Source of the DNA: Olegusella massiliensis
GTDB taxonomy: Bacteria; Actinomycetota; Coriobacteriia; Coriobacteriales; Atopobiaceae
Assembly: GCF_900078545.1 (NCBI RefSeq)
Contig: NZ_FLLS01000002.1
Span: 1,497,404-1,561,403 of the forward strand
Length of the DNA: 64,000 bases
Direction: 5' to 3'
Shown: in pieces, positions 1 through 64,000 of the stretch
How the letters are laid out: the number at the start of each line of letters is the position of its first letter
Position numbering within the stretch: the stretch's first letter is position 1
The notes under the pieces: model-generated
Told to the model about the DNA's origin: nothing
Database searches by the model: none
The model's input: the letters and a program-made list of their open reading frames with translations, nothing else
Position numbers and translations under genes: made by a program

Positions 1-107
1 TTTGCATGAAGAGAGCTCGTATTTAAAGTTCACACGTAGTGTTTCTCTGCAAGATGGATTGAGACGAGCGGTAAAGACAGGTACCGTCAGGAATGAGCGG
101 AGTAGAC

Positions 108-1730
108 ATGGATAGCCAGGGTTTTCCTGAGCGTTTGGCCAAGATTATGGAGGAGCGTGACCTCAAGCAGGTTGATTTGTTGCATCTGGCCTCCGCATCG
201 GGAGTAAAGCTCGGCAAAAGCCAGTTGAGCCAGTATGTTAGCGGCAAAACTATGCCACGCTCTGCCGCATTGAGCTCGTTAGCAGAGCTTTTGGGCGTTG
301 AAGAAAACTGGCTTGCAGGTACCAATCAGCAGCAGACGGCTCGCGATCATGCAGCGGTAGCCCGAGCAGCCGATGACGAGCGGTCTGGTACGCGAGCTAC
401 CACGGGCGCTACTGCGCCCCTCAAACCGGGTTTATCTGCGACCAAGCAGTCAAATGGTAGTCACAAGTTCAGCTCTACTTCACAGAAAAAAGTGTACCGG
501 GAGGTTCATCCTATGCGCCATTTCAATAAATCTGCCAAGCTCGAAAACGTGTTGTACGACGTGCGTGGCCCTGTTGTTGATGAGGCAAACCGCATGGAAG
601 AGGATGGCATGAACATCCTCAAGCTCAACATTGGAAACCCCGCCACGTTTGGTTTTCGTACTCCCGATGAGGTTGTTTTGGACATGGCAGCGCAATTGAC
701 CCAGTGTGAGGGCTACTCAGCATCTAAGGGTCTCTTTTCGGCGCGCAAGGCAATTATGCAGTATTCGCAGGTCAAGAACCTACCAAACGTCACGATGCAC
801 GATATCTATACTGGCAACGGTGTTTCTGAACTTATCAATTTGTCGATGTCGGCGCTGCTTGATGATGGTGACGAGATTTTGATTCCAAGCCCAGACTATC
901 CGCTGTGGACTGCCTGCGCAACGCTTGCCGGTGGCAAGGTTGTACATTATCTATGTGACGAGCAGGCAGACTGGTATCCCGATATAGACGATATTCGTTC
1001 CAAGATTACGCCTGCTACCAAAGCCATTGTTATCATTAATCCCAATAATCCAACCGGCGCACTCTACCCACGTGAGGTGCTGCAAGAGATTGTAGATATC
1101 GCTCGTGAGCACCAGTTAATTATTTTTTCTGACGAGATTTACGATCGTCTTGTAATGGAAGGCGAGGGTGAGCACATCTCTATTGCCTCGCTCGCACCTG
1201 ACCTGTTTTGTGTGACTTTCTCAGGCCTCTCCAAGTCCCACATGATTGCTGGCTATCGCATTGGCTGGATGGTACTGTCTGGCAACAAACGCATTGCCCG
1301 TGACTATATTTTGGGCATCAACATGCTTTCAAACATGCGTCTGTGCTCTAATGTGCCCGCACAGTCTATTGTTCAGACGGCGCTGTGGGGTCATCAGTCG
1401 GTGCGCGACTATGTCCAGCCAGGCGGCCGTGTCTACGAGCAGCGCGAGTACGTATACAATGCGCTCAAAGATATTCCTGGTATCAGCGTGGTGAAGCCTA
1501 GGGCAGCCTTCTATATTTTCCCCAAGCTTGACCGTGAGCGCTTTAATATTACCGATGACCAGCAATTTGCCCTCGATTTGCTCCAAGACAAAAAAGTGCT
1601 CATTGTTCAGGGCACTGGTTTTAACTGGAGTGAACCCGATCACTTCCGCATCGTTTACCTGCCGCGTATCGAGACCCTCAAAGAAGCTGTTGACAAGCTG
1701 GCAGACTTCCTGAGCTATTATCGCCAGTAA
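108..1730 (+). CDS. XRE-family HTH fused to AlaA-type aminotransferase
   Basis: A 540-residue protein with two parts. Residues about 5-75 form a Cro/XRE helix-turn-helix (KSQLSQYVSGKTMPRS recognition-helix region). After a low-complexity Ala/Ser/Thr linker (about 75-135), residues about 140-540 are a complete fold-type I PLP aminotransferase of the AlaA/YfbQ alanine:2-oxoglutarate type, with the NPNNPTGA loop, SDEIYDRL and the PLP lysine in GLSKSHMIAGYR (Lys376). ATG 108 is preferred over ATG 93 because GGAG lies five bases before it. Stand-alone AlaA is about 405 residues, so the N-terminal part is extra. Inference: an enzyme that may also bind DNA, perhaps sensing PLP or amino acids in the manner of MocR regulators, although MocR proteins carry GntR rather than XRE domains. 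The aminotransferase assignment is strong; exact substrate and any regulatory role are unknown. Confidence 0.88.
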   Translation: MDSQGFPERLAKIMEERDLKQVDLLHLASASGVKLGKSQLSQYVSGKTMPRSAALSSLAELLGVEENWLAGTNQQQTARDHAAVARAADDERSGTRATTGATAPLKPGLSATKQSNGSHKFSSTSQKKVYREVHPMRHFNKSAKLENVLYDVRGPVVDEANRMEEDGMNILKLNIGNPATFGFRTPDEVVLDMAAQLTQCEGYSASKGLFSARKAIMQYSQVKNLPNVTMHDIYTGNGVSELINLSMSALLDDGDEILIPSPDYPLWTACATLAGGKVVHYLCDEQADWYPDIDDIRSKITPATKAIVIINPNNPTGALYPREVLQEIVDIAREHQLIIFSDEIYDRLVMEGEGEHISIASLAPDLFCVTFSGLSKSHMIAGYRIGWMVLSGNKRIARDYILGINMLSNMRLCSNVPAQSIVQTALWGHQSVRDYVQPGGRVYEQREYVYNALKDIPGISVVKPRAAFYIFPKLDRERFNITDDQQFALDLLQDKKVLIVQGTGFNWSEPDHFRIVYLPRIETLKEAVDKLADFLSYYRQ

Positions 1731-1808
1731 GTTAGTGTGCTTGTGCGTAAGCAAAACCATGCCTGCGCACAAACAAAAATTTTGTTTGGTCGTACGTATC
1801 TGCCCATA

Positions 1809-2981
1809 CTAGTTTTGTGTGAGCAGATACCTAAGCTTTGCCACGAAGCGCTTGCGGTCTTCAGAAGTAAAAGGAGCGGGTCCTTTTGTTCGGCCTCCTG
1901 TACGGCGAACTTTCTTTTCTTCGTGACGTAGCATCAAGTCAAAATCGATAGTTTCTTTGTGATAGATGTAACCGCGTACTCCTATTGCAAGCGCGCCGCG
2001 GCCGAGCGCCATCCCTGCAAGGCCGATATCCTGGGTCACTACAAGGTCTTTTGGCGCAAGTTGCTCCACGATGGCAAAGTCAGCGCTGTCGGCGCCAATA
2101 CTCACGTTGAGCACCTCTACCCAAAAGCCATTCTTTGCCTGCCTTGGGCTACGAGGATCGTCAGTCTGAATATGGCGTTCAAGGTTTTGAGTGGTATTAC
2201 CTGCAATGACAACGGGAATGCCCTGTTTACGTGCGCAAGAAAGGGTCTCACGAATGACAGGGCAGGCATCAGCATCAATAAATATCGTACGAGGGTGCGT
2301 CGTCTTTGTGGCATTGACGTCGCGAGATAAGATGGGCGATTCTTTTGCCGAATACTCAGCATGAGCGATTTCATCATAGAGCAGAGGTCCGTCTTTACTC
2401 TCACGATGGCTCCAAACCAGTGAAAGTGAGGAGGCTTGCCACTGGGCTGCCCAACGTATATCGCTGTCGTGTTTTTGAGATTGTGCGGCCAAAGCTTCTG
2501 CCAAGCCTGCGGCCTTAGAGTTTTGCGAAAGACGAGCACCACGGAAAAGACTGATATGGGGGATATAGATACCAAAGCTACTGCTTTGAAAATCGCCCAA
2601 TCCCTCTGCGACAAGCTCTGTGCAAAGTCGTGCATGGAGCGCATGTAGGCTATCCAGATCGCCGTCTAAACCTCGCCAAACAATCGCTCCACCATGGCGT
2701 TTCTCAAAACAACCAAGAGATGCCAGCTTGAGCTCAAATGGCAAGGTACTCTGTGCGCAGCGAGCTATAGCGCGTTTGGCAGCGGTTTCCTGCAAAGCGG
2801 TGCACTCGCCCAAAAAGGCGAGGGTCAAATGTAGATTGCGTTTGGAGCTCGGTTTGGGATGCGCAATGAGTGAGCTGAGGTCAGCTTGGGTGGCTATCAG
2901 CGCACGACGTACTGCTTCATGAGGCCAGATGGCAATAAAGAGTCGCTTGCTTTTGTCGGTAGGGTCTTGGGGCTTGTCCAT
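1809..2981 (-). CDS. RNA 2',3'-cyclic phosphodiesterase (ThpR) fused to YaiI/DUF188
   Basis: A 390-residue two-domain protein. Residues about 12-205 are a 2H phosphoesterase of the ThpR/LigT family with both catalytic HxTx-like motifs, HLTL at 51 and HISL at 142; these enzymes act on 2',3'-cyclic phosphate RNA ends. Residues about 230-390 are a full DUF188/YaiI (YqxD) domain starting at FIDADACPV (about 234-242), with VTQDIGLA and the basic RRTGGRTKGP tail; this family has a PIN-like nuclease fold of unknown role. The start at 2981 has AGGA eight bases upstream, and it lies 10 nt after the amidohydrolase stop, so the two are probably co-transcribed. The two domains are normally separate proteins. 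Both look intact, so I call a true fusion, not a frameshift artefact. Confidence 0.88.
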   Translation of the reverse strand: MDKPQDPTDKSKRLFIAIWPHEAVRRALIATQADLSSLIAHPKPSSKRNLHLTLAFLGECTALQETAAKRAIARCAQSTLPFELKLASLGCFEKRHGGAIVWRGLDGDLDSLHALHARLCTELVAEGLGDFQSSSFGIYIPHISLFRGARLSQNSKAAGLAEALAAQSQKHDSDIRWAAQWQASSLSLVWSHRESKDGPLLYDEIAHAEYSAKESPILSRDVNATKTTHPRTIFIDADACPVIRETLSCARKQGIPVVIAGNTTQNLERHIQTDDPRSPRQAKNGFWVEVLNVSIGADSADFAIVEQLAPKDLVVTQDIGLAGMALGRGALAIGVRGYIYHKETIDFDLMLRHEEKKVRRTGGRTKGPAPFTSEDRKRFVAKLRYLLTQN

Positions 2982-2991
2982 GTATGTAGTC

Positions 2992-4308
2992 CTACAAGAA
3001 TTTGTCGAGCTCACGGTCAAGTATTTTTTTGCGCATGACATGTGGATGTTTCACCACATACCCTCGTGTTACAACCATTTCGATATCCCTCAGCGCGCTG
3101 AGGTCTTCAAGAGGATTTTTGGAGCAGACAATCATGTCAGCACATTTGCCTACCTCGATAGAGCCAGTTGTATCCCCAATACCTGCCAGTTCAGCATTAC
3201 GCAAGGTGGCCGTATAGAGAGTAAATTTTTCAGAGACACCAACCATCTTGTGGAAGTAGACCAGCTCGCGCCAGAAGTCATATTGGGAAACCCAAGGACA
3301 CCCCACATCGTTGCCGAGGGCGACAGGAATGTCATGAGCTAAGGCTGCCTTTGCACAAGAGATAATGCCGTCAAAGACCATCTTGCCGTTGAACTGCTCT
3401 ATCTCTGAGGCACCAGATATGCTGCGATCAAAAAGGGCATAGGAAAGAGCGGGTGAAATAGTGCATGTCAGGAAGGCACCACGATCCTTAAATAGCTGAA
3501 TAATCTCATCGGTGGGTTCGGCACCGTGTTCAATAGAGTCAACACCATTTTCGAGAGCAACCTTGACGCCTTCAGTGGATTCAACATGTGCTGCAACAAG
3601 GTAGCCACAGGCATGTGCTTCATCACAGGTAGCCTTTACCATCTCGGGAGGCATCTTGAGCTCGCCTGGCACACCTTTTGCCTTTGCATCAAGTACGCCA
3701 CCGGTAATCATCAGCTTAATTAAGTCAACGTTTTGGGCTTGAGCCTTGTGAACCAAAGCACATGCCGCATCGGAGCTTTCAGCAGCTATTGCGACTGAGC
3801 CTGCCATATGACCACCAGGTACTGAAATGCCTTCGTTTGCTGCAATGATGCGTGGCCCCAACTGATTGCCACAAGCAATTTCATCACGTACGCGCGTATC
3901 CAAATCACGGAGGCCGCCGACGGTACGTATGGTAGTTACTCCGCTCATCAGTTCAATTTTTGCATAGGAGCGCACGAGCGCATGGGCAATAGCTGCGCTA
4001 ATAGGATTGGAAAAGAGTTTGTCTACCAGTGCGGATGCGTCACGCTGCTTCTTTTGGGGCTTGCCGTTGCCTGCAAGATGCACATGCATATTGATAAGGC
4101 CAGGTAGAAGGTAGCCCCCGTCCAAATCAATGATTTCATATCCAGACAAATCAGAGATTTGCTCGCTTATGGCTACAATGGTATCGCCCTCAACAAGCAC
4201 CGCTTTGCCCGTTTGAGCGCTCATATCTTTGGTGCCATCAAGAATGACGCCATTTACATACGCACGCTTGCTATGAGAGCTGCTGTACTTGGCCATAAAA
4301 ATCGCCAT
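2992..4308 (-). CDS. Metal-dependent amidohydrolase family protein
   Basis: A 438-residue cytoplasmic hydrolase of the amidohydrolase superfamily, nearest in layout to imidazolonepropionase-like/Xaa-Pro-dipeptidase-type members. Visible signs are the N-terminal composite beta-sandwich, LLPGLINMHVHLAG (metal ligands His75 and His77), LIKLMITGG carrying the bridging Lys, AAHVES and SIEHGAEP histidines, and the late Asp in ALGNDVGCP. All metal ligands appear present. Substrate cannot be read from sequence. An alternative start at ATG 4296 is possible, because the AGG before 4308 abuts that ATG. A perfect 13-bp inverted repeat lies just upstream (4324-4358). The downstream neighbour is the ThpR/YaiI fusion with a 10-nt gap. 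Confidence 0.85.
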   Translation of the reverse strand: MAIFMAKYSSSHSKRAYVNGVILDGTKDMSAQTGKAVLVEGDTIVAISEQISDLSGYEIIDLDGGYLLPGLINMHVHLAGNGKPQKKQRDASALVDKLFSNPISAAIAHALVRSYAKIELMSGVTTIRTVGGLRDLDTRVRDEIACGNQLGPRIIAANEGISVPGGHMAGSVAIAAESSDAACALVHKAQAQNVDLIKLMITGGVLDAKAKGVPGELKMPPEMVKATCDEAHACGYLVAAHVESTEGVKVALENGVDSIEHGAEPTDEIIQLFKDRGAFLTCTISPALSYALFDRSISGASEIEQFNGKMVFDGIISCAKAALAHDIPVALGNDVGCPWVSQYDFWRELVYFHKMVGVSEKFTLYTATLRNAELAGIGDTTGSIEVGKCADMIVCSKNPLEDLSALRDIEMVVTRGYVVKHPHVMRKKILDRELDKFL

Positions 4309-4323
4309 CCTATCTGTTTGATA

Positions 4324-4358
4324 AGACGTCTTGTGATGTGGAAACTCACAAGACGTCT
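4324..4358 (-). terminator. 13-bp perfect inverted repeat between two minus-strand genes
   Basis: AGACGTCTTGTGA (4324-4336) pairs perfectly with 4346-4358 around a 9-nt loop. It lies between the stop of the DUF349 gene and the start of the amidohydrolase gene. There is no clear T-run on the minus strand, so it may be an attenuator or operator rather than a classical terminator. Confidence 0.5.
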
Positions 4359-4395
4359 GGGGTGTTGCGTATAGTAGCTGTAAAAACCTTAGAGC

Positions 4396-5583
4396 CTAAC
4401 GTTTCATCTTGTGGCGGATGTCTGCCATATCATGTTCGATATCTGCAATGTCGTGCTGGTAGTCTTCTAAGCGTTTCGTCAAATCACGACGACGGTCATC
4501 ATCATCGGTGGTCTTGATCTGGTATTCCAAAACGTCGACCTGCTCCTCAAGCTTGTCGAGGGTGCGCTGCTTTGCTGCAAGGACGCCTTCCATACGCTCG
4601 CACCACGCGGCGTGGCGTTGTTCCCACTCAGCATGACGACGCTCATTGTATTTTTTGCGCTCGTCCCAGAAGGGGTTTTGAGCTAAACGGAAGCGCTCCC
4701 ACAGCTGGTCGTTTACTTCTTTGCCGGCAAAACCCGTAGCTTTCCACGCATCACCAAGAGCGCGCATAGCCGAAGTGGCCTCACGCGAATAATCTTTGGC
4801 ATCGCTGAGCTCCTGTGCGCGTTTGATGAGACCTTCTTTTGCTGTGGCGTTCTCAGCAATTTTTGCTTGGCGGCGTTTGTAGTTTTCACGCTGTGCGTCA
4901 AAAAATGTCTGACGAGCCCCATTAAAGCGAGTCCAAAGCACCTCGTCGGCCTGACGACCCGCAGAGCTCAGTTTGCGCCACTGATCCATCAGCTCGCGCA
5001 TCTGTGCGCTACCATTGCGAAAATCCTTAGCTTCAGCGACGGCTTCGGCTTTCTGTGCCAGTTCTTCTTTGGCTTTGGCCATAGATTGCATAACGGCATG
5101 GCGCTCTTCGCGGAACTTTGTGCGTGCGGCTTGAAATGCGTTCCACATCTCGTCTTCGCGTGGAGTAGAAAAGCCATGGACGGCCTTCCATTCGTCCATC
5201 AAGGCGTTCATTTTGCGCAGGGCAGCTCCGTCACGTTTTTCGTCAGCAAGCAAAGCCTCGGCCTTTTTGACTAACGCGGCCTTCTTGTCCAATACTTCAT
5301 GGAGCTGTTTGAGGGGGTCTCCGGTAATGCCAAAACCATATTCGGTTTTGCCGCCCGATTTGCGGTCATGCTTCCAAAATAGCAGCTCATAGCCACCATC
5401 ACGTTCAATTCCAACCCAACGACCAACACCTTTGGGGTCATCTGCGGGCTTGCAGGGCTCATCGTCAGCATTGCGGCCACCGTAGATTACCTCAGCAAAT
5501 TTTGCTCCACTTGTCTCATCCGTGAACTGGTTTTGCTCAGCATAAGGATCGCCAAAGTCAAGAATTTTTTCCCACAAAGCCAT
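4396..5583 (-). CDS. DUF349 repeat protein
   Basis: A 395-residue, highly charged, mostly helical protein. After an N-terminal region of about 120 residues there are at least three DUF349 repeats, recognisable by the recurring pattern of a Trp-containing helix followed by LWxRFxxAxxxFxxxR (LWTRFNGARQTFFDAQ, LWERFRLAQNPFWDER). The C-terminal 60 residues are a predicted coiled coil ending in paired Asp/His segments. The start at 5583 was chosen because GGGAG sits five bases upstream; longer in-frame starts at 5595 and 5616 lack this. DUF349 proteins are widespread in actinobacteria, but their molecular role is not settled, so I give no function. Confidence 0.85.
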   Translation of the reverse strand: MALWEKILDFGDPYAEQNQFTDETSGAKFAEVIYGGRNADDEPCKPADDPKGVGRWVGIERDGGYELLFWKHDRKSGGKTEYGFGITGDPLKQLHEVLDKKAALVKKAEALLADEKRDGAALRKMNALMDEWKAVHGFSTPREDEMWNAFQAARTKFREERHAVMQSMAKAKEELAQKAEAVAEAKDFRNGSAQMRELMDQWRKLSSAGRQADEVLWTRFNGARQTFFDAQRENYKRRQAKIAENATAKEGLIKRAQELSDAKDYSREATSAMRALGDAWKATGFAGKEVNDQLWERFRLAQNPFWDERKKYNERRHAEWEQRHAAWCERMEGVLAAKQRTLDKLEEQVDVLEYQIKTTDDDDRRRDLTKRLEDYQHDIADIEHDMADIRHKMKR

Positions 5584-5713
5584 ATCTACTCCCATGTGCG
5601 CAATTGCGCCTCGCATGCACTAATGCGCTCATTATGAACCATGATGGCGAAGTTTCCGACCTCGATAGGTATAAACAGTTAAGTTAATCGAGTGAGAGGA
5701 AATATTGAAGGCA

Positions 5714-5774
5714 AAAAACGACCGCCCAGCAGCATGAGAGACTCAAATAGGGTCATATACAGCAGCTGAGCGGT
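5714..5774 (-). terminator. Rho-independent terminator after glutathione peroxidase gene
   Basis: Read on the minus strand, ACCGCTCAGC pairs with GCTGGGCGGT (5765-5774 with 5721-5730, one mismatch) around a loop of about 34 nt, and is followed by GTTTTTTGCC. It lies just downstream of the peroxidase stop at 5798. Confidence 0.65.
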
Positions 5775-5797
5775 GTGCCTAGTTACTCAATTTTTGC

Positions 5798-6346
5798 TTA
5801 TAGGGCAGCTTTGATTGCAGCCTCAACCTTGTCCATAGATACGGTAGGCTCAAAACGAGCAACAATATTGCCTTCGCGGTCAACAAGCCACTTAGTGAAG
5901 TTCCACTTGACGTAGGCCTTTTCGCCAAATTCCTGATCGATGCTTGCGCCAAAAGGCTTCATTGCCAAGGCTTTGACACTTTTGCCCCAGCCCTGGAAAG
6001 GCTTTTCGGTGGCAAGCCACACAAAGAGCGGGTCTGCACCATCACCGTTGACTTCGAGCTTTTTATACTGAGGAAAATCCGCGCCAAATTTTAGCTGGCA
6101 GAATTGGCGAATCTCCTCATCGGTGCCAGGCGCTTGGTTACGGAACTGATTGCAAGGAAAGTCAAGGATTTCAAAATCCTGTGCCTTGTACTCGCGATAA
6201 ATTCGCTCGAGGTCCTCATACTGAGGGGTAAAACCGCAACCAGTGGCGGTATTGACTACCAATAAAAGCTTGCCTTTGTAGTCGGCAAGACTTTGGGTGC
6301 TGCCGTCGGGCTTGGTGACGGTAAAGTCATAAATATTTTGTGCCAT
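5798..6346 (-). CDS. Glutathione peroxidase-family thiol peroxidase
   Basis: A 182-residue GPx/BtuE-like enzyme reducing peroxides in the cytoplasm. Motifs: NTATGCGFTPQY with peroxidatic Cys37, FPCNQF with Gln67, WNFTKW (148-153), and a further cysteine (Cys83, RQFCQLKFG) in the position of the resolving cysteine of thioredoxin-dependent members. Cysteine rather than selenocysteine is used, so thioredoxin is the likely electron donor (family knowledge, not shown here). The start at 6346 has AGGAG six bases upstream; an upstream in-frame ATG at 6424 has no such site. The gene stands alone with its own terminator. An inverted repeat at 6374-6394 sits in its leader. Confidence 0.93.
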   Translation of the reverse strand: MAQNIYDFTVTKPDGSTQSLADYKGKLLLVVNTATGCGFTPQYEDLERIYREYKAQDFEILDFPCNQFRNQAPGTDEEIRQFCQLKFGADFPQYKKLEVNGDGADPLFVWLATEKPFQGWGKSVKALAMKPFGASIDQEFGEKAYVKWNFTKWLVDREGNIVARFEPTVSMDKVEAAIKAAL

Positions 6347-6373
6347 GTTGAACTCCTCTCTAGGGCGGATAGT

Positions 6374-6394
6374 AGTTGTGGCTCTTCCACAACT
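6374..6394. promoter_or_regulatory. Inverted repeat in the peroxidase leader
   Basis: AGTTGTGG (6374-6381) and CCACAACT (6387-6394) form a perfect 8-bp inverted repeat with a 5-nt centre, 28 bases upstream of the peroxidase start. It could be an operator or a leader hairpin. Read on the plus strand it is followed by TTTTCTC. Confidence 0.4.
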
Positions 6395-6547
6395 TTTCTC
6401 GCTCGCAAAAACAGTATCACACAAAGTATGTCTCGACGTGATACCTAAGATTAGTCTGCCCCGTTAGCGTATCTTTCCGCTACGATTTACCTACACTAAA
6501 GAGTTTGTGGTGCAAGTAACATGACATGCAACAAGAAGGGGTGTCAC

Positions 6548-7528
6548 ATGGTTGACAAGCGTCCAGAGGATATGGCTCGTATTAGCACGGCGGATCTTGC
6601 TGAGGCTTTTATTGCCCAGCAAGTCGAGGCGGTTCGCGCGCAGGTAGGGGATGGCAAAGTTCTGCTCGCCCTGTCTGGTGGCGTTGACTCTTCTGTTGTG
6701 GCAGCTCTGCTTGTGCGCGCTATTGGCAAGCAGCTCGTATGTGTGCATGTGAATCATGGTTTGATGCGTGCGGGGGAGTCCGAGCAGGTCATTGAGGTGT
6801 TCAAGAATCAGTTGGACGCAAATCTAGTGTATGTTGACGCTACTGACCGTTTTTTGAGCTTGCTTGAGGGTGTTGAGGAACCTGAAGCTAAGCGCAAGAT
6901 TATCGGTGGAGAATTTATTAAGGTATTTGCTGAGGAAGCAGCTAAGCTTTCGGGTGTGGGTTTCCTTGCGCAGGGAACAATTTATCCTGACATTATTGAG
7001 TCCGAGAAAGGTGTTAAGGCTCATCATAATGTGGGTGGTCTGCCTGAAGATATGGATTTTGAACTGGTAGAGCCTGTGAAATATCTGTACAAGGATGAAG
7101 TGCGTGTGGTAGGTAGTGCCCTTGGCTTGCCTGATGAGATGGTTTATCGTCAGCCGTTCCCTGGTCCTGGTTTGGGTGTACGCTGCTTGGGTGCGATTAC
7201 ACGTGATCGCCTCGAGGCTCTGCGCGCAAGTGACAAGATTTTGCGCGATGAGATTGCAGCTGCTGGTCTTGCGGGGGCGATTTGGCAGTACTTTACGGTG
7301 GTGCCCGATATGCGTGCCACAGGTGTGCGTGATGGCAAGCGCGCCTTTGACTGGCCAGTCATTATTCGTTGCGTCAACACGGTAGATGCTATGACAGCTG
7401 AGGTGCCCGAGCTAAATTGGGCTTTACTCAAGAAGATTACCGCGCGTATTCTTTCTGAAGTGCCTGGCGTATGCCGTGTATGCTACGACTTGACCCCCAA
7501 GCCCGTTGGCACAATTGAGTGGGAATAG
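6548..7528 (+). CDS. guaA: GMP synthase ATP-pyrophosphatase/dimerisation half (no glutaminase domain)
   Basis: A 326-residue protein covering only the C-terminal half of canonical GuaA: the N-type ATP-pyrophosphatase loop ALSGGVDSSVVAAL (SGGVDS at 43-48), QGTIYPDIIES, QPFPGPGLGVR and the family-typical end KPVGTIEWE. It adenylates XMP and transfers ammonia to make GMP. Canonical bacterial GuaA is about 515-525 residues with an N-terminal class I glutamine amidotransferase; here no such domain precedes the gene, and the upstream 200 nt do not encode one. A stop-free, well-formed start (ATG 6548, AAGGGG upstream) argues against truncation. Either a separate glutaminase subunit exists elsewhere, as in archaeal GuaAa/GuaAb, or the enzyme uses free ammonia. 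Confidence 0.92.
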   Translation: MVDKRPEDMARISTADLAEAFIAQQVEAVRAQVGDGKVLLALSGGVDSSVVAALLVRAIGKQLVCVHVNHGLMRAGESEQVIEVFKNQLDANLVYVDATDRFLSLLEGVEEPEAKRKIIGGEFIKVFAEEAAKLSGVGFLAQGTIYPDIIESEKGVKAHHNVGGLPEDMDFELVEPVKYLYKDEVRVVGSALGLPDEMVYRQPFPGPGLGVRCLGAITRDRLEALRASDKILRDEIAAAGLAGAIWQYFTVVPDMRATGVRDGKRAFDWPVIIRCVNTVDAMTAEVPELNWALLKKITARILSEVPGVCRVCYDLTPKPVGTIEWE

Positions 7529-7541
7529 GTATGCACCCTTT

Positions 7542-7611
7542 GCGAGGGAGGTCGGAAACAGCGTCCCTCGTTGCGGTTTTGCTTGCCAAACGCCATGGAT
7601 CATTTCAAGCA
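7542..7611 (+). repeat. 70-nt hairpin block, left copy (direct repeat of 16432-16501)
   Basis: This block matches 16432-16501 at 66 of 70 positions with no gaps. It opens with a terminator-like hairpin (CGAGGGA 7543-7549 with TCCCTCG 7564-7570, then TTGCGGTTTT), and ends with the first 24-bp repeat unit and AAGCA. It lies 14 nt after the GMP synthase stop and may terminate that transcript. Confidence 0.85.
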
Positions 7612-7843
7612 GACCAGCTTTGCTTGCCAAACCCCACGGATCATTTCAAGCAGACCAACCCTGCTTGTCAAAAGCCACGTCCTGTTTCAGAAAAAATGTC
7701 AAAAGCCACGTTCCGTTTCAAAGAGCCTGACGTTTCCGCAGGTAAATTTTTTCTGCGTGAAATGAAACGTGGCTTTTGGCTAAAAAAGTGAAGTAGAACG
7801 TGGCGTTTGGCATCTGGCATGAAGTAGAACGTGGCGTTTGGCA
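7584..7843. repeat. Cluster of seven 24-bp repeat units, four forward and three inverted
   Basis: Units of exactly 24 nt share the pattern TGCCAAAMGCCACG...TTTCA. Forward copies: 7584-7607, 7625-7648, 7666-7689 and 7697-7720. Inverted copies: 7758-7781, 7789-7812 and 7820-7843. The first three forward units recur with a 41-nt period. Because the inverted copies follow the forward ones, a transcript could fold into nested long hairpins, for example 7697-7720 with 7758-7781. An eighth copy is at 16474-16497. The cluster contains no convincing gene. Confidence 0.85.
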
Positions 7844-7846
7844 GTT

Positions 7847-8085
7847 ACGTCCATAAAATGGCATGAAAGATGAGAAGTGAGCCAGAGGCCCGTCTCCTAA
7901 GTAAACTTGTAATCGTAAAATCACTACAAATGCTTAGAGGTACGCACATGGCTCAACTTAATATTATGCTGAGCCAGAACGAGATTTTGCAACTTTTGGG
8001 AGAAAACAATGGCAGTGCTTTTAGGGTACTTTTACAAGAGACCCTCAATGCTGTTTTAAGTGCAGAATCTACCGAGCAGCTTGGA
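7847..8085 (+). mobile_element. IS256-family left-end remnant with truncated transposase start
   Basis: Positions 7847-7924 resemble an IS256-type terminal repeat and leader (ACGTCCATAAAATGG...), nearly identical (71 of 78) to 16506-16583. A reading frame from ATG 7948 gives MAQLNIMLSQNEILQLL... and ...AESTEQLG, which is the typical N-terminus of IS256 (Mutator-type) transposases. Homology ends near 8085, after about 46 codons of an expected ~400. The rest of the element, including the DDE catalytic part and right end, is absent. The element is dead in cis. Confidence 0.75.
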
Positions 8086-8653
8086 CACCTCCCGATGCAC
8101 CTCGCAACCGGCAGACCATCTTCGAGCTCATAAACGATCAGGCAAACAGGTTTGGTGTCGACAAGAACAGCAAAACCTAGTATGTGAAAATGCAGCCCGA
8201 TGCCATGACTTCGCGGACTACCTCGACAGTCTGGGCGAAACCGATGTGCAGCTCGTTGTTGGCGAGCTGACACGTCGCGTGAGAGTGGGCGAGCTCAGAA
8301 ACGGCTTCCTCATTTTTTATTTGCATGCGGTATTCAGTTGTGTGCTGTGATGTACGTAGTATACGCAAGCCATTAGAGCAATGTATAAAGGCATATATCT
8401 GAGGAGATAAGAAACTTAACCAAATTGGACAGACATGAGATTATTCTGGAGTGCCATCAAATAATTGCCTGTTAATGCTTGGCTGCGGTTGCTTGCGTGA
8501 GACAAAAGGCAAAATATTTTTGGCTTATTTTGGGCTCATGGCAAAATGAAACACGAATCTTTGGGCTCAAACGGCGAGAATTTACCGTTCTAGCTGCGAC
8601 GTAAAATTACTCATTTGCATAGTACGCTCTGATAGAATTGAGTCCAGATTTGT
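8086..8653. other. Decayed intergenic region before the restriction operon
   Basis: After the transposase fragment the frame shifts. Short open stretches follow, such as RQTIFELINDQANRFGVDKN (about 8110-8170) and FADYLDSLGETDVQLVVGEL (about 8210-8270), which look like fragments of other genes but which I cannot name. From about 8340 to 8653 the sequence is AT-richer and should hold the promoter of the restriction operon; I see no convincing -35/-10 pair. Confidence 0.4.
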
Positions 8654-8668
8654 ATTGCATCATGCAAT
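8654..8668. promoter_or_regulatory. 15-bp palindrome overlapping the translation-start region of the RM operon
   Basis: ATTGCAT-C-ATGCAAT is a perfect 7+1+7 palindrome ending 13 nt before the ATG of the RHH-like protein and immediately before its GGAGG ribosome site. Its position suits an operator bound by the RHH-like product or another dimeric regulator (inference). Confidence 0.45.
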
Positions 8669-8681
8669 TGCGGAGGTTCAC

Positions 8682-8888
8682 ATGAAGTACGCCGACCTAA
8701 TTGATGGAGAGGCTAAGGCAAGCGAGCTCAAGAGCTTTCTTGTGGACGGCGAGAACGTCGCGGTGACCATTCGCATCCCTAAGAATATGCGCGACGCGGC
8801 GAAGGAAGCCGCGGCTCTTTCCGGCATCAGCTTTACGTCGTTGGTGAAGATGAGCCTTATCGAGTATCTATCCAAGAAGGAGAAATAG
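8682..8888 (+). CDS. Small ribbon-helix-helix-like protein heading the type I RM operon
   Basis: A 68-residue protein. The central VAVTIRIPKNMRDAAKEAA strand followed by two helices (GISFTSLVKMSLIEYL) is the layout of CopG/MetJ-type ribbon-helix-helix DNA-binding proteins. The start at 8682 has GGAGG five bases upstream; an in-frame ATG at 8655 lies inside the palindrome and lacks a site. The stop is 2 nt before hsdM, so it is the first gene of the operon. Inference: an autoregulator of restriction-modification expression, or an antitoxin-like factor. No toxin gene accompanies it. The fold assignment is by pattern only. Confidence 0.7.
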   Translation: MKYADLIDGEAKASELKSFLVDGENVAVTIRIPKNMRDAAKEAAALSGISFTSLVKMSLIEYLSKKEK

Positions 8889-8890
8889 TA

Positions 8891-10687
8891 ATGCTCAACA
8901 GCGACAAGCTCATCAAGGCAGTTGGCGCCAATATCCAGGAGAAGGCATCTCTCATCTGGGCTGCGGCCGATACCTTGCGCGGGCCCTATAAGCCGCATGA
9001 GTATGGCCTAGTCATCCTTCCCATGACCATTATCAAGCGCTTTCACGACTGTCTTGCACCCACGCACGATGCTGTGCTCGCCGCTGCCGAAAAATACAAG
9101 GCGCTTGCCGTGAAGGACGGTTTTCTGCGCGATGCCTCCGGCTATCCGTTCTACAACACCTCGAAGTTCACCTTCGAGAAGCTCAAGGCAGACCCGGAAA
9201 ACATCGAAGATAACTTCAGGGACTACCTCAACGGATTCTCGGACAACGTGCAGGATATCCTGACACGAATGAAGTTCTCCGACCAGATCGAGCGCCTTTC
9301 TGATCCAGATGCCCCGCTGCTCTACCAGGTTGTCTGCGACTTTTGTAAGCCCCAGGCAGACATGACTCCCGATAAGATTAAAGCGGTAGACATGGGCTAT
9401 ATCTTCGAGAACCTCATCCAGCGCTTCTCTGAGTCCTACAACGAGGACGCCGGCGCACACTTCACGAGCCGCGACATCGTCTATGTCATGACCGACCTGC
9501 TTATCCAGGCGGACCCGCACGTCTTTGACGGCGAGCGTATCACCAAGACGGTCTACGACCAGGCTATGGGCACCTCGCAGATGCTTGGCTGCACCGAGGA
9601 GCGCCTGCGCCAGCTCGACGCCGAGGCCCGCGTGACCTGCTACGGTCAGGAGTTCAATCCCTTCACCTTTGGCATTGCGAAGGCGAGCGCTCTCATCCGC
9701 GGCAAGGACGACGCCAACATGCGCTTTGGCGACACCCTCTCCGCCGACAAATTTGAGGGCTTCAAGTTTGACTACTGCATCTCCAACCCGCCATTCGGCG
9801 ATCCGTGGAACCCGCAGGCTGCCGCGGTGGAAAAGGAATTTAAGACCGCTGGCGGCGGGCGCTTCCCTGTGGAGAAGCTCCCGGCTAAGGGTGACGGCCA
9901 GATGCTCTTCGTGCTCAATGGTCTAGCCAAGCTCAAAGACGATGGTGTGATGGCGATCATCCAGGACGCGAGTCCGCTCTACAAGGGTAAACCTGGCAGT
10001 GGCGAGGACAGCATTCGCCGCTACGTGCTGGAGAATGACTACCTCGACGCCATCGTGCAGCTGCCTTGCGACTCGTTTTACAACACCGGCATTGCCACCT
10101 ACGTATGGCTTTTCAGCAAAGCGAAGGTGCCTGAACATCGTGATCATGTGCTGCTCATCGATGCCTCTCAGTGCTTCGAGAAGCGTCGCAAGGGCATTGG
10201 CGACAAGAAGAATGACATCACCAAATCCTCCCGTGACCTTATCGTTCAGGCATACTCCGAGTACCGCGACGGCACCTGGGTGGGCGACGGATCTAACGGG
10301 CAGGAGCTTACGGTCGAAGCGCGCCTGATGCAGACGGTCGAGTTTGGTTTCAACCGTGTGGTTGTGGAGTCCCCCGTCGTCGACGAGGACGGAGAGCCCG
10401 TCCTTAACAAGCGTGGAAAGATGCAGGCTGACAAGGCGAAGGAAGATACCGAGGACATCCCGCTCACGCAGGATATTGACGCCTACATCGAGCGTGAGGT
10501 GTGCCCGTACAACAAGCATGCCTGGGTGGATAAGAAGAAGACCAAGGTGGGCTACACCATCCCGTTCACGCGCGTGTTCTACAAGTACACCGAGCTTGAA
10601 CCGGCCGACGAAATCGCCAAACGCATCCTCGAGCACGAGAAGACGCTTGAGCGCAGCCTCGAAGCGCTTTTTGGCGAGGTGCGTTAG
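8891..10687 (+). CDS. hsdM: Type I restriction-modification methyltransferase subunit HsdM
   Basis: A 598-residue N6-adenine DNA methyltransferase subunit that joins HsdS to methylate host sites. It has the HsdM N-terminal helical domain (1-150), AHFTSRDIVYVMTDLL (about 190-205), motif IV NPPFGDPW (Asn299 onward) and a long C-terminal region (390-598) with many charged segments. Motif I, usually DPACGTGGML, reads DQAMGTSQML at 223-232; the two glycines after GT are replaced. I believe some HsdM subfamilies share this form, so it need not mean loss of activity. AAGGAG is eight bases before the start. GC is visibly higher than in flanking housekeeping genes, suggesting transfer. Confidence 0.93.
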   Translation: MLNSDKLIKAVGANIQEKASLIWAAADTLRGPYKPHEYGLVILPMTIIKRFHDCLAPTHDAVLAAAEKYKALAVKDGFLRDASGYPFYNTSKFTFEKLKADPENIEDNFRDYLNGFSDNVQDILTRMKFSDQIERLSDPDAPLLYQVVCDFCKPQADMTPDKIKAVDMGYIFENLIQRFSESYNEDAGAHFTSRDIVYVMTDLLIQADPHVFDGERITKTVYDQAMGTSQMLGCTEERLRQLDAEARVTCYGQEFNPFTFGIAKASALIRGKDDANMRFGDTLSADKFEGFKFDYCISNPPFGDPWNPQAAAVEKEFKTAGGGRFPVEKLPAKGDGQMLFVLNGLAKLKDDGVMAIIQDASPLYKGKPGSGEDSIRRYVLENDYLDAIVQLPCDSFYNTGIATYVWLFSKAKVPEHRDHVLLIDASQCFEKRRKGIGDKKNDITKSSRDLIVQAYSEYRDGTWVGDGSNGQELTVEARLMQTVEFGFNRVVVESPVVDEDGEPVLNKRGKMQADKAKEDTEDIPLTQDIDAYIEREVCPYNKHAWVDKKKTKVGYTIPFTRVFYKYTELEPADEIAKRILEHEKTLERSLEALFGEVR

Positions 10688-10689
10688 CG

Positions 10690-11937
10690 ATGCGGGAGAT
10701 GAAGGATAGCGGTGTCGAGTGGCTCGGCGAGGTACCAGCGGGGTGGGGCGTCGTTCCAGGCAAGCGTATTCTAGTGCTTTTGCAGCGTCCTGTGGAGGAC
10801 GATGACGGCGTCATCACCTGCTTCCGGGATGGGGAGGTTACCCTCCGAGTGCATCGCAGAATTGATGGATTTACCGTTGCGCTCAAGGAGATTGGGTATC
10901 AGGGGATCAAACCTGGTGACCTTGTTGTCCACGGGATGGACGGCTTCGCGGGCTCCATTGGCATCAGTGACTCCCGCGGCAAGGCCTCGCCTGTGCTCAA
11001 CGTCATGGATTCGGACCAGAACAAGCGCTTCCTGATGTACTACATGAGAGGATTGGCCTATCGCGACGTCTACATGGCCCTCTCGGATGGCATTCGCGTG
11101 CGTTCGTGTAACTTGAGCTGGAAGAAGATCGCCAATTTACTGTTTGCCTTGCCCCCTCTCCCCGAGCAGCGCCGCATCGCGGGCTACCTGGACGAGAAGT
11201 GCGCCGAGATTGACCGCGCTGTCTCCGCCGCCGAGCAAACCATTGAGGAATACAAGGCATATAAGAACTCGGTAGTCTATCGGGCGGTTACCAAGGGTCT
11301 CGACGCTGATGCTCCTATGAAGGATAGCGGCGTCGAGTGGCTCTGCGAAGTGCCCGTGGGATGGGGGTTGCGCCAGGTGGGACAGCTCGCTGACCAGACC
11401 AAGACCCCCAACAAGGGCATGGTTGAGTCGAATCTCCTCAGTCTGAGCTACGGCAAGATTAAGAGGCGCGACATCTATGCCACCGATGGCCTGCTGCCAG
11501 CTAGCTTCGAGACCTACAACATCATCGAGCCCGATGACATCGTTTTCAGGTTTACCGATCTGCAAAACGACCAGAAAAGCCTGAGGGTCGGCAGGGTTAC
11601 TGAGCGCGGCATCATCACATCTGCCTACGTGACCGTGCGGCCGTTTGATCCGTCCTGCTCGAGGTTCCTGTACTACGCCCTGCACGCCTACGACCTGCGT
11701 AAAGGCTTCTACGGCATGGGCGCTGGCGTCCGTCAGGGCCTCAAGTGGCAGGAGGCCAAATATATAAAGCTGCCGTGGCCCGGTAATGTCGATCGTGGTC
11801 GCATCGCGGACTACCTAGACGAGAAGTGCTCCCAAATCGACACCGCCATCGCTGCCAAGCAGGCTATCATTGCCGACCTCAAGGCGTACAAGCAGTCGCT
11901 CATTTACGAGACTGTTACTGGCAAACGGGAGGTATAG
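10690..11937 (+). CDS. hsdS: Type I restriction-modification specificity subunit HsdS
   Basis: A 415-residue DNA-recognition subunit with the expected two half-repeats. Each half starts with MKDSGVEWLxEVPxGWG (DNA at 10699 and 11317) followed by a target-recognition domain, and ends with a conserved spacer: PPLPEQRRIAGYLDEKCAEID in the first half and ADYLDEKCSQIDTAI in the second. The two recognition domains differ from each other, as expected for a bipartite target. The near-identical starts of the halves could support recombination between specificity halves. It begins 2 nt after hsdM and ends 2 nt before the DUF1016 gene. The DNA target cannot be predicted from sequence. Confidence 0.93.
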   Translation: MREMKDSGVEWLGEVPAGWGVVPGKRILVLLQRPVEDDDGVITCFRDGEVTLRVHRRIDGFTVALKEIGYQGIKPGDLVVHGMDGFAGSIGISDSRGKASPVLNVMDSDQNKRFLMYYMRGLAYRDVYMALSDGIRVRSCNLSWKKIANLLFALPPLPEQRRIAGYLDEKCAEIDRAVSAAEQTIEEYKAYKNSVVYRAVTKGLDADAPMKDSGVEWLCEVPVGWGLRQVGQLADQTKTPNKGMVESNLLSLSYGKIKRRDIYATDGLLPASFETYNIIEPDDIVFRFTDLQNDQKSLRVGRVTERGIITSAYVTVRPFDPSCSRFLYYALHAYDLRKGFYGMGAGVRQGLKWQEAKYIKLPWPGNVDRGRIADYLDEKCSQIDTAIAAKQAIIADLKAYKQSLIYETVTGKREV

Positions 11938-11939
11938 CC

Positions 11940-13079
11940 ATGGCGTCTGAAATCAATGGGTACAACAAGGTAGTCGAAGTCATAAAGACGGCGATTTTAC
12001 AGGCGCAGTATGTTGCGGCCAAGGATGCAAACGCCCAGCAGCTGCAGCTGTACTATGCGGTGGGTGGATACCTTGCGTGCCTGAGCGAGCAACAACAGTG
12101 GGGCTCGGGAGCCCTCGATGCAATAGGCGAGCGCCTTCAAAGGGATTTGCCCGGTCTTCGCGGCTTTTCTGGCAGGAACCTCCGCTTCATGCGGACGTTC
12201 TACTCGGAGTGGTGCGATAGGCTAGACGGGCTGCCTAATTTGGAACTTGCAAGTGCCGAATTGGCGATTGACGATGCAGCTGAAACTTGGAACTTACAAG
12301 TTCCAGAATCTGGGGCTTTCCCGCTGAATGAGTTCCTGTCTATCGGATTCACCCATCATCGTTGGATTCTCTCGCTGGCAAAGACTCTCGACGAGCGCCT
12401 CTTCTACATCCGCAAGTGCGCCTCGGAGCATCTGAGCGTCGATGCCCTCAAGCATTCGATTAAAGCTGACGATTTCTATCACCAGGGCAAGGCCCCAAAC
12501 AACTACCTCGCCACGCTGCCCAAGAGCCAGCAGGCCCTGCGTGCCATCAACACCTTCAAGGACGAATACCTGCTCGACTTCATCAACGTGGAAGAGCTCG
12601 GTGTACGCGATGCTGAGGACGTTGACGAGCGCGTGCTCGAGCAGGGCATCGTCCAGAACATCAAGCAGTTCATCATGACATTTGGGCGGGGTTTCTCGTT
12701 CGTGGGCAACCAATTCCATCTTGACGCCTTCGGGGTGGATCAGTACATCGATTTGCTGTTCTTCAACCGCGACCTCAACTGTCTTGTGGCCGTCGAGCTC
12801 AAGCGCGGGCCATTCAAGACCGCCTACCTAGGCCAGCTGTCCGGATATCTGCGGGTGCTGGATGACTTTGAGCGCCGCGAGCATGAAAATCCCTCCATTG
12901 GCCTGGTGCTCTGTAAAGACATGAGTAAGGCATTTGTTGATTATGTCATCCAGGACTACAACAAGCCCATGGGCGTAGCTACGTATAAAACCTCGGAGGA
13001 GATGTCGAGTGAGCTGCTCGATGCACTTCCGCCTATCGACGATCTAAAGACGTTACTGGAAGGGAATGAGACCCTATGA
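11940..13079 (+). CDS. DUF1016/YhcG-family PDDEXK nuclease
   Basis: A 379-residue protein. The N-terminal half (about 1-190) is the helical DUF1016 N domain (QLYYAVGGYLACLSEQQQWGSGALD, GFSGRNLRFMRTFYSEW). The C-terminal half (about 220-379) is a PD-(D/E)xK nuclease fold with FVGNQFHL, YIDLLFF (Asp271) and VAVELKRG (Glu286, Lys288). The catalytic residues appear intact. Such genes often sit inside type I restriction operons, but their role there is not established. GGGAGG lies seven bases before the start. Its stop overlaps the hsdR start (ATGA), so it is translated with the restriction subunits. Confidence 0.9.
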   Translation: MASEINGYNKVVEVIKTAILQAQYVAAKDANAQQLQLYYAVGGYLACLSEQQQWGSGALDAIGERLQRDLPGLRGFSGRNLRFMRTFYSEWCDRLDGLPNLELASAELAIDDAAETWNLQVPESGAFPLNEFLSIGFTHHRWILSLAKTLDERLFYIRKCASEHLSVDALKHSIKADDFYHQGKAPNNYLATLPKSQQALRAINTFKDEYLLDFINVEELGVRDAEDVDERVLEQGIVQNIKQFIMTFGRGFSFVGNQFHLDAFGVDQYIDLLFFNRDLNCLVAVELKRGPFKTAYLGQLSGYLRVLDDFERREHENPSIGLVLCKDMSKAFVDYVIQDYNKPMGVATYKTSEEMSSELLDALPPIDDLKTLLEGNETL

Positions 13080-16000
13080 CGATCGAGGCCAAGGAGCATA
13101 ATCTCGAAGGGGATATCGAGGCGTTTCTCTGCTCATCTGCGGGCGGCTTCCTTAAATGTGATGACAGATACTCGTTCCTTTATATCGAGGACGGCAGCTA
13201 TCAGATGGTCGGCGGTGGCTACATGGAGTACCGCGACCGCGCGCTCGACGCCACCACCCTAGTCAACTTTATCCAGACGACGCAGCCCAAGGCATGGGAG
13301 CGCTTCGAGCGCATGTGTAACTCCGACCCCACGGCAAAGTTTGTCAAGGTTTTCAACGACGCTGTCAATCGCTTGGGTATGGTCGCGGTTCTCAAGCACG
13401 GCTTCAAGCATCGGGGCATCTCGTTTAAGGTGTTGTTTTTCAAGCCGGAGAGCAGCCTCAACGAAAGCGCTGCTGCCCGTTACGCCAAAAACGTCTGCCG
13501 CTGCATCCGCCAGTTTCACTTTGCCGAGGCAGGCAACCAGACCATCGACATGGTCTTGGACGTGAACGGCATCCCCTTAGTGGGTATAGAGCTCAAGGAC
13601 CAGTTTACCGGCCAGGACGTCGAGAACGCCATGCGCCAGTGGCGCGAGGACCGTGACCCGCGGTGCCGCTGCCTCAAGTTCAACACGCGCATAGTAGCGT
13701 TTTTCGCTGTCGACCTCGAGAACGTCTACATGACCACGAAACTGGAGAGTGCGAAGACGATTTTTTTGCCCTTTAACCAGGGCTCCGCTGGGGCGGGAAA
13801 CGACGGCGGCGCGGGCAATCCCGCAAACCCGGACGGTTACGCCACGCACCACTTATGGGAGGTTGCCTTGCAGAAGGACAGCCTGCTCGACATCATCAAC
13901 AAGTTCCTCCACCTGGAAGTCAAGGAAGAGACGGAACTCGACGCACGTGGGCGCGAGGTGAAGCGCAAAAAGAAACGTATCATCTTCCCGCGCTATCACC
14001 AGCTCGACTCCGTGCGCAAGGTTATCGCCGATGTGCGCACGAACGGGACGGGCAAGAACTACCTCGTGCAGCATTCGGCGGGCTCGGGCAAGTCTAACAG
14101 CATCGCCTGGACGGCCTATCGCCTGGCGTCCCTCTTTGTGGACAATGAACCGCTGTTCGATTCTGTGGTCGTCGTCACCGACCGCCGCGTGCTCGACAGC
14201 CAGCTGCAGAAGACCATCTCGGGCTTCGACCACGCCATCGGATCGGTTGTGACCATCGGCAAGGACAAGACCTCGGCAGACCTGCGCGATGCCATAAACG
14301 GCGGGTCCCGCCTCATCGTCTCGACCCTGCAGAAGTTTCCCGTGATCTACGAGCAGGTTGAGAGCAAGGGCAGGCGCTTCGCCATTATCGTCGATGAAGC
14401 TCATTCGTCCCAGACGGGAACGAGTGCACTCAAGCTCAAAAGCGCCCTTGCTGACAAGCGTGATGCTTTGGAAGAATACGCCGAAATCGAAGCAGAAGCT
14501 GAGGACGCCGCCGCCGATTGGGAGGACGAGCTCGCCCGTGAACTCGCGAGCCATGGCCGCCACCGGAACCTGACCTTTGTGGCCTTTACCGCTACGCCGA
14601 AGGAGCAGACGCTTGAAATGTTTGGCGATGAGTGGCCCGATGGGTCCTTCCATCCATTCCATATCTATTCGATGCGCCAGGCAATCGAAGAAGGTTTCAT
14701 CATGGACCCCCTCGCCAACTACGTGAGCTATTCGGAAGCCGTCGAGCTTGCGCGTACGGTTCCGGACAACCCAGATGTTCCGAGTAGCCCCACGCTCAAG
14801 TTGCTCCGCAAGTACAAGGAGCTGCATCCCTATGCCCTCGGCCAAAAAGCCGAGATCATTGTGGAGACGTTCCGCAACGTGACACGTACCAAGATTCGCG
14901 GCAAGGGCAAGATGATGGTGGTCACGGCGTCGCGCCTTGCGACGGTACGCTACTACCACGAGATTAAGCGCTATATGCAGAAGAAGGGCTACGACGACAT
15001 CGAGGTGCTGGTGGCATTTTCGGGCAGCATCAGTGACCCTGCGGACGGCCCCGACGGTCCCGAGTACACTGAACCGTCACTCAATGTCGGGCACGATGGC
15101 CAGCGCGTCGCTGAGAGTCAGACGAAGGCCGAGTTCCACAACTACGGTGATGTCCTCGTGGTTGCTGAGAAGTACCAGACGGGTTTCGATGAGCCTCTGC
15201 TGCATACGCTGGTGGTGGACAAAAAGCTTAAGGACGTGAAGGCTGTCCAAACGCTCTGCCGCGTCAATCGTATCCATCCGGATAAGGAGGACACCTACAT
15301 CCTCGACTTCGTCAACAAGCCCGAGGATATCCAGAAGGCATTCGAGCGCTTCTATACCGAGACTTCGCTTTCCGAGCAGATCAACACTGATCTTCTCTAT
15401 CAGGTGCAGACCGACATCCGCGGCTATGGACTTTATGGTGAGTCCGATATCGAGGCAGCGGCAAAGATAGTCTTTACCGATAGCAAGGACAAGTCGCAGA
15501 GCAACATGCAGGGCAAGCTTGCGGCAGTTTTGAGGCCGGCGGTCGCGCACTACAACGAGCTGGACGATGACGCACGCTACCAGGTGCGCCGCAAGGTGCG
15601 CAGCTTCTGCAAGTGGTACGCCTACATTACCCAGATCGTGCGCATGTTCGACCGCGACCTGCATGAGGAGTACGTGTACCTGAGCTACTTGCGTCATCTT
15701 CTCAATGCTGAAAAGATCCCCGTCGAAGCCGTTGACGACAAGGTCGAGATGCGCTTCTACAAGCTCAAGCGCGAGTTCGAAGGGAGTATCTCGCTCGCGG
15801 GCGGCGGGGGAGTGCTCGAGCCCGGCGGTGGCGCCACGAACTTTACCCTCGACAAGAAGCGCGATCCGCTGCAGGTGCTTGTTGACAAGTTCAACGAGCA
15901 ATGGGCAGGCAACTTCACCGAGGGTGACCGTGTGGTAATCGATACGCTGTGGAAGCGTATCGCCGACAATCCGCAAGTCGCTGATACCATCCGTCGCGAC

Positions 16001-16168
16001 GGGCGTCGTGTGTTCGAGTCCAGCGTGCTCCCCAAAGTGTTTGACGCGGAGGCGCGCAGGGCTTATGCGGAGAATGTGGACTCTTTCACCAGTCTTTTCG
16101 AGGATAGCGAAAAGTATAGGGCGATGATGAACGCGATTGGGCAGCTGCTGGTAGAGAAATTTAAGTAG
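13076..16168 (+). CDS. hsdR: Type I restriction endonuclease subunit HsdR
   Basis: A 1030-residue motor and nuclease subunit that translocates and cleaves unmodified DNA when bound to HsdM/HsdS. Domains in order: N-terminal PD-(D/E)xK nuclease (MVLDVNG... GIELKDQF, Glu172 and Lys174), SF2 helicase domain with Walker A HSAGSGKSNS (Lys339), DEAH box 440-443 and FTATPKEQ, second RecA-like domain (VVAEKYQTGFDEP, QTLCRVNRIHP), then a C-terminal helical domain. All motor and nuclease motifs are present, so the system looks functional. It overlaps the DUF1016 stop by 4 nt. Long open frames on the opposite strand here are high-GC shadows. Confidence 0.95.
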   Translation: MTIEAKEHNLEGDIEAFLCSSAGGFLKCDDRYSFLYIEDGSYQMVGGGYMEYRDRALDATTLVNFIQTTQPKAWERFERMCNSDPTAKFVKVFNDAVNRLGMVAVLKHGFKHRGISFKVLFFKPESSLNESAAARYAKNVCRCIRQFHFAEAGNQTIDMVLDVNGIPLVGIELKDQFTGQDVENAMRQWREDRDPRCRCLKFNTRIVAFFAVDLENVYMTTKLESAKTIFLPFNQGSAGAGNDGGAGNPANPDGYATHHLWEVALQKDSLLDIINKFLHLEVKEETELDARGREVKRKKKRIIFPRYHQLDSVRKVIADVRTNGTGKNYLVQHSAGSGKSNSIAWTAYRLASLFVDNEPLFDSVVVVTDRRVLDSQLQKTISGFDHAIGSVVTIGKDKTSADLRDAINGGSRLIVSTLQKFPVIYEQVESKGRRFAIIVDEAHSSQTGTSALKLKSALADKRDALEEYAEIEAEAEDAAADWEDELARELASHGRHRNLTFVAFTATPKEQTLEMFGDEWPDGSFHPFHIYSMRQAIEEGFIMDPLANYVSYSEAVELARTVPDNPDVPSSPTLKLLRKYKELHPYALGQKAEIIVETFRNVTRTKIRGKGKMMVVTASRLATVRYYHEIKRYMQKKGYDDIEVLVAFSGSISDPADGPDGPEYTEPSLNVGHDGQRVAESQTKAEFHNYGDVLVVAEKYQTGFDEPLLHTLVVDKKLKDVKAVQTLCRVNRIHPDKEDTYILDFVNKPEDIQKAFERFYTETSLSEQINTDLLYQVQTDIRGYGLYGESDIEAAAKIVFTDSKDKSQSNMQGKLAAVLRPAVAHYNELDDDARYQVRRKVRSFCKWYAYITQIVRMFDRDLHEEYVYLSYLRHLLNAEKIPVEAVDDKVEMRFYKLKREFEGSISLAGGGGVLEPGGGATNFTLDKKRDPLQVLVDKFNEQWAGNFTEGDRVVIDTLWKRIADNPQVADTIRRDGRRVFESSVLPKVFDAEARRAYAENVDSFTSLFEDSEKYRAMMNAIGQLLVEKFK

Positions 16169-16431
16169 GAGCTTGGATCGACGGGGTTGAACTTGGCAAG
16201 AGGATTGTGTGCAAGCCACTTTTGTCCCCGGGACAAAAACGAAACTGCGGGTGCGCGGTTGCGAAATAGCTTGCGGGTTTTCCCGTGTTTTGTCCCAAAC
16301 GTCCATGCGGCGGCACATGGGGGATGCGGTGCAAAGCGGTTAAAACCGACGATCCAACTGAAATCGACTGGAGTGGCACAGCAGCAGACGAGCGTAAAAG
16401 AGTGGAAATAGGGAATAGGGATTTTCCCTTA
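16169..16431. other. Non-coding stretch after hsdR with a GTCCC palindrome
   Basis: No convincing gene is visible. TTTTGTCCC (16220-16228) and GGGACAAAA (16230-16238) form a perfect 9+1+9 palindrome that could end the operon transcript, or act as a protein site. Confidence 0.45.
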
Positions 16432-16501
16432 GCGAGGGAGGTCGGAAACGGCCTCCCTCGTTGCGGTTTTGCTTGCCAAACGCCACGGATCACTTCAAGC
16501 A
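16432..16501 (+). repeat. 70-nt hairpin block, right copy (direct repeat of 7542-7611)
   Basis: This is the same block as at 7542-7611 (66 of 70 identical). Here the hairpin is longer: CGAGGGAGG (16433-16441) pairs perfectly with CCTCCCTCG (16452-16460), then TTGCGGTTTT, as in a terminator. It contains the eighth 24-bp unit at 16474-16497. Only 4 nt separate it from the IS256-type end, against 235 nt in the left copy. Confidence 0.85.
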
Positions 16502-16505
16502 AGTA

Positions 16506-16583
16506 ACGTCCATAAAATGGTGTAAAAGATGGGAAGTGAGCCAGAAGCCCGTCTCCTAAGTAAACTTGTAATCGCCAAATCAC
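16506..16583 (+). mobile_element. Second IS256-family left-end remnant (78 nt)
   Basis: Identical in length and 71 of 78 positions to 7847-7924, in the same orientation. It retains the terminal-repeat-like ACGTCCATAAAATGGTGTAA and the leader, but stops before any transposase codons. Together with the left copy it brackets the restriction operon. Confidence 0.7.
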
Positions 16584-16598
16584 GAATTGTTAAAAGGT

Positions 16599-16853
16599 TC
16601 AATAGCTGATTTTGCTTTCGTTCTTACGGAGCTCGCCGTTCTCCTCGAGCCTCATATCGAGCCACCAGATTGGTATCGGAAGAATATCGTCGATGGGCTT
16701 GCTGTTATTCCAGATGTTGATGAACTCCTGCGTTTTTCTATCATATAGGAACTTGCAATAGACATCAGAATCGGGAGACGAAAACTCGCCTCCGTAAAAC
16801 CCGTCGTCATATTCGATATTCTTGAAATAGAAGTTGATGTAAAAACCGCTCAT
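16599..16853 (-). CDS. Small hypothetical protein beside McrC remnant
   Basis: An 84-residue acidic, aromatic-rich protein (MSGFYINFYFKNIEYDD...). The start at 16853 has GAGG eight bases upstream; a longer frame starting at 16895 would overlap the McrC-like remnant. The spacing of 10 nt to that remnant suggests they once formed an operon. I do not recognise the family. AT-rich base use differs from the hsd genes next door, so it was probably acquired separately. Confidence 0.5.
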   Translation of the reverse strand: MSGFYINFYFKNIEYDDGFYGGEFSSPDSDVYCKFLYDRKTQEFINIWNNSKPIDDILPIPIWWLDMRLEENGELRKNESKISY

Positions 16854-16863
16854 CTTTTCTACC

Positions 16864-17431
16864 TCACTTAATAATGAATGCTTTTCGAAACTCACACTTA
16901 CTGATTCTCATTTGCTGGACAAACGTATCGTAACTTTGTACACCAATCGGAATCTTTAATCCGTGCTTGGTAACGCTGACGTTATCTCGTGCCGTGGCGT
17001 CTGCCTCATAGGTAGATCCCTTGTTCATCCAAAGGAGCAGGTCGTTGGTTGCACATGTCTCTGGATACAAATAATAGCCGACCTTGGCATCGAACCAGAA
17101 CATATAGGCAAGTACCTGCAGGTAATCACGGTTTCTGATGTTTTCGATTGGTTTGTACTTGGCATCGGCAATGATTCTCATCTCGTTATCCCTGCTGATG
17201 AAATCTGGGTAGATTAGCCCGATATTCCCATCAAAGAGTCTCTATGCTCCCTTGCCAGCTTTGTTCAACGAGTGATAAAAGGCGTCTTCAATCAGGGAGT
17301 TTTCTCTCTTCTCTAAATCTGAATGGTGCGGGAATGACGGGTGTGTAGGTTCCTTTCAGCTCCCATTCCTCTTCCTTGTAATCAAACACCTTAAGTAACA
17401 GCACCCAGACAAGCTGCATTTCCGCATAGGT
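16864..17431 (-). pseudogene. McrC-like restriction nuclease remnant, nonsense-mutated
   Basis: On the minus strand a frame reads QLVWVLLLKVFDYKEEEW ... ENSLIEDAFYHSLNKAGKGA, then a TAG stop (17242-17244), then RLFDGNIGLIYPDFIS ... IIADAKYKPI ... RDYLQVLAYMFWFD ... GYYLYPE. The PDF...ADAKYK pair is the PD-(D/E)xK core typical of McrC-type 5-methylcytosine restriction subunits. The upstream end runs into another stop at about 17432, and no McrB GTPase gene is present. An ATG at 17181 after the stop could still express the last 105 residues, but without the catalytic PD aspartate. I therefore treat it as a broken gene. Confidence 0.7.
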
Positions 17432-17433
17432 TC

Positions 17434-17589
17434 AACAATCGTCCGGATTTTTTTGCTGGCCGGTCTCATGAGTTTGAGGAGTAGCTCGTGTCCATGCTGA
17501 TGCGGGACGAAGATGCCTGCGCTCGACAGTACAACACGGGGGAGGTAAGAACGGCTGAAACTTTCGCTTCGCGTGAGGACAAGCAATAA
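17434..17589 (+). pseudogene. Unidentified coding remnant with one in-frame stop
   Basis: A plus-strand frame reads NNRPDFFAGRSHEFEE, TAG (17482-17484), then LVSMLMRDEDACARQYNTG and ...AETFASREDKQ before TAA at 17587-17589. The composition looks protein-like on both sides of the stop. Family unknown. The opposite strand also carries an open frame over this stretch, so this is a weak call. Confidence 0.3.
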
Positions 17590-17710
17590 AAGCCGACCTC
17601 TGCCTACCACTTAGAAAAAAAGGCAGATAAATGGCCTATTTGCTAGGTTTGTGCGCTTTATGTGTGCCATAATGCTACATGGCTTATTGTCAAAACACTG
17701 GGGTTTAGAT

Positions 17711-20700
17711 ATGAGACACTCTTCCACTCGCCACTTTATTCATCTGCTGCTTCTGGCTTTAATCCCTCTTGCGGTACTTTCAGTGCTGGTTGTACCGGCT
17801 TTGGCCGATGCACTAGGTGCTACCGAGCCTGCCGCTCAGGAAAAACCCGCTGCTCCATCGGCAAATGGGGAGGGGTCTGCCGCTAATGCTGCTGCCGCCA
17901 CAGACGGCGCCCCAGCTTCCTCAGATGCGGCTGCCTCAGATAAGGATGCACTTGAGCAGAGCCAAGCGACAAGTGCTCCTGCTGTGCGAGCGCCCGCTCA
18001 GGCGTCGTCTTTTGATTTCAACATTAACTGGACCAACGCCGTAAGCTCAGGTGTTACAGCCTACAGCTACGACGATGCGGCCGACCCCAACCACACTAAC
18101 CTTATTTTTCATCCCGTAAACAACCGTGGCTCTCTTACGGCAACGGTAGCCGTCTCGCTCAAGATCAACGCCCCCGCAAATGAGACCTTCCCTCCCGGGA
18201 GCATCAAGATCACCGTGCCTGCAGCTCTCTATAAGGGCTGGGATGGCACGAGCAATGTGAACTACGACATGTACGGCCCAAGGTATAATCCCACGCTCAA
18301 ATGGCAGTTGGTGGAGGCACCCCAGACCTCATCGAGTGCCGACTTTAACTACGTGGACAACGGCGACGGTACGCTTACCATTACCAACTACACCACTCTT
18401 GCGGGAGGTGCTCAGTTCTACTTTGAACAGGCCTTCTCATTCACGGCAAGCCACGTGAAGGTGGACGCCCAGGGCGTCACGCACACGTCGTATAACATTA
18501 CGCTCAAAGTTGATAAGGACGCTGACGGCACCAACGAGGTCAGCACAACCAAGACCCTCACGAGCGAGCTGCACAACAAGAACGACGACATGAGCGTAGC
18601 GCTCAAGCACGCTGACCTCACCTCGGAAGATGGCGTGTACCTTGGCTGGCGCAGCGCTTGGGGCCCCAAGCCCGCCGACGCAGATAAGTACTTCTACGTG
18701 ATTTGGCATGCCGACGTAAAGCGCCCTGCCGACAACACTATTCCCTATACCTACATGTTCAGACAGGAGCAGCAGGACGGTGAGCTCATCGGTATCCAGC
18801 GCTATGGCCGAAATAAGCATGGCTTTGAGTCTCTCGGATATCTCAACGGCGACACGGATAGTTCCTATAAGGACATTACTAAGGATGGCTGGCGCAGCTA
18901 CACGGACGAGCCTAACGTGGGCATGCTCAAGCAGTTTGACCCCGAATACCGGAAGGCAAACCCGTGGTCTGAGAACTGGCTCTGGAACAATGGATATGAG
19001 GCCAGCTACAACACCGTCCGTTACGCGCTTTTAGAGCGCTATCCCATCTCATTACTTGAGGAGGCCAAGGCGCGGGGCGTGGACCTTCAGCACGACGGCC
19101 TTCCCGTGCACAACAAGGTCTCCGTCCAAGAGACGCAGTCCAACGGCGTGACACGTGATAAAAAGTATGCCGAGGCGACTACCCAGGTGTATGTAAGACC
19201 CTATGGCGGAGACCTGGGCATTACCAAGAACTCTCGTGAATCAGGTGAGTATGGCTGGTACGAGTTTGCCCAGACGTTTATCGCGCAAGATCGTGATGCT
19301 GTCCTCACCACTCAGTCTCGGCCAACGTTTAGCACACATGCAACGTTTCAACCCCCGACTGCTCCCACTTGGGACGCGGCAACCGAGACGTACAGCGTTA
19401 AGCCCTATGTGGCCGAGGTGGAGGAGGCAACGCCTCGGGTCATGACCGAGAACAAGTTTTCACAGCGTCGTCGAGCCAGCGAAGTGCTACCCACGATGAC
19501 CGAGCTTGAGGATGCAGACTACAGCTATTCGTCGGTGAGGCTAGCCCTCGCTGGCTACGATGCGTACCCCGGATCCCAGGGCGTCTGGCAGCTGGCCTCT
19601 GATCAAGGGACCGACGGCGAGAAGTTCGGCGCTACCGAAATCTTGATTCGCAAGGCGGGATCACCTAACTATGAGCTGTATGGCAAGCTCACTGTGGAAT
19701 ACACGGGCGCCAAGGCTACCCCCACCTATACCTTCACGCCCGCCGATGGCAGCGAGCCCACCAAGGGCGCAACGGTTGCATTGCCTGACTCGGTCGTGGG
19801 ACTCAAGTATCGCGTGCACAGCCAGTACTTCCGCACATCCCTCACGGCGGCCACCACGCTGACCTTGCATCCGACCGCACATCTCAAAGGTCTGATTGCT
19901 GCAGACATGCAGGCAGAGCAGCCCACATCCCTCGCCACGAGTGCCTCGTTGCGCCTGTCTGAGGACGGTCAGCAGAAGAGTAGCGCTAACACGCTCTATC
20001 AGGACGCTTTCGTTGCTGCCTCCCGGCTTAGAGGTCTCACCTTTACTACGTATCTTGAAAAATCGCAGCTTAGCGGCAAAGACTCTAGCGGCAAAGACTA
20101 CTTTATAGACGATGCCGCCGCGGGCGTTCAGACGCGCTGGGTCAACGCCAGGTTCGGGACCTACTCCTCGCTGTGGGGCTCGGGCTATAAGGACAAAAGC
20201 TACCTCAAGCCTTACGTGGTCACATCGGGCGTGTTTTATGACCTGCTTCCCGCTGGAACCTCGGTAGATGCCTCGCAGGTGCAGATGTTCACCGGTCCTT
20301 GGGGCTACGATAGCCTTCCCAAGGACGCCTATTCCGTGCGCTTCCAGGAAAACTGGGAGGGCTCGGGACTTACAATGATGATTGTTGAGGTCACGGTACC
20401 CGACGAGATAGCGGATGCCGCCAAGCTGCGTGAGCATGCGTTTAGTCTGCGTATTCGCTACCCGCTTGCAAACTCCTACCACAACATTGCCGACCGCGGC
20501 AACAAGGTACTCAACACCGTTGCCTTCCACGATACGTCAGGTGCTACCAAAAAAGACCTGTCGGGGAGGTTTACCAACCCCAACTACCTCAGGCGGCAGT
20601 ATTACCAAGACCTCATCAAGGATGACCCCACAGAATGGGCGTTGCAGCAGACCGACATTGAGTACAACCCCGTTACGGTCAAGCAGTCGGGTGTCTCCAA

Positions 20701-23700
20701 GAAGGTTGCTAACGACCATGATAAGCTCTATGACAGCCAGACGAGCGAGTATTTGGGCAACAAATACTCCTATCAGCTCTTGTTTGGTACGTCTAACAGT
20801 ACCCGCACGGATAACCTTGTGTTTTATGACATTCTTGAAAACGGTTCCAAGACCGAAAGTAGTGCCTGGAGAGGCACGTTTGACTGGATTGACCTGAGCT
20901 CTATCAAGGCAAAAGAATCATGGAACCATCCCGGTGAGACTTGCGCTCCTGTGGTGTACTACGCCACGAGAGTGCCTACCACAGCCCAGATGGATATCTC
21001 CAACACAAGCGTGTGGAGCACCACCGAGCCTGCCAACAAGGCCAGCATTAAGGCCATTGCGATAGATTGCACCAAGACAAACAAAGGCAACGACTTCTCG
21101 CTTGACTATGGCACGGGCGCCAGCGCATACGTGCACATGGTGGCACCTACTGATGAGGCACTGGTAGGCAAGCAGGCAGTCAACCCCGTGTATGCGATGG
21201 CTCGCACCTTTGTGGGTCAGTCTGCCTCATCAAGCGATAAGGTCAAGTCCTATGAGGCCTCCGCTAAGATTAAGCTTTTGGGCTATGACCTTGAACTTCA
21301 CAAGACCTCAGATCCCGCAACGGGTACCAAGGACGCGCCTGCCCAAATCGACAACACCAAGGGCACGCCGGTGACCTATACGCTGAGCGTCACCAACAAG
21401 GGTACAGAGCTTGCACTGAGAGACATCGTAATAAAAGACCCCATCCCCGAAGGTCTTTCGGTACTGCGCGACCAGATTAAGGTGACCTGCCCTGAGCTCA
21501 AGCTTAATGGCGCCACCCTGACCACGGCGACCTCGGTGTCTGCCTCCGAGGAGGACGGCACACTCACTCTGGGCATCGGCTCTTTGCCCGCAGGTGCCAC
21601 GATGAAACTCAGTATCCCTACGGCCCTTACAGACGACCTTATAAAGTCAACGACCTTCGTGAACACAGCACACATCACCTCTGTTGAAGGACATGACAAA
21701 GACATCGCCTCTGAGACGACCTATCACAAGGCAACTAAGACCTACACCCTTGACTATGTGGTCTCACCTGATCCTATCTACGGCACGCCAGGGGATAGCA
21801 CCACACCTGCAAGTGTCAGTGACATTGAGTACGATACCACCCAAACACTTGCCAAGACGCTTGTGACCACTCAAACAGGTGCTACCAAAGACGGTAAAGA
21901 GGTTCAGGGCTACTGGACCTTTGCAGGCTGGACCCACAAGCAGGATGGCACCGAGATCATCACCAAGCTCAATATCCGCAAAAACGAGACGGTCTATGGC
22001 CGCTGGGTCTTTGTTCCTACCAAAGATCTGACCGTAACCAAGTCCTGGGCAGGCATCTCTCCTGCAGGTACCTCCAACCTTTCAGTCACCCTTGAGCTCA
22101 TGCGTGATGGGGTGGCGACGGGTAACACCCAAACACTGAGCGCTGCAGGAGGCTGGCAGGCTACCTTTAAGGGGCTTGTGCTTTACGACAACGCAGGTAA
22201 GGCCCATGTCTATACCGTACATGAGCAAGGAGAAAAAGACGGTAAGCTGAGCCTGGCATCTCAGGACTTTGCCGTAACCTATGGTAAAGATGGACACTCA
22301 GTTACCAACACCCTTAATAACCCCAAGATTCAAATTACAGGCTCTAAGGTTTGGGATGATAAGGACGATCAAGACGGCATCAGGCCTGACTCTGTAGTAG
22401 TGAGCCTGCGTGCTAACGGCAAAGATACCGATAAGAGTGCAACTCTTACCAAGGAAAACTCTTGGGCCTTCTCATTTAAAGATCTTGATACCTACGACAA
22501 AGACGGTAAAGCTATCTCCTACAGCGTGGTAGAGCCTGCCGTACCTGAAGGCTACACCTGCTCTATCACCGGCTCTCAGGACAAAGGCTTTACTATTACC
22601 AATACCCATAGTCCCGCTGAGCGTACCATCAACGTTACTAAGAGCTGGATAGACAACAACAACGGACGAGGCCTTCGTCCCTCATCTATTACCGTAAATT
22701 TGCTTGCCAACGGTACCAAGGACAAGTCACTCGTACTTACAGCTGATAAGGATGGTAACTGGAAGGGAAGCTTTGGCTCTGTGCCAGTAAATGCTGGCGG
22801 CAAGGCTATTAGCTACACCGTTACTGAGGATGCGGTAGAACACTATCAAGCAACCCAGCCTGTTGCTGTTGAAAATGACACTGCCTCCATTACCAATACC
22901 CTTGTTGGTACCATCACCATTCCTGTTCAAAAGAAGTGGGTAGGCCCTGCTGCAAAAAGCGTCACCATACATCTATTTGCTGATGGGCAAGAGATTGATA
23001 GCGTCACGATCGATAAGGCCTCTGGCTGGCACCATGAATTTAAAGACCTTCCTGAATACACCAACGGTGTTCCCATTACCTACAGCGTGACCGAAGATCC
23101 TATTGCAGGCTATACAACAGAGGATATCGAAGGCAACATCCAAGAAGGCTTTACCATCACCAATAGCTATACTCCTACCTCTACAAGCTATGAGCCCTCC
23201 GTACAAAAGCGCATTGAGGGCCCCTCTCCTGCAACGCCTGATAGCTTTGAGTTTGTCCTGACGCCCAAAGACTCCTCGTTCCCCATGCCTGAGAGTGCCA
23301 AAGACGGCCGTGCTGTCGCGCAGCTCACAGGTGAGGGCACCACCACGTTTGGCCAGATTAGCTTTACGATGCCTGGTACCTATAGCTATACAATCACCGA
23401 AACCAAAGGCGATGCTGGCTGCAGCTACGATGATGCGACCTATACCCTAACGCTTACCGTTGAAGATATCGGCGCAGGTGTTCTTCAGGTTACCCAAAAC
23501 AGCCTCACCCTCACGCGCGGTGGTACAGAAAAAGACGCAGATCTTTCCTCTGAGCAGGGAAATGCAGTCTTTACTAACGTCTACGCCAAGCCTACACCTG
23601 CTAAGCCAAAGGTAAAGCGCACCAAGCGTGCACTTCCCAAGACAGGAGATGACACTAACTTCGTTGCAGGTTCTCTTGTTGTCTCAGCACTGGGTCTCAT

Positions 23701-23746
23701 CGCAGGCGCAGCCCTTCTTGCTCGCAGAGAACGCCAGTGTGACTAG
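17711..23746 (+). CDS. Large LPxTG-anchored surface protein with Cna-B and pilin-type domains
   Basis: A 2011-residue secreted, sortase-anchored protein. There is a signal peptide (1-32, hydrophobic core then ALA-D), an Ala/Ser/Pro-rich linker to about 95, and a long N-terminal adhesin-like region to about 1180. A DUF11-type domain follows (LELHKTSDP, about 1195-1340), then an InlB-type repeat region (GYWTFAGWTHKQDG, about 1350-1440), four Cna-B domains starting near TKSWAG, SKVWDD, TKSWID and QKKWVG (about 1443-1820), and a FctA-like pilin isopeptide domain (SFEFVLTP, about 1830-1930). The sorting signal is LPKTG (1975-1979), a hydrophobic span and RRER. The start at 17711 fits the signal peptide best; an upstream in-frame start at 17651 would add 20 unusual residues. 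A hairpin terminator follows. Likely adhesion or pilus-like role. Confidence 0.92.
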   Translation: MRHSSTRHFIHLLLLALIPLAVLSVLVVPALADALGATEPAAQEKPAAPSANGEGSAANAAAATDGAPASSDAAASDKDALEQSQATSAPAVRAPAQASSFDFNINWTNAVSSGVTAYSYDDAADPNHTNLIFHPVNNRGSLTATVAVSLKINAPANETFPPGSIKITVPAALYKGWDGTSNVNYDMYGPRYNPTLKWQLVEAPQTSSSADFNYVDNGDGTLTITNYTTLAGGAQFYFEQAFSFTASHVKVDAQGVTHTSYNITLKVDKDADGTNEVSTTKTLTSELHNKNDDMSVALKHADLTSEDGVYLGWRSAWGPKPADADKYFYVIWHADVKRPADNTIPYTYMFRQEQQDGELIGIQRYGRNKHGFESLGYLNGDTDSSYKDITKDGWRSYTDEPNVGMLKQFDPEYRKANPWSENWLWNNGYEASYNTVRYALLERYPISLLEEAKARGVDLQHDGLPVHNKVSVQETQSNGVTRDKKYAEATTQVYVRPYGGDLGITKNSRESGEYGWYEFAQTFIAQDRDAVLTTQSRPTFSTHATFQPPTAPTWDAATETYSVKPYVAEVEEATPRVMTENKFSQRRRASEVLPTMTELEDADYSYSSVRLALAGYDAYPGSQGVWQLASDQGTDGEKFGATEILIRKAGSPNYELYGKLTVEYTGAKATPTYTFTPADGSEPTKGATVALPDSVVGLKYRVHSQYFRTSLTAATTLTLHPTAHLKGLIAADMQAEQPTSLATSASLRLSEDGQQKSSANTLYQDAFVAASRLRGLTFTTYLEKSQLSGKDSSGKDYFIDDAAAGVQTRWVNARFGTYSSLWGSGYKDKSYLKPYVVTSGVFYDLLPAGTSVDASQVQMFTGPWGYDSLPKDAYSVRFQENWEGSGLTMMIVEVTVPDEIADAAKLREHAFSLRIRYPLANSYHNIADRGNKVLNTVAFHDTSGATKKDLSGRFTNPNYLRRQYYQDLIKDDPTEWALQQTDIEYNPVTVKQSGVSKKVANDHDKLYDSQTSEYLGNKYSYQLLFGTSNSTRTDNLVFYDILENGSKTESSAWRGTFDWIDLSSIKAKESWNHPGETCAPVVYYATRVPTTAQMDISNTSVWSTTEPANKASIKAIAIDCTKTNKGNDFSLDYGTGASAYVHMVAPTDEALVGKQAVNPVYAMARTFVGQSASSSDKVKSYEASAKIKLLGYDLELHKTSDPATGTKDAPAQIDNTKGTPVTYTLSVTNKGTELALRDIVIKDPIPEGLSVLRDQIKVTCPELKLNGATLTTATSVSASEEDGTLTLGIGSLPAGATMKLSIPTALTDDLIKSTTFVNTAHITSVEGHDKDIASETTYHKATKTYTLDYVVSPDPIYGTPGDSTTPASVSDIEYDTTQTLAKTLVTTQTGATKDGKEVQGYWTFAGWTHKQDGTEIITKLNIRKNETVYGRWVFVPTKDLTVTKSWAGISPAGTSNLSVTLELMRDGVATGNTQTLSAAGGWQATFKGLVLYDNAGKAHVYTVHEQGEKDGKLSLASQDFAVTYGKDGHSVTNTLNNPKIQITGSKVWDDKDDQDGIRPDSVVVSLRANGKDTDKSATLTKENSWAFSFKDLDTYDKDGKAISYSVVEPAVPEGYTCSITGSQDKGFTITNTHSPAERTINVTKSWIDNNNGRGLRPSSITVNLLANGTKDKSLVLTADKDGNWKGSFGSVPVNAGGKAISYTVTEDAVEHYQATQPVAVENDTASITNTLVGTITIPVQKKWVGPAAKSVTIHLFADGQEIDSVTIDKASGWHHEFKDLPEYTNGVPITYSVTEDPIAGYTTEDIEGNIQEGFTITNSYTPTSTSYEPSVQKRIEGPSPATPDSFEFVLTPKDSSFPMPESAKDGRAVAQLTGEGTTTFGQISFTMPGTYSYTITETKGDAGCSYDDATYTLTLTVEDIGAGVLQVTQNSLTLTRGGTEKDADLSSEQGNAVFTNVYAKPTPAKPKVKRTKRALPKTGDDTNFVAGSLVVSALGLIAGAALLARRERQCD

Positions 23747-23812
23747 CACTCAGCTCAGGTCGTACAGAGCAGGGTCTGCTCAACGTTAAGACCCACAGAG
23801 GCAAGACAAAGA

Positions 23813-23840
23813 CGCGGTGGTCGGGAAACCGGCCACCGCG
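23813..23840 (+). terminator. Hairpin terminator after the LPxTG protein gene
   Basis: CGCGGTGGTCGG and CCGGCCACCGCG form a 12-bp stem (one G-T pair) around a GAAA tetraloop, 66 nt after the stop. The following T-run is weak (TTCAACGTCC). Confidence 0.65.
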
Positions 23841-24037
23841 TTCAACGTCCTTAACGGCATCTGTTTTGGCGATGCAATGACGCAATAAAACCCGATATAG
23901 TCAATCTGTGTGCCGTTTGAGCAGGTCTTGCTAAATCACGTGCGCACCTGCCTTTGCGTGATGACAGACGGCTAGACTGGGTATATCCAAGAACGTCGGA
24001 TGCATCTTTGTATACCTAAAAAAGTGAGGTAGCACCT

Positions 24038-24370
24038 ATGGACGTCAATGCCACACAGATAGCACGTATTCAAGCTATGGAAGCTGCGCTCAATAGACTG
24101 ATTAATAGCATTGATCAGATTGACCGCGCACTTAATACCTACGAATCGATGTGGGCAGACTACTCTGCCCTCGATAGCTACTACTCTGGCAAGCTTTGGT
24201 GGGATGACCTTGCTGCTGATGAAGCAGGTGCGCTTCCTGTTGATCTGCCTCGCGGTGTTCTATCAGAAGATGGAGTCTACGATGCCCTCGGATCAGCTGA
24301 GGCACTACGCGAGCGTATTCGCGAATTAGCTGAGCTACGCAGCACATCGTTGCTCGACAAAGAACGCTAG
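24038..24370 (+). CDS. DUF4298 domain protein
   Basis: A 110-residue acidic, helical protein. The pattern of an N-terminal helix (ARIQAMEAALNRL), a YESMWADYSALDSYYSG segment and a C-terminal REL-rich helix matches DUF4298 proteins. No catalytic motif, signal peptide or membrane segment is visible. It precedes the 2-hydroxyacid dehydrogenase by 81 nt and may share its transcript. Function unknown. Confidence 0.75.
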   Translation: MDVNATQIARIQAMEAALNRLINSIDQIDRALNTYESMWADYSALDSYYSGKLWWDDLAADEAGALPVDLPRGVLSEDGVYDALGSAEALRERIRELAELRSTSLLDKER

Positions 24371-24451
24371 GCATTAATGCTCACCAGGTTAGAAACTGCA
24401 TACAAATAGGTACGATAGTGGAGACAGACAAGTTCCACAAAGGGGCAGCTT

Positions 24452-25411
24452 ATGAAAATCGTAGCTTTTGAAGTTCGAGCTGATGAGCAAGCTGAGTTTG
24501 CTCGGCAAGCAAAGCTTCCTGATATTGAGCTCAAATTGAGATCAGATGCTCTGAGTGCAGATACGCTTGATGCTTGCAATGGCGCAGATGCCGTGCTCAT
24601 TCTTGGACGCATGCACTACGATGAACAGCTCTTGGCGGCTATTAAAGCGCGTGGCGTAAACTGCTTGGTTACTCGCTCTATTGGTATGGATCATATCGAC
24701 CTGGATGCAGCTCAACGTCTAGGAATTGCGGTGTCGAATATCAGCTATGCGCCTGATAGCGTGGCGGATTTCACCATCATGTTGCTTCTTATTGCGCTGC
24801 GCAAATATAAACCAGCGCTGTATCGTCAAAATGTCAATGACTATTCGTTGGCAGGTCTCCAGGGACGTACCTTATCCTCGCTTACTGTGGGTGTTATTGG
24901 CGCAGGGCGTATTGGACGTGCGGTGCTGGAGCGTCTTTCGGGATTTGGCTGCAAGCTCCTTGCATATGGTCCATCAGGTGTTCGTGATGTTCCTGCTGGC
25001 GTGCAAGCAGCTAGCCTCGAAGATTTGCTTGCCCAAAGCGATGTCGTAAGTTTTCATGTGCCTTTAACGAGCGAGACGCAGGGTATGGTGGATGCAGACT
25101 TTATTGCGCGCATGCGCGATGGTGTTGTGCTGGTCAATACTGCCCGTGGCGAGCTCATGGATGTTCCCAGCTTGATTGAAGGCATCGAGACAGGCAAAAT
25201 CGGCGCTTTGGCAATGGACGTCTTTACCAACGAAGGGTCAATTTATCATCATAGCCTGGTCAACGATATTGTTGCTAATAGGGATATGGCGTATCTGCGC
25301 CAATTTCCCAATACGGTACTTACGCAGCATATGGCGTTTTATACCGAACAAGCGGTGGGGGAGATGGTATCGCACGCGATTGAGGCGGCGCGTCGCCTGT
25401 GTGCTGAGTAG
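24452..25411 (+). CDS. D-2-hydroxyacid dehydrogenase, VanH/D-lactate dehydrogenase-like
   Basis: A 319-residue NAD-dependent dehydrogenase. It has the Rossmann motif GVIGAGRIGRAV (Gly148-Gly155), NTARGEL with the substrate Arg, the catalytic Glu in FTNEGS and His in LTQHMAFYTEQA. The HMAFYTEQA end resembles VanH-type D-lactate dehydrogenases more than glycerate or phosphoglycerate dehydrogenases. Expected reaction: pyruvate to D-lactate, or a related 2-keto acid. No vanA or vanX ligase/dipeptidase genes adjoin, so a fermentative role is more likely than glycopeptide resistance. AAAGGGG precedes the ATG. Confidence 0.85.
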   Translation: MKIVAFEVRADEQAEFARQAKLPDIELKLRSDALSADTLDACNGADAVLILGRMHYDEQLLAAIKARGVNCLVTRSIGMDHIDLDAAQRLGIAVSNISYAPDSVADFTIMLLLIALRKYKPALYRQNVNDYSLAGLQGRTLSSLTVGVIGAGRIGRAVLERLSGFGCKLLAYGPSGVRDVPAGVQAASLEDLLAQSDVVSFHVPLTSETQGMVDADFIARMRDGVVLVNTARGELMDVPSLIEGIETGKIGALAMDVFTNEGSIYHHSLVNDIVANRDMAYLRQFPNTVLTQHMAFYTEQAVGEMVSHAIEAARRLCAE

Positions 25412-25570
25412 CAAAGGCGGAGGCGGGTTTAGTCGCTAGCTTCTGCTTGAGCACAAGAGCTGCAAGTACGAGCGAAGGCTTTAGAGTCATGCTTGTGTTG
25501 TATTGCACCGCACATTTATGCGAAAATATGCCCTCGTGTGGCACGAAGGAATACTAGTGAGGGGAACTAG

Positions 25571-26260
25571 ATGTACAACGTATTCATGCTTGCCGCTGAG
25601 TCGGTAGTCTGTTTTTCACTTTTGGTAATGGTTGCAAAGTTTTTTGGCAAGCCTGGCCTTTATGTATGGATGGCAGTTGCATCGATTTTGGCGGAGATTC
25701 AGGCCTGCGTTATGTGTGACTTTGTCGGAGTCGTCTCGACTCTAGGTAATGTTTGGTTTGCTTCAAATTTCTTGGCAACTGATATTTTGAATGAGGTATA
25801 TGGACATGAGGCTGCCATAAAAGCAGTTAAACTGCAGGTTGCAGCGCTGATTACCTATATTATTGGTGCGCAGATTACCCTGCTATACCTGCCCTCTTCG
25901 TTTGATATGGCAATGCCTGCACTGATGACAACTTTCTCGATGTCAATTCGTACAACGGGCGCAAGTGTCGTTTGCTTGGTTGGTGCCAACTGGCTGTCTG
26001 TCCAGATTTATAGTCTTTTGCGCGATCGCATTGGACACCGCTTGTTGTGGCTACGTGAAAATATTGCCGATACAAGCGCAAACGTAATTGAGAACTTTGC
26101 TTTTATGTTCCTTGCTTTTGGTGGCCTGTATAGTATGCCTGACCTACTTGTTATGATTATCAGTGTCTCGGTTATTGAGACTATTATTAGCTTTATTGAT
26201 ACGCCCTTTTTGTATCTGGCGCGCTACGTAATGGGCGAAGGCGAGCCAGTTATTGCCTAG
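25571..26260 (+). CDS. Queuosine precursor transporter (YhhQ/VUT family)
   Basis: A 229-residue membrane protein with about six hydrophobic segments. VVSTLGNVWFASNFLATDIL followed by NEVYGHEAA is the family signature; members import preQ0/preQ1 or queuine-type precursors for tRNA queuosine. The late SANVIENFAFMFLAF segment also fits. GAGGGG lies upstream of the ATG. A clear terminator follows, so the gene is probably monocistronic. I looked for a preQ1 riboswitch in the 160-nt leader and did not recognise one. Confidence 0.85.
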   Translation: MYNVFMLAAESVVCFSLLVMVAKFFGKPGLYVWMAVASILAEIQACVMCDFVGVVSTLGNVWFASNFLATDILNEVYGHEAAIKAVKLQVAALITYIIGAQITLLYLPSSFDMAMPALMTTFSMSIRTTGASVVCLVGANWLSVQIYSLLRDRIGHRLLWLRENIADTSANVIENFAFMFLAFGGLYSMPDLLVMIISVSVIETIISFIDTPFLYLARYVMGEGEPVIA

Positions 26261-26288
26261 GATGAAAGCCTGCATAAACTGTATTTTT

Positions 26289-26324
26289 CAGCCGGGAAGC
26301 CTTGTGCCTCTCGGCTGGTTTTTT
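26289..26324 (+). terminator. Rho-independent terminator after the YhhQ-like gene
   Basis: CAGCCGGGA pairs with TCTCGGCTG (26289-26317 overall), followed by GTTTTTT. It lies 28 nt after the stop. Confidence 0.8.
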
Positions 26325-26503
26325 ACGCACGCCGAAAAAGCGGACATGCGCATAATTTGCCCTTCTGCTTTTGCTACGCTAGAGCAGAAGCAAAACCTCA
26401 ACTTTTGATTATGAGTTGCTGAAAGCGGGGATTTCCGTCACAGCAGCCGCAGAGGGGTGGCTGTGGTTTGCTTGCTCAACAAAAAAGAGCTTGGGGAGGA
26501 AGT

Positions 26504-27010
26504 ATGGACGCAACTGCTTTATTTAAGTTTAGTTCGGGTCTTTATGTCGTATCGGCTGCCACCAAAGATGATTATGGTGCCTGCATTATTAATACGGGCC
26601 TGCAGCTGACAGCGCAGCCTTTGCAGGTAGAGGTTGTAGTGAACAAAGAAAACCACACTGAGCACGTGATTGAAGAAGCAGGACACTTTGCCTTGGTGGC
26701 TCTGACCCAGACAGCTGATATGCCCTTTATTGGTCGTTTTGGCTTCCGTACCTCAAGCGATTTTGATAAGTATGAGGGAATTGAATGCCTCAAGACACTC
26801 GATGGCGATCCATATTGCCCTGAGCATGCTGCCTGTCTTGTTTGCTGCAGGGTTGTTCAGCAGCTTGATGTGGGAACGCATATGCTTTTTGTGGGAGAGC
26901 TTGTTGATGCACAAAACCTTAATGATGAGCCACCTTTGACGTACGCGTATTATCACAGCACGCTCAAGGGCAAGACTCCCAAGAAAGCCTCTTCCTATAT
27001 TGGTGATTAA
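26504..27010 (+). CDS. Flavin reductase-like FMN-binding protein
   Basis: A 168-residue split-barrel flavoprotein. The start FKFSSGLYVVSAATKDDYGACIIN and the later NKENHTEHVI, HFALVALTQTADM and FIGRFGFRTSSDFDKY segments follow the NADH:flavin oxidoreductase/HpaC-like domain often joined to rubredoxin in anaerobes; the rubredoxin part is absent here. The start at 26504 has GGGGAGG four bases before it. It likely reduces flavin or an electron-transfer partner in the cytoplasm. Partner unknown. Confidence 0.8.
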   Translation: MDATALFKFSSGLYVVSAATKDDYGACIINTGLQLTAQPLQVEVVVNKENHTEHVIEEAGHFALVALTQTADMPFIGRFGFRTSSDFDKYEGIECLKTLDGDPYCPEHAACLVCCRVVQQLDVGTHMLFVGELVDAQNLNDEPPLTYAYYHSTLKGKTPKKASSYIGD

Positions 27011-27164
27011 AGCTTACGAGAGGTATGAGAATTTAAGTCTTGCAAGCGGCAAGAGAACGTAAACCTCGCGGGAGGCACAAGAATTAAACCTCATAGCTCA
27101 CAAGCCCGAGCGAGGAAATATACACCTTGCGGCACACAAGAGCGGGCAAGAAAATTGTGATGGG

Positions 27165-29282
27165 CTAAGTGCGCTGAAGTAGCGGGCTCATCTTGTTTTG
27201 GGAGTAGATCTCAACAACATGAGTTGCGCGTGAGATAGCAGTGTAGAGGCGGCGACGCGCAATTGGAGTGTCGGGATATACGTCTATTTGGGTATCAGGA
27301 ATGATGACACGGTCAAATTCCAAACCTTTAGCAAGTTTGAGATCCATCACAATGACGCCTTTTGCCGGCAAAGCCTCATCACGACTGAGCAGCTTGACGT
27401 CACGGCCCAACTGACGTGCGAGCCAATGTGCACGCTGTCTATCTGCACAGATAATCGCTGTAAGTCCACCTTTTTGAGCGGCATTTTTGGCAGCAGCGCG
27501 CAACGTGTCTATATAGTCATCATTGCTACAGGCCTTAATAATGGGTTCGATTCCTGATTCCTGTACCGAGGTGAGCTGGGCCTGCTCCTTTTCGGAGAGA
27601 AGACTGGCAAAAAGTGCGGTAACTTCAGGAGAAGAACGATAACTTGTGAGGAGCCTGGCTTCCTTAATCGCAGTGGCGCCTCCAAAGATTTCACGGATTT
27701 CATTCCAGCTTGCAGAATGCTCGCGCGTTGCCTGATGAGGATCGCCCAGCAGCAAGAAATGAGCTCCACGGAAATAACGTGCAAGTACGCGCAGTTGGAC
27801 TGTGCTGTAGTCCTGTACCTCGTCAATCACGACATAGCGCGCATCTTCGGTACCATGTCCTGTAATCAGGAGTCGTAGCCATAGATGCTCTGCTCCACTG
27901 AGACTTTTTGTACCGAGAACGCGCGTGCCAATACGGTCGAGTCGCAACCATTCCAAGGCGTCGACAGCTGCGTGTGCTGCGGCAAATCGCGTGGCTATAA
28001 ATTCACGGGTAAGTGCAATAGTTTCCTCTTCGCTATCGGGGTCAATACGGTGACCAAAGATCTCAACTTGTTCGTCAATATCCAGTCCAATGAGTTCTTC
28101 TTGCCAACGTTCTTCGCGTGACATGCGACCAAACTTACGCTCGATAGCCTCATGCATTTTGTCAGTTGAAAGGGCAGTACGACGTGGACCAGCAGAAAAT
28201 TTTGCGAAGGAGTTCCAAGCAGAGGCTACTTGACTTGGTTTGAGGATGGACTCACCTGCAAGGGAGATGCCGCGGAAGTCTTGCGGTTCAAACTCCAGCG
28301 TTGCCAATGCTTGTTCAAGCGCATCCAGCTGGCTTGCATTGCCTTCAGCACCATCACCACGCTGGTCCAATCCAAGACGCGCAAGAAACTCCTGCCAGGT
28401 GTTTGTCTGGGGATTTGCCTCACCCAGCTGCGGTAAGACTGTATCGATATACCGTCCAAAAACTGGGCTCGGGGTAAAAAGCCACACGTGGCTGGCATCA
28501 AGATTGTCACGTTGGCGATACAACAAAAATGCGATGCGCTGCAACATGACCGACGTTTTGCCCGAGCCAGCAATACCTGATACCAGCAGTACCGGTACAT
28601 CTTTGTGACGAATGATAGTGTTTTGCTCACGCTGAATGGTGGCTGTAATAGCGCGGAGTTTTTCAGAATGCTGCCGCCGCAGTGCATTAAGTAACAATGC
28701 ATCCTCGATAGCGACATTGGTATCAAAATACGAGTGAAGCGCATCCCGCACGAGGTCAAATTGGCGGCGCAGCAACAGCTCAACCGTGCGCACACGGTCG
28801 CCAACCATATAAGACGTTTTGCCCATTTCTTGATTGTAGTAGGTCTCAGCAATAGGACTGCGCCAGTCAACAACCAAGGGATTTGCTTCTTTATCGGTGA
28901 CGCCCGTGGTACCGATATAGACATCGCGAGGTGGGCGACCAGGACGCATGCGCAGGGTGACTTTGGCGAAATAGGGCTGCTCAAGCAGCAGCAAAATGCG
29001 TGCCAACTTATCTACCGAGATATCGTGATAGTTGTTATAGGTATCGATAACGGAATTGAGTGTCTCGATGGCCGCAAGGGTCTCCATGGTTTCATCGGCA
29101 CTGCCAAAGTTTAAGCGGACCTCTTCAGAAAGGGTAATAAGGTCCTGCCGCGCGCCATGATGGTTGGTCTCGATTTCCTCGCTAAGTTCGTCACGCAGGG
29201 AGATGAGCTGGGCATATATCTCACTGAGATGGGCTTGTTCTGCAGCAAATTCAGCAGTGTTCTTGACCGTTGAAGCATCCAT
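27165..29282 (-). CDS. helD: HelD-like UvrD/Rep-family helicase (RNA polymerase-associated)
   Basis: A 705-residue SF1 ATPase. The N-terminal coiled-coil arm (AEQAHLSEIYAQLISLRDEL) and PYFAKVTLRMRPG region, the Walker A VSGIAGSGKTSVML, YVVIDEVQDYS (motif II), LLLGDPHQATREHS (motif III) and late YTAISRATHVVEIY (motif VI) place it in the HelD/helicase IV group. HelD proteins in Gram-positive bacteria release stalled RNA polymerase from DNA. The minus-strand EamA transporter gene ends 3 nt upstream of the start, so the two form an operon. All ATPase motifs are intact. Confidence 0.88.
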   Translation of the reverse strand: MDASTVKNTAEFAAEQAHLSEIYAQLISLRDELSEEIETNHHGARQDLITLSEEVRLNFGSADETMETLAAIETLNSVIDTYNNYHDISVDKLARILLLLEQPYFAKVTLRMRPGRPPRDVYIGTTGVTDKEANPLVVDWRSPIAETYYNQEMGKTSYMVGDRVRTVELLLRRQFDLVRDALHSYFDTNVAIEDALLLNALRRQHSEKLRAITATIQREQNTIIRHKDVPVLLVSGIAGSGKTSVMLQRIAFLLYRQRDNLDASHVWLFTPSPVFGRYIDTVLPQLGEANPQTNTWQEFLARLGLDQRGDGAEGNASQLDALEQALATLEFEPQDFRGISLAGESILKPSQVASAWNSFAKFSAGPRRTALSTDKMHEAIERKFGRMSREERWQEELIGLDIDEQVEIFGHRIDPDSEEETIALTREFIATRFAAAHAAVDALEWLRLDRIGTRVLGTKSLSGAEHLWLRLLITGHGTEDARYVVIDEVQDYSTVQLRVLARYFRGAHFLLLGDPHQATREHSASWNEIREIFGGATAIKEARLLTSYRSSPEVTALFASLLSEKEQAQLTSVQESGIEPIIKACSNDDYIDTLRAAAKNAAQKGGLTAIICADRQRAHWLARQLGRDVKLLSRDEALPAKGVIVMDLKLAKGLEFDRVIIPDTQIDVYPDTPIARRRLYTAISRATHVVEIYSQNKMSPLLQRT

Positions 29283-29285
29283 TTA

Positions 29286-30248
29286 CTACTCCGACAAGAT
29301 GGGGGCAGTGCTTGTTTGGGCACTTTCGCGCTGTTCTTTGCGCTCTATGTGACCACCAATCAGTTCACTGACCAAAATTGATACAAAAATTGAAGCAAAA
29401 CCTACAAGCATAAGTGCCGTTAGGGTCTCGTGATACATGAAAACCGAAAAGATAACGCCAAACACGCTCTCAAAAGACATGATAAGTGCTGCCTGAGAGG
29501 GATCAACATACTTTTGTCCGAAATTTTGCATCACGATAGCAAGGACGGTGCTCAACAAAATCAAGAAGGCAAGTTTGCCAAGCAAATCTGGCGTAAAGCT
29601 TGAGATGGTGGGCAGTGCGTCTTTTGTAACGATGCCTGCAAGTGCACATACCGCAGCAAATACTAATAATTGAATGACAATGAGGGTGGGTAGATCATGG
29701 GCGGGTGCCAGTATAGAAATCAGCACAATGTTGATAGCGAAAAGTACTGCACAGCCGAGAGTCAAAGTGTCTCCAAGACCCATCGTAAAGGCGCTTGCAA
29801 GTCCTGTGGCACTGCTTCCCACGGTGACAAAACAAACCCCCACAATGCATAAAAGCGCAGCTAGAACATTATGTGCCTGAGGACGCTTGTGCTTTATTGC
29901 CCAATACAAAAAAGGCACTATCACACAGTAAGTTGCCGTAAAAAAGGCATTTTTAGCGGGCGTTGTATAGGTCAGGCCTATATTTTGTACCAGATAAGCA
30001 GCGCCACCCGAGATGCCAATGAGCGCGCCTGCCACCACATGCGAGGAATCTAGATTGTCCCGGAGGCGCTTCCAAAAGATTGGTATACAAAAAAGCCCCG
30101 CCGCTGCAAAGCGGATGGCAAGGAGCCACGTTGCTGGAATCGCATCAAGGGCGCCTTTGAGCACAACAAAGGAACTACCCCAGATCAGTGTGGTGACAAG
30201 CAGAGCAAGTTTGTAGACCCATAGAGGGAAGGCAGTTGTTCTTTTCAT
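29286..30248 (-). CDS. EamA/DMT-family transporter
   Basis: A 320-residue integral membrane protein with ten hydrophobic segments in two EamA repeats. LVTTLIWGSSFVVLKGALD and ALIMSFESVFGVIFSVFMYHE are typical signatures of the drug/metabolite superfamily. The C-terminal tail is polar (IERKEQRESAQTS). The start at ATG 30248 gives a normal short N-terminus; ATG 30287 would add 13 odd residues. Neither has a strong ribosome site. Substrate unknown, possibly amino acids or metabolites. Operon partner of helD downstream. Confidence 0.88.
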   Translation of the reverse strand: MKRTTAFPLWVYKLALLVTTLIWGSSFVVLKGALDAIPATWLLAIRFAAAGLFCIPIFWKRLRDNLDSSHVVAGALIGISGGAAYLVQNIGLTYTTPAKNAFFTATYCVIVPFLYWAIKHKRPQAHNVLAALLCIVGVCFVTVGSSATGLASAFTMGLGDTLTLGCAVLFAINIVLISILAPAHDLPTLIVIQLLVFAAVCALAGIVTKDALPTISSFTPDLLGKLAFLILLSTVLAIVMQNFGQKYVDPSQAALIMSFESVFGVIFSVFMYHETLTALMLVGFASIFVSILVSELIGGHIERKEQRESAQTSTAPILSE

Positions 30249-30383
30249 GGGGCAAGTATAGCGGCAAATACAATTTTGCGTGAGCATTGTTGCGCTGTGT
30301 TACGGCTAACCCAGTCACGCTGTGCTGCGCGCTACAATATATAGGTTGCAAGTACTTGGCTACCAGCATCTCAAGGGAGACTT

Positions 30384-31589
30384 ATGGCTGACAAAATCCA
30401 GATGAAAACACCGCTTGTCGAGATGGACGGCGATGAAATGACCCGCATCATCTGGCAGATGATCAAAGACGAGCTGATTTTCCCGTTTATTGATTTTAAA
30501 AGTGAGTATTACGACCTTGGTCTGGAAAATCGCGATAAAACTGGCGATCAAGTAACTATTGATTCAGCTGAAGCTACCAAGCGTTTGGGTGTTGCCGTTA
30601 AGTGTGCAACCATTACTCCCAATGCGCAACGCGTGGAAGAGTATAAGCTGCATCAAATGTGGAAGAGCCCCAATGGCACTATTCGTGCCATGCTTGATGG
30701 TACGGTTTTTCGTTCGCCCATCATTGTGCGCGGTATCGATCCGGTGGTGCGCAGCTGGAAAAAGCCTATTACCATTGCTCGTCACGCGTACGGCGATGTG
30801 TACAAAAACGCCGAAATGCGCGTGCCAGGCGCTGGCAAAGCGGAACTTGTTTTTACGGCACCAGATGGCAGCGAAACCCGTGAGCTTATTCAAGAGTTCA
30901 CTGCTCCTGGCATCATTCAGGGTATACACAATCTGGATGCTTCCATTGAAAGTTTTGCGCGTAGCTGCTTTGAATTTGCACTTTCTACCAGGCAGGATTT
31001 ATGGTTTGCTACCAAAGACACCATTAGCAAAACCTACGATCATCGTTTTAAAGATATCTTTGCTGAGATTTTTGATGCAGAGTATCGCGAGCGCTTCAAG
31101 GCGGCAGGTATTGAGTATTTTTATACCCTTATTGATGATGCCGTAGCGCGCGTGATGAAGTCCGAAGATGGTTTTATTTGGGCTTGCAAGAACTACGATG
31201 GCGATGTGATGAGCGATATGCTCTCGAGCGCCTTTGGTAGTCTTGCGATGATGACCTCGGTACTTGTCTCGCCCCATGGCTACTACGAGTATGAAGCTGC
31301 ACATGGCACTGTGCAGCGCCACTACTACAAGCATCTCAAGGGTGAGCCTACAAGCACCAACTCTGTGGCAACAATTTTTGCTTGGTCAGGCGCCTTGCGC
31401 AAGCGTGGTGAGCTTGATGGCTTGCCCGCACTGATGGCTTTTGCTGACAAGCTTGAACAGGCAACCATTGATACGATTGAGTCAGGCCAGATGACGGGAG
31501 ACCTTGTGCGTATCACAAGTATTGCCAATCCCACAACGCTGGATACACAGGGTTTTATTGCTGCTATTGCAAAGAGACTCAAGGCGTAG
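30384..31589 (+). CDS. icd: NADP-dependent isocitrate dehydrogenase
   Basis: A 401-residue enzyme converting isocitrate to 2-oxoglutarate with NADPH formation. It is of the homodimeric eukaryote-like class: [19 protein letters not shown] at the start, [20 protein letters not shown] with the substrate loop, [30 protein letters not shown], and HGTVQRHYY near the NADP site. Length is normal. AAGGGAG precedes the ATG. It supplies 2-oxoglutarate, the substrate of glutamate dehydrogenase encoded at 54984. The gene that follows begins 13 nt later on the same strand. Confidence 0.95.
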
Positions 31590-31601
31590 TGGAGCGCTTG
31601 A

Positions 31602-33113
31602 ATGACAGATCCTGTGGGTACAAACCCAATGCGCGAGTCACCAGAACCACAAGGAGGCACGGCTGTGTTTGCAAATCCTGACCGTATCCTTGCGCTTGTT
31701 CTTGGAGCTTTCTTTGCCGTGGTAGCTGTGCTCATGGTATTTCATTGGCATTGGAGATTTCCTGATTGGCAGGATTTGCCCAGTGCTCGTCTCAATCTAT
31801 TTTTGAACGGTGGGCCGGTGAGGGTATCTTTAGAAGCAGGTACCGATGCCGATGCAAAAGAGACAACACAAATTCCCATCTTTCAGGAACTGTACGAACG
31901 TGAGTTATTAAATAAATTTGCTCCATCACGAAAGCTTGTACTGGATGAATTATCGTTGATGCCGGGTTTAGCACACACGAGAAGTTTTGATGCCTGGGAT
32001 GGCTCGCCAGCAATGAGCAGGCATATGGTGCCCCAAGGTGTTGCGGTATCTGACAAGTGGATTTTTGTCTCGGCATATGACGGTGCCTATCAAACAAATT
32101 CTGTGCTCTACATGATTGATAAGGCAACGGGCAAACTTGCCAAGACTATCGTGCTGGAGGGTCAACCTCATGTGGGTGGTTTAGCGTATGACAATACCGT
32201 TGACCGTCTTTGGATAGCAACACATAAGGGCAAAGCTGCTCAACTTGCCTCGGTGAGTCTAAAACAGCTTGAAGCGTATAAAGCTGAGGATAATAAACTG
32301 CTTGAATATGATACTCAAATAAGTATTGCGAGTCCTAAGCGCGCATCTTTTGTTGAGTATTTTGAAGGTAGTTTGTATGTGGGATATTTTGATGTTGCAG
32401 GTCCGGGTATCCTGTGTCGCTATCGTTTGACGTGGGGAGGAGAGTTGCTTGGCGAGGTGGCAAGCTCTCCTACTGAGACTTGGGAAATCCCCACGCGTGC
32501 TCAGGGAGTAGCACTCACAAAAGACTATGTGTTTGTCTCACAGTCCTATGGTGTTGAATCATCAAGACTGTATGTATATGAGCGCCAGAAGACTCGTACC
32601 CCGCATGCAGATCCTTTTGTAAGTGAAGTCCAGGCTGAGGCAAAAGATGTGACTGAGCTTGCTCGTCTGCGCGCAAAGGCAGCTGATAAAAGTACAGATA
32701 TACTCCTCAATTTTGCCAAAAGGCAGCAAAATCGCCCCGATGCGACTTCTTCAGCAGACCCTCTCAGTACTCAGATAGGTTCCGCTGATGGAGGTTCCGC
32801 GGGTGCTACTAAGCCATCGGCACACAGCCTCAATGCAAAGTTTGTAAATAGCGCTGCCGAATCCATAAAAAGCATTGCACGCCAAGTCCGCAAAGCGAGT
32901 AACAAGGCAGCTCAATACCATTCAAATTATATTGCCTGCCTGCGCTTGCCACCGATGATGGAAGATATTTCCGTTAAGGATGGGTTGCTTTACGCTGTTT
33001 ACGAATCTGGTGCGGCAATTTATCGAGAAAAATATGGTGTGGGAGTCGATCGTGTCGTTGCCTACCCCTTAGAAGTTATCCTTGAGCAAGCGGGGGTGAC
33101 AAATGATGAGTGA
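31602..33113 (+). CDS. Membrane-anchored beta-propeller-like protein
   Basis: A 503-residue hypothetical protein. There is one membrane helix near the N-terminus (about 27-46, LALVLGAFFAVVAVLMVFHW), then a large outside part. Repeated short strands such as GVAVSDKWIFVSAYDG, HVGGLAYDNTVDRLWIATH and GVALTKDYVFVSQSYG are typical of YncE/quinoprotein-like propellers. A Ser/Ala-rich insert (about 365-430) interrupts the last blades. GGAG lies seven bases before the ATG. It overlaps the next gene by 11 nt, and the run continues into the barnase/barstar pair, which suggests a shared process at the cell surface. Family and function are not recognised. Confidence 0.72.
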   Translation: MTDPVGTNPMRESPEPQGGTAVFANPDRILALVLGAFFAVVAVLMVFHWHWRFPDWQDLPSARLNLFLNGGPVRVSLEAGTDADAKETTQIPIFQELYERELLNKFAPSRKLVLDELSLMPGLAHTRSFDAWDGSPAMSRHMVPQGVAVSDKWIFVSAYDGAYQTNSVLYMIDKATGKLAKTIVLEGQPHVGGLAYDNTVDRLWIATHKGKAAQLASVSLKQLEAYKAEDNKLLEYDTQISIASPKRASFVEYFEGSLYVGYFDVAGPGILCRYRLTWGGELLGEVASSPTETWEIPTRAQGVALTKDYVFVSQSYGVESSRLYVYERQKTRTPHADPFVSEVQAEAKDVTELARLRAKAADKSTDILLNFAKRQQNRPDATSSADPLSTQIGSADGGSAGATKPSAHSLNAKFVNSAAESIKSIARQVRKASNKAAQYHSNYIACLRLPPMMEDISVKDGLLYAVYESGAAIYREKYGVGVDRVVAYPLEVILEQAGVTNDE

Positions 33114-33909
33114 CTCCTCGCAAGATAGCAAAGTTCGCTTATCTCGTACTACACGTTTCCCGCTTACTAGACTTGTGCTTTGTTTTGGTGGCTGGATTTT
33201 CCTTTTTTTGTTGCTAGGAACCAATAATCCCGTCTCTCAAATCCTCAATTTGTCCCCTTGGGGTTTTGTGCTGGAGGCCAAGCCCTTAGATTATCTTGTA
33301 TGTATTGGTGGACCACTTCTTGCTTTTGTCTTGGCAGTGGCGTTGTTGGTAGTGGGAGTTGGTCCCATTCGTGCAAAGCAGGCCCTTTTTTGTGATCCTC
33401 TCCTTGATCATCTATTTAAAAAACCACAGCTTGAGACCCCACAAACTTTGATTGCCTTTATCCTGCTTTTTGTGTTGCTGCGCATGGCAGGTGAGTTGCT
33501 TGCCATCTTTTTGCCTCCCGCTCTGATACCGGAGACACCTTTAGTGCTTGCAGATTTTCAGTTTGATACTCCTGTGTTAGGTATTGCGGTGGGTTTGCAA
33601 CAACTCTTTTTCATGGCACTTCATCTGCTTATTGTGCTTGCGCCCTTATCGCTTGCCGAGCAGTCTCGTTTGCTAGACAAAGCGGGTTCGTGGCGGTGGC
33701 TTTGTGTGGGGCTTTGGCTCCTTATTGCAGGTAGCTTGGTAGAGTTTACGCCGCTTACGGGTACGTTTGTGTACTGCGCATTGGCATATGGACCGTCTCG
33801 GGTGCTTTGTGGCTGGTATTTTTTGAGGACAGGAGATTTTGCCCGGACAGTGTTTTTTGCTTGGGTTATTGAGGAGGTTCTGGGCTTTGCATTTTACGTT
33901 TTGTTCTAA
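33103..33909 (+). CDS. Multi-pass membrane protein of unknown function
   Basis: A 268-residue protein with six to seven hydrophobic segments (for example LVLCFGGWIFLFLLLG, LLAFVLAVALLVVGVG, LIAFILLFVLLRMAGELLAIFL, WLCVGLWLLIAGSLVEF). The start overlaps the propeller gene by 11 nt; a second ATG follows directly at 33106. A C-terminal FFAWVIEEVLGFAFY recalls the EExxR-like helix of CPBP intramembrane proteases, but the pattern is incomplete and I do not claim that. The barnase gene starts inside its last codons. Confidence 0.7.
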   Translation: MMSDSSQDSKVRLSRTTRFPLTRLVLCFGGWIFLFLLLGTNNPVSQILNLSPWGFVLEAKPLDYLVCIGGPLLAFVLAVALLVVGVGPIRAKQALFCDPLLDHLFKKPQLETPQTLIAFILLFVLLRMAGELLAIFLPPALIPETPLVLADFQFDTPVLGIAVGLQQLFFMALHLLIVLAPLSLAEQSRLLDKAGSWRWLCVGLWLLIAGSLVEFTPLTGTFVYCALAYGPSRVLCGWYFLRTGDFARTVFFAWVIEEVLGFAFYVLF

Positions 33910-34459
33910 CGGGAAACGTGTATTTTGTAACGTAAAAATAGCAAGTGTCGTTATCAGTTTGCTGCTGTCGTTTGTGCTGCTTGCTGGTTGTAAGGCAACC
34001 TCACCTGTGCAGGCGTATAACAATGCCCAGGGCGGCGTTGCAGGAGATAGCCAAAGTGAAGTGAGCATCGCTAAAGGTGAAAACTATTACGACCTTGAAA
34101 GTGTTGTGCTCTATCTGGAAAGCTACAATGAGCTGCCACCCAACTATGTCACTAAAAAAGAAGCACGTAAACAAGGATGGTATGGAGGCAACCCCAGCAA
34201 TGTGATACCAGGCGCTGCAATTGGAGGCGATTATTTTGGCAACTATGAGGGTGCCTTGCCCAAGCTGCCAAAAACGGAGCATTATCGCGAATGCGATATT
34301 GATACGTATGGAAGTACGTCTCGTGGCGAGCGTCGCCTAATCTATGTGGATGATGGTGATAGTAGTAATGGAGCAGGTCCATACTATTACACCGAAGACC
34401 ACTACGACAGCTTTGCTGAAGTGCAGATTCAAAATGGCAAGGTGATTATAAATGACTGA
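33887..34459 (+). CDS. Lipoprotein barnase-family ribonuclease
   Basis: A 190-residue secreted RNase. The TTG start at 33887 has AGGAGG nine bases upstream. The N-terminus is a lipoprotein signal (VVISLLLSFVLLAGC), so the mature protein should be lipidated at Cys and face outward. The mature part aligns by eye with barnase: LPPNYVTKKEARKQGW (Lys90, barnase Lys27), IPGAAIGGDYFGNYEG, YRECDID (Glu135, the catalytic Glu73), SRGERRLIY (Arg146 and Arg150, barnase Arg83 and Arg87) and EDHYDSF (His172, catalytic His102). All catalytic residues are present. It overlaps barstar by 8 nt. Inference: a surface or released toxin, or an RNA-scavenging enzyme. Confidence 0.88.
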   Translation: MHFTFCSNGKRVFCNVKIASVVISLLLSFVLLAGCKATSPVQAYNNAQGGVAGDSQSEVSIAKGENYYDLESVVLYLESYNELPPNYVTKKEARKQGWYGGNPSNVIPGAAIGGDYFGNYEGALPKLPKTEHYRECDIDTYGSTSRGERRLIYVDDGDSSNGAGPYYYTEDHYDSFAEVQIQNGKVIIND

Positions 34460-34745
34460 CGTCGTAGAGCGACCACGCTATATTCTTAGTGCAAAAAAGA
34501 TGAGCGACAGAAACAAAGCGCTCGATTATATGTACGAAACCCTGCCGTTGCCAAGTGATGGCGGCCGCAATCTTGATGCGATTGCTGATTTGATGGGGGA
34601 ACTTCCGAGTTGCGTCATCGAACTAAGACATGTTGAGCTGCTTGATGGAAATGGCCCTCTAGCTGAGTGGGGTCTGCAGCTTCGTCGCATGCTTTTTGAT
34701 ACCGCCCTGCAACGTGATGACCTTGACCTTGTCATTGTCCGCTAA
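34452..34745 (+). CDS. Barstar-family ribonuclease inhibitor
   Basis: A 97-residue cytoplasmic immunity protein. LPSDGGRNLDAIADLMGEL matches the barstar binding helix, with the two aspartates corresponding to barstar Asp35 and Asp39 that fill the barnase active site. There is no signal peptide, so it would protect against ribonuclease before export or after re-entry. The ATG lies inside the last codons of the barnase gene (8-nt overlap) with AAGGTG seven bases upstream, consistent with coupled translation. Barstar lacks its usual Trp38, replaced by Ala in AIAD. Confidence 0.88.
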   Translation: MTDVVERPRYILSAKKMSDRNKALDYMYETLPLPSDGGRNLDAIADLMGELPSCVIELRHVELLDGNGPLAEWGLQLRRMLFDTALQRDDLDLVIVR

Positions 34746-34815
34746 TCTACAAGCTATCGCGGGGCAGAAAGTGACAAAGGTAAGTGGTTTAAAAGGCACG
34801 TGGGTCATTATGAGC

Positions 34816-35502
34816 CTAGATTGCCTTGTGATGGTTGTCGCGATGCATGAGAAGCCAGCCAATTCCCAGCAAAACACAGCTGATTGCAATGGTGTGTAGT
34901 CCTAGGTGTACAAGCAGAGCATTACCTAAAACAGCACCGATAACAAAGGTGACAACCACACCGTAATAAAGTCCTGCTGTCTGTAAATGAGAGATTTTCT
35001 TTCCATCAAAATACTCGACGAGTTCCTGTGTACCACTGCGTAGGTTGCCGATACACATGGTGGTGGCAAACGCATGCCCATGCAGCTTGCGAAAAGCTTG
35101 TACTTGCATGCCACAAGCGAGGGAAGTCAGACTGTTGGCAATAAGGTTATAGTCGGGTCCTAAGCAAGCAACTATAGCAAGCAAAACGATTTCTCCCAGC
35201 ACGACATGCTGGCGCCAATGGATGCCTGGCTCCTTTGGACTGTCATGTTTGTGACGGTGGCGAATGAGCTCGGAGGCGATACAGCCCAGCGCAAATGCGA
35301 TGATGGGGGAGAGGTAGCGGCCAATGACATCCCAGTTGCCGGTGGAAAGATTGACACCCAAAAGAAGCAGATTGCCTGTTTGAGCATTTGCAAATACCTT
35401 GCCACGTGCGAGATAGGAATAGGCATCCATCAAGCCACCAGATAGTGCCAATACCAGCGCAAGCTCAAGTGATTCGGATGTTTGAATGGCCTTGGATCGC
35501 AC
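34816..35502 (-). CDS. DUF1275/YoaK-family membrane protein
   Basis: A 228-residue protein with six hydrophobic segments. ALSGGLMDAYSYLARGKVFANAQTGN and the later RSGTQELVEYF segment are typical of the YoaK (DUF1275) family, whose transport or other role is unknown. Length is normal. It is convergent with barstar and stands alone. No regulatory site is evident. Confidence 0.85.
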   Translation of the reverse strand: MRSKAIQTSESLELALVLALSGGLMDAYSYLARGKVFANAQTGNLLLLGVNLSTGNWDVIGRYLSPIIAFALGCIASELIRHRHKHDSPKEPGIHWRQHVVLGEIVLLAIVACLGPDYNLIANSLTSLACGMQVQAFRKLHGHAFATTMCIGNLRSGTQELVEYFDGKKISHLQTAGLYYGVVVTFVIGAVLGNALLVHLGLHTIAISCVLLGIGWLLMHRDNHHKAI

Positions 35503-35614
35503 AGATAAACCTTTCGCAGAACAAGCTTGCTCTCAACAATGGCACAATCTGTGCTGAGCACAAGACTCAAGCCAAAGTTTTGACAAGAATCAAACCTTAC
35601 AGGTTTTCGCAAGC

Positions 35615-36271
35615 CTAAACCATGCGCATAAAACCAATCATCTGGATGACTGACCCTAGCAGTACAAAGATATGCCAGACACAGTGCATAGGTGGATATT
35701 TGCTTCCTGCCAAATAAAAGATGATGCCTATCGTATAGGCTAGCCCACCCGCAAAGATCCAAGCCAGCCAGCCTTGCCCTACCTCAAGCAGAGTAGGCAG
35801 GGGGATGAGCATGATTGCCCAACCCATCAAAAGGTAGCTAATTTGACTGAATACCTTGGTAGGCTTTGCCGTCATATCATAGGCATTTGCAGCAATTCCC
35901 AGCGCTGCAATACCCCATTCCACTGCAAGCAATAATTTACCAGCAGTTGTATTCCAAAACACAATAAGTGCAATGGGCGTATAACAACCTGCAATCAACA
36001 AATAGATAGAGCAATGATCAAGGATGCGTAGCACTTTCTTTGCTCGTCCTACGGGTAATGCATGGTAGGCGGTACTCACGCCATAGAGCAACATCAGGGA
36101 GAGTGCATAGACAACAATGCCGACAATCTTTGGGACCGAAGGCGCCTCAAGGGCAGAACGGAGCATCCATCCCAATGCGAACAGACCAAGTCCAACGCCG
36201 ACAAGATGCGAAATAGCATTAACCGCTTCTTCACTGGGGCTATATTTGGGTAAAGGAATGCGATCGAGCAT
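35615..36271 (-). CDS. Hemolysin III / YqfA-family membrane protein
   Basis: A 218-residue seven-helix protein. EEAVNAISHLVGVGLGL, STAYHALP, LDHCSIYLLIAGCYTPIAL and a late PPMHCVWHIFVLLGS carry the conserved His/Asp residues of the PAQR/hemolysin III family, thought to be membrane hydrolases or lipid-related proteins. The start at 36271 has GGGAGG six bases upstream; longer frames do not. Monocistronic. Confidence 0.88.
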   Translation of the reverse strand: MLDRIPLPKYSPSEEAVNAISHLVGVGLGLFALGWMLRSALEAPSVPKIVGIVVYALSLMLLYGVSTAYHALPVGRAKKVLRILDHCSIYLLIAGCYTPIALIVFWNTTAGKLLLAVEWGIAALGIAANAYDMTAKPTKVFSQISYLLMGWAIMLIPLPTLLEVGQGWLAWIFAGGLAYTIGIIFYLAGSKYPPMHCVWHIFVLLGSVIQMIGFMRMV

Positions 36272-36441
36272 GGTGACCTCCCTTGTTCCTTCTGTATAAT
36301 TGTAACAATATAGATATGAGATTATAGGGTTATTAAAAACCATACACACAAATTAACAAACTCATCTTTGACGAAGCAGAACCTAAACAATAAAATTTGT
36401 AGAGGTGTGCTTACGGGCATAGTTGCTAAGGAGCAAACAAA

Positions 36442-36966
36442 GTGAGCAAAGCAGAAAAAGAAACACGAGCTTCTTGTCAAGTACCGCTGACGGACTTTTA
36501 TTTGCCTGCGCTACGAGACATTCCCGATGTAGGCCTGTTGCTTGAACAAACATGCCGATTAATTAATGGTTATCTAGACCCCTTGGGCAGTGTGCGTCTG
36601 ACACCATCGATGATTTCCAACTATGTCAAGCAAGACATTATCGACCGCCCTATAAAAAAGCTCTACTACCGCAATCATGTGTGCGATCTTATTTTTGTAG
36701 CAGTCGCAAAGACGGTACTGCAACTCGATGATATTCGTAGTTTGCTCGAGCTTCAGCGTGCGCAATACACGCGTGAAGTGGCCTATCAGAGTTTTATTGA
36801 ACTCTTTTCCGCGGCAATCAAGGGTACAGAGAGTATCTCTATAGATGAGGACAGTGAGCTTAGGCAGCTGTTATGTGAACTGGTAAGCTGCTGTGCCAAC
36901 CAGATTCATTTAGAACAACGAATTCGTTTTATTCTTGACAAGCAAAGCCAAGGAGAATCTGCATGA
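36442..36966 (+). CDS. DUF1836 protein, MerR-like HTH region
   Basis: A 174-residue protein beginning with GTG (AAGGAG eight bases upstream). The segment LTPSMISNYVKQDIID...KKLYYRNHVCDLIFVAVAK is the DUF1836 signature, which resembles a MerR-like winged helix. Its stop overlaps the asparaginase start (ATGA), so the pair is an operon. Inference: it may regulate this operon or sense a related signal; no operator is recognised upstream. Confidence 0.82.
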   Translation: MSKAEKETRASCQVPLTDFYLPALRDIPDVGLLLEQTCRLINGYLDPLGSVRLTPSMISNYVKQDIIDRPIKKLYYRNHVCDLIFVAVAKTVLQLDDIRSLLELQRAQYTREVAYQSFIELFSAAIKGTESISIDEDSELRQLLCELVSCCANQIHLEQRIRFILDKQSQGESA

Positions 36967-37964
36967 AGCGCATATTGCTTATAGCCACAGGCGGTACTAT
37001 TGCCTCGGTCGCCGGTGAAGCAGGGCTTTCACCTGCCATGACAGGAAAAGAATTGGCATTGCAAGTACCGCTCATCGAGGGTTTGTGCAAGCTTGATGTT
37101 GTTCAGCCGATGAATATCGATTCAACCAATATGCGCCCTTGCGACTGGCTCTGTATTGCTCGAGAAATTCGTGATAATTACGATAGCTACGATGGCTTTG
37201 TGATATTACATGGCACCGATACGATGGCCTATACGGCGGCAGCGCTCTCTTATCTCATCCAAAACAATGACAAACCAATCGTGCTCACGGGCTCACAGCA
37301 GCCTATGGGCAGCCCCTTTACCGATGCCAAACTCAATGTGTATCAAAGTCTGCTGTATGCTCTTGACGATGAGAGCAGTGATGTGAGCGTGGTTTTTGGG
37401 GGCGAGGCGATTGCGGGAACGCGTGCGCGCAAACAACGGACGATGAGTTTTAACGCATTCTCAAGTGTTAACTATCCAGCCCTCGCGATTATACGTAATG
37501 ATCAAATTGTTCGCGTTAGCTCTGCTCATAAACTCGACAGACAAGCGCGAAAGCCTTGTTTTTATGACAAGCTGAATGAGCGCGTGATTGTTATCAAGCT
37601 TACGCCCAAGCTTCAACCGTCAATTTTTGCTCTGCTTCAGGAGGATTATGACGCCATCATACTTGAGACCTTTGGTATTGGCGGCGTTCCCGAATACCCT
37701 GATGCATCGTATAAGCACGCGATAGACGAGTGGATAACCTCGGGTCGCAGTTTGGTGATGACAACACAGGTACCTGAGGAAGGCCTTGATTTAGGTGTGT
37801 ATGAAGTTGGGCATGCCTACGCCAACAAGCCTGGTATTTTACAGGGCGGCGACATGACTTCTGAATCGCTTGTAGCTAAGACTATGTGGGTGCTTGGACA
37901 AACGCGCGATACAGTAAAAATTAGTGAGTTGTTTTACCGTCCAGTCAACCACGACCGTAGCTAG
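36963..37964 (+). CDS. ansA: L-asparaginase type I
   Basis: A 333-residue cytoplasmic asparaginase making aspartate and ammonia. Both catalytic threonine motifs are present: LLIATGGTIAS (Thr near residue 12) and VILHGTDTMAYTA (about 87-99), with the Lys in GSPFTDAKLNVYQ. There is no signal peptide, as expected for the type I low-affinity class. Translationally coupled to the DUF1836 gene. Convergent with proA, with only 45 nt between. Confidence 0.93.
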   Translation: MKRILLIATGGTIASVAGEAGLSPAMTGKELALQVPLIEGLCKLDVVQPMNIDSTNMRPCDWLCIAREIRDNYDSYDGFVILHGTDTMAYTAAALSYLIQNNDKPIVLTGSQQPMGSPFTDAKLNVYQSLLYALDDESSDVSVVFGGEAIAGTRARKQRTMSFNAFSSVNYPALAIIRNDQIVRVSSAHKLDRQARKPCFYDKLNERVIVIKLTPKLQPSIFALLQEDYDAIILETFGIGGVPEYPDASYKHAIDEWITSGRSLVMTTQVPEEGLDLGVYEVGHAYANKPGILQGGDMTSESLVAKTMWVLGQTRDTVKISELFYRPVNHDRS

Positions 37965-38009
37965 TCACATCAATCAGGGTTGTAGCTGAACTTGTGCACC
38001 ACCCGGCTC

Positions 38010-39290
38010 TTAGAGGTCACGATGCGTAAACTGACGCTTGCCTGAGGCATAGTCACTCACAATATGGTTTTGCCCACGCAACAAATACTTATAGGTTACG
38101 AGTCCCTCCAGTCCTACAGGACCGCGCGCATGAATCTTGCCCGTAGAAATGCCCACTTCAGCGCCAAAGCCGTAACGGTAGCCATCGGCAAAACGTGTCG
38201 ATGCATTGACATAGACACCTGCTGAGTCAACCATCTGTTGGAACTTGTTAGCTTCGCTCTCATTGCGGGTAAGAATTGCATCGGTATGATGAGAACCGTA
38301 GCGATTGATATGCTCGATTGCTTCTTCAGTATTCTTTACAAGCTTGACACTGAGTTCAAGAGCGAGATATTCGTGAGCATAGCCGTCTGCGCCTAGAGGC
38401 TTTACCTGAATGTAGCGGGCGACCTCGTCATCACCGTGCAGATGCACACCAGCTGCCCCGCAAGCTGCAGCCAATCGGGGCAGAAAGTCCTTCGCGATAC
38501 TGCGCTGTACCAAGACAGTCTCTGTCGTATTGCAGGCAACTACGTATTGTGTTTTGGCATCAATAAGCACACGCAGAGCTTGGTTGAAGTCCGCGCTCTG
38601 CTCTACAAAGCTGTGGCAAATTCCATCGGCATGGCCCATTACAGGGATTTTGGTATTGTCCATAATGTGGCGGACAAAGGCATTGGAACCGCGCGGGATG
38701 AGCAGGTCAACATCACCATCACAACCCAGTAGTTCATCAATATCAGCATGGGATTCTGCCTGCATGAGGCAGGCTGAAGGAAGCCCCGCCTTAAGGATAG
38801 CGTCGTGAATGAGGACAAAAAGACAGCGATTGGTCTTAGCGGTTTCACGTCCTCCCTTAAGAATTGCACAATTGCCCGATTTGATGCAAAGGGTTGAAAT
38901 CTGCACGAGCGCATCGGGGCGCGCCTCAAAGATGACACCGATAACGCCTATGGGGCAGCTTATACGGCGGAGTTCTAGACCCTCGTCAAGGTCGCGATCA
39001 AGTGTAATGACTCCAAGCGGATCGGGAAGACCAATGAGCTGGTCGATGCCCAAACAGACATCGTTTAGTTTGTGCTCATCAAAGCAGAGACGTTTAATGA
39101 GCTGACTTGCAATTCCTGCTTCCTCGGCAGCTTGTACATCTGCAGCATTTGCCGCAAAAATCGCGTCTTTCGCTTCAAGCAGAGCTTGCTTTACCAGCTC
39201 AAGTGCATGATTGCGAAGTGCAATATCGCTCGCAGCAAGTACCGGTGCACTAAGTTTCATCTGGCGAGCATCATCACGAATACTCATCAT
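38010..39290 (-). CDS. proA: Glutamate-5-semialdehyde dehydrogenase (proline synthesis)
   Basis: A 426-residue enzyme reducing glutamyl-5-phosphate to the semialdehyde. CPIGVIGVIFEARPDALVQ, KGGRETAKTN, the catalytic Cys in VACNTTETVLV, and the end VGLEGLVTYKYLLRG are typical of ProA. The start is ATG 39290 or the next codon 39287; AAGGAG is four or seven bases upstream. The usual partner proB (glutamate kinase) is not next to it. The next gene upstream (Ldh-type oxidoreductase) ends 36 nt before the start and may be co-transcribed. Confidence 0.95.
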   Translation of the reverse strand: MMSIRDDARQMKLSAPVLAASDIALRNHALELVKQALLEAKDAIFAANAADVQAAEEAGIASQLIKRLCFDEHKLNDVCLGIDQLIGLPDPLGVITLDRDLDEGLELRRISCPIGVIGVIFEARPDALVQISTLCIKSGNCAILKGGRETAKTNRCLFVLIHDAILKAGLPSACLMQAESHADIDELLGCDGDVDLLIPRGSNAFVRHIMDNTKIPVMGHADGICHSFVEQSADFNQALRVLIDAKTQYVVACNTTETVLVQRSIAKDFLPRLAAACGAAGVHLHGDDEVARYIQVKPLGADGYAHEYLALELSVKLVKNTEEAIEHINRYGSHHTDAILTRNESEANKFQQMVDSAGVYVNASTRFADGYRYGFGAEVGISTGKIHARGPVGLEGLVTYKYLLRGQNHIVSDYASGKRQFTHRDL

Positions 39291-39326
39291 ATTTCTCCTT
39301 CTGAGCAATAAAGAAACGATGCTCTT

Positions 39327-40445
39327 TTATAGATCTTCAAAATCAAAATGATAGGGAAGTCCTAGTTCGTCTCGGACGGCAATAAGGTCTGCTTGGACAC
39401 CAGAGCCTACCGGCACACCTTTGTCCTTACGCTCTTGTGCCGCCAACCACTCTTTTTCGCCTGCGGTATAAATACGGTCTTGACCTGGAGCTTTTTTAGA
39501 AGCACGCAGTGCACGACAGATATCACCAGCAATTTTTTCAAAGGTCTTACGGCCGCAAAATGCTTCAGGATCAATCACAAAAAAGAAGTGTCCCAAGCCA
39601 TACATCTGTGGCTTTCCATCAGCAGATACACCCATGAGCGCCTTCATAAACTTGCCGCCAGCAAGTGCTGCTGAGAGAATTTCGACAACTGCTGCATAAC
39701 CATAGCCCTTGTATCCTGCGGTGGCATCTCCAACGCCACCCAGAGGAGCGAGAGCTGCTGTGCCATCCACAAGATCTTTGAGTATTTGTTGGCTATCGGT
39801 TTCGGTGCCGCCATCAGCAGTAACCACACAACCCGCAGGGGTCTTTTTGCCCTCGCGTGCATAGTATTCGATACGACCGCGTTGAACAATGGACGTGGCG
39901 CAGTCTATACAGAAGGGAAACTCCTCATCTGTTGGTAGAGCAAAAGTCAAAGGGTTTGTACCCATCATATTGTCTACGCCAAAGGTTGGTGCGATAGAGG
40001 GACGAGCATTGGTACCCGTAAGACCAATCAAGCCCTCCTTGCTTGCCATTGTGGCCCAATAACCAGCGATGCCATAGTGAGTAGAGTTTTTGATTGCACC
40101 ACCCGCCATGCCTTGAGCTTTTGCTTTCTTAATAAGCATCTGCATCATTTTGTGGCTCGCAACCATGCCCATGCCGTCATGCGCATCCATAACAACGGTG
40201 GTTGGAGTTTCACGCACAATCTCAGTATGAGTAACAGGTAGCAATGTTCCACGTTTGATACGGTCGAGATAGATTGGCTTAAAGCGGTTGCAGCCGTGGC
40301 TTTCGATACCACGACGGTCGGATTCCATTAAGACATCGGCGCAAATCTCAGCGTCAGCCCTCGGTACACCATAGGCTTCAAAGGCGTCAACCATAAAATC
40401 GCCGATTTGCTTCCAAGGAACATAAGGACGCGTTTCTGTACTCAT
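39327..40445 (-). CDS. Ldh-family (malate/L-lactate/ureidoglycolate-type) oxidoreductase
   Basis: A 372-residue NAD(P)-dependent enzyme of the type 2 malate/L-lactate/sulfolactate dehydrogenase family (not the Rossmann LDH type). Signs: SDRRGIESHGCNRF with the catalytic His, NSTHYGIAGYWATMA, GTNARPSIAPTFG, DNMMGTNPLTFALP and YKGYGYAAVVEILS. The precise substrate is uncertain; malate is attractive because malic enzyme is encoded next, 76 nt upstream on the same strand (inference only). Ribosome site AAAGG is near the ATG. Confidence 0.88.
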   Translation of the reverse strand: MSTETRPYVPWKQIGDFMVDAFEAYGVPRADAEICADVLMESDRRGIESHGCNRFKPIYLDRIKRGTLLPVTHTEIVRETPTTVVMDAHDGMGMVASHKMMQMLIKKAKAQGMAGGAIKNSTHYGIAGYWATMASKEGLIGLTGTNARPSIAPTFGVDNMMGTNPLTFALPTDEEFPFCIDCATSIVQRGRIEYYAREGKKTPAGCVVTADGGTETDSQQILKDLVDGTAALAPLGGVGDATAGYKGYGYAAVVEILSAALAGGKFMKALMGVSADGKPQMYGLGHFFFVIDPEAFCGRKTFEKIAGDICRALRASKKAPGQDRIYTAGEKEWLAAQERKDKGVPVGSGVQADLIAVRDELGLPYHFDFEDL

Positions 40446-40521
40446 GGTCTGCCTTTCGTTGTCGTGGAGCTGCTTGTCTTATAAAGCTCAGTGTAGCAAG
40501 CGAAACGACAAATACTGCACT

Positions 40522-41712
40522 CTAGGCACGAGCAATACCTTCAACGCGCGCTTGGTTGGCGACAGCGGTTGCTACCGCTTTGGGCACACGATCATCAAAT
40601 GCACTGGGAATGATGTAGTCTTCGCGCAATTCGTCTGTGCCAACGATGTCCGCGATTGCCTGTGCCGCTGCCAGCTTCATGCCCTCAGTGATGTCAGTTG
40701 CACGCGCATCAAGAGCTCCGCGAAAAATTCCTGGGAAGACAAGCACATTGTTAATCTGATTGGGAAAATCTGAACGTCCCGTTGCAACCACACGAGCTCC
40801 AGCGGCCTTTGCCTCGTCAGGCATAATTTCGGGCGTGGGGTTTGCCATTGCAAAGACAATAGCATCATCTGCCATGGCTGAGACGAGTGTTGCATCGAGC
40901 ACCCGAGGAGCAGAAACGCCGATAAAGATATCACGGCCAGGAAGCACCTCTGCGAGATGGCCGTGAATCTGCTCGGGGTTAGTGCGCAGAGCCATGGCTG
41001 CTTGTGCGGGATTCATCCAATTTTCGCCAGGAGCAAGTGCTCCTCTTCGAGCCAATAAAACAATATTTGTCGCACCAAGCTCAATCAGCAGATTGGCAAT
41101 AGAAATGCCAGCAGATCCTGCACCATTGATAACGATACGCGTGTTTTCGAGTTTTTTTCCCACAAGGCGCAATGCGTTCATAAGACCTGCTGAGCAGACA
41201 ATCGCTGTGCCATGTTGATCATCGTGAAAGACAGGAATATCAAGCTCTTGGCGCAGGCGCGTTTCTATTTCAAAGCAGCGCGGAGCAGAAATATCCTCAA
41301 GGTTGATACCACCAAAGCTGGGTGCCAATCGCTTGACTGTTTGGACAATCTCATCAGGATCCTTTGTATCGAGACAGATGGGAAAGGCATCGATGCCACC
41401 AAACTGTTTGAATAAGATGGACTTGCCCTCCATGACAGGCATAGCTGCCAGGGGTCCAATATCGCCGAGTCCTAGTACGGCGGTACCATCCGAGACAACT
41501 GCAACAAGATTGCGTTTTGCGGTGTAGTCCCATACCGCATCAGGGTTGCGAGCAATTTGGCGGCAGGGCTCGGCAACGCCAGGAGTATAGGCAATGGAGA
41601 GATCATCACGATTATTGAGTGCAACCTTGCTGGTGACCGCGATTTTACCGTGATGTTGACGGTGCATCTCGAGTGCTAATGCGGCAAAATCCTTATGCTC
41701 ATTCGCTGTCAT
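40522..41712 (-). CDS. Malic enzyme, short bacterial form
   Basis: A 396-residue NAD(P)-dependent oxidative decarboxylase, malate to pyruvate and CO2. Motifs: VALNNRDDLSIAYTPGVAEP, VVSDGTAVLGLGDIGP, LEDISAPRCFEIE, IPVFHDDQHGTAIV with metal-binding aspartates, VINGAGSAGISIA nucleotide loop and FAMANPTPEI. It lacks the C-terminal phosphotransacetylase-like domain of MaeB. GGAGGG precedes the ATG. A terminator for the upstream metY separates the two transcripts. Confidence 0.93.
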   Translation of the reverse strand: MTANEHKDFAALALEMHRQHHGKIAVTSKVALNNRDDLSIAYTPGVAEPCRQIARNPDAVWDYTAKRNLVAVVSDGTAVLGLGDIGPLAAMPVMEGKSILFKQFGGIDAFPICLDTKDPDEIVQTVKRLAPSFGGINLEDISAPRCFEIETRLRQELDIPVFHDDQHGTAIVCSAGLMNALRLVGKKLENTRIVINGAGSAGISIANLLIELGATNIVLLARRGALAPGENWMNPAQAAMALRTNPEQIHGHLAEVLPGRDIFIGVSAPRVLDATLVSAMADDAIVFAMANPTPEIMPDEAKAAGARVVATGRSDFPNQINNVLVFPGIFRGALDARATDITEGMKLAAAQAIADIVGTDELREDYIIPSAFDDRVPKAVATAVANQARVEGIARA

Positions 41713-41743
41713 AATCCCTCCAAATACTTAATTCATGCTCGTA

Positions 41744-41776
41744 ATAACAAAAAGCGGCACCATAAAGATGCCGCTT
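41744..41776 (-). terminator. Rho-independent terminator after metY
   Basis: On the minus strand AAGCGGCA pairs with TGCCGCTT (41752-41776 overall), followed by TTTTTGTT. It lies 12 nt after the metY stop. Confidence 0.8.
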
Positions 41777-41788
41777 GTACTCGGTGAT

Positions 41789-43081
41789 TTAGGCCAAAGC
41801 AGCAAATGCTTGCTCAAGGTCACTAAGGATATCTTTGGGGTCTTCCAAGCCACAGGACAGACGAATCATACCAGGGTAGATGCCTGCAGCCAGTAGCTGC
41901 TCATCGGTGAGCTGGCGGTGGGTCGAAGTGGCAGGATGCAAAGCGCAGGTTTGCGAATCAGCGACATGTACCTCCTGAGACACAAGCTTCAGATGATCAA
42001 GTACTGCCGCCGCACGGTCACGGCTGCCGCCCTTGGAGCCCTTGCCATCTCCTACCACAAAGGAAATGACTCCGCAGGGGCCATCAGGTAGATACTTATT
42101 TGCGAGCTCATGATAGGAATTGGATTTTAGGCCAGGGAAGTTGACCGAATCTACCTCGGGACGCGCCTCAAGATATTCGGCAACTTTTTGAGCGGTACTT
42201 GTATGACGCCTCATACGAAGTGCAAGGGTCTCGAGTGTCTCATTGAGAATAAAGGCATTGGTTGCAGGGGGATTGACGCCAAAATCACGCATGAGCTGCA
42301 TACGAGCCTTCATAATAAAGGCAATCTTGCCATAATCACGCGTATAGATGATGCCATGGTATGACTCATCAGGTTCGGTAAAGTCAGGGAAACGACCAGA
42401 AGCAGCCCAATCAAATTTGCCTGAGTCAACAATGATGCCGCCGACCGTTATGGCATGACCATCCATGTACTTGGTAGTGGAGTGTATAACGATGTCAGCG
42501 CCCCATTCGATAGGACGGCAGAGTACAGGCGTGGGGAAGGTATTATCCACAACCAAGGGCAATCCAGCTTCGTGAGCTGCAGAAGCAAAAGTCTCTAGGT
42601 CAAGTACAGCGAGAGCAGGGTTAGCAACAACTTCGCCAAAAACAAGCTTGGTTTCAGGACGAATAGCTGCGGCGATTTCCTCTTTTGTTGCACGAGGAGA
42701 GACGAAAGTGGTGGTAATGCCAAACTTAGGCAGGGTGGTAGTAAAGAGATTTACCGTACCACCGTAAATCGTGGAGGAAACCACACAGTGATCGCCTGCC
42801 TTGCAGAGGTTGGCAACGGTCAGGAAGCTTGCCATCTGACCAGAGCTTGTCAGCATAGCTGCAGCGCCGCCCTCAAGATTTGCAATTTTTTCTTCTACTG
42901 CAGAGCAGGTGGGGTTGGTAATGCGGGAATACATATGACCCTGCTCGGGATGATCAAAAAGATTTGCCACTGCATCGGTTGTGTCATAGTGAAAAGTGGT
43001 GCTGAGGTAGATTGGCAAGCAGCGAGGCTCGCCATTGCCTGCCTGATATCCTCCATGGATGCAGGTAGTATCGATGCCCAT
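41789..43081 (-). CDS. metY: O-acetylhomoserine sulfhydrylase/aminocarboxypropyltransferase
   Basis: A 430-residue Cys/Met-metabolism PLP enzyme that makes homocysteine from O-acetylhomoserine and sulfide or methanethiol. TTCIHGGYQ, YSRITNPTCSAVEEKIANLEGG, VVDNTFPTPVLCRP, HSTTKYMDGHA with the PLP lysine and GMIRLSCGLED are typical; the length and the insert around 230-270 favour MetY over MetB. The leader of about 110 nt contains no S-box that I can recognise. It ends at a clear terminator. Confidence 0.92.
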   Translation of the reverse strand: MGIDTTCIHGGYQAGNGEPRCLPIYLSTTFHYDTTDAVANLFDHPEQGHMYSRITNPTCSAVEEKIANLEGGAAAMLTSSGQMASFLTVANLCKAGDHCVVSSTIYGGTVNLFTTTLPKFGITTTFVSPRATKEEIAAAIRPETKLVFGEVVANPALAVLDLETFASAAHEAGLPLVVDNTFPTPVLCRPIEWGADIVIHSTTKYMDGHAITVGGIIVDSGKFDWAASGRFPDFTEPDESYHGIIYTRDYGKIAFIMKARMQLMRDFGVNPPATNAFILNETLETLALRMRRHTSTAQKVAEYLEARPEVDSVNFPGLKSNSYHELANKYLPDGPCGVISFVVGDGKGSKGGSRDRAAAVLDHLKLVSQEVHVADSQTCALHPATSTHRQLTDEQLLAAGIYPGMIRLSCGLEDPKDILSDLEQAFAALA

Positions 43082-43194
43082 AGTAATAAATCCTTTCCTT
43101 TGGGTGGCATACTTGTTAAGCGTAGCGCTTAGAGGGCAGCAATGTCGATATAATTTTTGTTGACAGTTTGCGTGAAAAAAGTGAGGCTACATTT

Positions 43195-44535
43195 ATGCTT
43201 GACAGCATACAAAAGCTTTGTGTAAGCGATGAAAATTTGCAGGAGCATCTTCTACAAAGTCAAACTGTGTGGACAGGCAAAATTTTTTCGGTTGAAACCT
43301 CTCAGGTGAGCTGTCCTGATGGGAGGCTTGCGTATAGAGAGCTGGCGCGTCACCATGGGGGCGCTGCTGTGGCAGTCATACGCGATGGCAAGCTGTGTTT
43401 GGTGCGTCAGTGGCGTGTATCGGTGGATCAGCTGACCCTTGAAATTCCAGCAGGCAAACTCGAGTCAGGAGAAGATCCTACGGTTTGCGCTGCTCGCGAA
43501 CTTAAAGAAGAAACGGGCCTTGTGGCCAGCTCACTTGAGCTTTTGGCAACCTCGTATGGTTCGATTGGTTTTACTGATGAACATACGATGATTTATCTTG
43601 CGCATGGCGTGCATCAAAGTGATGCAATCCCTGATAAAGGTGAGTTTGTTGATGTCGTGTGGCTTGATATCTCCGAAGTTTTAGATGCCGTCAAAGCAGG
43701 ACTTATTTGTGATTCCAAAACTATCATTGCCGCCAGCATGGCTGCCCAAGCACTACGACGTCGTGCTCAACTAAAGTCAGTAATCTATGGGCTTGCAATA
43801 GGGGATGCCTTGGGCGTGCCGTATGAGTTTTGTGAGCGCGGAAGTTTTTGTTGCACAGATATGGTGGGGCACGGAACACATAATCAAGAGGCAGGAACAT
43901 TTTCGGATGATACCAGTATGACTTTGGCAACCTGTGACAGCATTCGTGTGCGTGGCTTGATTGACCTTGCTGATATGCGCGAGCGCTTTTGCCGCTGGTT
44001 ATATGAAGGCGCATATACGCCTGATGGCATTTGTTTTGATGTGGGCAATACAACTGCAGTGGCCTTAAGACAGGGATATGGCTGTGAGGGCGAGTGGGAT
44101 AACGGTAATGGTTCGCTTATGCGCATTGCTCCTCTTGCTTTTATCGCGGCAAGTGATAAGGATATTCGTGCGGTTTCAGCTATTACTCATGCACATGCCT
44201 TGAGCTGTAGTGTCTGTGTGAGCTTTGTTCACATCCTAAGGCGTTTAGCAGCTGGTGCGACCGCGGCGGACGTGGCAGGAGAGTGGAAGGGGCAGCCTGC
44301 GCCTGCATCCAGTGGTTTTGTGCAGCATGCCTATGATGCAGCCCTTTGGTGTTTAGCAAATACGTCAAGCTATCGGGATTGTGTACTTGCTGCAGTTAAT
44401 CTGGGTTCGGACACGGATACCACTGCTGCTATTGCTGGCGCATTGGCAGGTGTGCTCTATGGTTATGATGCTATTCCCGTCGAGTGGGTTTCTGCTTTGC
44501 GCGCAAAAGATTTGATCGAGTCCTGCTTGTTTTAA
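43195..44535 (+). CDS. Nudix ADP-ribose pyrophosphatase fused to ADP-ribosylglycohydrolase
   Basis: A 446-residue two-enzyme protein. Residues about 20-185 are an ADP-ribose-type Nudix hydrolase with a complete box, Gly87 to Leu109 (G-x5-E-x7-REL-x-EE-x-GL), and the upstream LEIPAGKLESG typical of NudF-like proteins. Residues about 193-446 are a DraG-type glycohydrolase with GDALGVPYEF (203-212), FSDDT (236-240), GNGSLMRIAP (304-313) and GSDTDTTAAIAGALAG (404-419), so the metal ligands look intact. Inference: the second domain frees ADP-ribose from protein, nucleic acid or small molecules, and the first converts it to AMP and ribose-5-phosphate. ATG 43195 has GAGG eight bases upstream. Confidence 0.9.
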   Translation: MLDSIQKLCVSDENLQEHLLQSQTVWTGKIFSVETSQVSCPDGRLAYRELARHHGGAAVAVIRDGKLCLVRQWRVSVDQLTLEIPAGKLESGEDPTVCAARELKEETGLVASSLELLATSYGSIGFTDEHTMIYLAHGVHQSDAIPDKGEFVDVVWLDISEVLDAVKAGLICDSKTIIAASMAAQALRRRAQLKSVIYGLAIGDALGVPYEFCERGSFCCTDMVGHGTHNQEAGTFSDDTSMTLATCDSIRVRGLIDLADMRERFCRWLYEGAYTPDGICFDVGNTTAVALRQGYGCEGEWDNGNGSLMRIAPLAFIAASDKDIRAVSAITHAHALSCSVCVSFVHILRRLAAGATAADVAGEWKGQPAPASSGFVQHAYDAALWCLANTSSYRDCVLAAVNLGSDTDTTAAIAGALAGVLYGYDAIPVEWVSALRAKDLIESCLF

Positions 44536-44674
44536 TATTTTACTGGCTTAGCTGAAACTGAAGCTGGTTTTGTACTGAGAAGTATATTTAAGGCCACAAA
44601 CAATATCTATGATACTTAGGGCACGAGATAGTGTAGGTCGTGGTAGGATATGCCTGCACGAGTTCCAGTAACGG

Positions 44675-44750
44675 GCGCCCTTAGCTCAATGGATAGAGCA
44701 CCAGTCTTCTAAACTGTAGGTTGGCGGTTCGAGTCCGCCAGGGCGCACCA
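44675..44750 (+). tRNA. tRNA-Arg(TCT)
   Basis: A 76-nt cloverleaf with CCA encoded. Acceptor GCGCCCT pairs with AGGGCGC; anticodon loop CTTCTAA gives TCT; T-loop GGTTCGAGTCC. It reads AGA codons. Confidence 0.95.
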
Positions 44751-44768
44751 TTTTTACGCGTGTATTTT

Positions 44769-46712
44769 TCAGTTTTCATCAGCGTGTACGCTAGGAGTCT
44801 GCCTAAGGGTTGGTTTGCCAGCATCAGCAGGGCAGATGAGCTTGTAGGTGATAGTAACTGTCTCACCATAGTCAAGCTGTACCGCGCAGTTTTCAAGTTT
44901 GCGTCCATCCCATTCCATAGGCTCATGGGTAAAGCTCAGGCCATTAGCTGTTTGCGACTCACTCTTGGCATCCACATCGCTTATCAAAACGTCTTCGGAT
45001 GCAAGTAGGTAGAGCTGCAACATCATGTCGGCATCGCTACGTCTACCTGCACTTGCATTACCCAACACAACAAAGCCTCCTGCACTACTCCAAAGTTCAT
45101 AAAGCGTGGGCATATCGATTGTATTGGTGAGCGTTGTCGTGACTTGATAACTAACACTGCCATCAGATTCCTGGGAAGCCTCGCCAATTTCTGTTTTTGC
45201 ATGTAGATACCAGCTAATACGCCCGTTGGTTTTTTCATTGATATAAACGCCCAAGACAGGAGATTTTTTGTCGTTGTCATCTATACCAGCAAAGCCGAGG
45301 TCGGAAACGAGTTTTTCTTCCTCAGTATCAGCAAGCCACAAGAACAGTCTGTGCTGCTTGACACTAGCACGGAGCGTCTTGGTGAGTTTGGCAGTATCAA
45401 TGCTGCCCAGCTTTTCAAACAAAGGACCCACGCTGGCATTGCAAACATCTTCAATCTTTTTGCCCTGTTCCCAAGGGCCGATATTCTGCGCGAGCTCTTT
45501 AAGGACGTATTCAGCAAAATTTTTGCTATCAAGAATAGTTTCATCATCAAGGGTGACATCACCGGTTATAGCAAGCAGATTTTGCACAACATAGGGGTCA
45601 AGCAAAATCACCCCATCAACGTGATTACCCGTCTGATTTTCATAAGACTGGGCGAGTAGTTCGGCGGCACGTGATGGGTTGGGGATGGAGGTAATTTGTG
45701 ATGGCTGTGAGCTCAGCGTGTCTCCTACAAGCTCATCTTCTGCAGCAGATGTCTTGAGGAGCTTATCACTACTTAAAGGAGCGCTAAGAGAATCGTCATG
45801 TGAGAAGGGCTGCAAAACCAATGAACCATTGGAGACAGTTAGGATGCTCTTGCTAAGGGGAGCACCGCCTAAGGAACGCGCTTGATCGTTATCTTGAATA
45901 ACCACCAGATAGTTGCGTGTTTCTTGGGAACCAAGAATGGTTGCGGCATGGGGTGCAAGTTTGTGTGCACGCTTGCTGCGCAAATCTAGCTCATCGAAGG
46001 CTTTTTGAGCATGCTGAGCTGCTTTTGCAAAGTCTGAATCTCCCGTAGAGACAAGAGCGGATAACTGCTTTTTTGTATCGGATATTTTTGTTTGATTGTC
46101 GCTGAGCGGATCGAGTGTGCCTGAGAGGAGCTCAAGATTAACCTTGCCACTTGAAAGGATTTGAACGCTTTTTTCCTTTTGCGCAACTTTCATAAAAGGC
46201 TCGACGATGTCATGCGAGAGTAGCTGAGCAGCAGAGGAAAGCTCTTGAGCTGCATGAGCATCATTTCCTGCCACAGGCAAAATTGACACAAAAGGCCAGA
46301 GCGAACCTTGGGTAAGTGACTTTAGGCTATCCGCATCGGCAGTCATTGAGGCAGAAGCCTTATTTGCTGCGGCGACATCTCCTGCATCTACAGCGTCTTT
46401 AAAACTGGCATAACTTGCCATGACTTGTTTTGCTTTGCTTCCCGCTTTGCGCACCTCACCAGAGATGGCATTGCTTGCAATGGCGCCTGCGATAACAAAG
46501 ACTACAGCTGCGGTGCCCAGTACAATTCGCAACGAAGGTAGACGAAGAGGACCACGATGGTGAGTAAGCGGCATGCGGTTTTCTGCATACTTTGCGTCGC
46601 GAGCAGTCTGTTTTTCGTGCTCGCTCATGGAATGTTGAATGGTCGCGCGACCAGCAGAACGTGCACGAATAGTACGGAGGCGTTCTTCGCGGGAGTTCTT
46701 TTCATTACCCAT
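44769..46712 (-). CDS. DUF4012 membrane-anchored protein
   Basis: A 647-residue protein with a basic cytoplasmic N-terminus (to about 62), one membrane helix (IVLGTAAVVFVIAGAIASNAI) and a large outside part. The segment GSQETRNYLVVIQDNDQARSLGGAP is the DUF4012 signature, and VDGVILLDPYVVQNLLAITGDV continues it. Such proteins occur in actinobacterial and Gram-positive genomes, often near surface-polysaccharide genes, but function is unknown. ATG 46712 is preferred to TTG 46718; neither has a strong ribosome site. Convergent with tRNA-Arg. Confidence 0.85.
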   Translation of the reverse strand: MGNEKNSREERLRTIRARSAGRATIQHSMSEHEKQTARDAKYAENRMPLTHHRGPLRLPSLRIVLGTAAVVFVIAGAIASNAISGEVRKAGSKAKQVMASYASFKDAVDAGDVAAANKASASMTADADSLKSLTQGSLWPFVSILPVAGNDAHAAQELSSAAQLLSHDIVEPFMKVAQKEKSVQILSSGKVNLELLSGTLDPLSDNQTKISDTKKQLSALVSTGDSDFAKAAQHAQKAFDELDLRSKRAHKLAPHAATILGSQETRNYLVVIQDNDQARSLGGAPLSKSILTVSNGSLVLQPFSHDDSLSAPLSSDKLLKTSAAEDELVGDTLSSQPSQITSIPNPSRAAELLAQSYENQTGNHVDGVILLDPYVVQNLLAITGDVTLDDETILDSKNFAEYVLKELAQNIGPWEQGKKIEDVCNASVGPLFEKLGSIDTAKLTKTLRASVKQHRLFLWLADTEEEKLVSDLGFAGIDDNDKKSPVLGVYINEKTNGRISWYLHAKTEIGEASQESDGSVSYQVTTTLTNTIDMPTLYELWSSAGGFVVLGNASAGRRSDADMMLQLYLLASEDVLISDVDAKSESQTANGLSFTHEPMEWDGRKLENCAVQLDYGETVTITYKLICPADAGKPTLRQTPSVHADEN

Positions 46713-47038
46713 GGGCAAAATCTGCTTTCTTCAACCAGTGTACAAAGGCGCAGTTGAATACTTCCTGTATGTAATTATCTTCCACCACACTATGATAGTG
46801 ATAAAAGAAATGTTTCGGTGCTATATTGCTTGTCCGTTTTAGTGGTGTAGGCTGAATTTTGTGGCTGATGGCTGCTTTGAAGATGACGAGGGCATTCAAA
46901 TATGAAACCGATACCATCTTTTACCGTACGTACAGCAGGTTTAAACGACCGTCTTCCAAATTATTCTCTCTTCTCGTTTCGCAAAGTCTAAAGTATGTGA
47001 GAATATGAATCGAGTTGGTATCTGGAAAGGAGCTCGCG
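46713..47038. other. Divergent intergenic region between DUF4012 gene and fruK
   Basis: A gap of 326 nt carrying the promoters of two divergent genes. I see AT-rich stretches and a GGTTTAAACGACC near-palindrome at about 46936, but no site I can assign with confidence. Confidence 0.4.
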
Positions 47039-47974
47039 TTGATTTACACGATGACCCTCAACCCTGCCATTGATTACGTCATGCATCCTTTGACGTTGGA
47101 TATGGGTTTTACAAACCGCTCTTCGAGTGAAGAAATTTATTGCGGTGGAAACGGAATCAATGTTTCGACGCTCCTCAATGAGCTGCAAGTTCCCAATGTC
47201 GCTTTGGGCCTGCTTGCTGGCTTTACAGGTGACTACATGCTGCAGATGCTGCAGGATGCTGGTCTCACTTGTAATTTTGTCCGCTTGGACAAGGGTTTCA
47301 CTCGTGTTAATGTCAAGCTTATCGGCATTGCAATGACGATGGTTAACGGCATGGGCCCCAAGATTTCTGAGAAGAAAGTCGATGAGCTCCTTGAGCGCAT
47401 CGATGCTATTGGCGAGGGCGATACCCTTATTTTGACGGGCTCCATCCCCAAGTCTCTGCCTGAAAATATGTATGAGATTATCATGCGCCGTCTTAAGGAC
47501 CGTGGTATTCGCTTTGTCGTTGATGCTCCTGGTACGCTATTGTTGCAGTCACTGGAGGCTGAGCCCTTCTTGATTAAACCTAACAATCATGAGGTGGGCC
47601 GCATCTTTAATGCTCACCCCGAAACTCCTGAAGAGTGTGAGCCTTATGCCCGTGAGCTGCAGAAGCGCGGCGCGCAAAACGTTATCGTTTCCTGTGGTGG
47701 ACATGGTTCATTGTTGCTTGACGAGAATGCTGTGATGCACACCGTGCCTACAACAAAGATTCGTCTTGTTAACGCTACCGGTGCAGGTGACTCTATGGTT
47801 GCAGGTTTTATCGCCATGGTTTCTGCTGGTGCTGATTATGAGGATGCTCTGCGTTTTGCTTCTGCTTGCGGTACGGCAACCGCAGCAAGTAAGGGTATTG
47901 CCAAGCGCGCAACTATCGATCGCGTGTATGGTCGTCTCATCGATCTCATCAACAAGCAGACAAAACAAAAATAG
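47039..47974 (+). CDS. fruK: 1-phosphofructokinase (PfkB family)
   Basis: A 311-residue sugar-phosphate kinase. The TTG start at 47039 has AAGGAG six bases upstream and yields MIYTMTLNPAIDYV, the normal 1-phosphofructokinase beginning; no upstream start gives a better end. CGGNGINVSTLL and NATGAGDSMVAGF (ATP site and catalytic Asp) are intact. Expected reaction: fructose-1-phosphate to fructose-1,6-bisphosphate; tagatose-6-phosphate kinase is the alternative. It is followed 104 nt later by ptsI, which supports a sugar-PTS role. No EII or HPr gene is in the window. Confidence 0.9.
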   Translation: MIYTMTLNPAIDYVMHPLTLDMGFTNRSSSEEIYCGGNGINVSTLLNELQVPNVALGLLAGFTGDYMLQMLQDAGLTCNFVRLDKGFTRVNVKLIGIAMTMVNGMGPKISEKKVDELLERIDAIGEGDTLILTGSIPKSLPENMYEIIMRRLKDRGIRFVVDAPGTLLLQSLEAEPFLIKPNNHEVGRIFNAHPETPEECEPYARELQKRGAQNVIVSCGGHGSLLLDENAVMHTVPTTKIRLVNATGAGDSMVAGFIAMVSAGADYEDALRFASACGTATAASKGIAKRATIDRVYGRLIDLINKQTKQK

Positions 47975-48078
47975 GTTCGGTCTTAGACATTGTCTTCTCG
48001 CTTTATATGGAGATGGCGTCAATGGATTTGCCGCGCCATCAGGCGCGTGTCTTATGGGAACGCAAAAGAGGAGTGCAT

Positions 48079-49785
48079 ATGTTGAAAGGTGTTAATGCAT
48101 CGGATGGCATTGGCATTGGTGTCGCACGTGTCGCAGTGGAACCTGATCTCTCCTTTACTCCGACCGCCCCCAAAGATCTAGAGGCTGAAAAACTTCGTTT
48201 TTCGGCTGCTCGTGACAAGTTTATTGCTCGTACTAATGAGCAAATTAAGCGCATGACGGCAGACGGCCTCGAAAATGAGGCTGGCATTATGGGTGCTCAC
48301 ATCGAGTTTGCCGAAGATGATGGCATTCTCGAAAGTGTTAATGACAGCATTGATGAGGGTATGTGCGCCGAGCAGGCTGTTTCCGAAGCCTATAACATGT
48401 ACTACAATATGTTTATCAACATGGAAGATGAGCTCTTCCAGGCACGTGCCGCTGACGTTGCCGATGTAAAGACTGGTTTGCTCGCCAATCTATTGGGCAA
48501 GGAGTTAGTTGACTTGTCCAACCTGCCCGAGCATTCTGTTGTTGTTGTGCGTGAGCTCACACCTTCGATGACCGCTGACATTGACAAGAACAACATCGCT
48601 GGCATTATTACCGAGACAGGTGGCCGTACTTCTCACTCCGCCATTATTGCTCGTGCTATGGAGATTCCTGCCGTCCTGTCTGTTGAGAACTGCACGACTG
48701 CTATCAACAATGGGGACCTGCTGATTGTTGATGGTACTCAGGGCGAGGTTTTCTTAGATCCTAGCAATGAAGAGCTCGATAGCTACAAGTTTAAGGCGGA
48801 GCTGCTTGCCGCTGACAAAAAGAGGCTCGAAGTATATCGTGGTAAGCCCACCAACACCGCTGATGGTATGAGCAAACTGCTTGTTGCTAATATTGGCAAT
48901 CCCGACGATGCGACCGCCGCTATTGAGCATGACGCTGAGGGCGTTGGCCTTTTCCGTTCCGAGTTCCTTTTTATGGATGCTTCTGAGTTACCCACCGAGG
49001 ATGAGCAATTCTCCGCTTACCAAAAAGTTGCCTTGCGTATGAAGGACAAGCCTGTCATTATTCGTACGCTTGACGTGGGCGGTGACAAAGAGATTCCCTA
49101 CCTTAACCTTGTCAAAGAAGAAAATCCCTTTATGGGATTCCGTGCTGTTCGCTACTGTCTTGCCAATCCTGAACAGTACAAGGTACAGCTTCGTGCTCTG
49201 TTGCGTGCTTCCGCCTTTGGTGACATCAAGATCATGGTGCCTCTGGTAACCGACCTCGTTGAGCTGCGCAAGGTCAAGAAACTTGTTGAGGAATGCAAGA
49301 AGGAGCTCGATGAGCGTGGCGTTGCTTATGACCCCAATATTGAGGTTGGTACCATGATTGAGACGCCCTCCGCGTCTTTGATTGCAGATTTGCTTGCCGC
49401 TGAATGTGATTTCTTCTCTATTGGCACGAATGACCTTATCGGTTATACGATGTGTGCAGACCGTGGCAATGATCGCATTGGATACCTCTATGAGGTTTAC
49501 CAGCCGTCTGTACTGCGCTCGCTTAAGCGCATTATTGAGGAAGGCAACAAGGCCGGCATCTTGGTTGGCATGTGTGGCGAAGCAGCAGCTGATCCTTTGA
49601 TTATTCCTGTGCTGATTTCCTTTGGCCTCGGTGAATTCTCCGTATCCTCGCCGTCCATTCTGCGTACGCGCTACATTATTTCGCAGTGGACCAAGGAAGA
49701 GGCAGACGCTTTGACCGAAAAGGTTATGAAGCTCGAGACTGCAGCTGAGGTCAAGGCTGCCCTGCAGGCTGCTGCCAAGAAGTAA
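48079..49785 (+). CDS. ptsI: PTS enzyme I (phosphoenolpyruvate-protein phosphotransferase)
   Basis: A 568-residue cytoplasmic enzyme that takes phosphate from PEP and passes it to HPr. GVNASDGIGIGVA start, the phosphorylated His186 in TGGRTSHSAIIAR, LFRSEFLFMD, MVPLVTDLVELRKV, FFSIGTNDLIGYTM and LVGMCGEAAAD with the catalytic Cys are all present. ATG 48079 is preceded by GAGGAG. A strong terminator follows. ptsH (HPr) is not adjacent, which is unusual; it must lie elsewhere. Confidence 0.95.
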   Translation: MLKGVNASDGIGIGVARVAVEPDLSFTPTAPKDLEAEKLRFSAARDKFIARTNEQIKRMTADGLENEAGIMGAHIEFAEDDGILESVNDSIDEGMCAEQAVSEAYNMYYNMFINMEDELFQARAADVADVKTGLLANLLGKELVDLSNLPEHSVVVVRELTPSMTADIDKNNIAGIITETGGRTSHSAIIARAMEIPAVLSVENCTTAINNGDLLIVDGTQGEVFLDPSNEELDSYKFKAELLAADKKRLEVYRGKPTNTADGMSKLLVANIGNPDDATAAIEHDAEGVGLFRSEFLFMDASELPTEDEQFSAYQKVALRMKDKPVIIRTLDVGGDKEIPYLNLVKEENPFMGFRAVRYCLANPEQYKVQLRALLRASAFGDIKIMVPLVTDLVELRKVKKLVEECKKELDERGVAYDPNIEVGTMIETPSASLIADLLAAECDFFSIGTNDLIGYTMCADRGNDRIGYLYEVYQPSVLRSLKRIIEEGNKAGILVGMCGEAAADPLIIPVLISFGLGEFSVSSPSILRTRYIISQWTKEEADALTEKVMKLETAAEVKAALQAAAKK

Positions 49786-49841
49786 AGCTTGCTAAAGGGT
49801 AGATAGCTCCAAGCTCGTACTACACGTTAAGAGCATTAACA

Positions 49842-49879
49842 GAGCCCCAAAATCTGATTTGTCTCAGGTTTTGGGGCTC
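49842..49879 (+). terminator. Strong hairpin terminator after ptsI
   Basis: GAGCCCCAAAATCTGA pairs with TCAGGTTTTGGGGCTC (16 bp, one mismatch) around a 6-nt loop, 57 nt after the stop. A weak T-run follows. Confidence 0.75.
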
Positions 49880-49978
49880 GTATTTGCTCATTGGAAGCTC
49901 TTCGTTACCACGTTTGAGTAACTACCTACCAATCTATTGCAGGTAGCCTTAGACGACTGCCACCTGCAGTCCGCTTCC

Positions 49979-51481
49979 TTACAGTACCGAAATGACACCC
50001 GTTGCAATAAGATATACCGATGCCACCATTGTGATGATAATAATTGCTGCAATGACTTTATCCACTATAGTTGGCAAAATCTTTTTGCCTTGGGTTACTT
50101 CGCCCCAAGCATAAAGAATAATGCCTGGGCTAAACAATATGGTTGTAATCATAATGCCAGTTAACCCACAGGACCATACTAGAAAGATAGTATATGCTAC
50201 ACCTAACGAGCCAAAAAAACGTGCCTTGTTGATATTACCCGCACCATCGGCGCCCATGAACTTGTTCTGCCAAGCGATTTTGGCAAAGTACAATACCGAG
50301 GCAACATAGGGCACTAAAATTGTACATACGGCACAGTTGTACATAAACTGATAGGTGCTTGTTGCAAATACTGCCAGAATCAGAAATAGTTGTGTAATTG
50401 CAGATGACACAATGAGTGTCACGATGGGAGACCCTGCTTTGTTTGAGTACGCAAACATCTTGGGGAAAGTACCCATTTTTGCTGCTTCATGCGGAGTTTC
50501 GGCATTGATGATGACATAACCTAACATAGCGCCTAACAGCGACAGCACTACGCCGAGATTGACAATGGCAGCACCAACAGGTCCGATGGCAGCTTCGAGT
50601 ACACCAGCCATCGAAGGTGTTGCGAGCTGTGCCATCTGCTCGCGAGGTACTACACCCATACTGAGGACTGATATCAGCATATACAGTACAAAAATGGCAA
50701 TAAATCCAATAATAGTTGAACGTCCCACATCTTTCGCGAGACGAGCGCGTCCTGAAATTACCACGGATGCTTCGATGCCGGTAAAGACCCAAACAAGTGC
50801 AACCATAGTGGATACGACCTGTTCAAAAAAGCCCGGACCACCTGGTTCACCCATAAAGTTGGCCATAAAAATAGAAGGATTAAATTTACCCAACAGCAAA
50901 ATCGAGACGATAAAGAGACCAAGAGGAATAATCTTTGCAATGGTTACAAAAATATTGAGTTTAGCTGCCTCTTTGACACCTTTTGCTGACAACCAGACCA
51001 AAAACCATAGATATGCTGAGGCACAAATACATGAGAGAAGATTGTTCCCACCTTCGAAAGGTTTAAAGAAATATCCAAGTGCTGAGAAGAGCAAAAGAGC
51101 AAATGAGACGTTAGATAGGCATCCTGAAATCCAGTAGCCATATGCTGAAATAAAGCCAACAAAATCACCAAATCCTGCGGCAGCATAGGCGTAAATACCG
51201 CCAGTTAGGTCAGGCCGCGCACGTGATAAACCAAAAAAGCACATAGCAAGCGACAGTACGCCTACAAAGCAAATGCCCCAGCTAATCAGTACAGCTCCTG
51301 TATTGGCACCGCCTGCGGCAAGGTCACCTGCTAGCGAGAAAATACCACCGCAAATGCTTGCCGTGATAACCATCATTGACAGACGTAGTAAACCCATACC
51401 ATTGGGATCAATGATTTTGTTACCTTGTTTGTCTATAAGTAATTTTGTGGGACTACTTGTCGTTACATTAGATGTTTGCAT
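49979..51481 (-). CDS. APC-family basic amino acid antiporter (ArcD-like)
   Basis: A 500-residue membrane protein with about twelve to thirteen helices. The N-terminal TASICGGIFSLAGDLAAGGAN and the mid-protein WVFTGIEASVVISGRAR are typical of the basic amino acid/polyamine antiporter branch (arginine:ornithine type). The stop of the amidinotransferase-family hydrolase gene upstream is 83 nt before the start, so both are probably transcribed from the regulated promoter near 52400. Inference: it exchanges arginine, citrulline, ornithine or a methylated arginine. Exact substrates unknown. Confidence 0.88.
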   Translation of the reverse strand: MQTSNVTTSSPTKLLIDKQGNKIIDPNGMGLLRLSMMVITASICGGIFSLAGDLAAGGANTGAVLISWGICFVGVLSLAMCFFGLSRARPDLTGGIYAYAAAGFGDFVGFISAYGYWISGCLSNVSFALLLFSALGYFFKPFEGGNNLLSCICASAYLWFLVWLSAKGVKEAAKLNIFVTIAKIIPLGLFIVSILLLGKFNPSIFMANFMGEPGGPGFFEQVVSTMVALVWVFTGIEASVVISGRARLAKDVGRSTIIGFIAIFVLYMLISVLSMGVVPREQMAQLATPSMAGVLEAAIGPVGAAIVNLGVVLSLLGAMLGYVIINAETPHEAAKMGTFPKMFAYSNKAGSPIVTLIVSSAITQLFLILAVFATSTYQFMYNCAVCTILVPYVASVLYFAKIAWQNKFMGADGAGNINKARFFGSLGVAYTIFLVWSCGLTGIMITTILFSPGIILYAWGEVTQGKKILPTIVDKVIAAIIIITMVASVYLIATGVISVL

Positions 51482-51564
51482 CGTAGCAGCCTCTCTCCGA
51501 AGTAAAAGGTTGCGTAGATCGTTTTACCGTCCTACGCAACCTTTTGGGGATGATGAAAAAAGCT

Positions 51565-52341
51565 CTAGAAGCGTAAGCCTAGGCAGGATAGACCGCCATC
51601 GAGTTTGCGATATTCAGATGTATCTACCACGATAGTTTTATAACCAGCATCTTGTACGGCTTTGAGTACAGTGGGATAACCCTCAGCGACAATGACTGTG
51701 TCATTCATCCAAATGCAGTTGGCGCCGTAGGCCTCTTCTTCAGGAACAATAATTTTGTTGTAGTTTGCAAACTCAGCTTTTTCGATAAATTCACCAGAAA
51801 CAAGCATATTGTTGTTCTCGATATAGTTGACGCCTGTCTTTAGATGCAACACCTTTTCCAAAGGTACTTCAACACACTTTAGACCCCACTCTTGTAGTAT
51901 GGCGGCAAATTGGCGGATACCTTCTTCGTTGGTACGCTTTGATTTACCAACATAGAATGTGTTGCCTACCATCATGACGTCACCACCCTCAAGAGTGCCC
52001 GGTGAGGTAATGTGACGAATTTTGTCATAATCAAAAAAACGATGCAGCACAGGTTCAAGCAACGCTGCCTCACCACGACGAGTGTCAGCTCCTGGGTTGT
52101 CTACAATAACACCGCAAGATGTAATTACGCAGGTATCCTCAACGAAGCAGCTGTCAGGGTACTCTTCAGATGCAGGGAGTACGGTAACATCTACGCCACA
52201 ACGCGTAAGAGCATCAATGTAATCATTGTGCTCTTCAATAGCTCGATTGTAGTCGGGCTTTCCAAGCTCAGGGGCAGAGGTAATGCCGTCAATCAATGAG
52301 TGACTTGGACGACGGACGATGCAGTGAGTGAATCTAGCCAT
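51565..52341 (-). CDS. Dimethylarginine dimethylaminohydrolase-like hydrolase
   Basis: A 258-residue guanidino-group hydrolase of the amidinotransferase superfamily. Catalytic residues are visible: PDSCFVEDTCV (about 62-72), GTLEGGDVMM with Glu118, HLKTGVNYI with His166 and LDGGLSCLGLRF with Cys253. The short length and the C-terminal SCLGLRF match dimethylargininase better than arginine deiminase (about 410 residues). Expected reaction: methylated arginine to citrulline plus methylamines, though small arginine-deiminating homologues exist. The start at 52341 has AAGGAG seven bases upstream. The antiporter lies downstream and a GntR regulator is divergent. Confidence 0.88.
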   Translation of the reverse strand: MARFTHCIVRRPSHSLIDGITSAPELGKPDYNRAIEEHNDYIDALTRCGVDVTVLPASEEYPDSCFVEDTCVITSCGVIVDNPGADTRRGEAALLEPVLHRFFDYDKIRHITSPGTLEGGDVMMVGNTFYVGKSKRTNEEGIRQFAAILQEWGLKCVEVPLEKVLHLKTGVNYIENNNMLVSGEFIEKAEFANYNKIIVPEEEAYGANCIWMNDTVIVAEGYPTVLKAVQDAGYKTIVVDTSEYRKLDGGLSCLGLRF

Positions 52342-52403
52342 GGCCAAACTCCTTTCAAAAAAAACTAACTTTGCGCTTTGCAAGTCCAAAATATCTTTAA
52401 GAG

Positions 52404-52420
52404 TTGTATACCGTGTACAA
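52404..52420. promoter_or_regulatory. Candidate GntR operator proximal to the hydrolase gene
   Basis: TTGTATACCGTGTACAA is an imperfect 17-bp palindrome, 63 nt upstream of the hydrolase start. It resembles the TTGTATACAA core found again at 52507-52522. Confidence 0.55.
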
Positions 52421-52506
52421 TCTATACTCAAAGGTATTATTTTTTCAGTAAGCGGTAGATAACATGCTATTTATCTTTATTATTTTGTTTATATAGGCAA
52501 TAATGT

Positions 52507-52522
52507 CGATTGTATACAATCG
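52507..52522. promoter_or_regulatory. Candidate GntR operator, perfect 16-bp palindrome
   Basis: CGATTGTATACAATCG is perfectly palindromic and lies 36 nt before the GntR-family start. The NTTGTATACAAN form fits operators of FadR-type GntR regulators. Most likely bound by the adjacent regulator (inference). Confidence 0.65.
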
Positions 52523-52558
52523 TAATACAAAAACAACAGCTTATAGGTGCGTGACAGC

Positions 52559-53212
52559 ATGAGTAAAGAAAAATATTTTTCTCTCAAAGATCATGTGTAT
52601 ATGCATATTGCCAATCTCATTAATGAAGGAATGTTAGGGGAGTTTGAACATATTAGTGAACAAAGCATTGCTGATGCGCTGTCAGTGAGTCGCACTCCTG
52701 TAAGAGAAGCGCTGATGCAGCTTGCAGACGAAGGATACTTGGAGCGTTTGCCGCGAAAAGGTTTTACGGTGCGTGGTTTTGATGAGTCAGCTGCGCGTGA
52801 AGTGTTTGAAATTTTGGGACCACTTGACGGGAGAGCGGCTCTTTTGGCAGTAGAACGTATGAGCGACAATAATATTGCGCAACTGGGATTTTTGTGTAAC
52901 AGTATGCAGCTGGCTATCAATAGCGGATTATTTGATCGCTATGATGATTTGCAACGCGAGTTTCATCAAACTTACGTGCGAAAGTGTGGAAATAGTCGAC
53001 TTGCAGACTATATTGATAATCTTAATCGCTTTTTTATGAAACGCGCCTATTTGCAAGAAAAGCCTGAGGTACTGGAAGCAAATGCGCGCAAAGCTAATAA
53101 AGAACACGCACATATTTTGGCACTTTTCAAAAAACGGGATGGCATTGGGTTGCAATCTTATATACGGGATGTTCACTGGTCATTGGATAATGCTAAATAT
53201 CTATCTTGGTAG
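52559..53212 (+). CDS. GntR-family regulator, FCD type
   Basis: A 217-residue transcription factor. There is a winged helix at the N-terminus (SEQSIADALSVSRTPVREAL, LPRKGFTV, residues about 10-75) and a FadR-like C-terminal helical effector domain (about 85-215: FEILGPLDGRAALLAVE, FHQTYVRKCGN, EHAHILALFKKRD). It is divergent from the hydrolase/antiporter pair, and the space between holds two related palindromes, so it probably controls both directions. ATG 52559 follows AGGTG; a GTG at 52547 is an alternative. Effector unknown, perhaps arginine or a derivative. Confidence 0.88.
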   Translation: MSKEKYFSLKDHVYMHIANLINEGMLGEFEHISEQSIADALSVSRTPVREALMQLADEGYLERLPRKGFTVRGFDESAAREVFEILGPLDGRAALLAVERMSDNNIAQLGFLCNSMQLAINSGLFDRYDDLQREFHQTYVRKCGNSRLADYIDNLNRFFMKRAYLQEKPEVLEANARKANKEHAHILALFKKRDGIGLQSYIRDVHWSLDNAKYLSW

Positions 53213-53237
53213 GGAAGAGCAGTGCTACCTGTGCGGT

Positions 53238-54230
53238 CTATAGGGCGGATAGTTTCAATGAATCGGTAGCATTTCTCGGAGCGATAACTTTCAAAACAGC
53301 AGGGGCTACATCGATGCTGTGATGTTTTTGCTGGAGGATTTTTTCTCCATCGATTTGTCCTGGGGGAATTTCTTCAGGAAAGTATATGTCCAAATGAGTC
53401 AGTTGATCAAAAACTAAATGCCGAGATTGTGTGTGCTTTCCTAGACGGGCCAAGCCAAAGAGTCGCAGCGTGTTGGGTACGATTGGCAAGCTGCAGTTAT
53501 AACAGAGGTCAAGTAGACCATCAGACGGATCTGCCTTGGGCGTCACCTGGAAGCCGCTACCATAGCTTACGCCCTGTTGCACTGCAAAAATAATTTCGCG
53601 ACCTGAGATTTCTTTTTTGTTGCCAGTGGCGTCGCAGTAGCTTGCGTTAAAAGCCCAGCCATGATGAGCTTTACTCATAATTTTGAGACCAGAAGTAGCA
53701 AAAAGTGCAGCGCCTCGTTGGTGGGTATTTGCCGCGCGACGATCGGTGGTATCAATAGCAATAGCTGCATCAAGTCCAAAAGAGAGCGTTTCTATGTAGT
53801 ACTTTTCTTCTGGAGTGCCCTTATCTAAAACACCTAGATCAAACTGTTTTGTCGTACCCATCATAATTTCAGTAAGTGCAGATTTGGGGTCGTTAATGGC
53901 AGATCCAAGGGTGCGCGCAAAGTCGTTTCCCGAACCCATGGCTATTACAGCAAGGATAGGGCGATAGGCTGCAGGTATGTGCATAAGCCCATTCACCACT
54001 TCGTTGATGAGACCGTCTCCACCAAGTGCAATGACGGTATCTGCTTCGATCGCCTGAGCAGCTAAATATTGAGCATGGCCAGGTGCATGAGTAAGCTGCA
54101 TTTGGAACGTATCTGTTGCAGAACTATGCGCTTCAAAGTATCGGCGAACAAACTCAGCTGCATGAGCCCCTTTACCACTGCGAGCAGCAGGGTTGGCAAT
54201 AACGATAGTGCGTCCCAGTTGTCGGCTCAT
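53238..54230 (-). CDS. Diacylglycerol-kinase-family lipid kinase (YegS/BmrU-like)
   Basis: A 330-residue lipid kinase. VIANPAARSGKG, VIALGGDGLINEVVNGLM (GGDG nucleotide motif), VIAMGSGNDFARTLG and the late SDGLLDLC segment are characteristic. It probably phosphorylates diacylglycerol or a related lipid at the membrane. ATG 54230 has AAAGG eight bases upstream; the TTG at 54236 is less likely. Convergent with the GntR gene. Confidence 0.9.
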   Translation of the reverse strand: MSRQLGRTIVIANPAARSGKGAHAAEFVRRYFEAHSSATDTFQMQLTHAPGHAQYLAAQAIEADTVIALGGDGLINEVVNGLMHIPAAYRPILAVIAMGSGNDFARTLGSAINDPKSALTEIMMGTTKQFDLGVLDKGTPEEKYYIETLSFGLDAAIAIDTTDRRAANTHQRGAALFATSGLKIMSKAHHGWAFNASYCDATGNKKEISGREIIFAVQQGVSYGSGFQVTPKADPSDGLLDLCYNCSLPIVPNTLRLFGLARLGKHTQSRHLVFDQLTHLDIYFPEEIPPGQIDGEKILQQKHHSIDVAPAVLKVIAPRNATDSLKLSAL

Positions 54231-54375
54231 GGACAAAACCTTTCAAGCTTGGCTTCTATAAAACTTTACTTGTATAAAGTATAGGCCTGACCTGAAAAAA
54301 CAACGCTGGACAAAAAATGTGAGCAGAGAGGAAAGATATGTGCCGGAATGTGGCATATAACAGCACGTACAACAT

Positions 54376-54404
54376 AAAAAAGCCAGCGTCTCAATGACGC
54401 TGGC
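54376..54404 (-). terminator. Terminator of tRNA-Gly transcript
   Basis: On the minus strand GCCAGCGTC pairs with GACGCTGGC (54382-54404) around a 5-nt loop, followed by TTTTTT. It lies 14 nt after the tRNA 3' end. Confidence 0.85.
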
Positions 54405-54417
54405 CTCGGCATTTTTA

Positions 54418-54493
54418 TGGAGCGGCGGACGGGACTCGAACCCGCAACAATCAGCTTGGAAGGCTGACGCTCTACCAATTGAACTACCGCCGC
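54418..54493 (-). tRNA. tRNA-Gly(TCC)
   Basis: A 76-nt cloverleaf with CCA encoded. Acceptor GCGGCGG pairs with CCGCCGC; anticodon loop CTTCCAA gives TCC; T-loop GGTTCGAGTCC. Followed by its own terminator. Confidence 0.95.
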
Positions 54494-54652
54494 ACATGTC
54501 GTGCTAAGACAGAATAACCCAAGTCTTCATAACACGCCACATAATTCTTGTCTTTGCTGAGTAATTCTCACAAGAATTGGAATATTTTGTAGTATGGGTT
54601 TGTGAGCACAGCGCAAGCAAAGTAAAAAATTCTTGCGAAGTTATTCTATCCG

Positions 54653-54681
54653 TTGCGATAAAGGCACAGCTCATCTATAAT
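54653..54681 (+). promoter_or_regulatory. Sigma-70-type promoter of tRNA-Pro
   Basis: TTGCGA (54653-54658), a 17-nt spacer and TATAAT (54676-54681) lie just upstream of the tRNA 5' end at 54695. Confidence 0.8.
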
Positions 54682-54694
54682 TGCCCTCCGTCAA

Positions 54695-54771
54695 CGGGGC
54701 GTAGCGCAGCCTGGTAGCGCGCCTGCTTTGGGAGCAGGATGTCGTGGGTTCGAATCCCGCCGCCCCGACCA
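54695..54771 (+). tRNA. tRNA-Pro(TGG)
   Basis: A 77-nt cloverleaf with CCA encoded. Acceptor CGGGGCG pairs with CGCCCCG; anticodon loop TTTGGGA gives TGG; T-loop GGTTCGAATCC. Confidence 0.95.
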
Positions 54772-54911
54772 TATTTTTTTGCCACGTAGCGAACCGTTTT
54801 ATTTATTTGCTAGTTAGCAAACTGTTTCATAACAGATAAATTTGATGCCTGATTTAGTAGGCAAAGCAAAACCTGTCTACTCTAGACTGGGCGTGAATGA
54901 GAACGCTATAG

Positions 54912-56345
<1,434 letters not shown>

Positions 56346-56383
56346 GGCGTCTATACGAGATAATCTGCGCGTGATGGTTTTAA

Positions 56384-56420
56384 AGCGCCTGCCGCTCTCA
56401 TGCTCGGCAGGCGCTGTTTT
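56384..56420 (+). terminator. Rho-independent terminator after gdhA
   Basis: AGCGCCTGCCG pairs perfectly with CGGCAGGCGCT (11 bp) around a 10-nt loop, followed by GTTTTCG. Confidence 0.85.
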
Positions 56421-56563
56421 CGTCTAGAACTTCTGCTTCAAAGCATAGATAATCCGCATATCTTTTCCGTCAACGGTAGTCATGTAGTTGCTACGTGGTC
56501 AGTTTGAGTTTCCCTACCCAGCGGAGGGTTATTTTGCTAATATCTTCTCCTGTGTGTTTATAT

Positions 56564-56648
<85 letters not shown>

Positions 56649-56713
56649 TTCACATAAGAGGTAAAGCCAGATTAGCGTTTGCGTATGATTTGGCATGAGA
56701 CACTGGAGGAACG

Positions 56714-58057
56714 TTGAAGATTTCCGTCACTTCTGAGAGGACCGACGACGGCAAGGTCGCGGCCAAGGTTACTGTCCCTGCTGCTGAGGTCGATGCTACG
56801 GTCAAGAAGACCTATCGTGACATTGCTCAGCGCTATAACTTCCAGGGCTTCCGTCGTGGTCGTGCACCACGTCCTGTTATTGATGGCATTTTGGGTAAGG
56901 ATGCCGTTCTCGCACAGGCTACTGACGAGCTGCTCCAGGAGATTCAGCCTCAGATGATTGAGGAGCTCGACCTTGTTCCTGTTGAGCGTCCTGACTGGGG
57001 TGAGTCTGATCCTGTTGTTGAGCACGAGGATTTTGTTATCGATTGCACGGTTGTCGTGCCTCCCGTTGCTGGTCTTAAGAGCTATGATGCTCCCGCTATC
57101 AATATGCCTCCTGCAGAGGTAACTGAGGCAGAGATTGACCACCAGATTGAGCAGTTGCTCACGTATCGCACCACCTTTGAGCCCAACAAGCGCGCCAAGA
57201 AGGTCAAGGCCAAGGACATGATTACGGTCACTGCCGTTGACAAGAAGGGCGAGTCTGGTATTGCTGGTGAGGATCGTAGCGTAGCCCTTGGTAATCCCAA
57301 CCTTGCCAAGGAGCTCGTCTCTGGAATTGTGGGCATGAAGGTTGGCGAGACCAAGACCATCTCTTGGACTCACAGCCACGATGACCATACCCATGAGTTT
57401 GAGGTTGAGGTTACTATCAACAACATCCAGAAGGCAGTTACTCCCAAGCTTACCGATGAGTTTGCTAAGACTGGCTTTGGTTTTGATACCGTTGCCGAAC
57501 TTCGTGACGCTGTCAAGGAAGAAGTTGCGGCAGACAAGAAGGAAGGCCTGCCAGGTCTTAAGGAAGATCGCGTTGTGGCTGCTATTGGCGAACAGCTTGA
57601 TCTCGAAGAGGTTCCCGAGGCCTATCAAAATCAGGTGTTCAACGAGCTTGCTCAGGAGTTCTTGGGTCAACTTTCTCGCCGCGGCATGAATCTTGATATG
57701 TATCTCAGCATGCAGGGCATCAAGAGCGATGAGTTCTTGGCTGACTTGCATGATCAGGCTGAAGAGCGTGCGCGCCAGTCTCTAGCCCTTGATGCTTTGG
57801 CAAACGAGCTCAAACTTGACTGCAGCGATGAGGACATCCGTAGTGAGTTTAAGAAGGCCAACGTCAAAGATGTTGATTCCTCCATCAAGGAGTTCCTCTC
57901 TGATGGTCGTATGCCTGCGGTACGTCAGTCCATCCGTCGCACCAAGGCTGTTAACTGGCTTGTTGATAATGCACAGGTTACCGAGGTTGACGAGGTTGCC
58001 GAGGCTCGTGCCAAGGATGAGGGCAACAAGGACGAAGCCAGCGAGGACGCTGAGTAG
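56714..58057 (+). CDS. tig: Trigger factor chaperone
   Basis: A 447-residue ribosome-bound chaperone and peptidyl-prolyl isomerase. The N-terminal ribosome-binding domain contains GFRRGRAPRPVI (the GFRxGxxP loop), an FKBP-like domain spans about 150-240 (ITVTAVDKKGE, GMKVGETKTISW) and the C-terminal cradle 245-420 ends in an acidic tail. The TTG start at 56714 has GGAGG four bases upstream and gives MKISVTSE, the normal beginning. It leads the tig-clpP-clpX cluster, with a terminator-like hairpin before clpP. Confidence 0.95.
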   Translation: MKISVTSERTDDGKVAAKVTVPAAEVDATVKKTYRDIAQRYNFQGFRRGRAPRPVIDGILGKDAVLAQATDELLQEIQPQMIEELDLVPVERPDWGESDPVVEHEDFVIDCTVVVPPVAGLKSYDAPAINMPPAEVTEAEIDHQIEQLLTYRTTFEPNKRAKKVKAKDMITVTAVDKKGESGIAGEDRSVALGNPNLAKELVSGIVGMKVGETKTISWTHSHDDHTHEFEVEVTINNIQKAVTPKLTDEFAKTGFGFDTVAELRDAVKEEVAADKKEGLPGLKEDRVVAAIGEQLDLEEVPEAYQNQVFNELAQEFLGQLSRRGMNLDMYLSMQGIKSDEFLADLHDQAEERARQSLALDALANELKLDCSDEDIRSEFKKANVKDVDSSIKEFLSDGRMPAVRQSIRRTKAVNWLVDNAQVTEVDEVAEARAKDEGNKDEASEDAE

Positions 58058-58084
58058 TTTTTGGTTGCAAGTTTTTGATGGTCA

Positions 58085-58118
58085 AGTGCCCTGGCAGAAA
58101 AACTGCTGGGGCACTTTT
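58085..58118 (+). terminator. Terminator between tig and clpP
   Basis: AGTGCCCTGGCAG pairs with CTGCTGGGGCACT (13 bp including two G-T pairs) around AAAAA, followed by TTTT. It lies 28 nt after the tig stop. Confidence 0.8.
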
Positions 58119-58195
58119 ATCCATACATGTCTCAGAGAGCTACGAGTGGGGTACCATCGTTAGGTAAAGCATTTCGTAAGCGAAAGGATGCACTC

Positions 58196-58804
58196 ATGCA
58201 CAACCCAACAAATATTCCTTTGATTCCCTATGTGGTTGAGCAGACCCCTCGTGGCGAGCGTAGCTACGACATCTATTCAAGACTACTCAACGACCGTATT
58301 GTCTTTCTTGGTGAGGAAATTACACGCGAATCTGCAAATCTTGTTATCGCACAGCTATTGCACCTAGAAAGCCAAGACCCCGACAAGGACATTAGCCTGT
58401 ATATCGACTCTCCTGGCGGCGAGGTCTATGCTGGTTTGGGCATTCTCGATACGATGAATTTTATTAAGCCCGACATTTCGACCATCTGTGTTGGTATGGC
58501 AGCATCGATGGCGTCTGTCCTGCTTGCTGCTGGTACGAAAGGCAAGCGTATGGCACTTCCTAACTCGATGGTGCTGATTCACCAGCCTATCTCTGGTGCT
58601 CAAGGACAGCAGACCGATATTCAGATTGTGGCGAATGAAACCAAATGGATTCGTGAGCACCTCAATGAATTGCTTGCAACCTATACTGGTCAGCCAGTCG
58701 AAAAAATTAATGTTGACACCGAGCGCGACAATTATATGCGTGCCCAGCAAGCGATGGAGTATGGCCTCGTAGACCGTGTTATTACGTCACGCACCGAGCA
58801 GTAA
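58196..58804 (+). CDS. clpP: ATP-dependent Clp protease proteolytic subunit
   Basis: A 202-residue serine peptidase forming the ClpP chamber. The catalytic triad is visible: Ser in GMAASMAS, His in LIHQP and Asp in DTERDNYM. There is a short N-terminal propeptide-like extension ([16 protein letters not shown]). ATG 58196 has AAGGA seven bases upstream, whereas a longer frame from 58127 does not. clpX follows 20 nt later, so the pair is an operon. Confidence 0.95.
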
Positions 58805-58824
58805 GATTTTGAGTAGGAGGGCAC

Positions 58825-60201
58825 ATGCCTTCGTTTGGTAACAATGGAACAGGGATGTTTGACGAGCTACATTGCTCGTTTTGTGGCAAGACTCGTACTC
58901 AGGTGCGCAAGCTAATTCAAGGACCTGATGGTGTATTCATCTGCGATGAATGTGTTGCTGCTTGTCAGGATATTATTTCAGGCTCGGATGCCGAGGATGC
59001 TCGCGCACGAGCCCAAGAACTGACACATATCGACAATGATGCAGCTGCTGGTTTTGAGCTAGCGCCTGAAAGAGAGGTTGAGCCTAGCAGCGAGCCGCCT
59101 CTCAAAAATCTTCCAACGCCGCATGAGATTTATGACGAACTTTCAAACTATGTCATGGGTCAAGAAGAAGCAAAGCGCGCAATGAGCGTGGCTGTCTACA
59201 ATCATTATCGCCGCATTGCCGCAGGCGCTGATGAGGTTCCTGAGGAGAGCGAAGACGTTGAGATTGCAAAGTCCAACATCTTGCTACTTGGCCCTACGGG
59301 TACGGGTAAAACATTACTTGCCCAGACGCTTGCCCGCTTCCTTGAGGTACCCTTTGCCATTGCTGATGCAACCACTTTGACCGAGGCGGGATATGTGGGT
59401 GAGGATGTCGAAAATATCCTCCTCAAGCTCATAACGGCTGCAGATGGCGATGTTGAACGTGCTCAAATGGGCATTGTTTACATCGATGAGATTGACAAAA
59501 TTGCTCGCAAAGCTGAGAACCTCTCGATTACGCGCGATGTGTCGGGTGAGGGTGTCCAGCAGGCATTGCTCAAGATTCTTGAGGGCACCGAAGCTGCCGT
59601 ACCCCCTACAGGTGGTCGCAAGCATCCTCAGCAAGAGCTTATTCGCATCGATACCACCAATATTTTGTTTATCTGCGGTGGTGCTTTTGTGGGCTTGGAC
59701 AAGATTGTTGCCGATCGTATTGGCAAGAAGGGTATCGGCTTTAATGCTGAGCTTTCGCGTAAGGTCGAGGAGGACCAAGACGAGCTTATGAGCAATGTCA
59801 TGCCCCAAGATCTGCATAAATTTGGCATGATCCCTGAGTTCATTGGGCGCATTCCGGTGATTTGCTCCACGCGTGAACTGACGGCAGACGATTTGGTTGA
59901 GATTTTAACCAAGCCGCGCAATGCTATTGTCAAGCAGTACAAGCGTATGTTTGATCTTGAAGGCGTTGATTTGAACTTTACAGAGGATTCTTTGCACGAG
60001 ATTGCTGACCAGGCTATTGCCCGCGGTACGGGTGCTCGTGGTTTGCGATCTATCTGTGAAGCAACGCTGCAGAACACGATGTTTGATTTACCAAGCGACC
60101 TCGATATTACCGAGGTTATTGTGACGCCTGAATCGGTGGGTGGCGCGCAGTCTCCCCAGATTGTACGTTCTGGTAAAGGCGCCAACCGTTCGAACTTGTA
60201 A
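58825..60201 (+). CDS. clpX: ClpX ATPase, unfoldase of ClpXP
   Basis: A 458-residue AAA+ unfoldase. It has an N-terminal C4 zinc-binding domain (CSFCGKT ... CDECVAAC, residues 12-44), an acidic linker, Walker A GPTGTGKT (Lys162), [10 protein letters not shown] Walker B, the ClpP-binding IGF-like region ([10 protein letters not shown]) and sensor segments [12 protein letters not shown] and GTGARGLRS. It feeds substrates to ClpP encoded just upstream. GGAGGG is near the ATG. Confidence 0.96.
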
Positions 60202-60276
60202 GTTTTATTCCGCCAAGACGAAGCGTGCTCGAGACATGAGCACCCACCACGTCGCGGCAGGAGAGGGAGGATTGTT

Positions 60277-62988
60277 ATGGAAGAAATGCCCAAGACCTAC
60301 GACCCTGCTACCAACGAACCCGATCAGATTGAGCGATGGGTTCAGGCGGGCTGCTATCAGCGTTCTTGCGGTGTAGGGGACTGTACAGTTACCATTCCGC
60401 CTCCCAACGTTACTGGTATTTTGCATATGGGTCATGCGATGGATGACAGTATCCAAGATACCTTTGTGCGCTATAACCGTATGTGCGGCCGCTCTACTCG
60501 CTGGATTTTGGGCACCGACCACGCAGGTATTGCTACTCAAACCAAGGTCGATAAAAAGCTCAAGGCAGAAGGTAAGTCTCGTCTTGAAATGGGTCGTGAG
60601 AAGTTCTTAGATGCCTGCTGGGACTGGACTCATGAGTACGGCGGCACGATTATCAATCAGATTAAGCGTATGGGTTGTTCCATCGATTTTGATGATGAAC
60701 AATTTACGATGAGTCCTGAGTTTTCTCGTGCGGTCCGCAAGGTCTTTGTCGACTGGTACCATGACGGCCTTATTTATCGAGGCAAGCGTATCGTGAACTG
60801 GTGCCCTCATTGCCGTACCGCTATTTCTGATGATGAGGCCGAATATCACGATGAAAAAAGCCATCTTTGGTATTTGCGCTATCCCTTGGTAGAGCCTGTA
60901 GGGGATACAACGTATATTACTGTCGCCACCACACGTCCCGAGACCATGCTTGGCGATACGGGCGTTGCGGTCAGCCCTCAAGATCCAGAAAAAGCTGACT
61001 TTGTGGGCAAGAAGGTTTTGCTTCCCATCGTCAATCGGGAGATTGAAATTTTTTCTGATTGGCATGTCCAGCCAGGTTTTGGTACGGGTTTTGTCAAGGT
61101 AACTCCTGCTCATGACCCTAATGACTATGCCATGGGTCAGACTCACGATCTTGAACAGATTAATATTTTTGACGAAACTGCGCACGTGGTTGAGGGCTAT
61201 GGCATCTATTCGGGCATGGATCGCGATGAGGCTCGAGAGGCTATTGTTGCTTGGTTTGACGCACACGGCTTGCTTGATCATATCGAAGATATCGACCATT
61301 CAGTTATGCATTGCTATCGCTGCGATACTGCGCTGGAGCCATGGCTGTCCGAGCAGTGGTTTGTCGCTGTTGACAAGCTCAAGGCACGTGCGACTCAGGT
61401 GGTAAAGGATGGTGAGGTGACATTCCATCCTGCGCGCTGGACCCAGACGTACCTCAATTGGATGGAAAACCTCAAGGACTGGTGCATTAGCCGTCAGCTC
61501 TGGTGGGGTCATCGTATTCCCGTATTTTACTGCGAGGAGTGCGGTTGGGAAGATGCCCTGCTTGAAGATACTGATGTTTGCCCACATTGTGGAAGTCATC
61601 ATATTCATCAAGATGAGGATGTGCTTGATACTTGGTTTTCCAGCCAGCTATGGACTTTTGCTACGCAAGGTTGGCCCGACCATCCAGAACGCATGGAAGG
61701 CCATCACCCTACCAAAGTACTCGTGACCGCTCGCGACATTATTGCATTGTGGGTTGCGCGCATGATTATGAGTTCTTTGTACTTTACCGACGAGGTGCCG
61801 TTCCACGACGTGTATATTTACGCGACTATCTTGGCTAAGGACGGTAGCCGCATGTCCAAGTCCAAGGGCAATGGCGTTGACCCCATGGATTTGATGGAAA
61901 AGTACGGCGCAGATGCTATGCGTCACAATCTGCTCACGTTGATCACCAACAATCAAGATGTTAAGTTTGACGCCGATATCGACAAGAAGACGCGCGAACT
62001 CATTAAATCTGATCGTACTGATGCAGCGCGTTCCTTTGTTACCAAGATTTGGAATGCCAGTCGTTTTGTACAGATGAATCTTGAGGGCTATCAGCCCGGA
62101 GCTCCCGTGGCCAAAACGTCTGAGGATGCGTGGATGCTTTCTCGTCTTGCTCGTGCGGTTGCTACGGCTACGCGCCAGCTAGAAGCATATGAGTTTGGTG
62201 ATTATGCGCGCGACCTGCAATCATTCTTCTGGAATGAGGTTTGCGACTGGTATATCGAGCTTTGCAAAGGTCGGCTGCTTGATGGTGCCCCCGAAGAAAA
62301 GCTGCAAGTACAGCGAAATTTGGTCTATGTGCTTGATGCTAGTTTGCGTCTGTTGCATCCCGTCATGCCTTTTGTCACCGAAAAGATTTGGGATGCGTTG
62401 CCTGCAAGCGAGCTTGATTGTGATGAGAATGACACGTATGTCAGCCACGATGGTCGTTTCCTTATGATGGCTGCCTGGCCTGAGGAAGCAGACTTTGTTT
62501 CCTATGTCAACGAGCGTGCGGAGCATGACTTTGAGTTGGCAAAGGTGCTGGTGGGTGCTGTGCGTTCCACGCGTGCGCGCTACCGCCTCTCCCCACGCAC
62601 CGAACTTGATGTGGCAGTACGTACTATGGGCAATGATGCCGAGGTTATCGAGGCTCAGCGTAGCTTTATTTGTAATGTGGGCCACATCGACCAGATGGTA
62701 GTTGGCGCGCGCATTGACAAGCCTCAGGGCGCTATTTCTGTTGCTCTCGGTGATATGGAAGTATTTGTGGCACTTGGTGGTCTCATTGATTTTGAAGCAG
62801 AGAAGAAGCGCCTGACCAAGCAGCTTGAGGCTGCTCGAAAAGAGCTTGCTGGTACCGAGCGCACGCTTGCCAACGAAAGCTTTGTTGCTAAGGCAGCCGC
62901 GGCTGTTATTGAGAAGAAGCGCGCGCGTGCTGATGAGCTGAGTGCAACTATCTCGCAGCTTGAAAATCAGATTGCTGACTTTAGCTAA
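60277..62988 (+). CDS. valS: Valyl-tRNA synthetase
   Basis: A 903-residue class I aminoacyl-tRNA synthetase. PPPNVTGILHMGHAM (41-55) holds the HIGH-type motif and RMSKSKGNGVDP (525 onward) the KMSKS-type loop. Between them are the editing domain (TTRPETMLGDTGVAV) and a zinc-ligand-like CEECGWED...CPHCGSHH segment. The C-terminal coiled-coil arm (EKKRLTKQLEAARKEL) is present. GGGAGG precedes the ATG. The gap to clpX is only 75 nt, too short for a T-box leader. Confidence 0.96.
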   Translation: MEEMPKTYDPATNEPDQIERWVQAGCYQRSCGVGDCTVTIPPPNVTGILHMGHAMDDSIQDTFVRYNRMCGRSTRWILGTDHAGIATQTKVDKKLKAEGKSRLEMGREKFLDACWDWTHEYGGTIINQIKRMGCSIDFDDEQFTMSPEFSRAVRKVFVDWYHDGLIYRGKRIVNWCPHCRTAISDDEAEYHDEKSHLWYLRYPLVEPVGDTTYITVATTRPETMLGDTGVAVSPQDPEKADFVGKKVLLPIVNREIEIFSDWHVQPGFGTGFVKVTPAHDPNDYAMGQTHDLEQINIFDETAHVVEGYGIYSGMDRDEAREAIVAWFDAHGLLDHIEDIDHSVMHCYRCDTALEPWLSEQWFVAVDKLKARATQVVKDGEVTFHPARWTQTYLNWMENLKDWCISRQLWWGHRIPVFYCEECGWEDALLEDTDVCPHCGSHHIHQDEDVLDTWFSSQLWTFATQGWPDHPERMEGHHPTKVLVTARDIIALWVARMIMSSLYFTDEVPFHDVYIYATILAKDGSRMSKSKGNGVDPMDLMEKYGADAMRHNLLTLITNNQDVKFDADIDKKTRELIKSDRTDAARSFVTKIWNASRFVQMNLEGYQPGAPVAKTSEDAWMLSRLARAVATATRQLEAYEFGDYARDLQSFFWNEVCDWYIELCKGRLLDGAPEEKLQVQRNLVYVLDASLRLLHPVMPFVTEKIWDALPASELDCDENDTYVSHDGRFLMMAAWPEEADFVSYVNERAEHDFELAKVLVGAVRSTRARYRLSPRTELDVAVRTMGNDAEVIEAQRSFICNVGHIDQMVVGARIDKPQGAISVALGDMEVFVALGGLIDFEAEKKRLTKQLEAARKELAGTERTLANESFVAKAAAAVIEKKRARADELSATISQLENQIADFS

Positions 62989-62994
62989 GTAAAA

Positions 62995-63039
62995 CATAGC
63001 GCGACAACTTGCATATTTTTTGTAAGCTGCCGCGCTATG
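62995..63039. terminator. Bidirectional terminator between valS and the epimerase gene
   Basis: CATAGCGCG (62995-63003) pairs perfectly with CGCGCTATG (63031-63039), with a second inner pairing of GCTTAC-like segments. It sits between two convergent stops. Confidence 0.75.
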
Positions 63040-63046
63040 ACTCTGT

Positions 63047-63958
63047 TTAAAGCAAGGTTATAGTAAAAGCGCGCTCAATAGTCTTGCCAGGTTCTGCTAT
63101 GAGACAGCCTTGCTTGTGCTCAAGTGTGTCATCTTCATCGGTACGTGTTGCAGTACCTGTCCATGGCTCAATGGCGACAAAAGGTGCATCTCCCGTCTCA
63201 CAGCCAGGAGACCAGATGCCCAAATAGGGAAATCCCTCAAAATCCAGACGCAGTACAGGCTTATCGGCGCCATCTACCAAGGTGACACGAGAATCAGGCG
63301 TGCCTTCCAATTCGATGGTGTCATAGCAAAAAAGCTTTCGGTCTAAAGGAAGTTTATCTGCCTTATCAACAAGGGGCGTTTTAATCTGATAGTCCCAAAG
63401 ACCCTCATCACTCACCCCAGGCGAAACATAAGACCAAGGCCGTGTAAAACGCAATGCATAGTCTCCCCAAGCACCCCTATGCTGCGGCGCAGGAACATTA
63501 AACGCGGGGTGTCCACCGACTGAAAAGGGGAGCGGATTAGCTCCTGTATTAGTGACAGAAAAGCTCTGGCGTAGGGTATCTACCGCTCCGCCATCCACAC
63601 TTGCTTTAAGGCTATAGCTCATGCGCAGGACAAAGGGGTAGGGGAAAGCAGCCATAGTATCTGCGTCAGAGCAAAGCTCGAGCGTTACGGCATCTGTGCT
63701 CTGCTCAGCTACCGTAAAGTCTTTGAGACGTGCAATACCGTGTCGGCCCATATGGCAGCAACCTGCTGCACTCTGAGCCTGGTCGTTGCGAATGCTACCG
63801 ACAATTGGGAAGAGTACGGGAGCGTGACGACCCCACCAGCGCTCATCGGCTTGCCACAAAAATTCATCGTCTCCTCGCCGCAGGCTTGAAAGCTCAGCTC
63901 CGTGTAGTTTTACGTGTGCAGAAAGATTGCCCGAAGTAATTGCAACAACATTGGACAT
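63047..63958 (-). CDS. Aldose 1-epimerase family protein (LacX-like)
   Basis: A 303-residue galactose-mutarotase-fold protein. AELSSLRRGDDEFLWQAD, APVLFPIVGS, HGIARLKDF with a catalytic-type His, VGGHPAFN with the second His and AIEPWTG with the catalytic Glu are typical of the LacX/YihR-like aldose epimerase branch. It probably interconverts anomers of a hexose. The complete start codon at 63958 is inside the window. The partial 42-nt leader contains GGAG (GAAGGAG) before the ATG. Confidence 0.9.
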   Translation of the reverse strand: MSNVVAITSGNLSAHVKLHGAELSSLRRGDDEFLWQADERWWGRHAPVLFPIVGSIRNDQAQSAAGCCHMGRHGIARLKDFTVAEQSTDAVTLELCSDADTMAAFPYPFVLRMSYSLKASVDGGAVDTLRQSFSVTNTGANPLPFSVGGHPAFNVPAPQHRGAWGDYALRFTRPWSYVSPGVSDEGLWDYQIKTPLVDKADKLPLDRKLFCYDTIELEGTPDSRVTLVDGADKPVLRLDFEGFPYLGIWSPGCETGDAPFVAIEPWTGTATRTDEDDTLEHKQGCLIAEPGKTIERAFTITLL

Positions 63959-64000
63959 ATGAACTCCTTCTTTGTGTGAGTGGCAGGATTTTCTTTTTGC

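What the first reader, a model, noticed from the sequence alone, without database searches (positions are those of the whole stretch)
43195..44535. Nudix and ADP-ribosylglycohydrolase fused in one protein
Both active sites are complete (Nudix box 87-109; SDDT, GNGSLMR and GSDTDT in the DraG-like part). The fusion would release ADP-ribose and immediately cleave it to AMP and ribose-5-phosphate. The linked steps suggest clearance of ADP-ribosylation marks, or of an NAD-derived toxin or signal, without free ADP-ribose build-up.
Basis: partly seen in the sequence, partly recalled or inferred. Interest (0 to 1): 0.65.

Follow-up and report, generated by a model that had tools for sequence, protein, structure and literature searches.

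The report
ADP-ribosylation eraser fused to Nudix hydrolase
In two closely related Atopobiaceae (oral actinobacterial) species, an enzyme predicted to remove ADP-ribose from proteins has been joined, in frame, onto the end of a neighbouring housekeeping enzyme predicted to break free ADP-ribose into AMP and ribose-5-phosphate, giving a recently born two-step protein whose parts are both well known but whose combination I did not find described.

Summary
Window 43195-44535 (+) is one uninterrupted 446-aa ORF: NudF-type Nudix domain (aa 1-186) joined to a short DraG/ARH-type ADP-ribosylglycohydrolase (aa 190-446). It is not a sequencing frameshift: an independent genome, Atopobium sp. oral taxon 810, encodes the same full-length fusion (91% identity), and both halves are under purifying selection (dN/dS 0.13 and 0.10). 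No other fusion turned up in 140 family, 297 order or 396 sampled phylum genomes, or in plasmids, phages or viral contigs. The Nudix half is a family-wide syntenic gene that normally ends just before tRNA-Arg(UCU); in three same-genus species that gap holds no ARH, and in two of them the ARH is a separate gene elsewhere. So the fusion is recent, lineage-specific, and joined two resident genes. The closest solved ARH structures are immunity proteins against ADP-ribosyltransferase toxins; stand-alone relatives sit in accessory islands with Macro, once in an ARH-Macro-NADAR row. The window's genome has no Macro, NADAR or DarT and only this ARH. Best reading: an orphan eraser that strips ADP-ribose from proteins, with the product destroyed by the attached Nudix. 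Substrates and coupling are inferred; the Nudix lacks the proline that marks ADP-ribose specialists.

The parts
43195..44535 (+). Fused gene, 446 aa: Nudix + ADP-ribosylglycohydrolase
   Evidence: One open frame; both Pfam families over cut-off; full-length orthologue 91% identical in Atopobium sp. oral taxon 810
43195..43752 (+). Nudix domain, NudF / ADP-ribose pyrophosphatase type, aa 1-186
   Evidence: PF00293; best solved relatives 8wv3/9jax ACT ADP-ribose pyrophosphatase E 7.5e-34 and 5c7q Bd-NDPSase E 6.4e-28; stand-alone homologues about 50-60% identical across Atopobiaceae
43453..43521 (+). Nudix box GKLESGEDPTVCAARELKEETGL, aa 87-109
   Evidence: Position computed; GX5EX7REUXEEXGU complete; core residues invariant in 25 sequences
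43558..43581 (+). GSIGFTDE, aa 122-129: Ile stands where ADP-ribose specialists have Pro (SPGF)
   Evidence: Aligned against ACT SPGF and Bd-NDPSase VIGY and family homologues, most of them APGF/SPGF
43711..43830 (+). Junction, aa 173-212: Nudix C-terminal helix runs into the first ARH helix with no linker
   Evidence: Both AlphaFold2 models give one helix, 174-207 and 174-210, at moderate confidence; stand-alone Nudix proteins end at about this point
43762..44532 (+). ARH (DraG-like) domain, aa 190-446
   Evidence: PF03747; ARH model pLDDT about 91-99 from aa 190 on; nearest folds Tri1 6dre, Listeria ARH immunity 8za7, DraG 2woc/2woe
43825..43827 (+). Glu211, flap glutamate of GDALGVPYEF
   Evidence: Invariant in 38 ARH sequences
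43903..43914 (+). SDDT metal-ligand motif, aa 237-240
   Evidence: Asp238 and Asp239 invariant
44038..44040 (+). Asp282, equivalent of DraG-specific Asp97
   Evidence: Aligns with the residue that is D in 2woc and N in the D97N structure 2woe; nearly invariant
44404..44424 (+). GSDTDTT metal-ligand motif, aa 404-410
   Evidence: Asp406, Asp408, Thr409 invariant
44675..44750 (+). tRNA-Arg (anticodon UCU) that directly follows the stand-alone Nudix gene in relatives
   Evidence: ARAGORN; Nudix stop to tRNA gap 6-106 bp in G033, G034, G044, G040, G095
41789..43081 (-). Divergent O-acetylhomoserine sulfhydrylase-like gene (named by eye); conserved upstream neighbour of the Nudix gene in the genus
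   Evidence: Same neighbour in G031, G033, G034 and a remnant in G032

Best explanation
The gene is a recent, real, selected fusion that makes a bifunctional clean-up enzyme. The C-terminal ARH domain (binuclear metal centre, DraG type) removes ADP-ribose from modified macromolecules, most likely ADP-ribosyl-arginine on proteins put there by an incoming ADP-ribosyltransferase (rival toxin or phage); the N-terminal NudF-type Nudix domain then splits the released ADP-ribose into AMP and ribose-5-phosphate. It arose when a stand-alone ARH, one of a family that moves through accessory islands of Coriobacteriia, came to lie between the resident Nudix gene and its tRNA-Arg and was joined in frame. 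Shown here: domains, residues, fusion, distribution, origin, selection, phylogeny, context. Inferred: Arg-ADP-ribose as target, ADP-ribose as Nudix substrate, coupling of the steps, and the anti-toxin or anti-phage role.
For: Both domains over Pfam cut-offs with all catalytic residues. Same fusion in a second species, dN/dS 0.126 (Nudix) and 0.10 (ARH), so both halves are maintained. Domain trees: the ARH groups with the stand-alone ARHs of the same genus at 100/99 support; the Nudix groups with the same-genus Nudix at 77/88. Same-genus species have Nudix and tRNA-Arg with no ARH between and, in G033 and G034, ARH at another locus. Closest solved ARH relatives are enzymatic immunity proteins: Tri1 (6dre) and the ARH of the Listeria ART-ARH pair (8za7); ARH-type immunity by de-ADP-ribosylation is shown experimentally for BAH (PMC11699363). 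Stand-alone relatives lie within 10 kb of a Macro gene in 9 of 52 family genomes against about 0.85 expected, and G034 has ARH-Macro-NADAR in a row. The window genome has no Macro, NADAR or DarT and only this ARH. Nudix nearest relatives hydrolyse ADP-ribose (PMC12926040).
Against: No assay. No ADP-ribosyltransferase, toxin or phage gene beside the fusion, and DarT is the only ART family I searched for in the genome. ARH specificity cannot be read from sequence; it scores below the NCBIfam equivalog cut-offs for both Tri1 (160 against 490) and DraG (122 against 337). The Nudix lacks the ADP-ribose-marker proline. A second NudF-like enzyme in the genome makes the attached one partly redundant. 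Macro proximity is not independent evidence: 7 of the 9 genomes belong to one genus.
Confidence: 0.5

Rival explanations
1. Endogenous NAD-metabolite salvage: the fusion processes O-acetyl-ADP-ribose (and spontaneous ADP-ribose adducts) from the cell's own sirtuin, the ARH half deacetylating it to ADP-ribose and the Nudix half recycling that to AMP and ribose-5-phosphate.
For: The genome has one sirtuin (SIR2, E 4.8e-52) and no Macro domain that could do the same job. ARH-family enzymes are known to release ADP-ribose from O-acetyl-ADP-ribose (PMC9503650). The locus is metabolic and the Nudix is a family-wide housekeeping gene.
Against: The sirtuin gene is not linked to the fusion. Within the ARH family, O-acetyl-ADP-ribose hydrolysis is described for ARH3, whereas this ARH is closer to Tri1/DraG. 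Many Atopobiaceae have the Nudix without any close ARH.
Confidence: 0.2
2. Neutral fusion: two enzymes that work independently became one polypeptide when the Nudix stop codon was lost, without functional coupling; the ARH gains the expression of a housekeeping gene.
For: Found only in two sister species; no linker and no established interface; unfused versions of both parts coexist in the genus; the genome has another NudF-like enzyme.
Against: The fusion persisted through a divergence of about 0.4 synonymous changes per site with both halves constrained; the two predicted activities are consecutive steps on one metabolite, which is unlikely to be chance.
Confidence: 0.22
3. The Nudix half acts mainly on other NDP-sugars or dinucleotides, so the two active sites serve unrelated substrates.
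For: Ile at the ADP-ribose-marker proline; Asp-X-Lys motif; sequence and fold close to Bd-NDPSase, which prefers GDP-mannose (PMC4629899).
Against: The same Asp-X-Lys is present in ACT, a proven ADP-ribose pyrophosphatase and the best sequence match (PMC12926040); most stand-alone orthologues keep the Pro.
Confidence: 0.15

Closest known systems
ARH-type immunity proteins: Tri1 (PDB 6dre/6drh), ARH of the Listeria ART-ARH pair (8za7), BAH of Bacteroides stercoris (PMC11699363)
   Same: Same fold and catalytic residues; 31-33% identity; 6dre and 8za7 are the closest solved ARH structures by sequence and by fold
   Different: Those are stand-alone and encoded with a toxin; here no toxin is adjacent and the ARH is fused to a Nudix. 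It misses the NCBIfam Tri1 cut-off
DraG, ADP-ribosyl-dinitrogenase-reductase hydrolase (2woc, TIGR02662)
   Same: Same fold; keeps the DraG-specific Asp97 equivalent, Asp282
   Different: 122 bits against a cut-off of 337; shorter; DraT and nitrogenase were not looked for
NudF / ADP-ribose pyrophosphatases and NDP-sugar hydrolases (ACT 8wv3, Rv1700 1mk1, Bd-NDPSase 5c7q)
   Same: Complete Nudix box, similar length and fold
   Different: Ile replaces the ADP-ribose-marker Pro; fused at its C-terminus to an ARH
ARG-centric anti-ADP-ribosylation systems predicted in PMC9503650 (2022), section 3.8
   Same: The same two activities are predicted to work together: ARH releases ADP-ribose and a Nudix (in an HTH regulator) senses or processes it; Macro, NADAR, WYL, vWA and HIRAN partners also occur near the stand-alone ARHs studied here
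   Different: There the Nudix is a regulator sensor in a separate protein with a DNA-binding domain; here the Nudix is a catalytic-type NudF enzyme without HTH, covalently joined, outside any such operon

Membership tests
ADP-ribosylglycohydrolase family (PF03747) | Profile match over curated cut-off | tested here: met
   181.2 bits against 26.2
ADP-ribosylglycohydrolase family (PF03747) | Binuclear metal ligands and flap glutamate | tested here: met
   Glu211, Asp238, Asp239, Asp406, Asp408, Thr409 present and invariant
ADP-ribosylglycohydrolase family (PF03747) | Hydrolysis of an ADP-ribosyl bond | not testable with these tools
   Needs assay
DraG equivalog (TIGR02662) | Score over NCBIfam cut-off | tested here: not met
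   122 against 337 bits
Tri1 equivalog (NF041672) | Score over NCBIfam cut-off | tested here: not met
   160.3 against 490 bits
Tri1-like immunity protein | Encoded next to a cognate ADP-ribosyltransferase toxin | tested here: not met
   Neighbours are metabolic genes
Nudix hydrolase (PF00293) | Complete Nudix box GX5EX7REUXEEXGU | tested here: met
   aa 87-109
ADP-ribose pyrophosphatase (NudF) | Proline about 15-16 residues after the Nudix-box glycine | tested here: not met
   Ile aligned with the Pro of ACT SPGF; the rule is quoted in PMC4629899
ADP-ribose pyrophosphatase (NudF) | ADP-ribose as preferred substrate | not testable with these tools
   Needs assay
NDP-sugar hydrolase (NDPSase) | Asp-X-Lys on the C-terminal helix | tested here: met
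   Asp173-Ser-Lys175, but ACT, an ADP-ribose pyrophosphatase, also has it, so not decisive
[quoted passage not shown]
   Pfam finds only NUDIX and ADP_ribosyl_GH
ARG-centric anti-ADP-ribosylation operon (PMC9503650) | ARH in an operon with Nudix- or WYL-HTH regulator, phosphatase or chaperone genes | tested here: not met
   Not at the window locus; some stand-alone relatives have WYL, HIRAN, vWA-like, Macro or NADAR nearby

The most novel reading that the evidence does not exclude
A self-contained 'erase and destroy' enzyme: one polypeptide that strips ADP-ribose from proteins and hands it directly to an attached ADP-ribose pyrophosphatase along a rigid helical junction, evolved as orphan immunity in a lineage that has no Macro and no NADAR hydrolase.
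Probability: 0.25. Interest if true: 0.55.

Novelty: new variant of a known kind. Interest (0 to 1): 0.4.

Why it matters
If both activities are real, this is a natural fusion of two steps that comparative genomics had only predicted to act together (ADP-ribose release by ARH and its processing by a Nudix, PMC9503650). Because the fused and unfused states exist within one genus, with the Nudix at the same locus, it gives a clean natural experiment on whether joining the steps changes efficiency, substrate range or protection from ADP-ribosylating toxins. The parts themselves are known families, so the surprise is moderate.

Tried and rejected
Frameshift or assembly joining of two genes: rejected, the same fusion is in an independent genome. 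Horizontal arrival of a ready-made fusion: rejected as unlikely, since both domains group with stand-alone same-genus genes and no fusion was found elsewhere. Integration at the tRNA by a mobile element: no tRNA-derived repeat of 10 bp or more found between 43000 and 44674, so this stays a suggestion only. DarT, Macro or NADAR partner in the same genome: none. NrtR-like regulator reading: no HTH. One large mixed alignment (A1) put Nudix rows on the ARH and was discarded; A5 was also poor. Literature searches for a Nudix-ARH fusion found no description.

Full report
What is there. The finding lies in a 1.8-Mb genome of an Atopobiaceae member; its nearest relative held is Atopobium sp. oral taxon 810. 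Window 43195-44535 (+) encodes one 446-residue protein without interruption. Pfam gives NUDIX (70.9 bits, cut-off 21.1) at aa 56-163 and ADP_ribosyl_GH (181.2 bits, cut-off 26.2) from aa 196 on. The Nudix box is complete at aa 87-109. The ARH part has Glu211, Asp238-Asp239, Asp282 (the DraG Asp97 position: D in 2woc, N in the D97N structure 2woe), Thr331-His332, Asp406, Asp408 and Thr409.

It is real. Atopobium sp. oral taxon 810 has the same fused protein, 91% identical, with no stop. Nei-Gojobori dN/dS between the two is 0.126 for the Nudix half and 0.10 for the ARH half, so both halves are constrained. A frameshift artefact would not recur in a second genome nor show this selection.

It is rare and recent. 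Among 140 genomes of the family, 297 of the order and 396 sampled from the phylum, only these two carry a match spanning both domains. In the plasmid and phage collections no place covers 80% of the query and the rows shown are ARH only; viral contigs have none. A strongly diverged fusion, or one in another phylum, could have been missed. The Nudix half is a resident gene of the family: stand-alone orthologues (about 50-60% identity) lie beside fructose-1-phosphate-kinase-like and ptsI-like genes in many genera, and directly before tRNA-Arg(UCU) in several: stop-to-tRNA gap 91 bp in G033, 106 in G034, 6 in G044, 57 in G040, 17 in G095. In the window the ARH occupies that gap, and the tRNA follows 139 bp after its stop. 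G033 and G034 carry the ARH (72-73% identity) at other loci. Trees of each domain put the window with same-genus stand-alone genes (ARH 100/99; Nudix 77/88). The simplest history is joining of two genes already present in the genus.

The junction. Stand-alone Nudix proteins of the genus end within a few residues of the fusion point. Two AlphaFold2 models, one deep in Nudix rows and one deep in ARH rows, both give a single helix from residue 174 to 207-210 across the junction, at moderate confidence there. Neither model is good for both domains at once, so domain orientation, and therefore channelling, is not established.

What the ARH half probably does. By sequence and by fold the nearest solved proteins are Tri1 (6dre, ADP-ribosyltransferase toxin/immunity pair) and the ARH of a Listeria ART-ARH effector-immunity pair (8za7), then DraG. 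It passes neither the Tri1 nor the DraG NCBIfam equivalog cut-off, so I file it only as an ARH of the DraG/Tri1 branch. Experimental precedent for an ARH-family enzyme reversing arginine ADP-ribosylation as immunity is BAH (PMC11699363). Stand-alone relatives in Coriobacteriia occur in accessory gene islands, often in several copies. A Macro gene lies within 10 kb in 9 of 52 ARH-bearing family genomes against about 0.85 expected (seven of the nine are one genus, so not independent). In G034, of the same genus as the window, the row is ARH-Macro-NADAR, three unrelated ADP-ribose-removing families side by side. In G033, WYL and HIRAN proteins lie within about 6 kb. These partners match the ARG-centric systems predicted in PMC9503650 section 3.8 to counter ADP-ribosylation by invaders.

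What the Nudix half probably does. The best matches are the ADP-ribose pyrophosphatase ACT of Bacillus methanolicus (E 7.5e-34) and the broad NDP-sugar hydrolase of Bdellovibrio. The proline used to recognise ADP-ribose specialists (PMC4629899) is Ile here; most stand-alone orthologues keep Pro, but Ile recurs in several genera. The Asp-X-Lys motif proposed to mark NDP-sugar hydrolases is present, but ACT has it too. ADP-ribose remains the most likely substrate, with real doubt.

Genome context. The window's genome holds no Macro, NADAR or DarT and one sirtuin, and only this one ARH. It has three Nudix proteins: the fusion, a second NudF-like enzyme 47% identical and an NADH-pyrophosphatase-like protein. 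The sister genome with the fusion also lacks Macro and NADAR, while the three same-genus species without the fusion have Macro. This is suggestive only: five species.

How it most likely works. Shown: two complete active-site sets in one selected polypeptide. Inferred: ARH removes ADP-ribose, probably from arginine of proteins modified by an outside ADP-ribosyltransferase; the Nudix splits the freed ADP-ribose to AMP and ribose-5-phosphate. Rivals are salvage of sirtuin-made O-acetyl-ADP-ribose, a neutral fusion, and a Nudix with an unrelated substrate.

Verdict. New variant of a known kind: known parts, rare recent combination, good natural comparison of fused and unfused states within one genus.

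Noticed in passing
L047:4943-7662 (G034:C72, same genus): ARH, Macro and NADAR genes in a row on one strand, beside a 3H-domain regulator and, by eye, NAD biosynthesis genes (nadC, nadB, nadA): three unrelated ADP-ribose-removing families side by side.
   Followed up: partly
L052, L055, L066, L070, L071, L075, L084, L092 (e.g. L052:5078-5833 -): A metallo-beta-lactamase-fold protein of about 251 aa is recurrently encoded directly upstream of the stand-alone ARH, in L052 overlapping its start; possible unrecognised functional partner.
   Followed up: partly
L050/L051, L052, L055, L066: ARH genes in two or three copies about 8-14 kb apart within largely same-strand accessory islands containing, by eye or Pfam, DUF262-like, toxin-antitoxin, SLFN_AlbA_2, HIRAN and DUF1016-like genes.
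   Followed up: partly
window 43567-43569 and L105, L107, L113, L116, L121: The ADP-ribose-marker proline of NudF is replaced by Ile in several Atopobiaceae Nudix orthologues, while other relatives keep Pro: repeated substitution at a specificity position.
   Followed up: no
L047:6673-7662: The G034 stand-alone ARH ORF has an N-terminal extension of about 70 aa with no Pfam match (start codon not verified).
   Followed up: no
L012:1450-2274 -: Second NudF-like Nudix in the window's own genome, 47% identical to the fused Nudix, with Cys at the proline position and an N-terminal extension (start uncertain).
   Followed up: no
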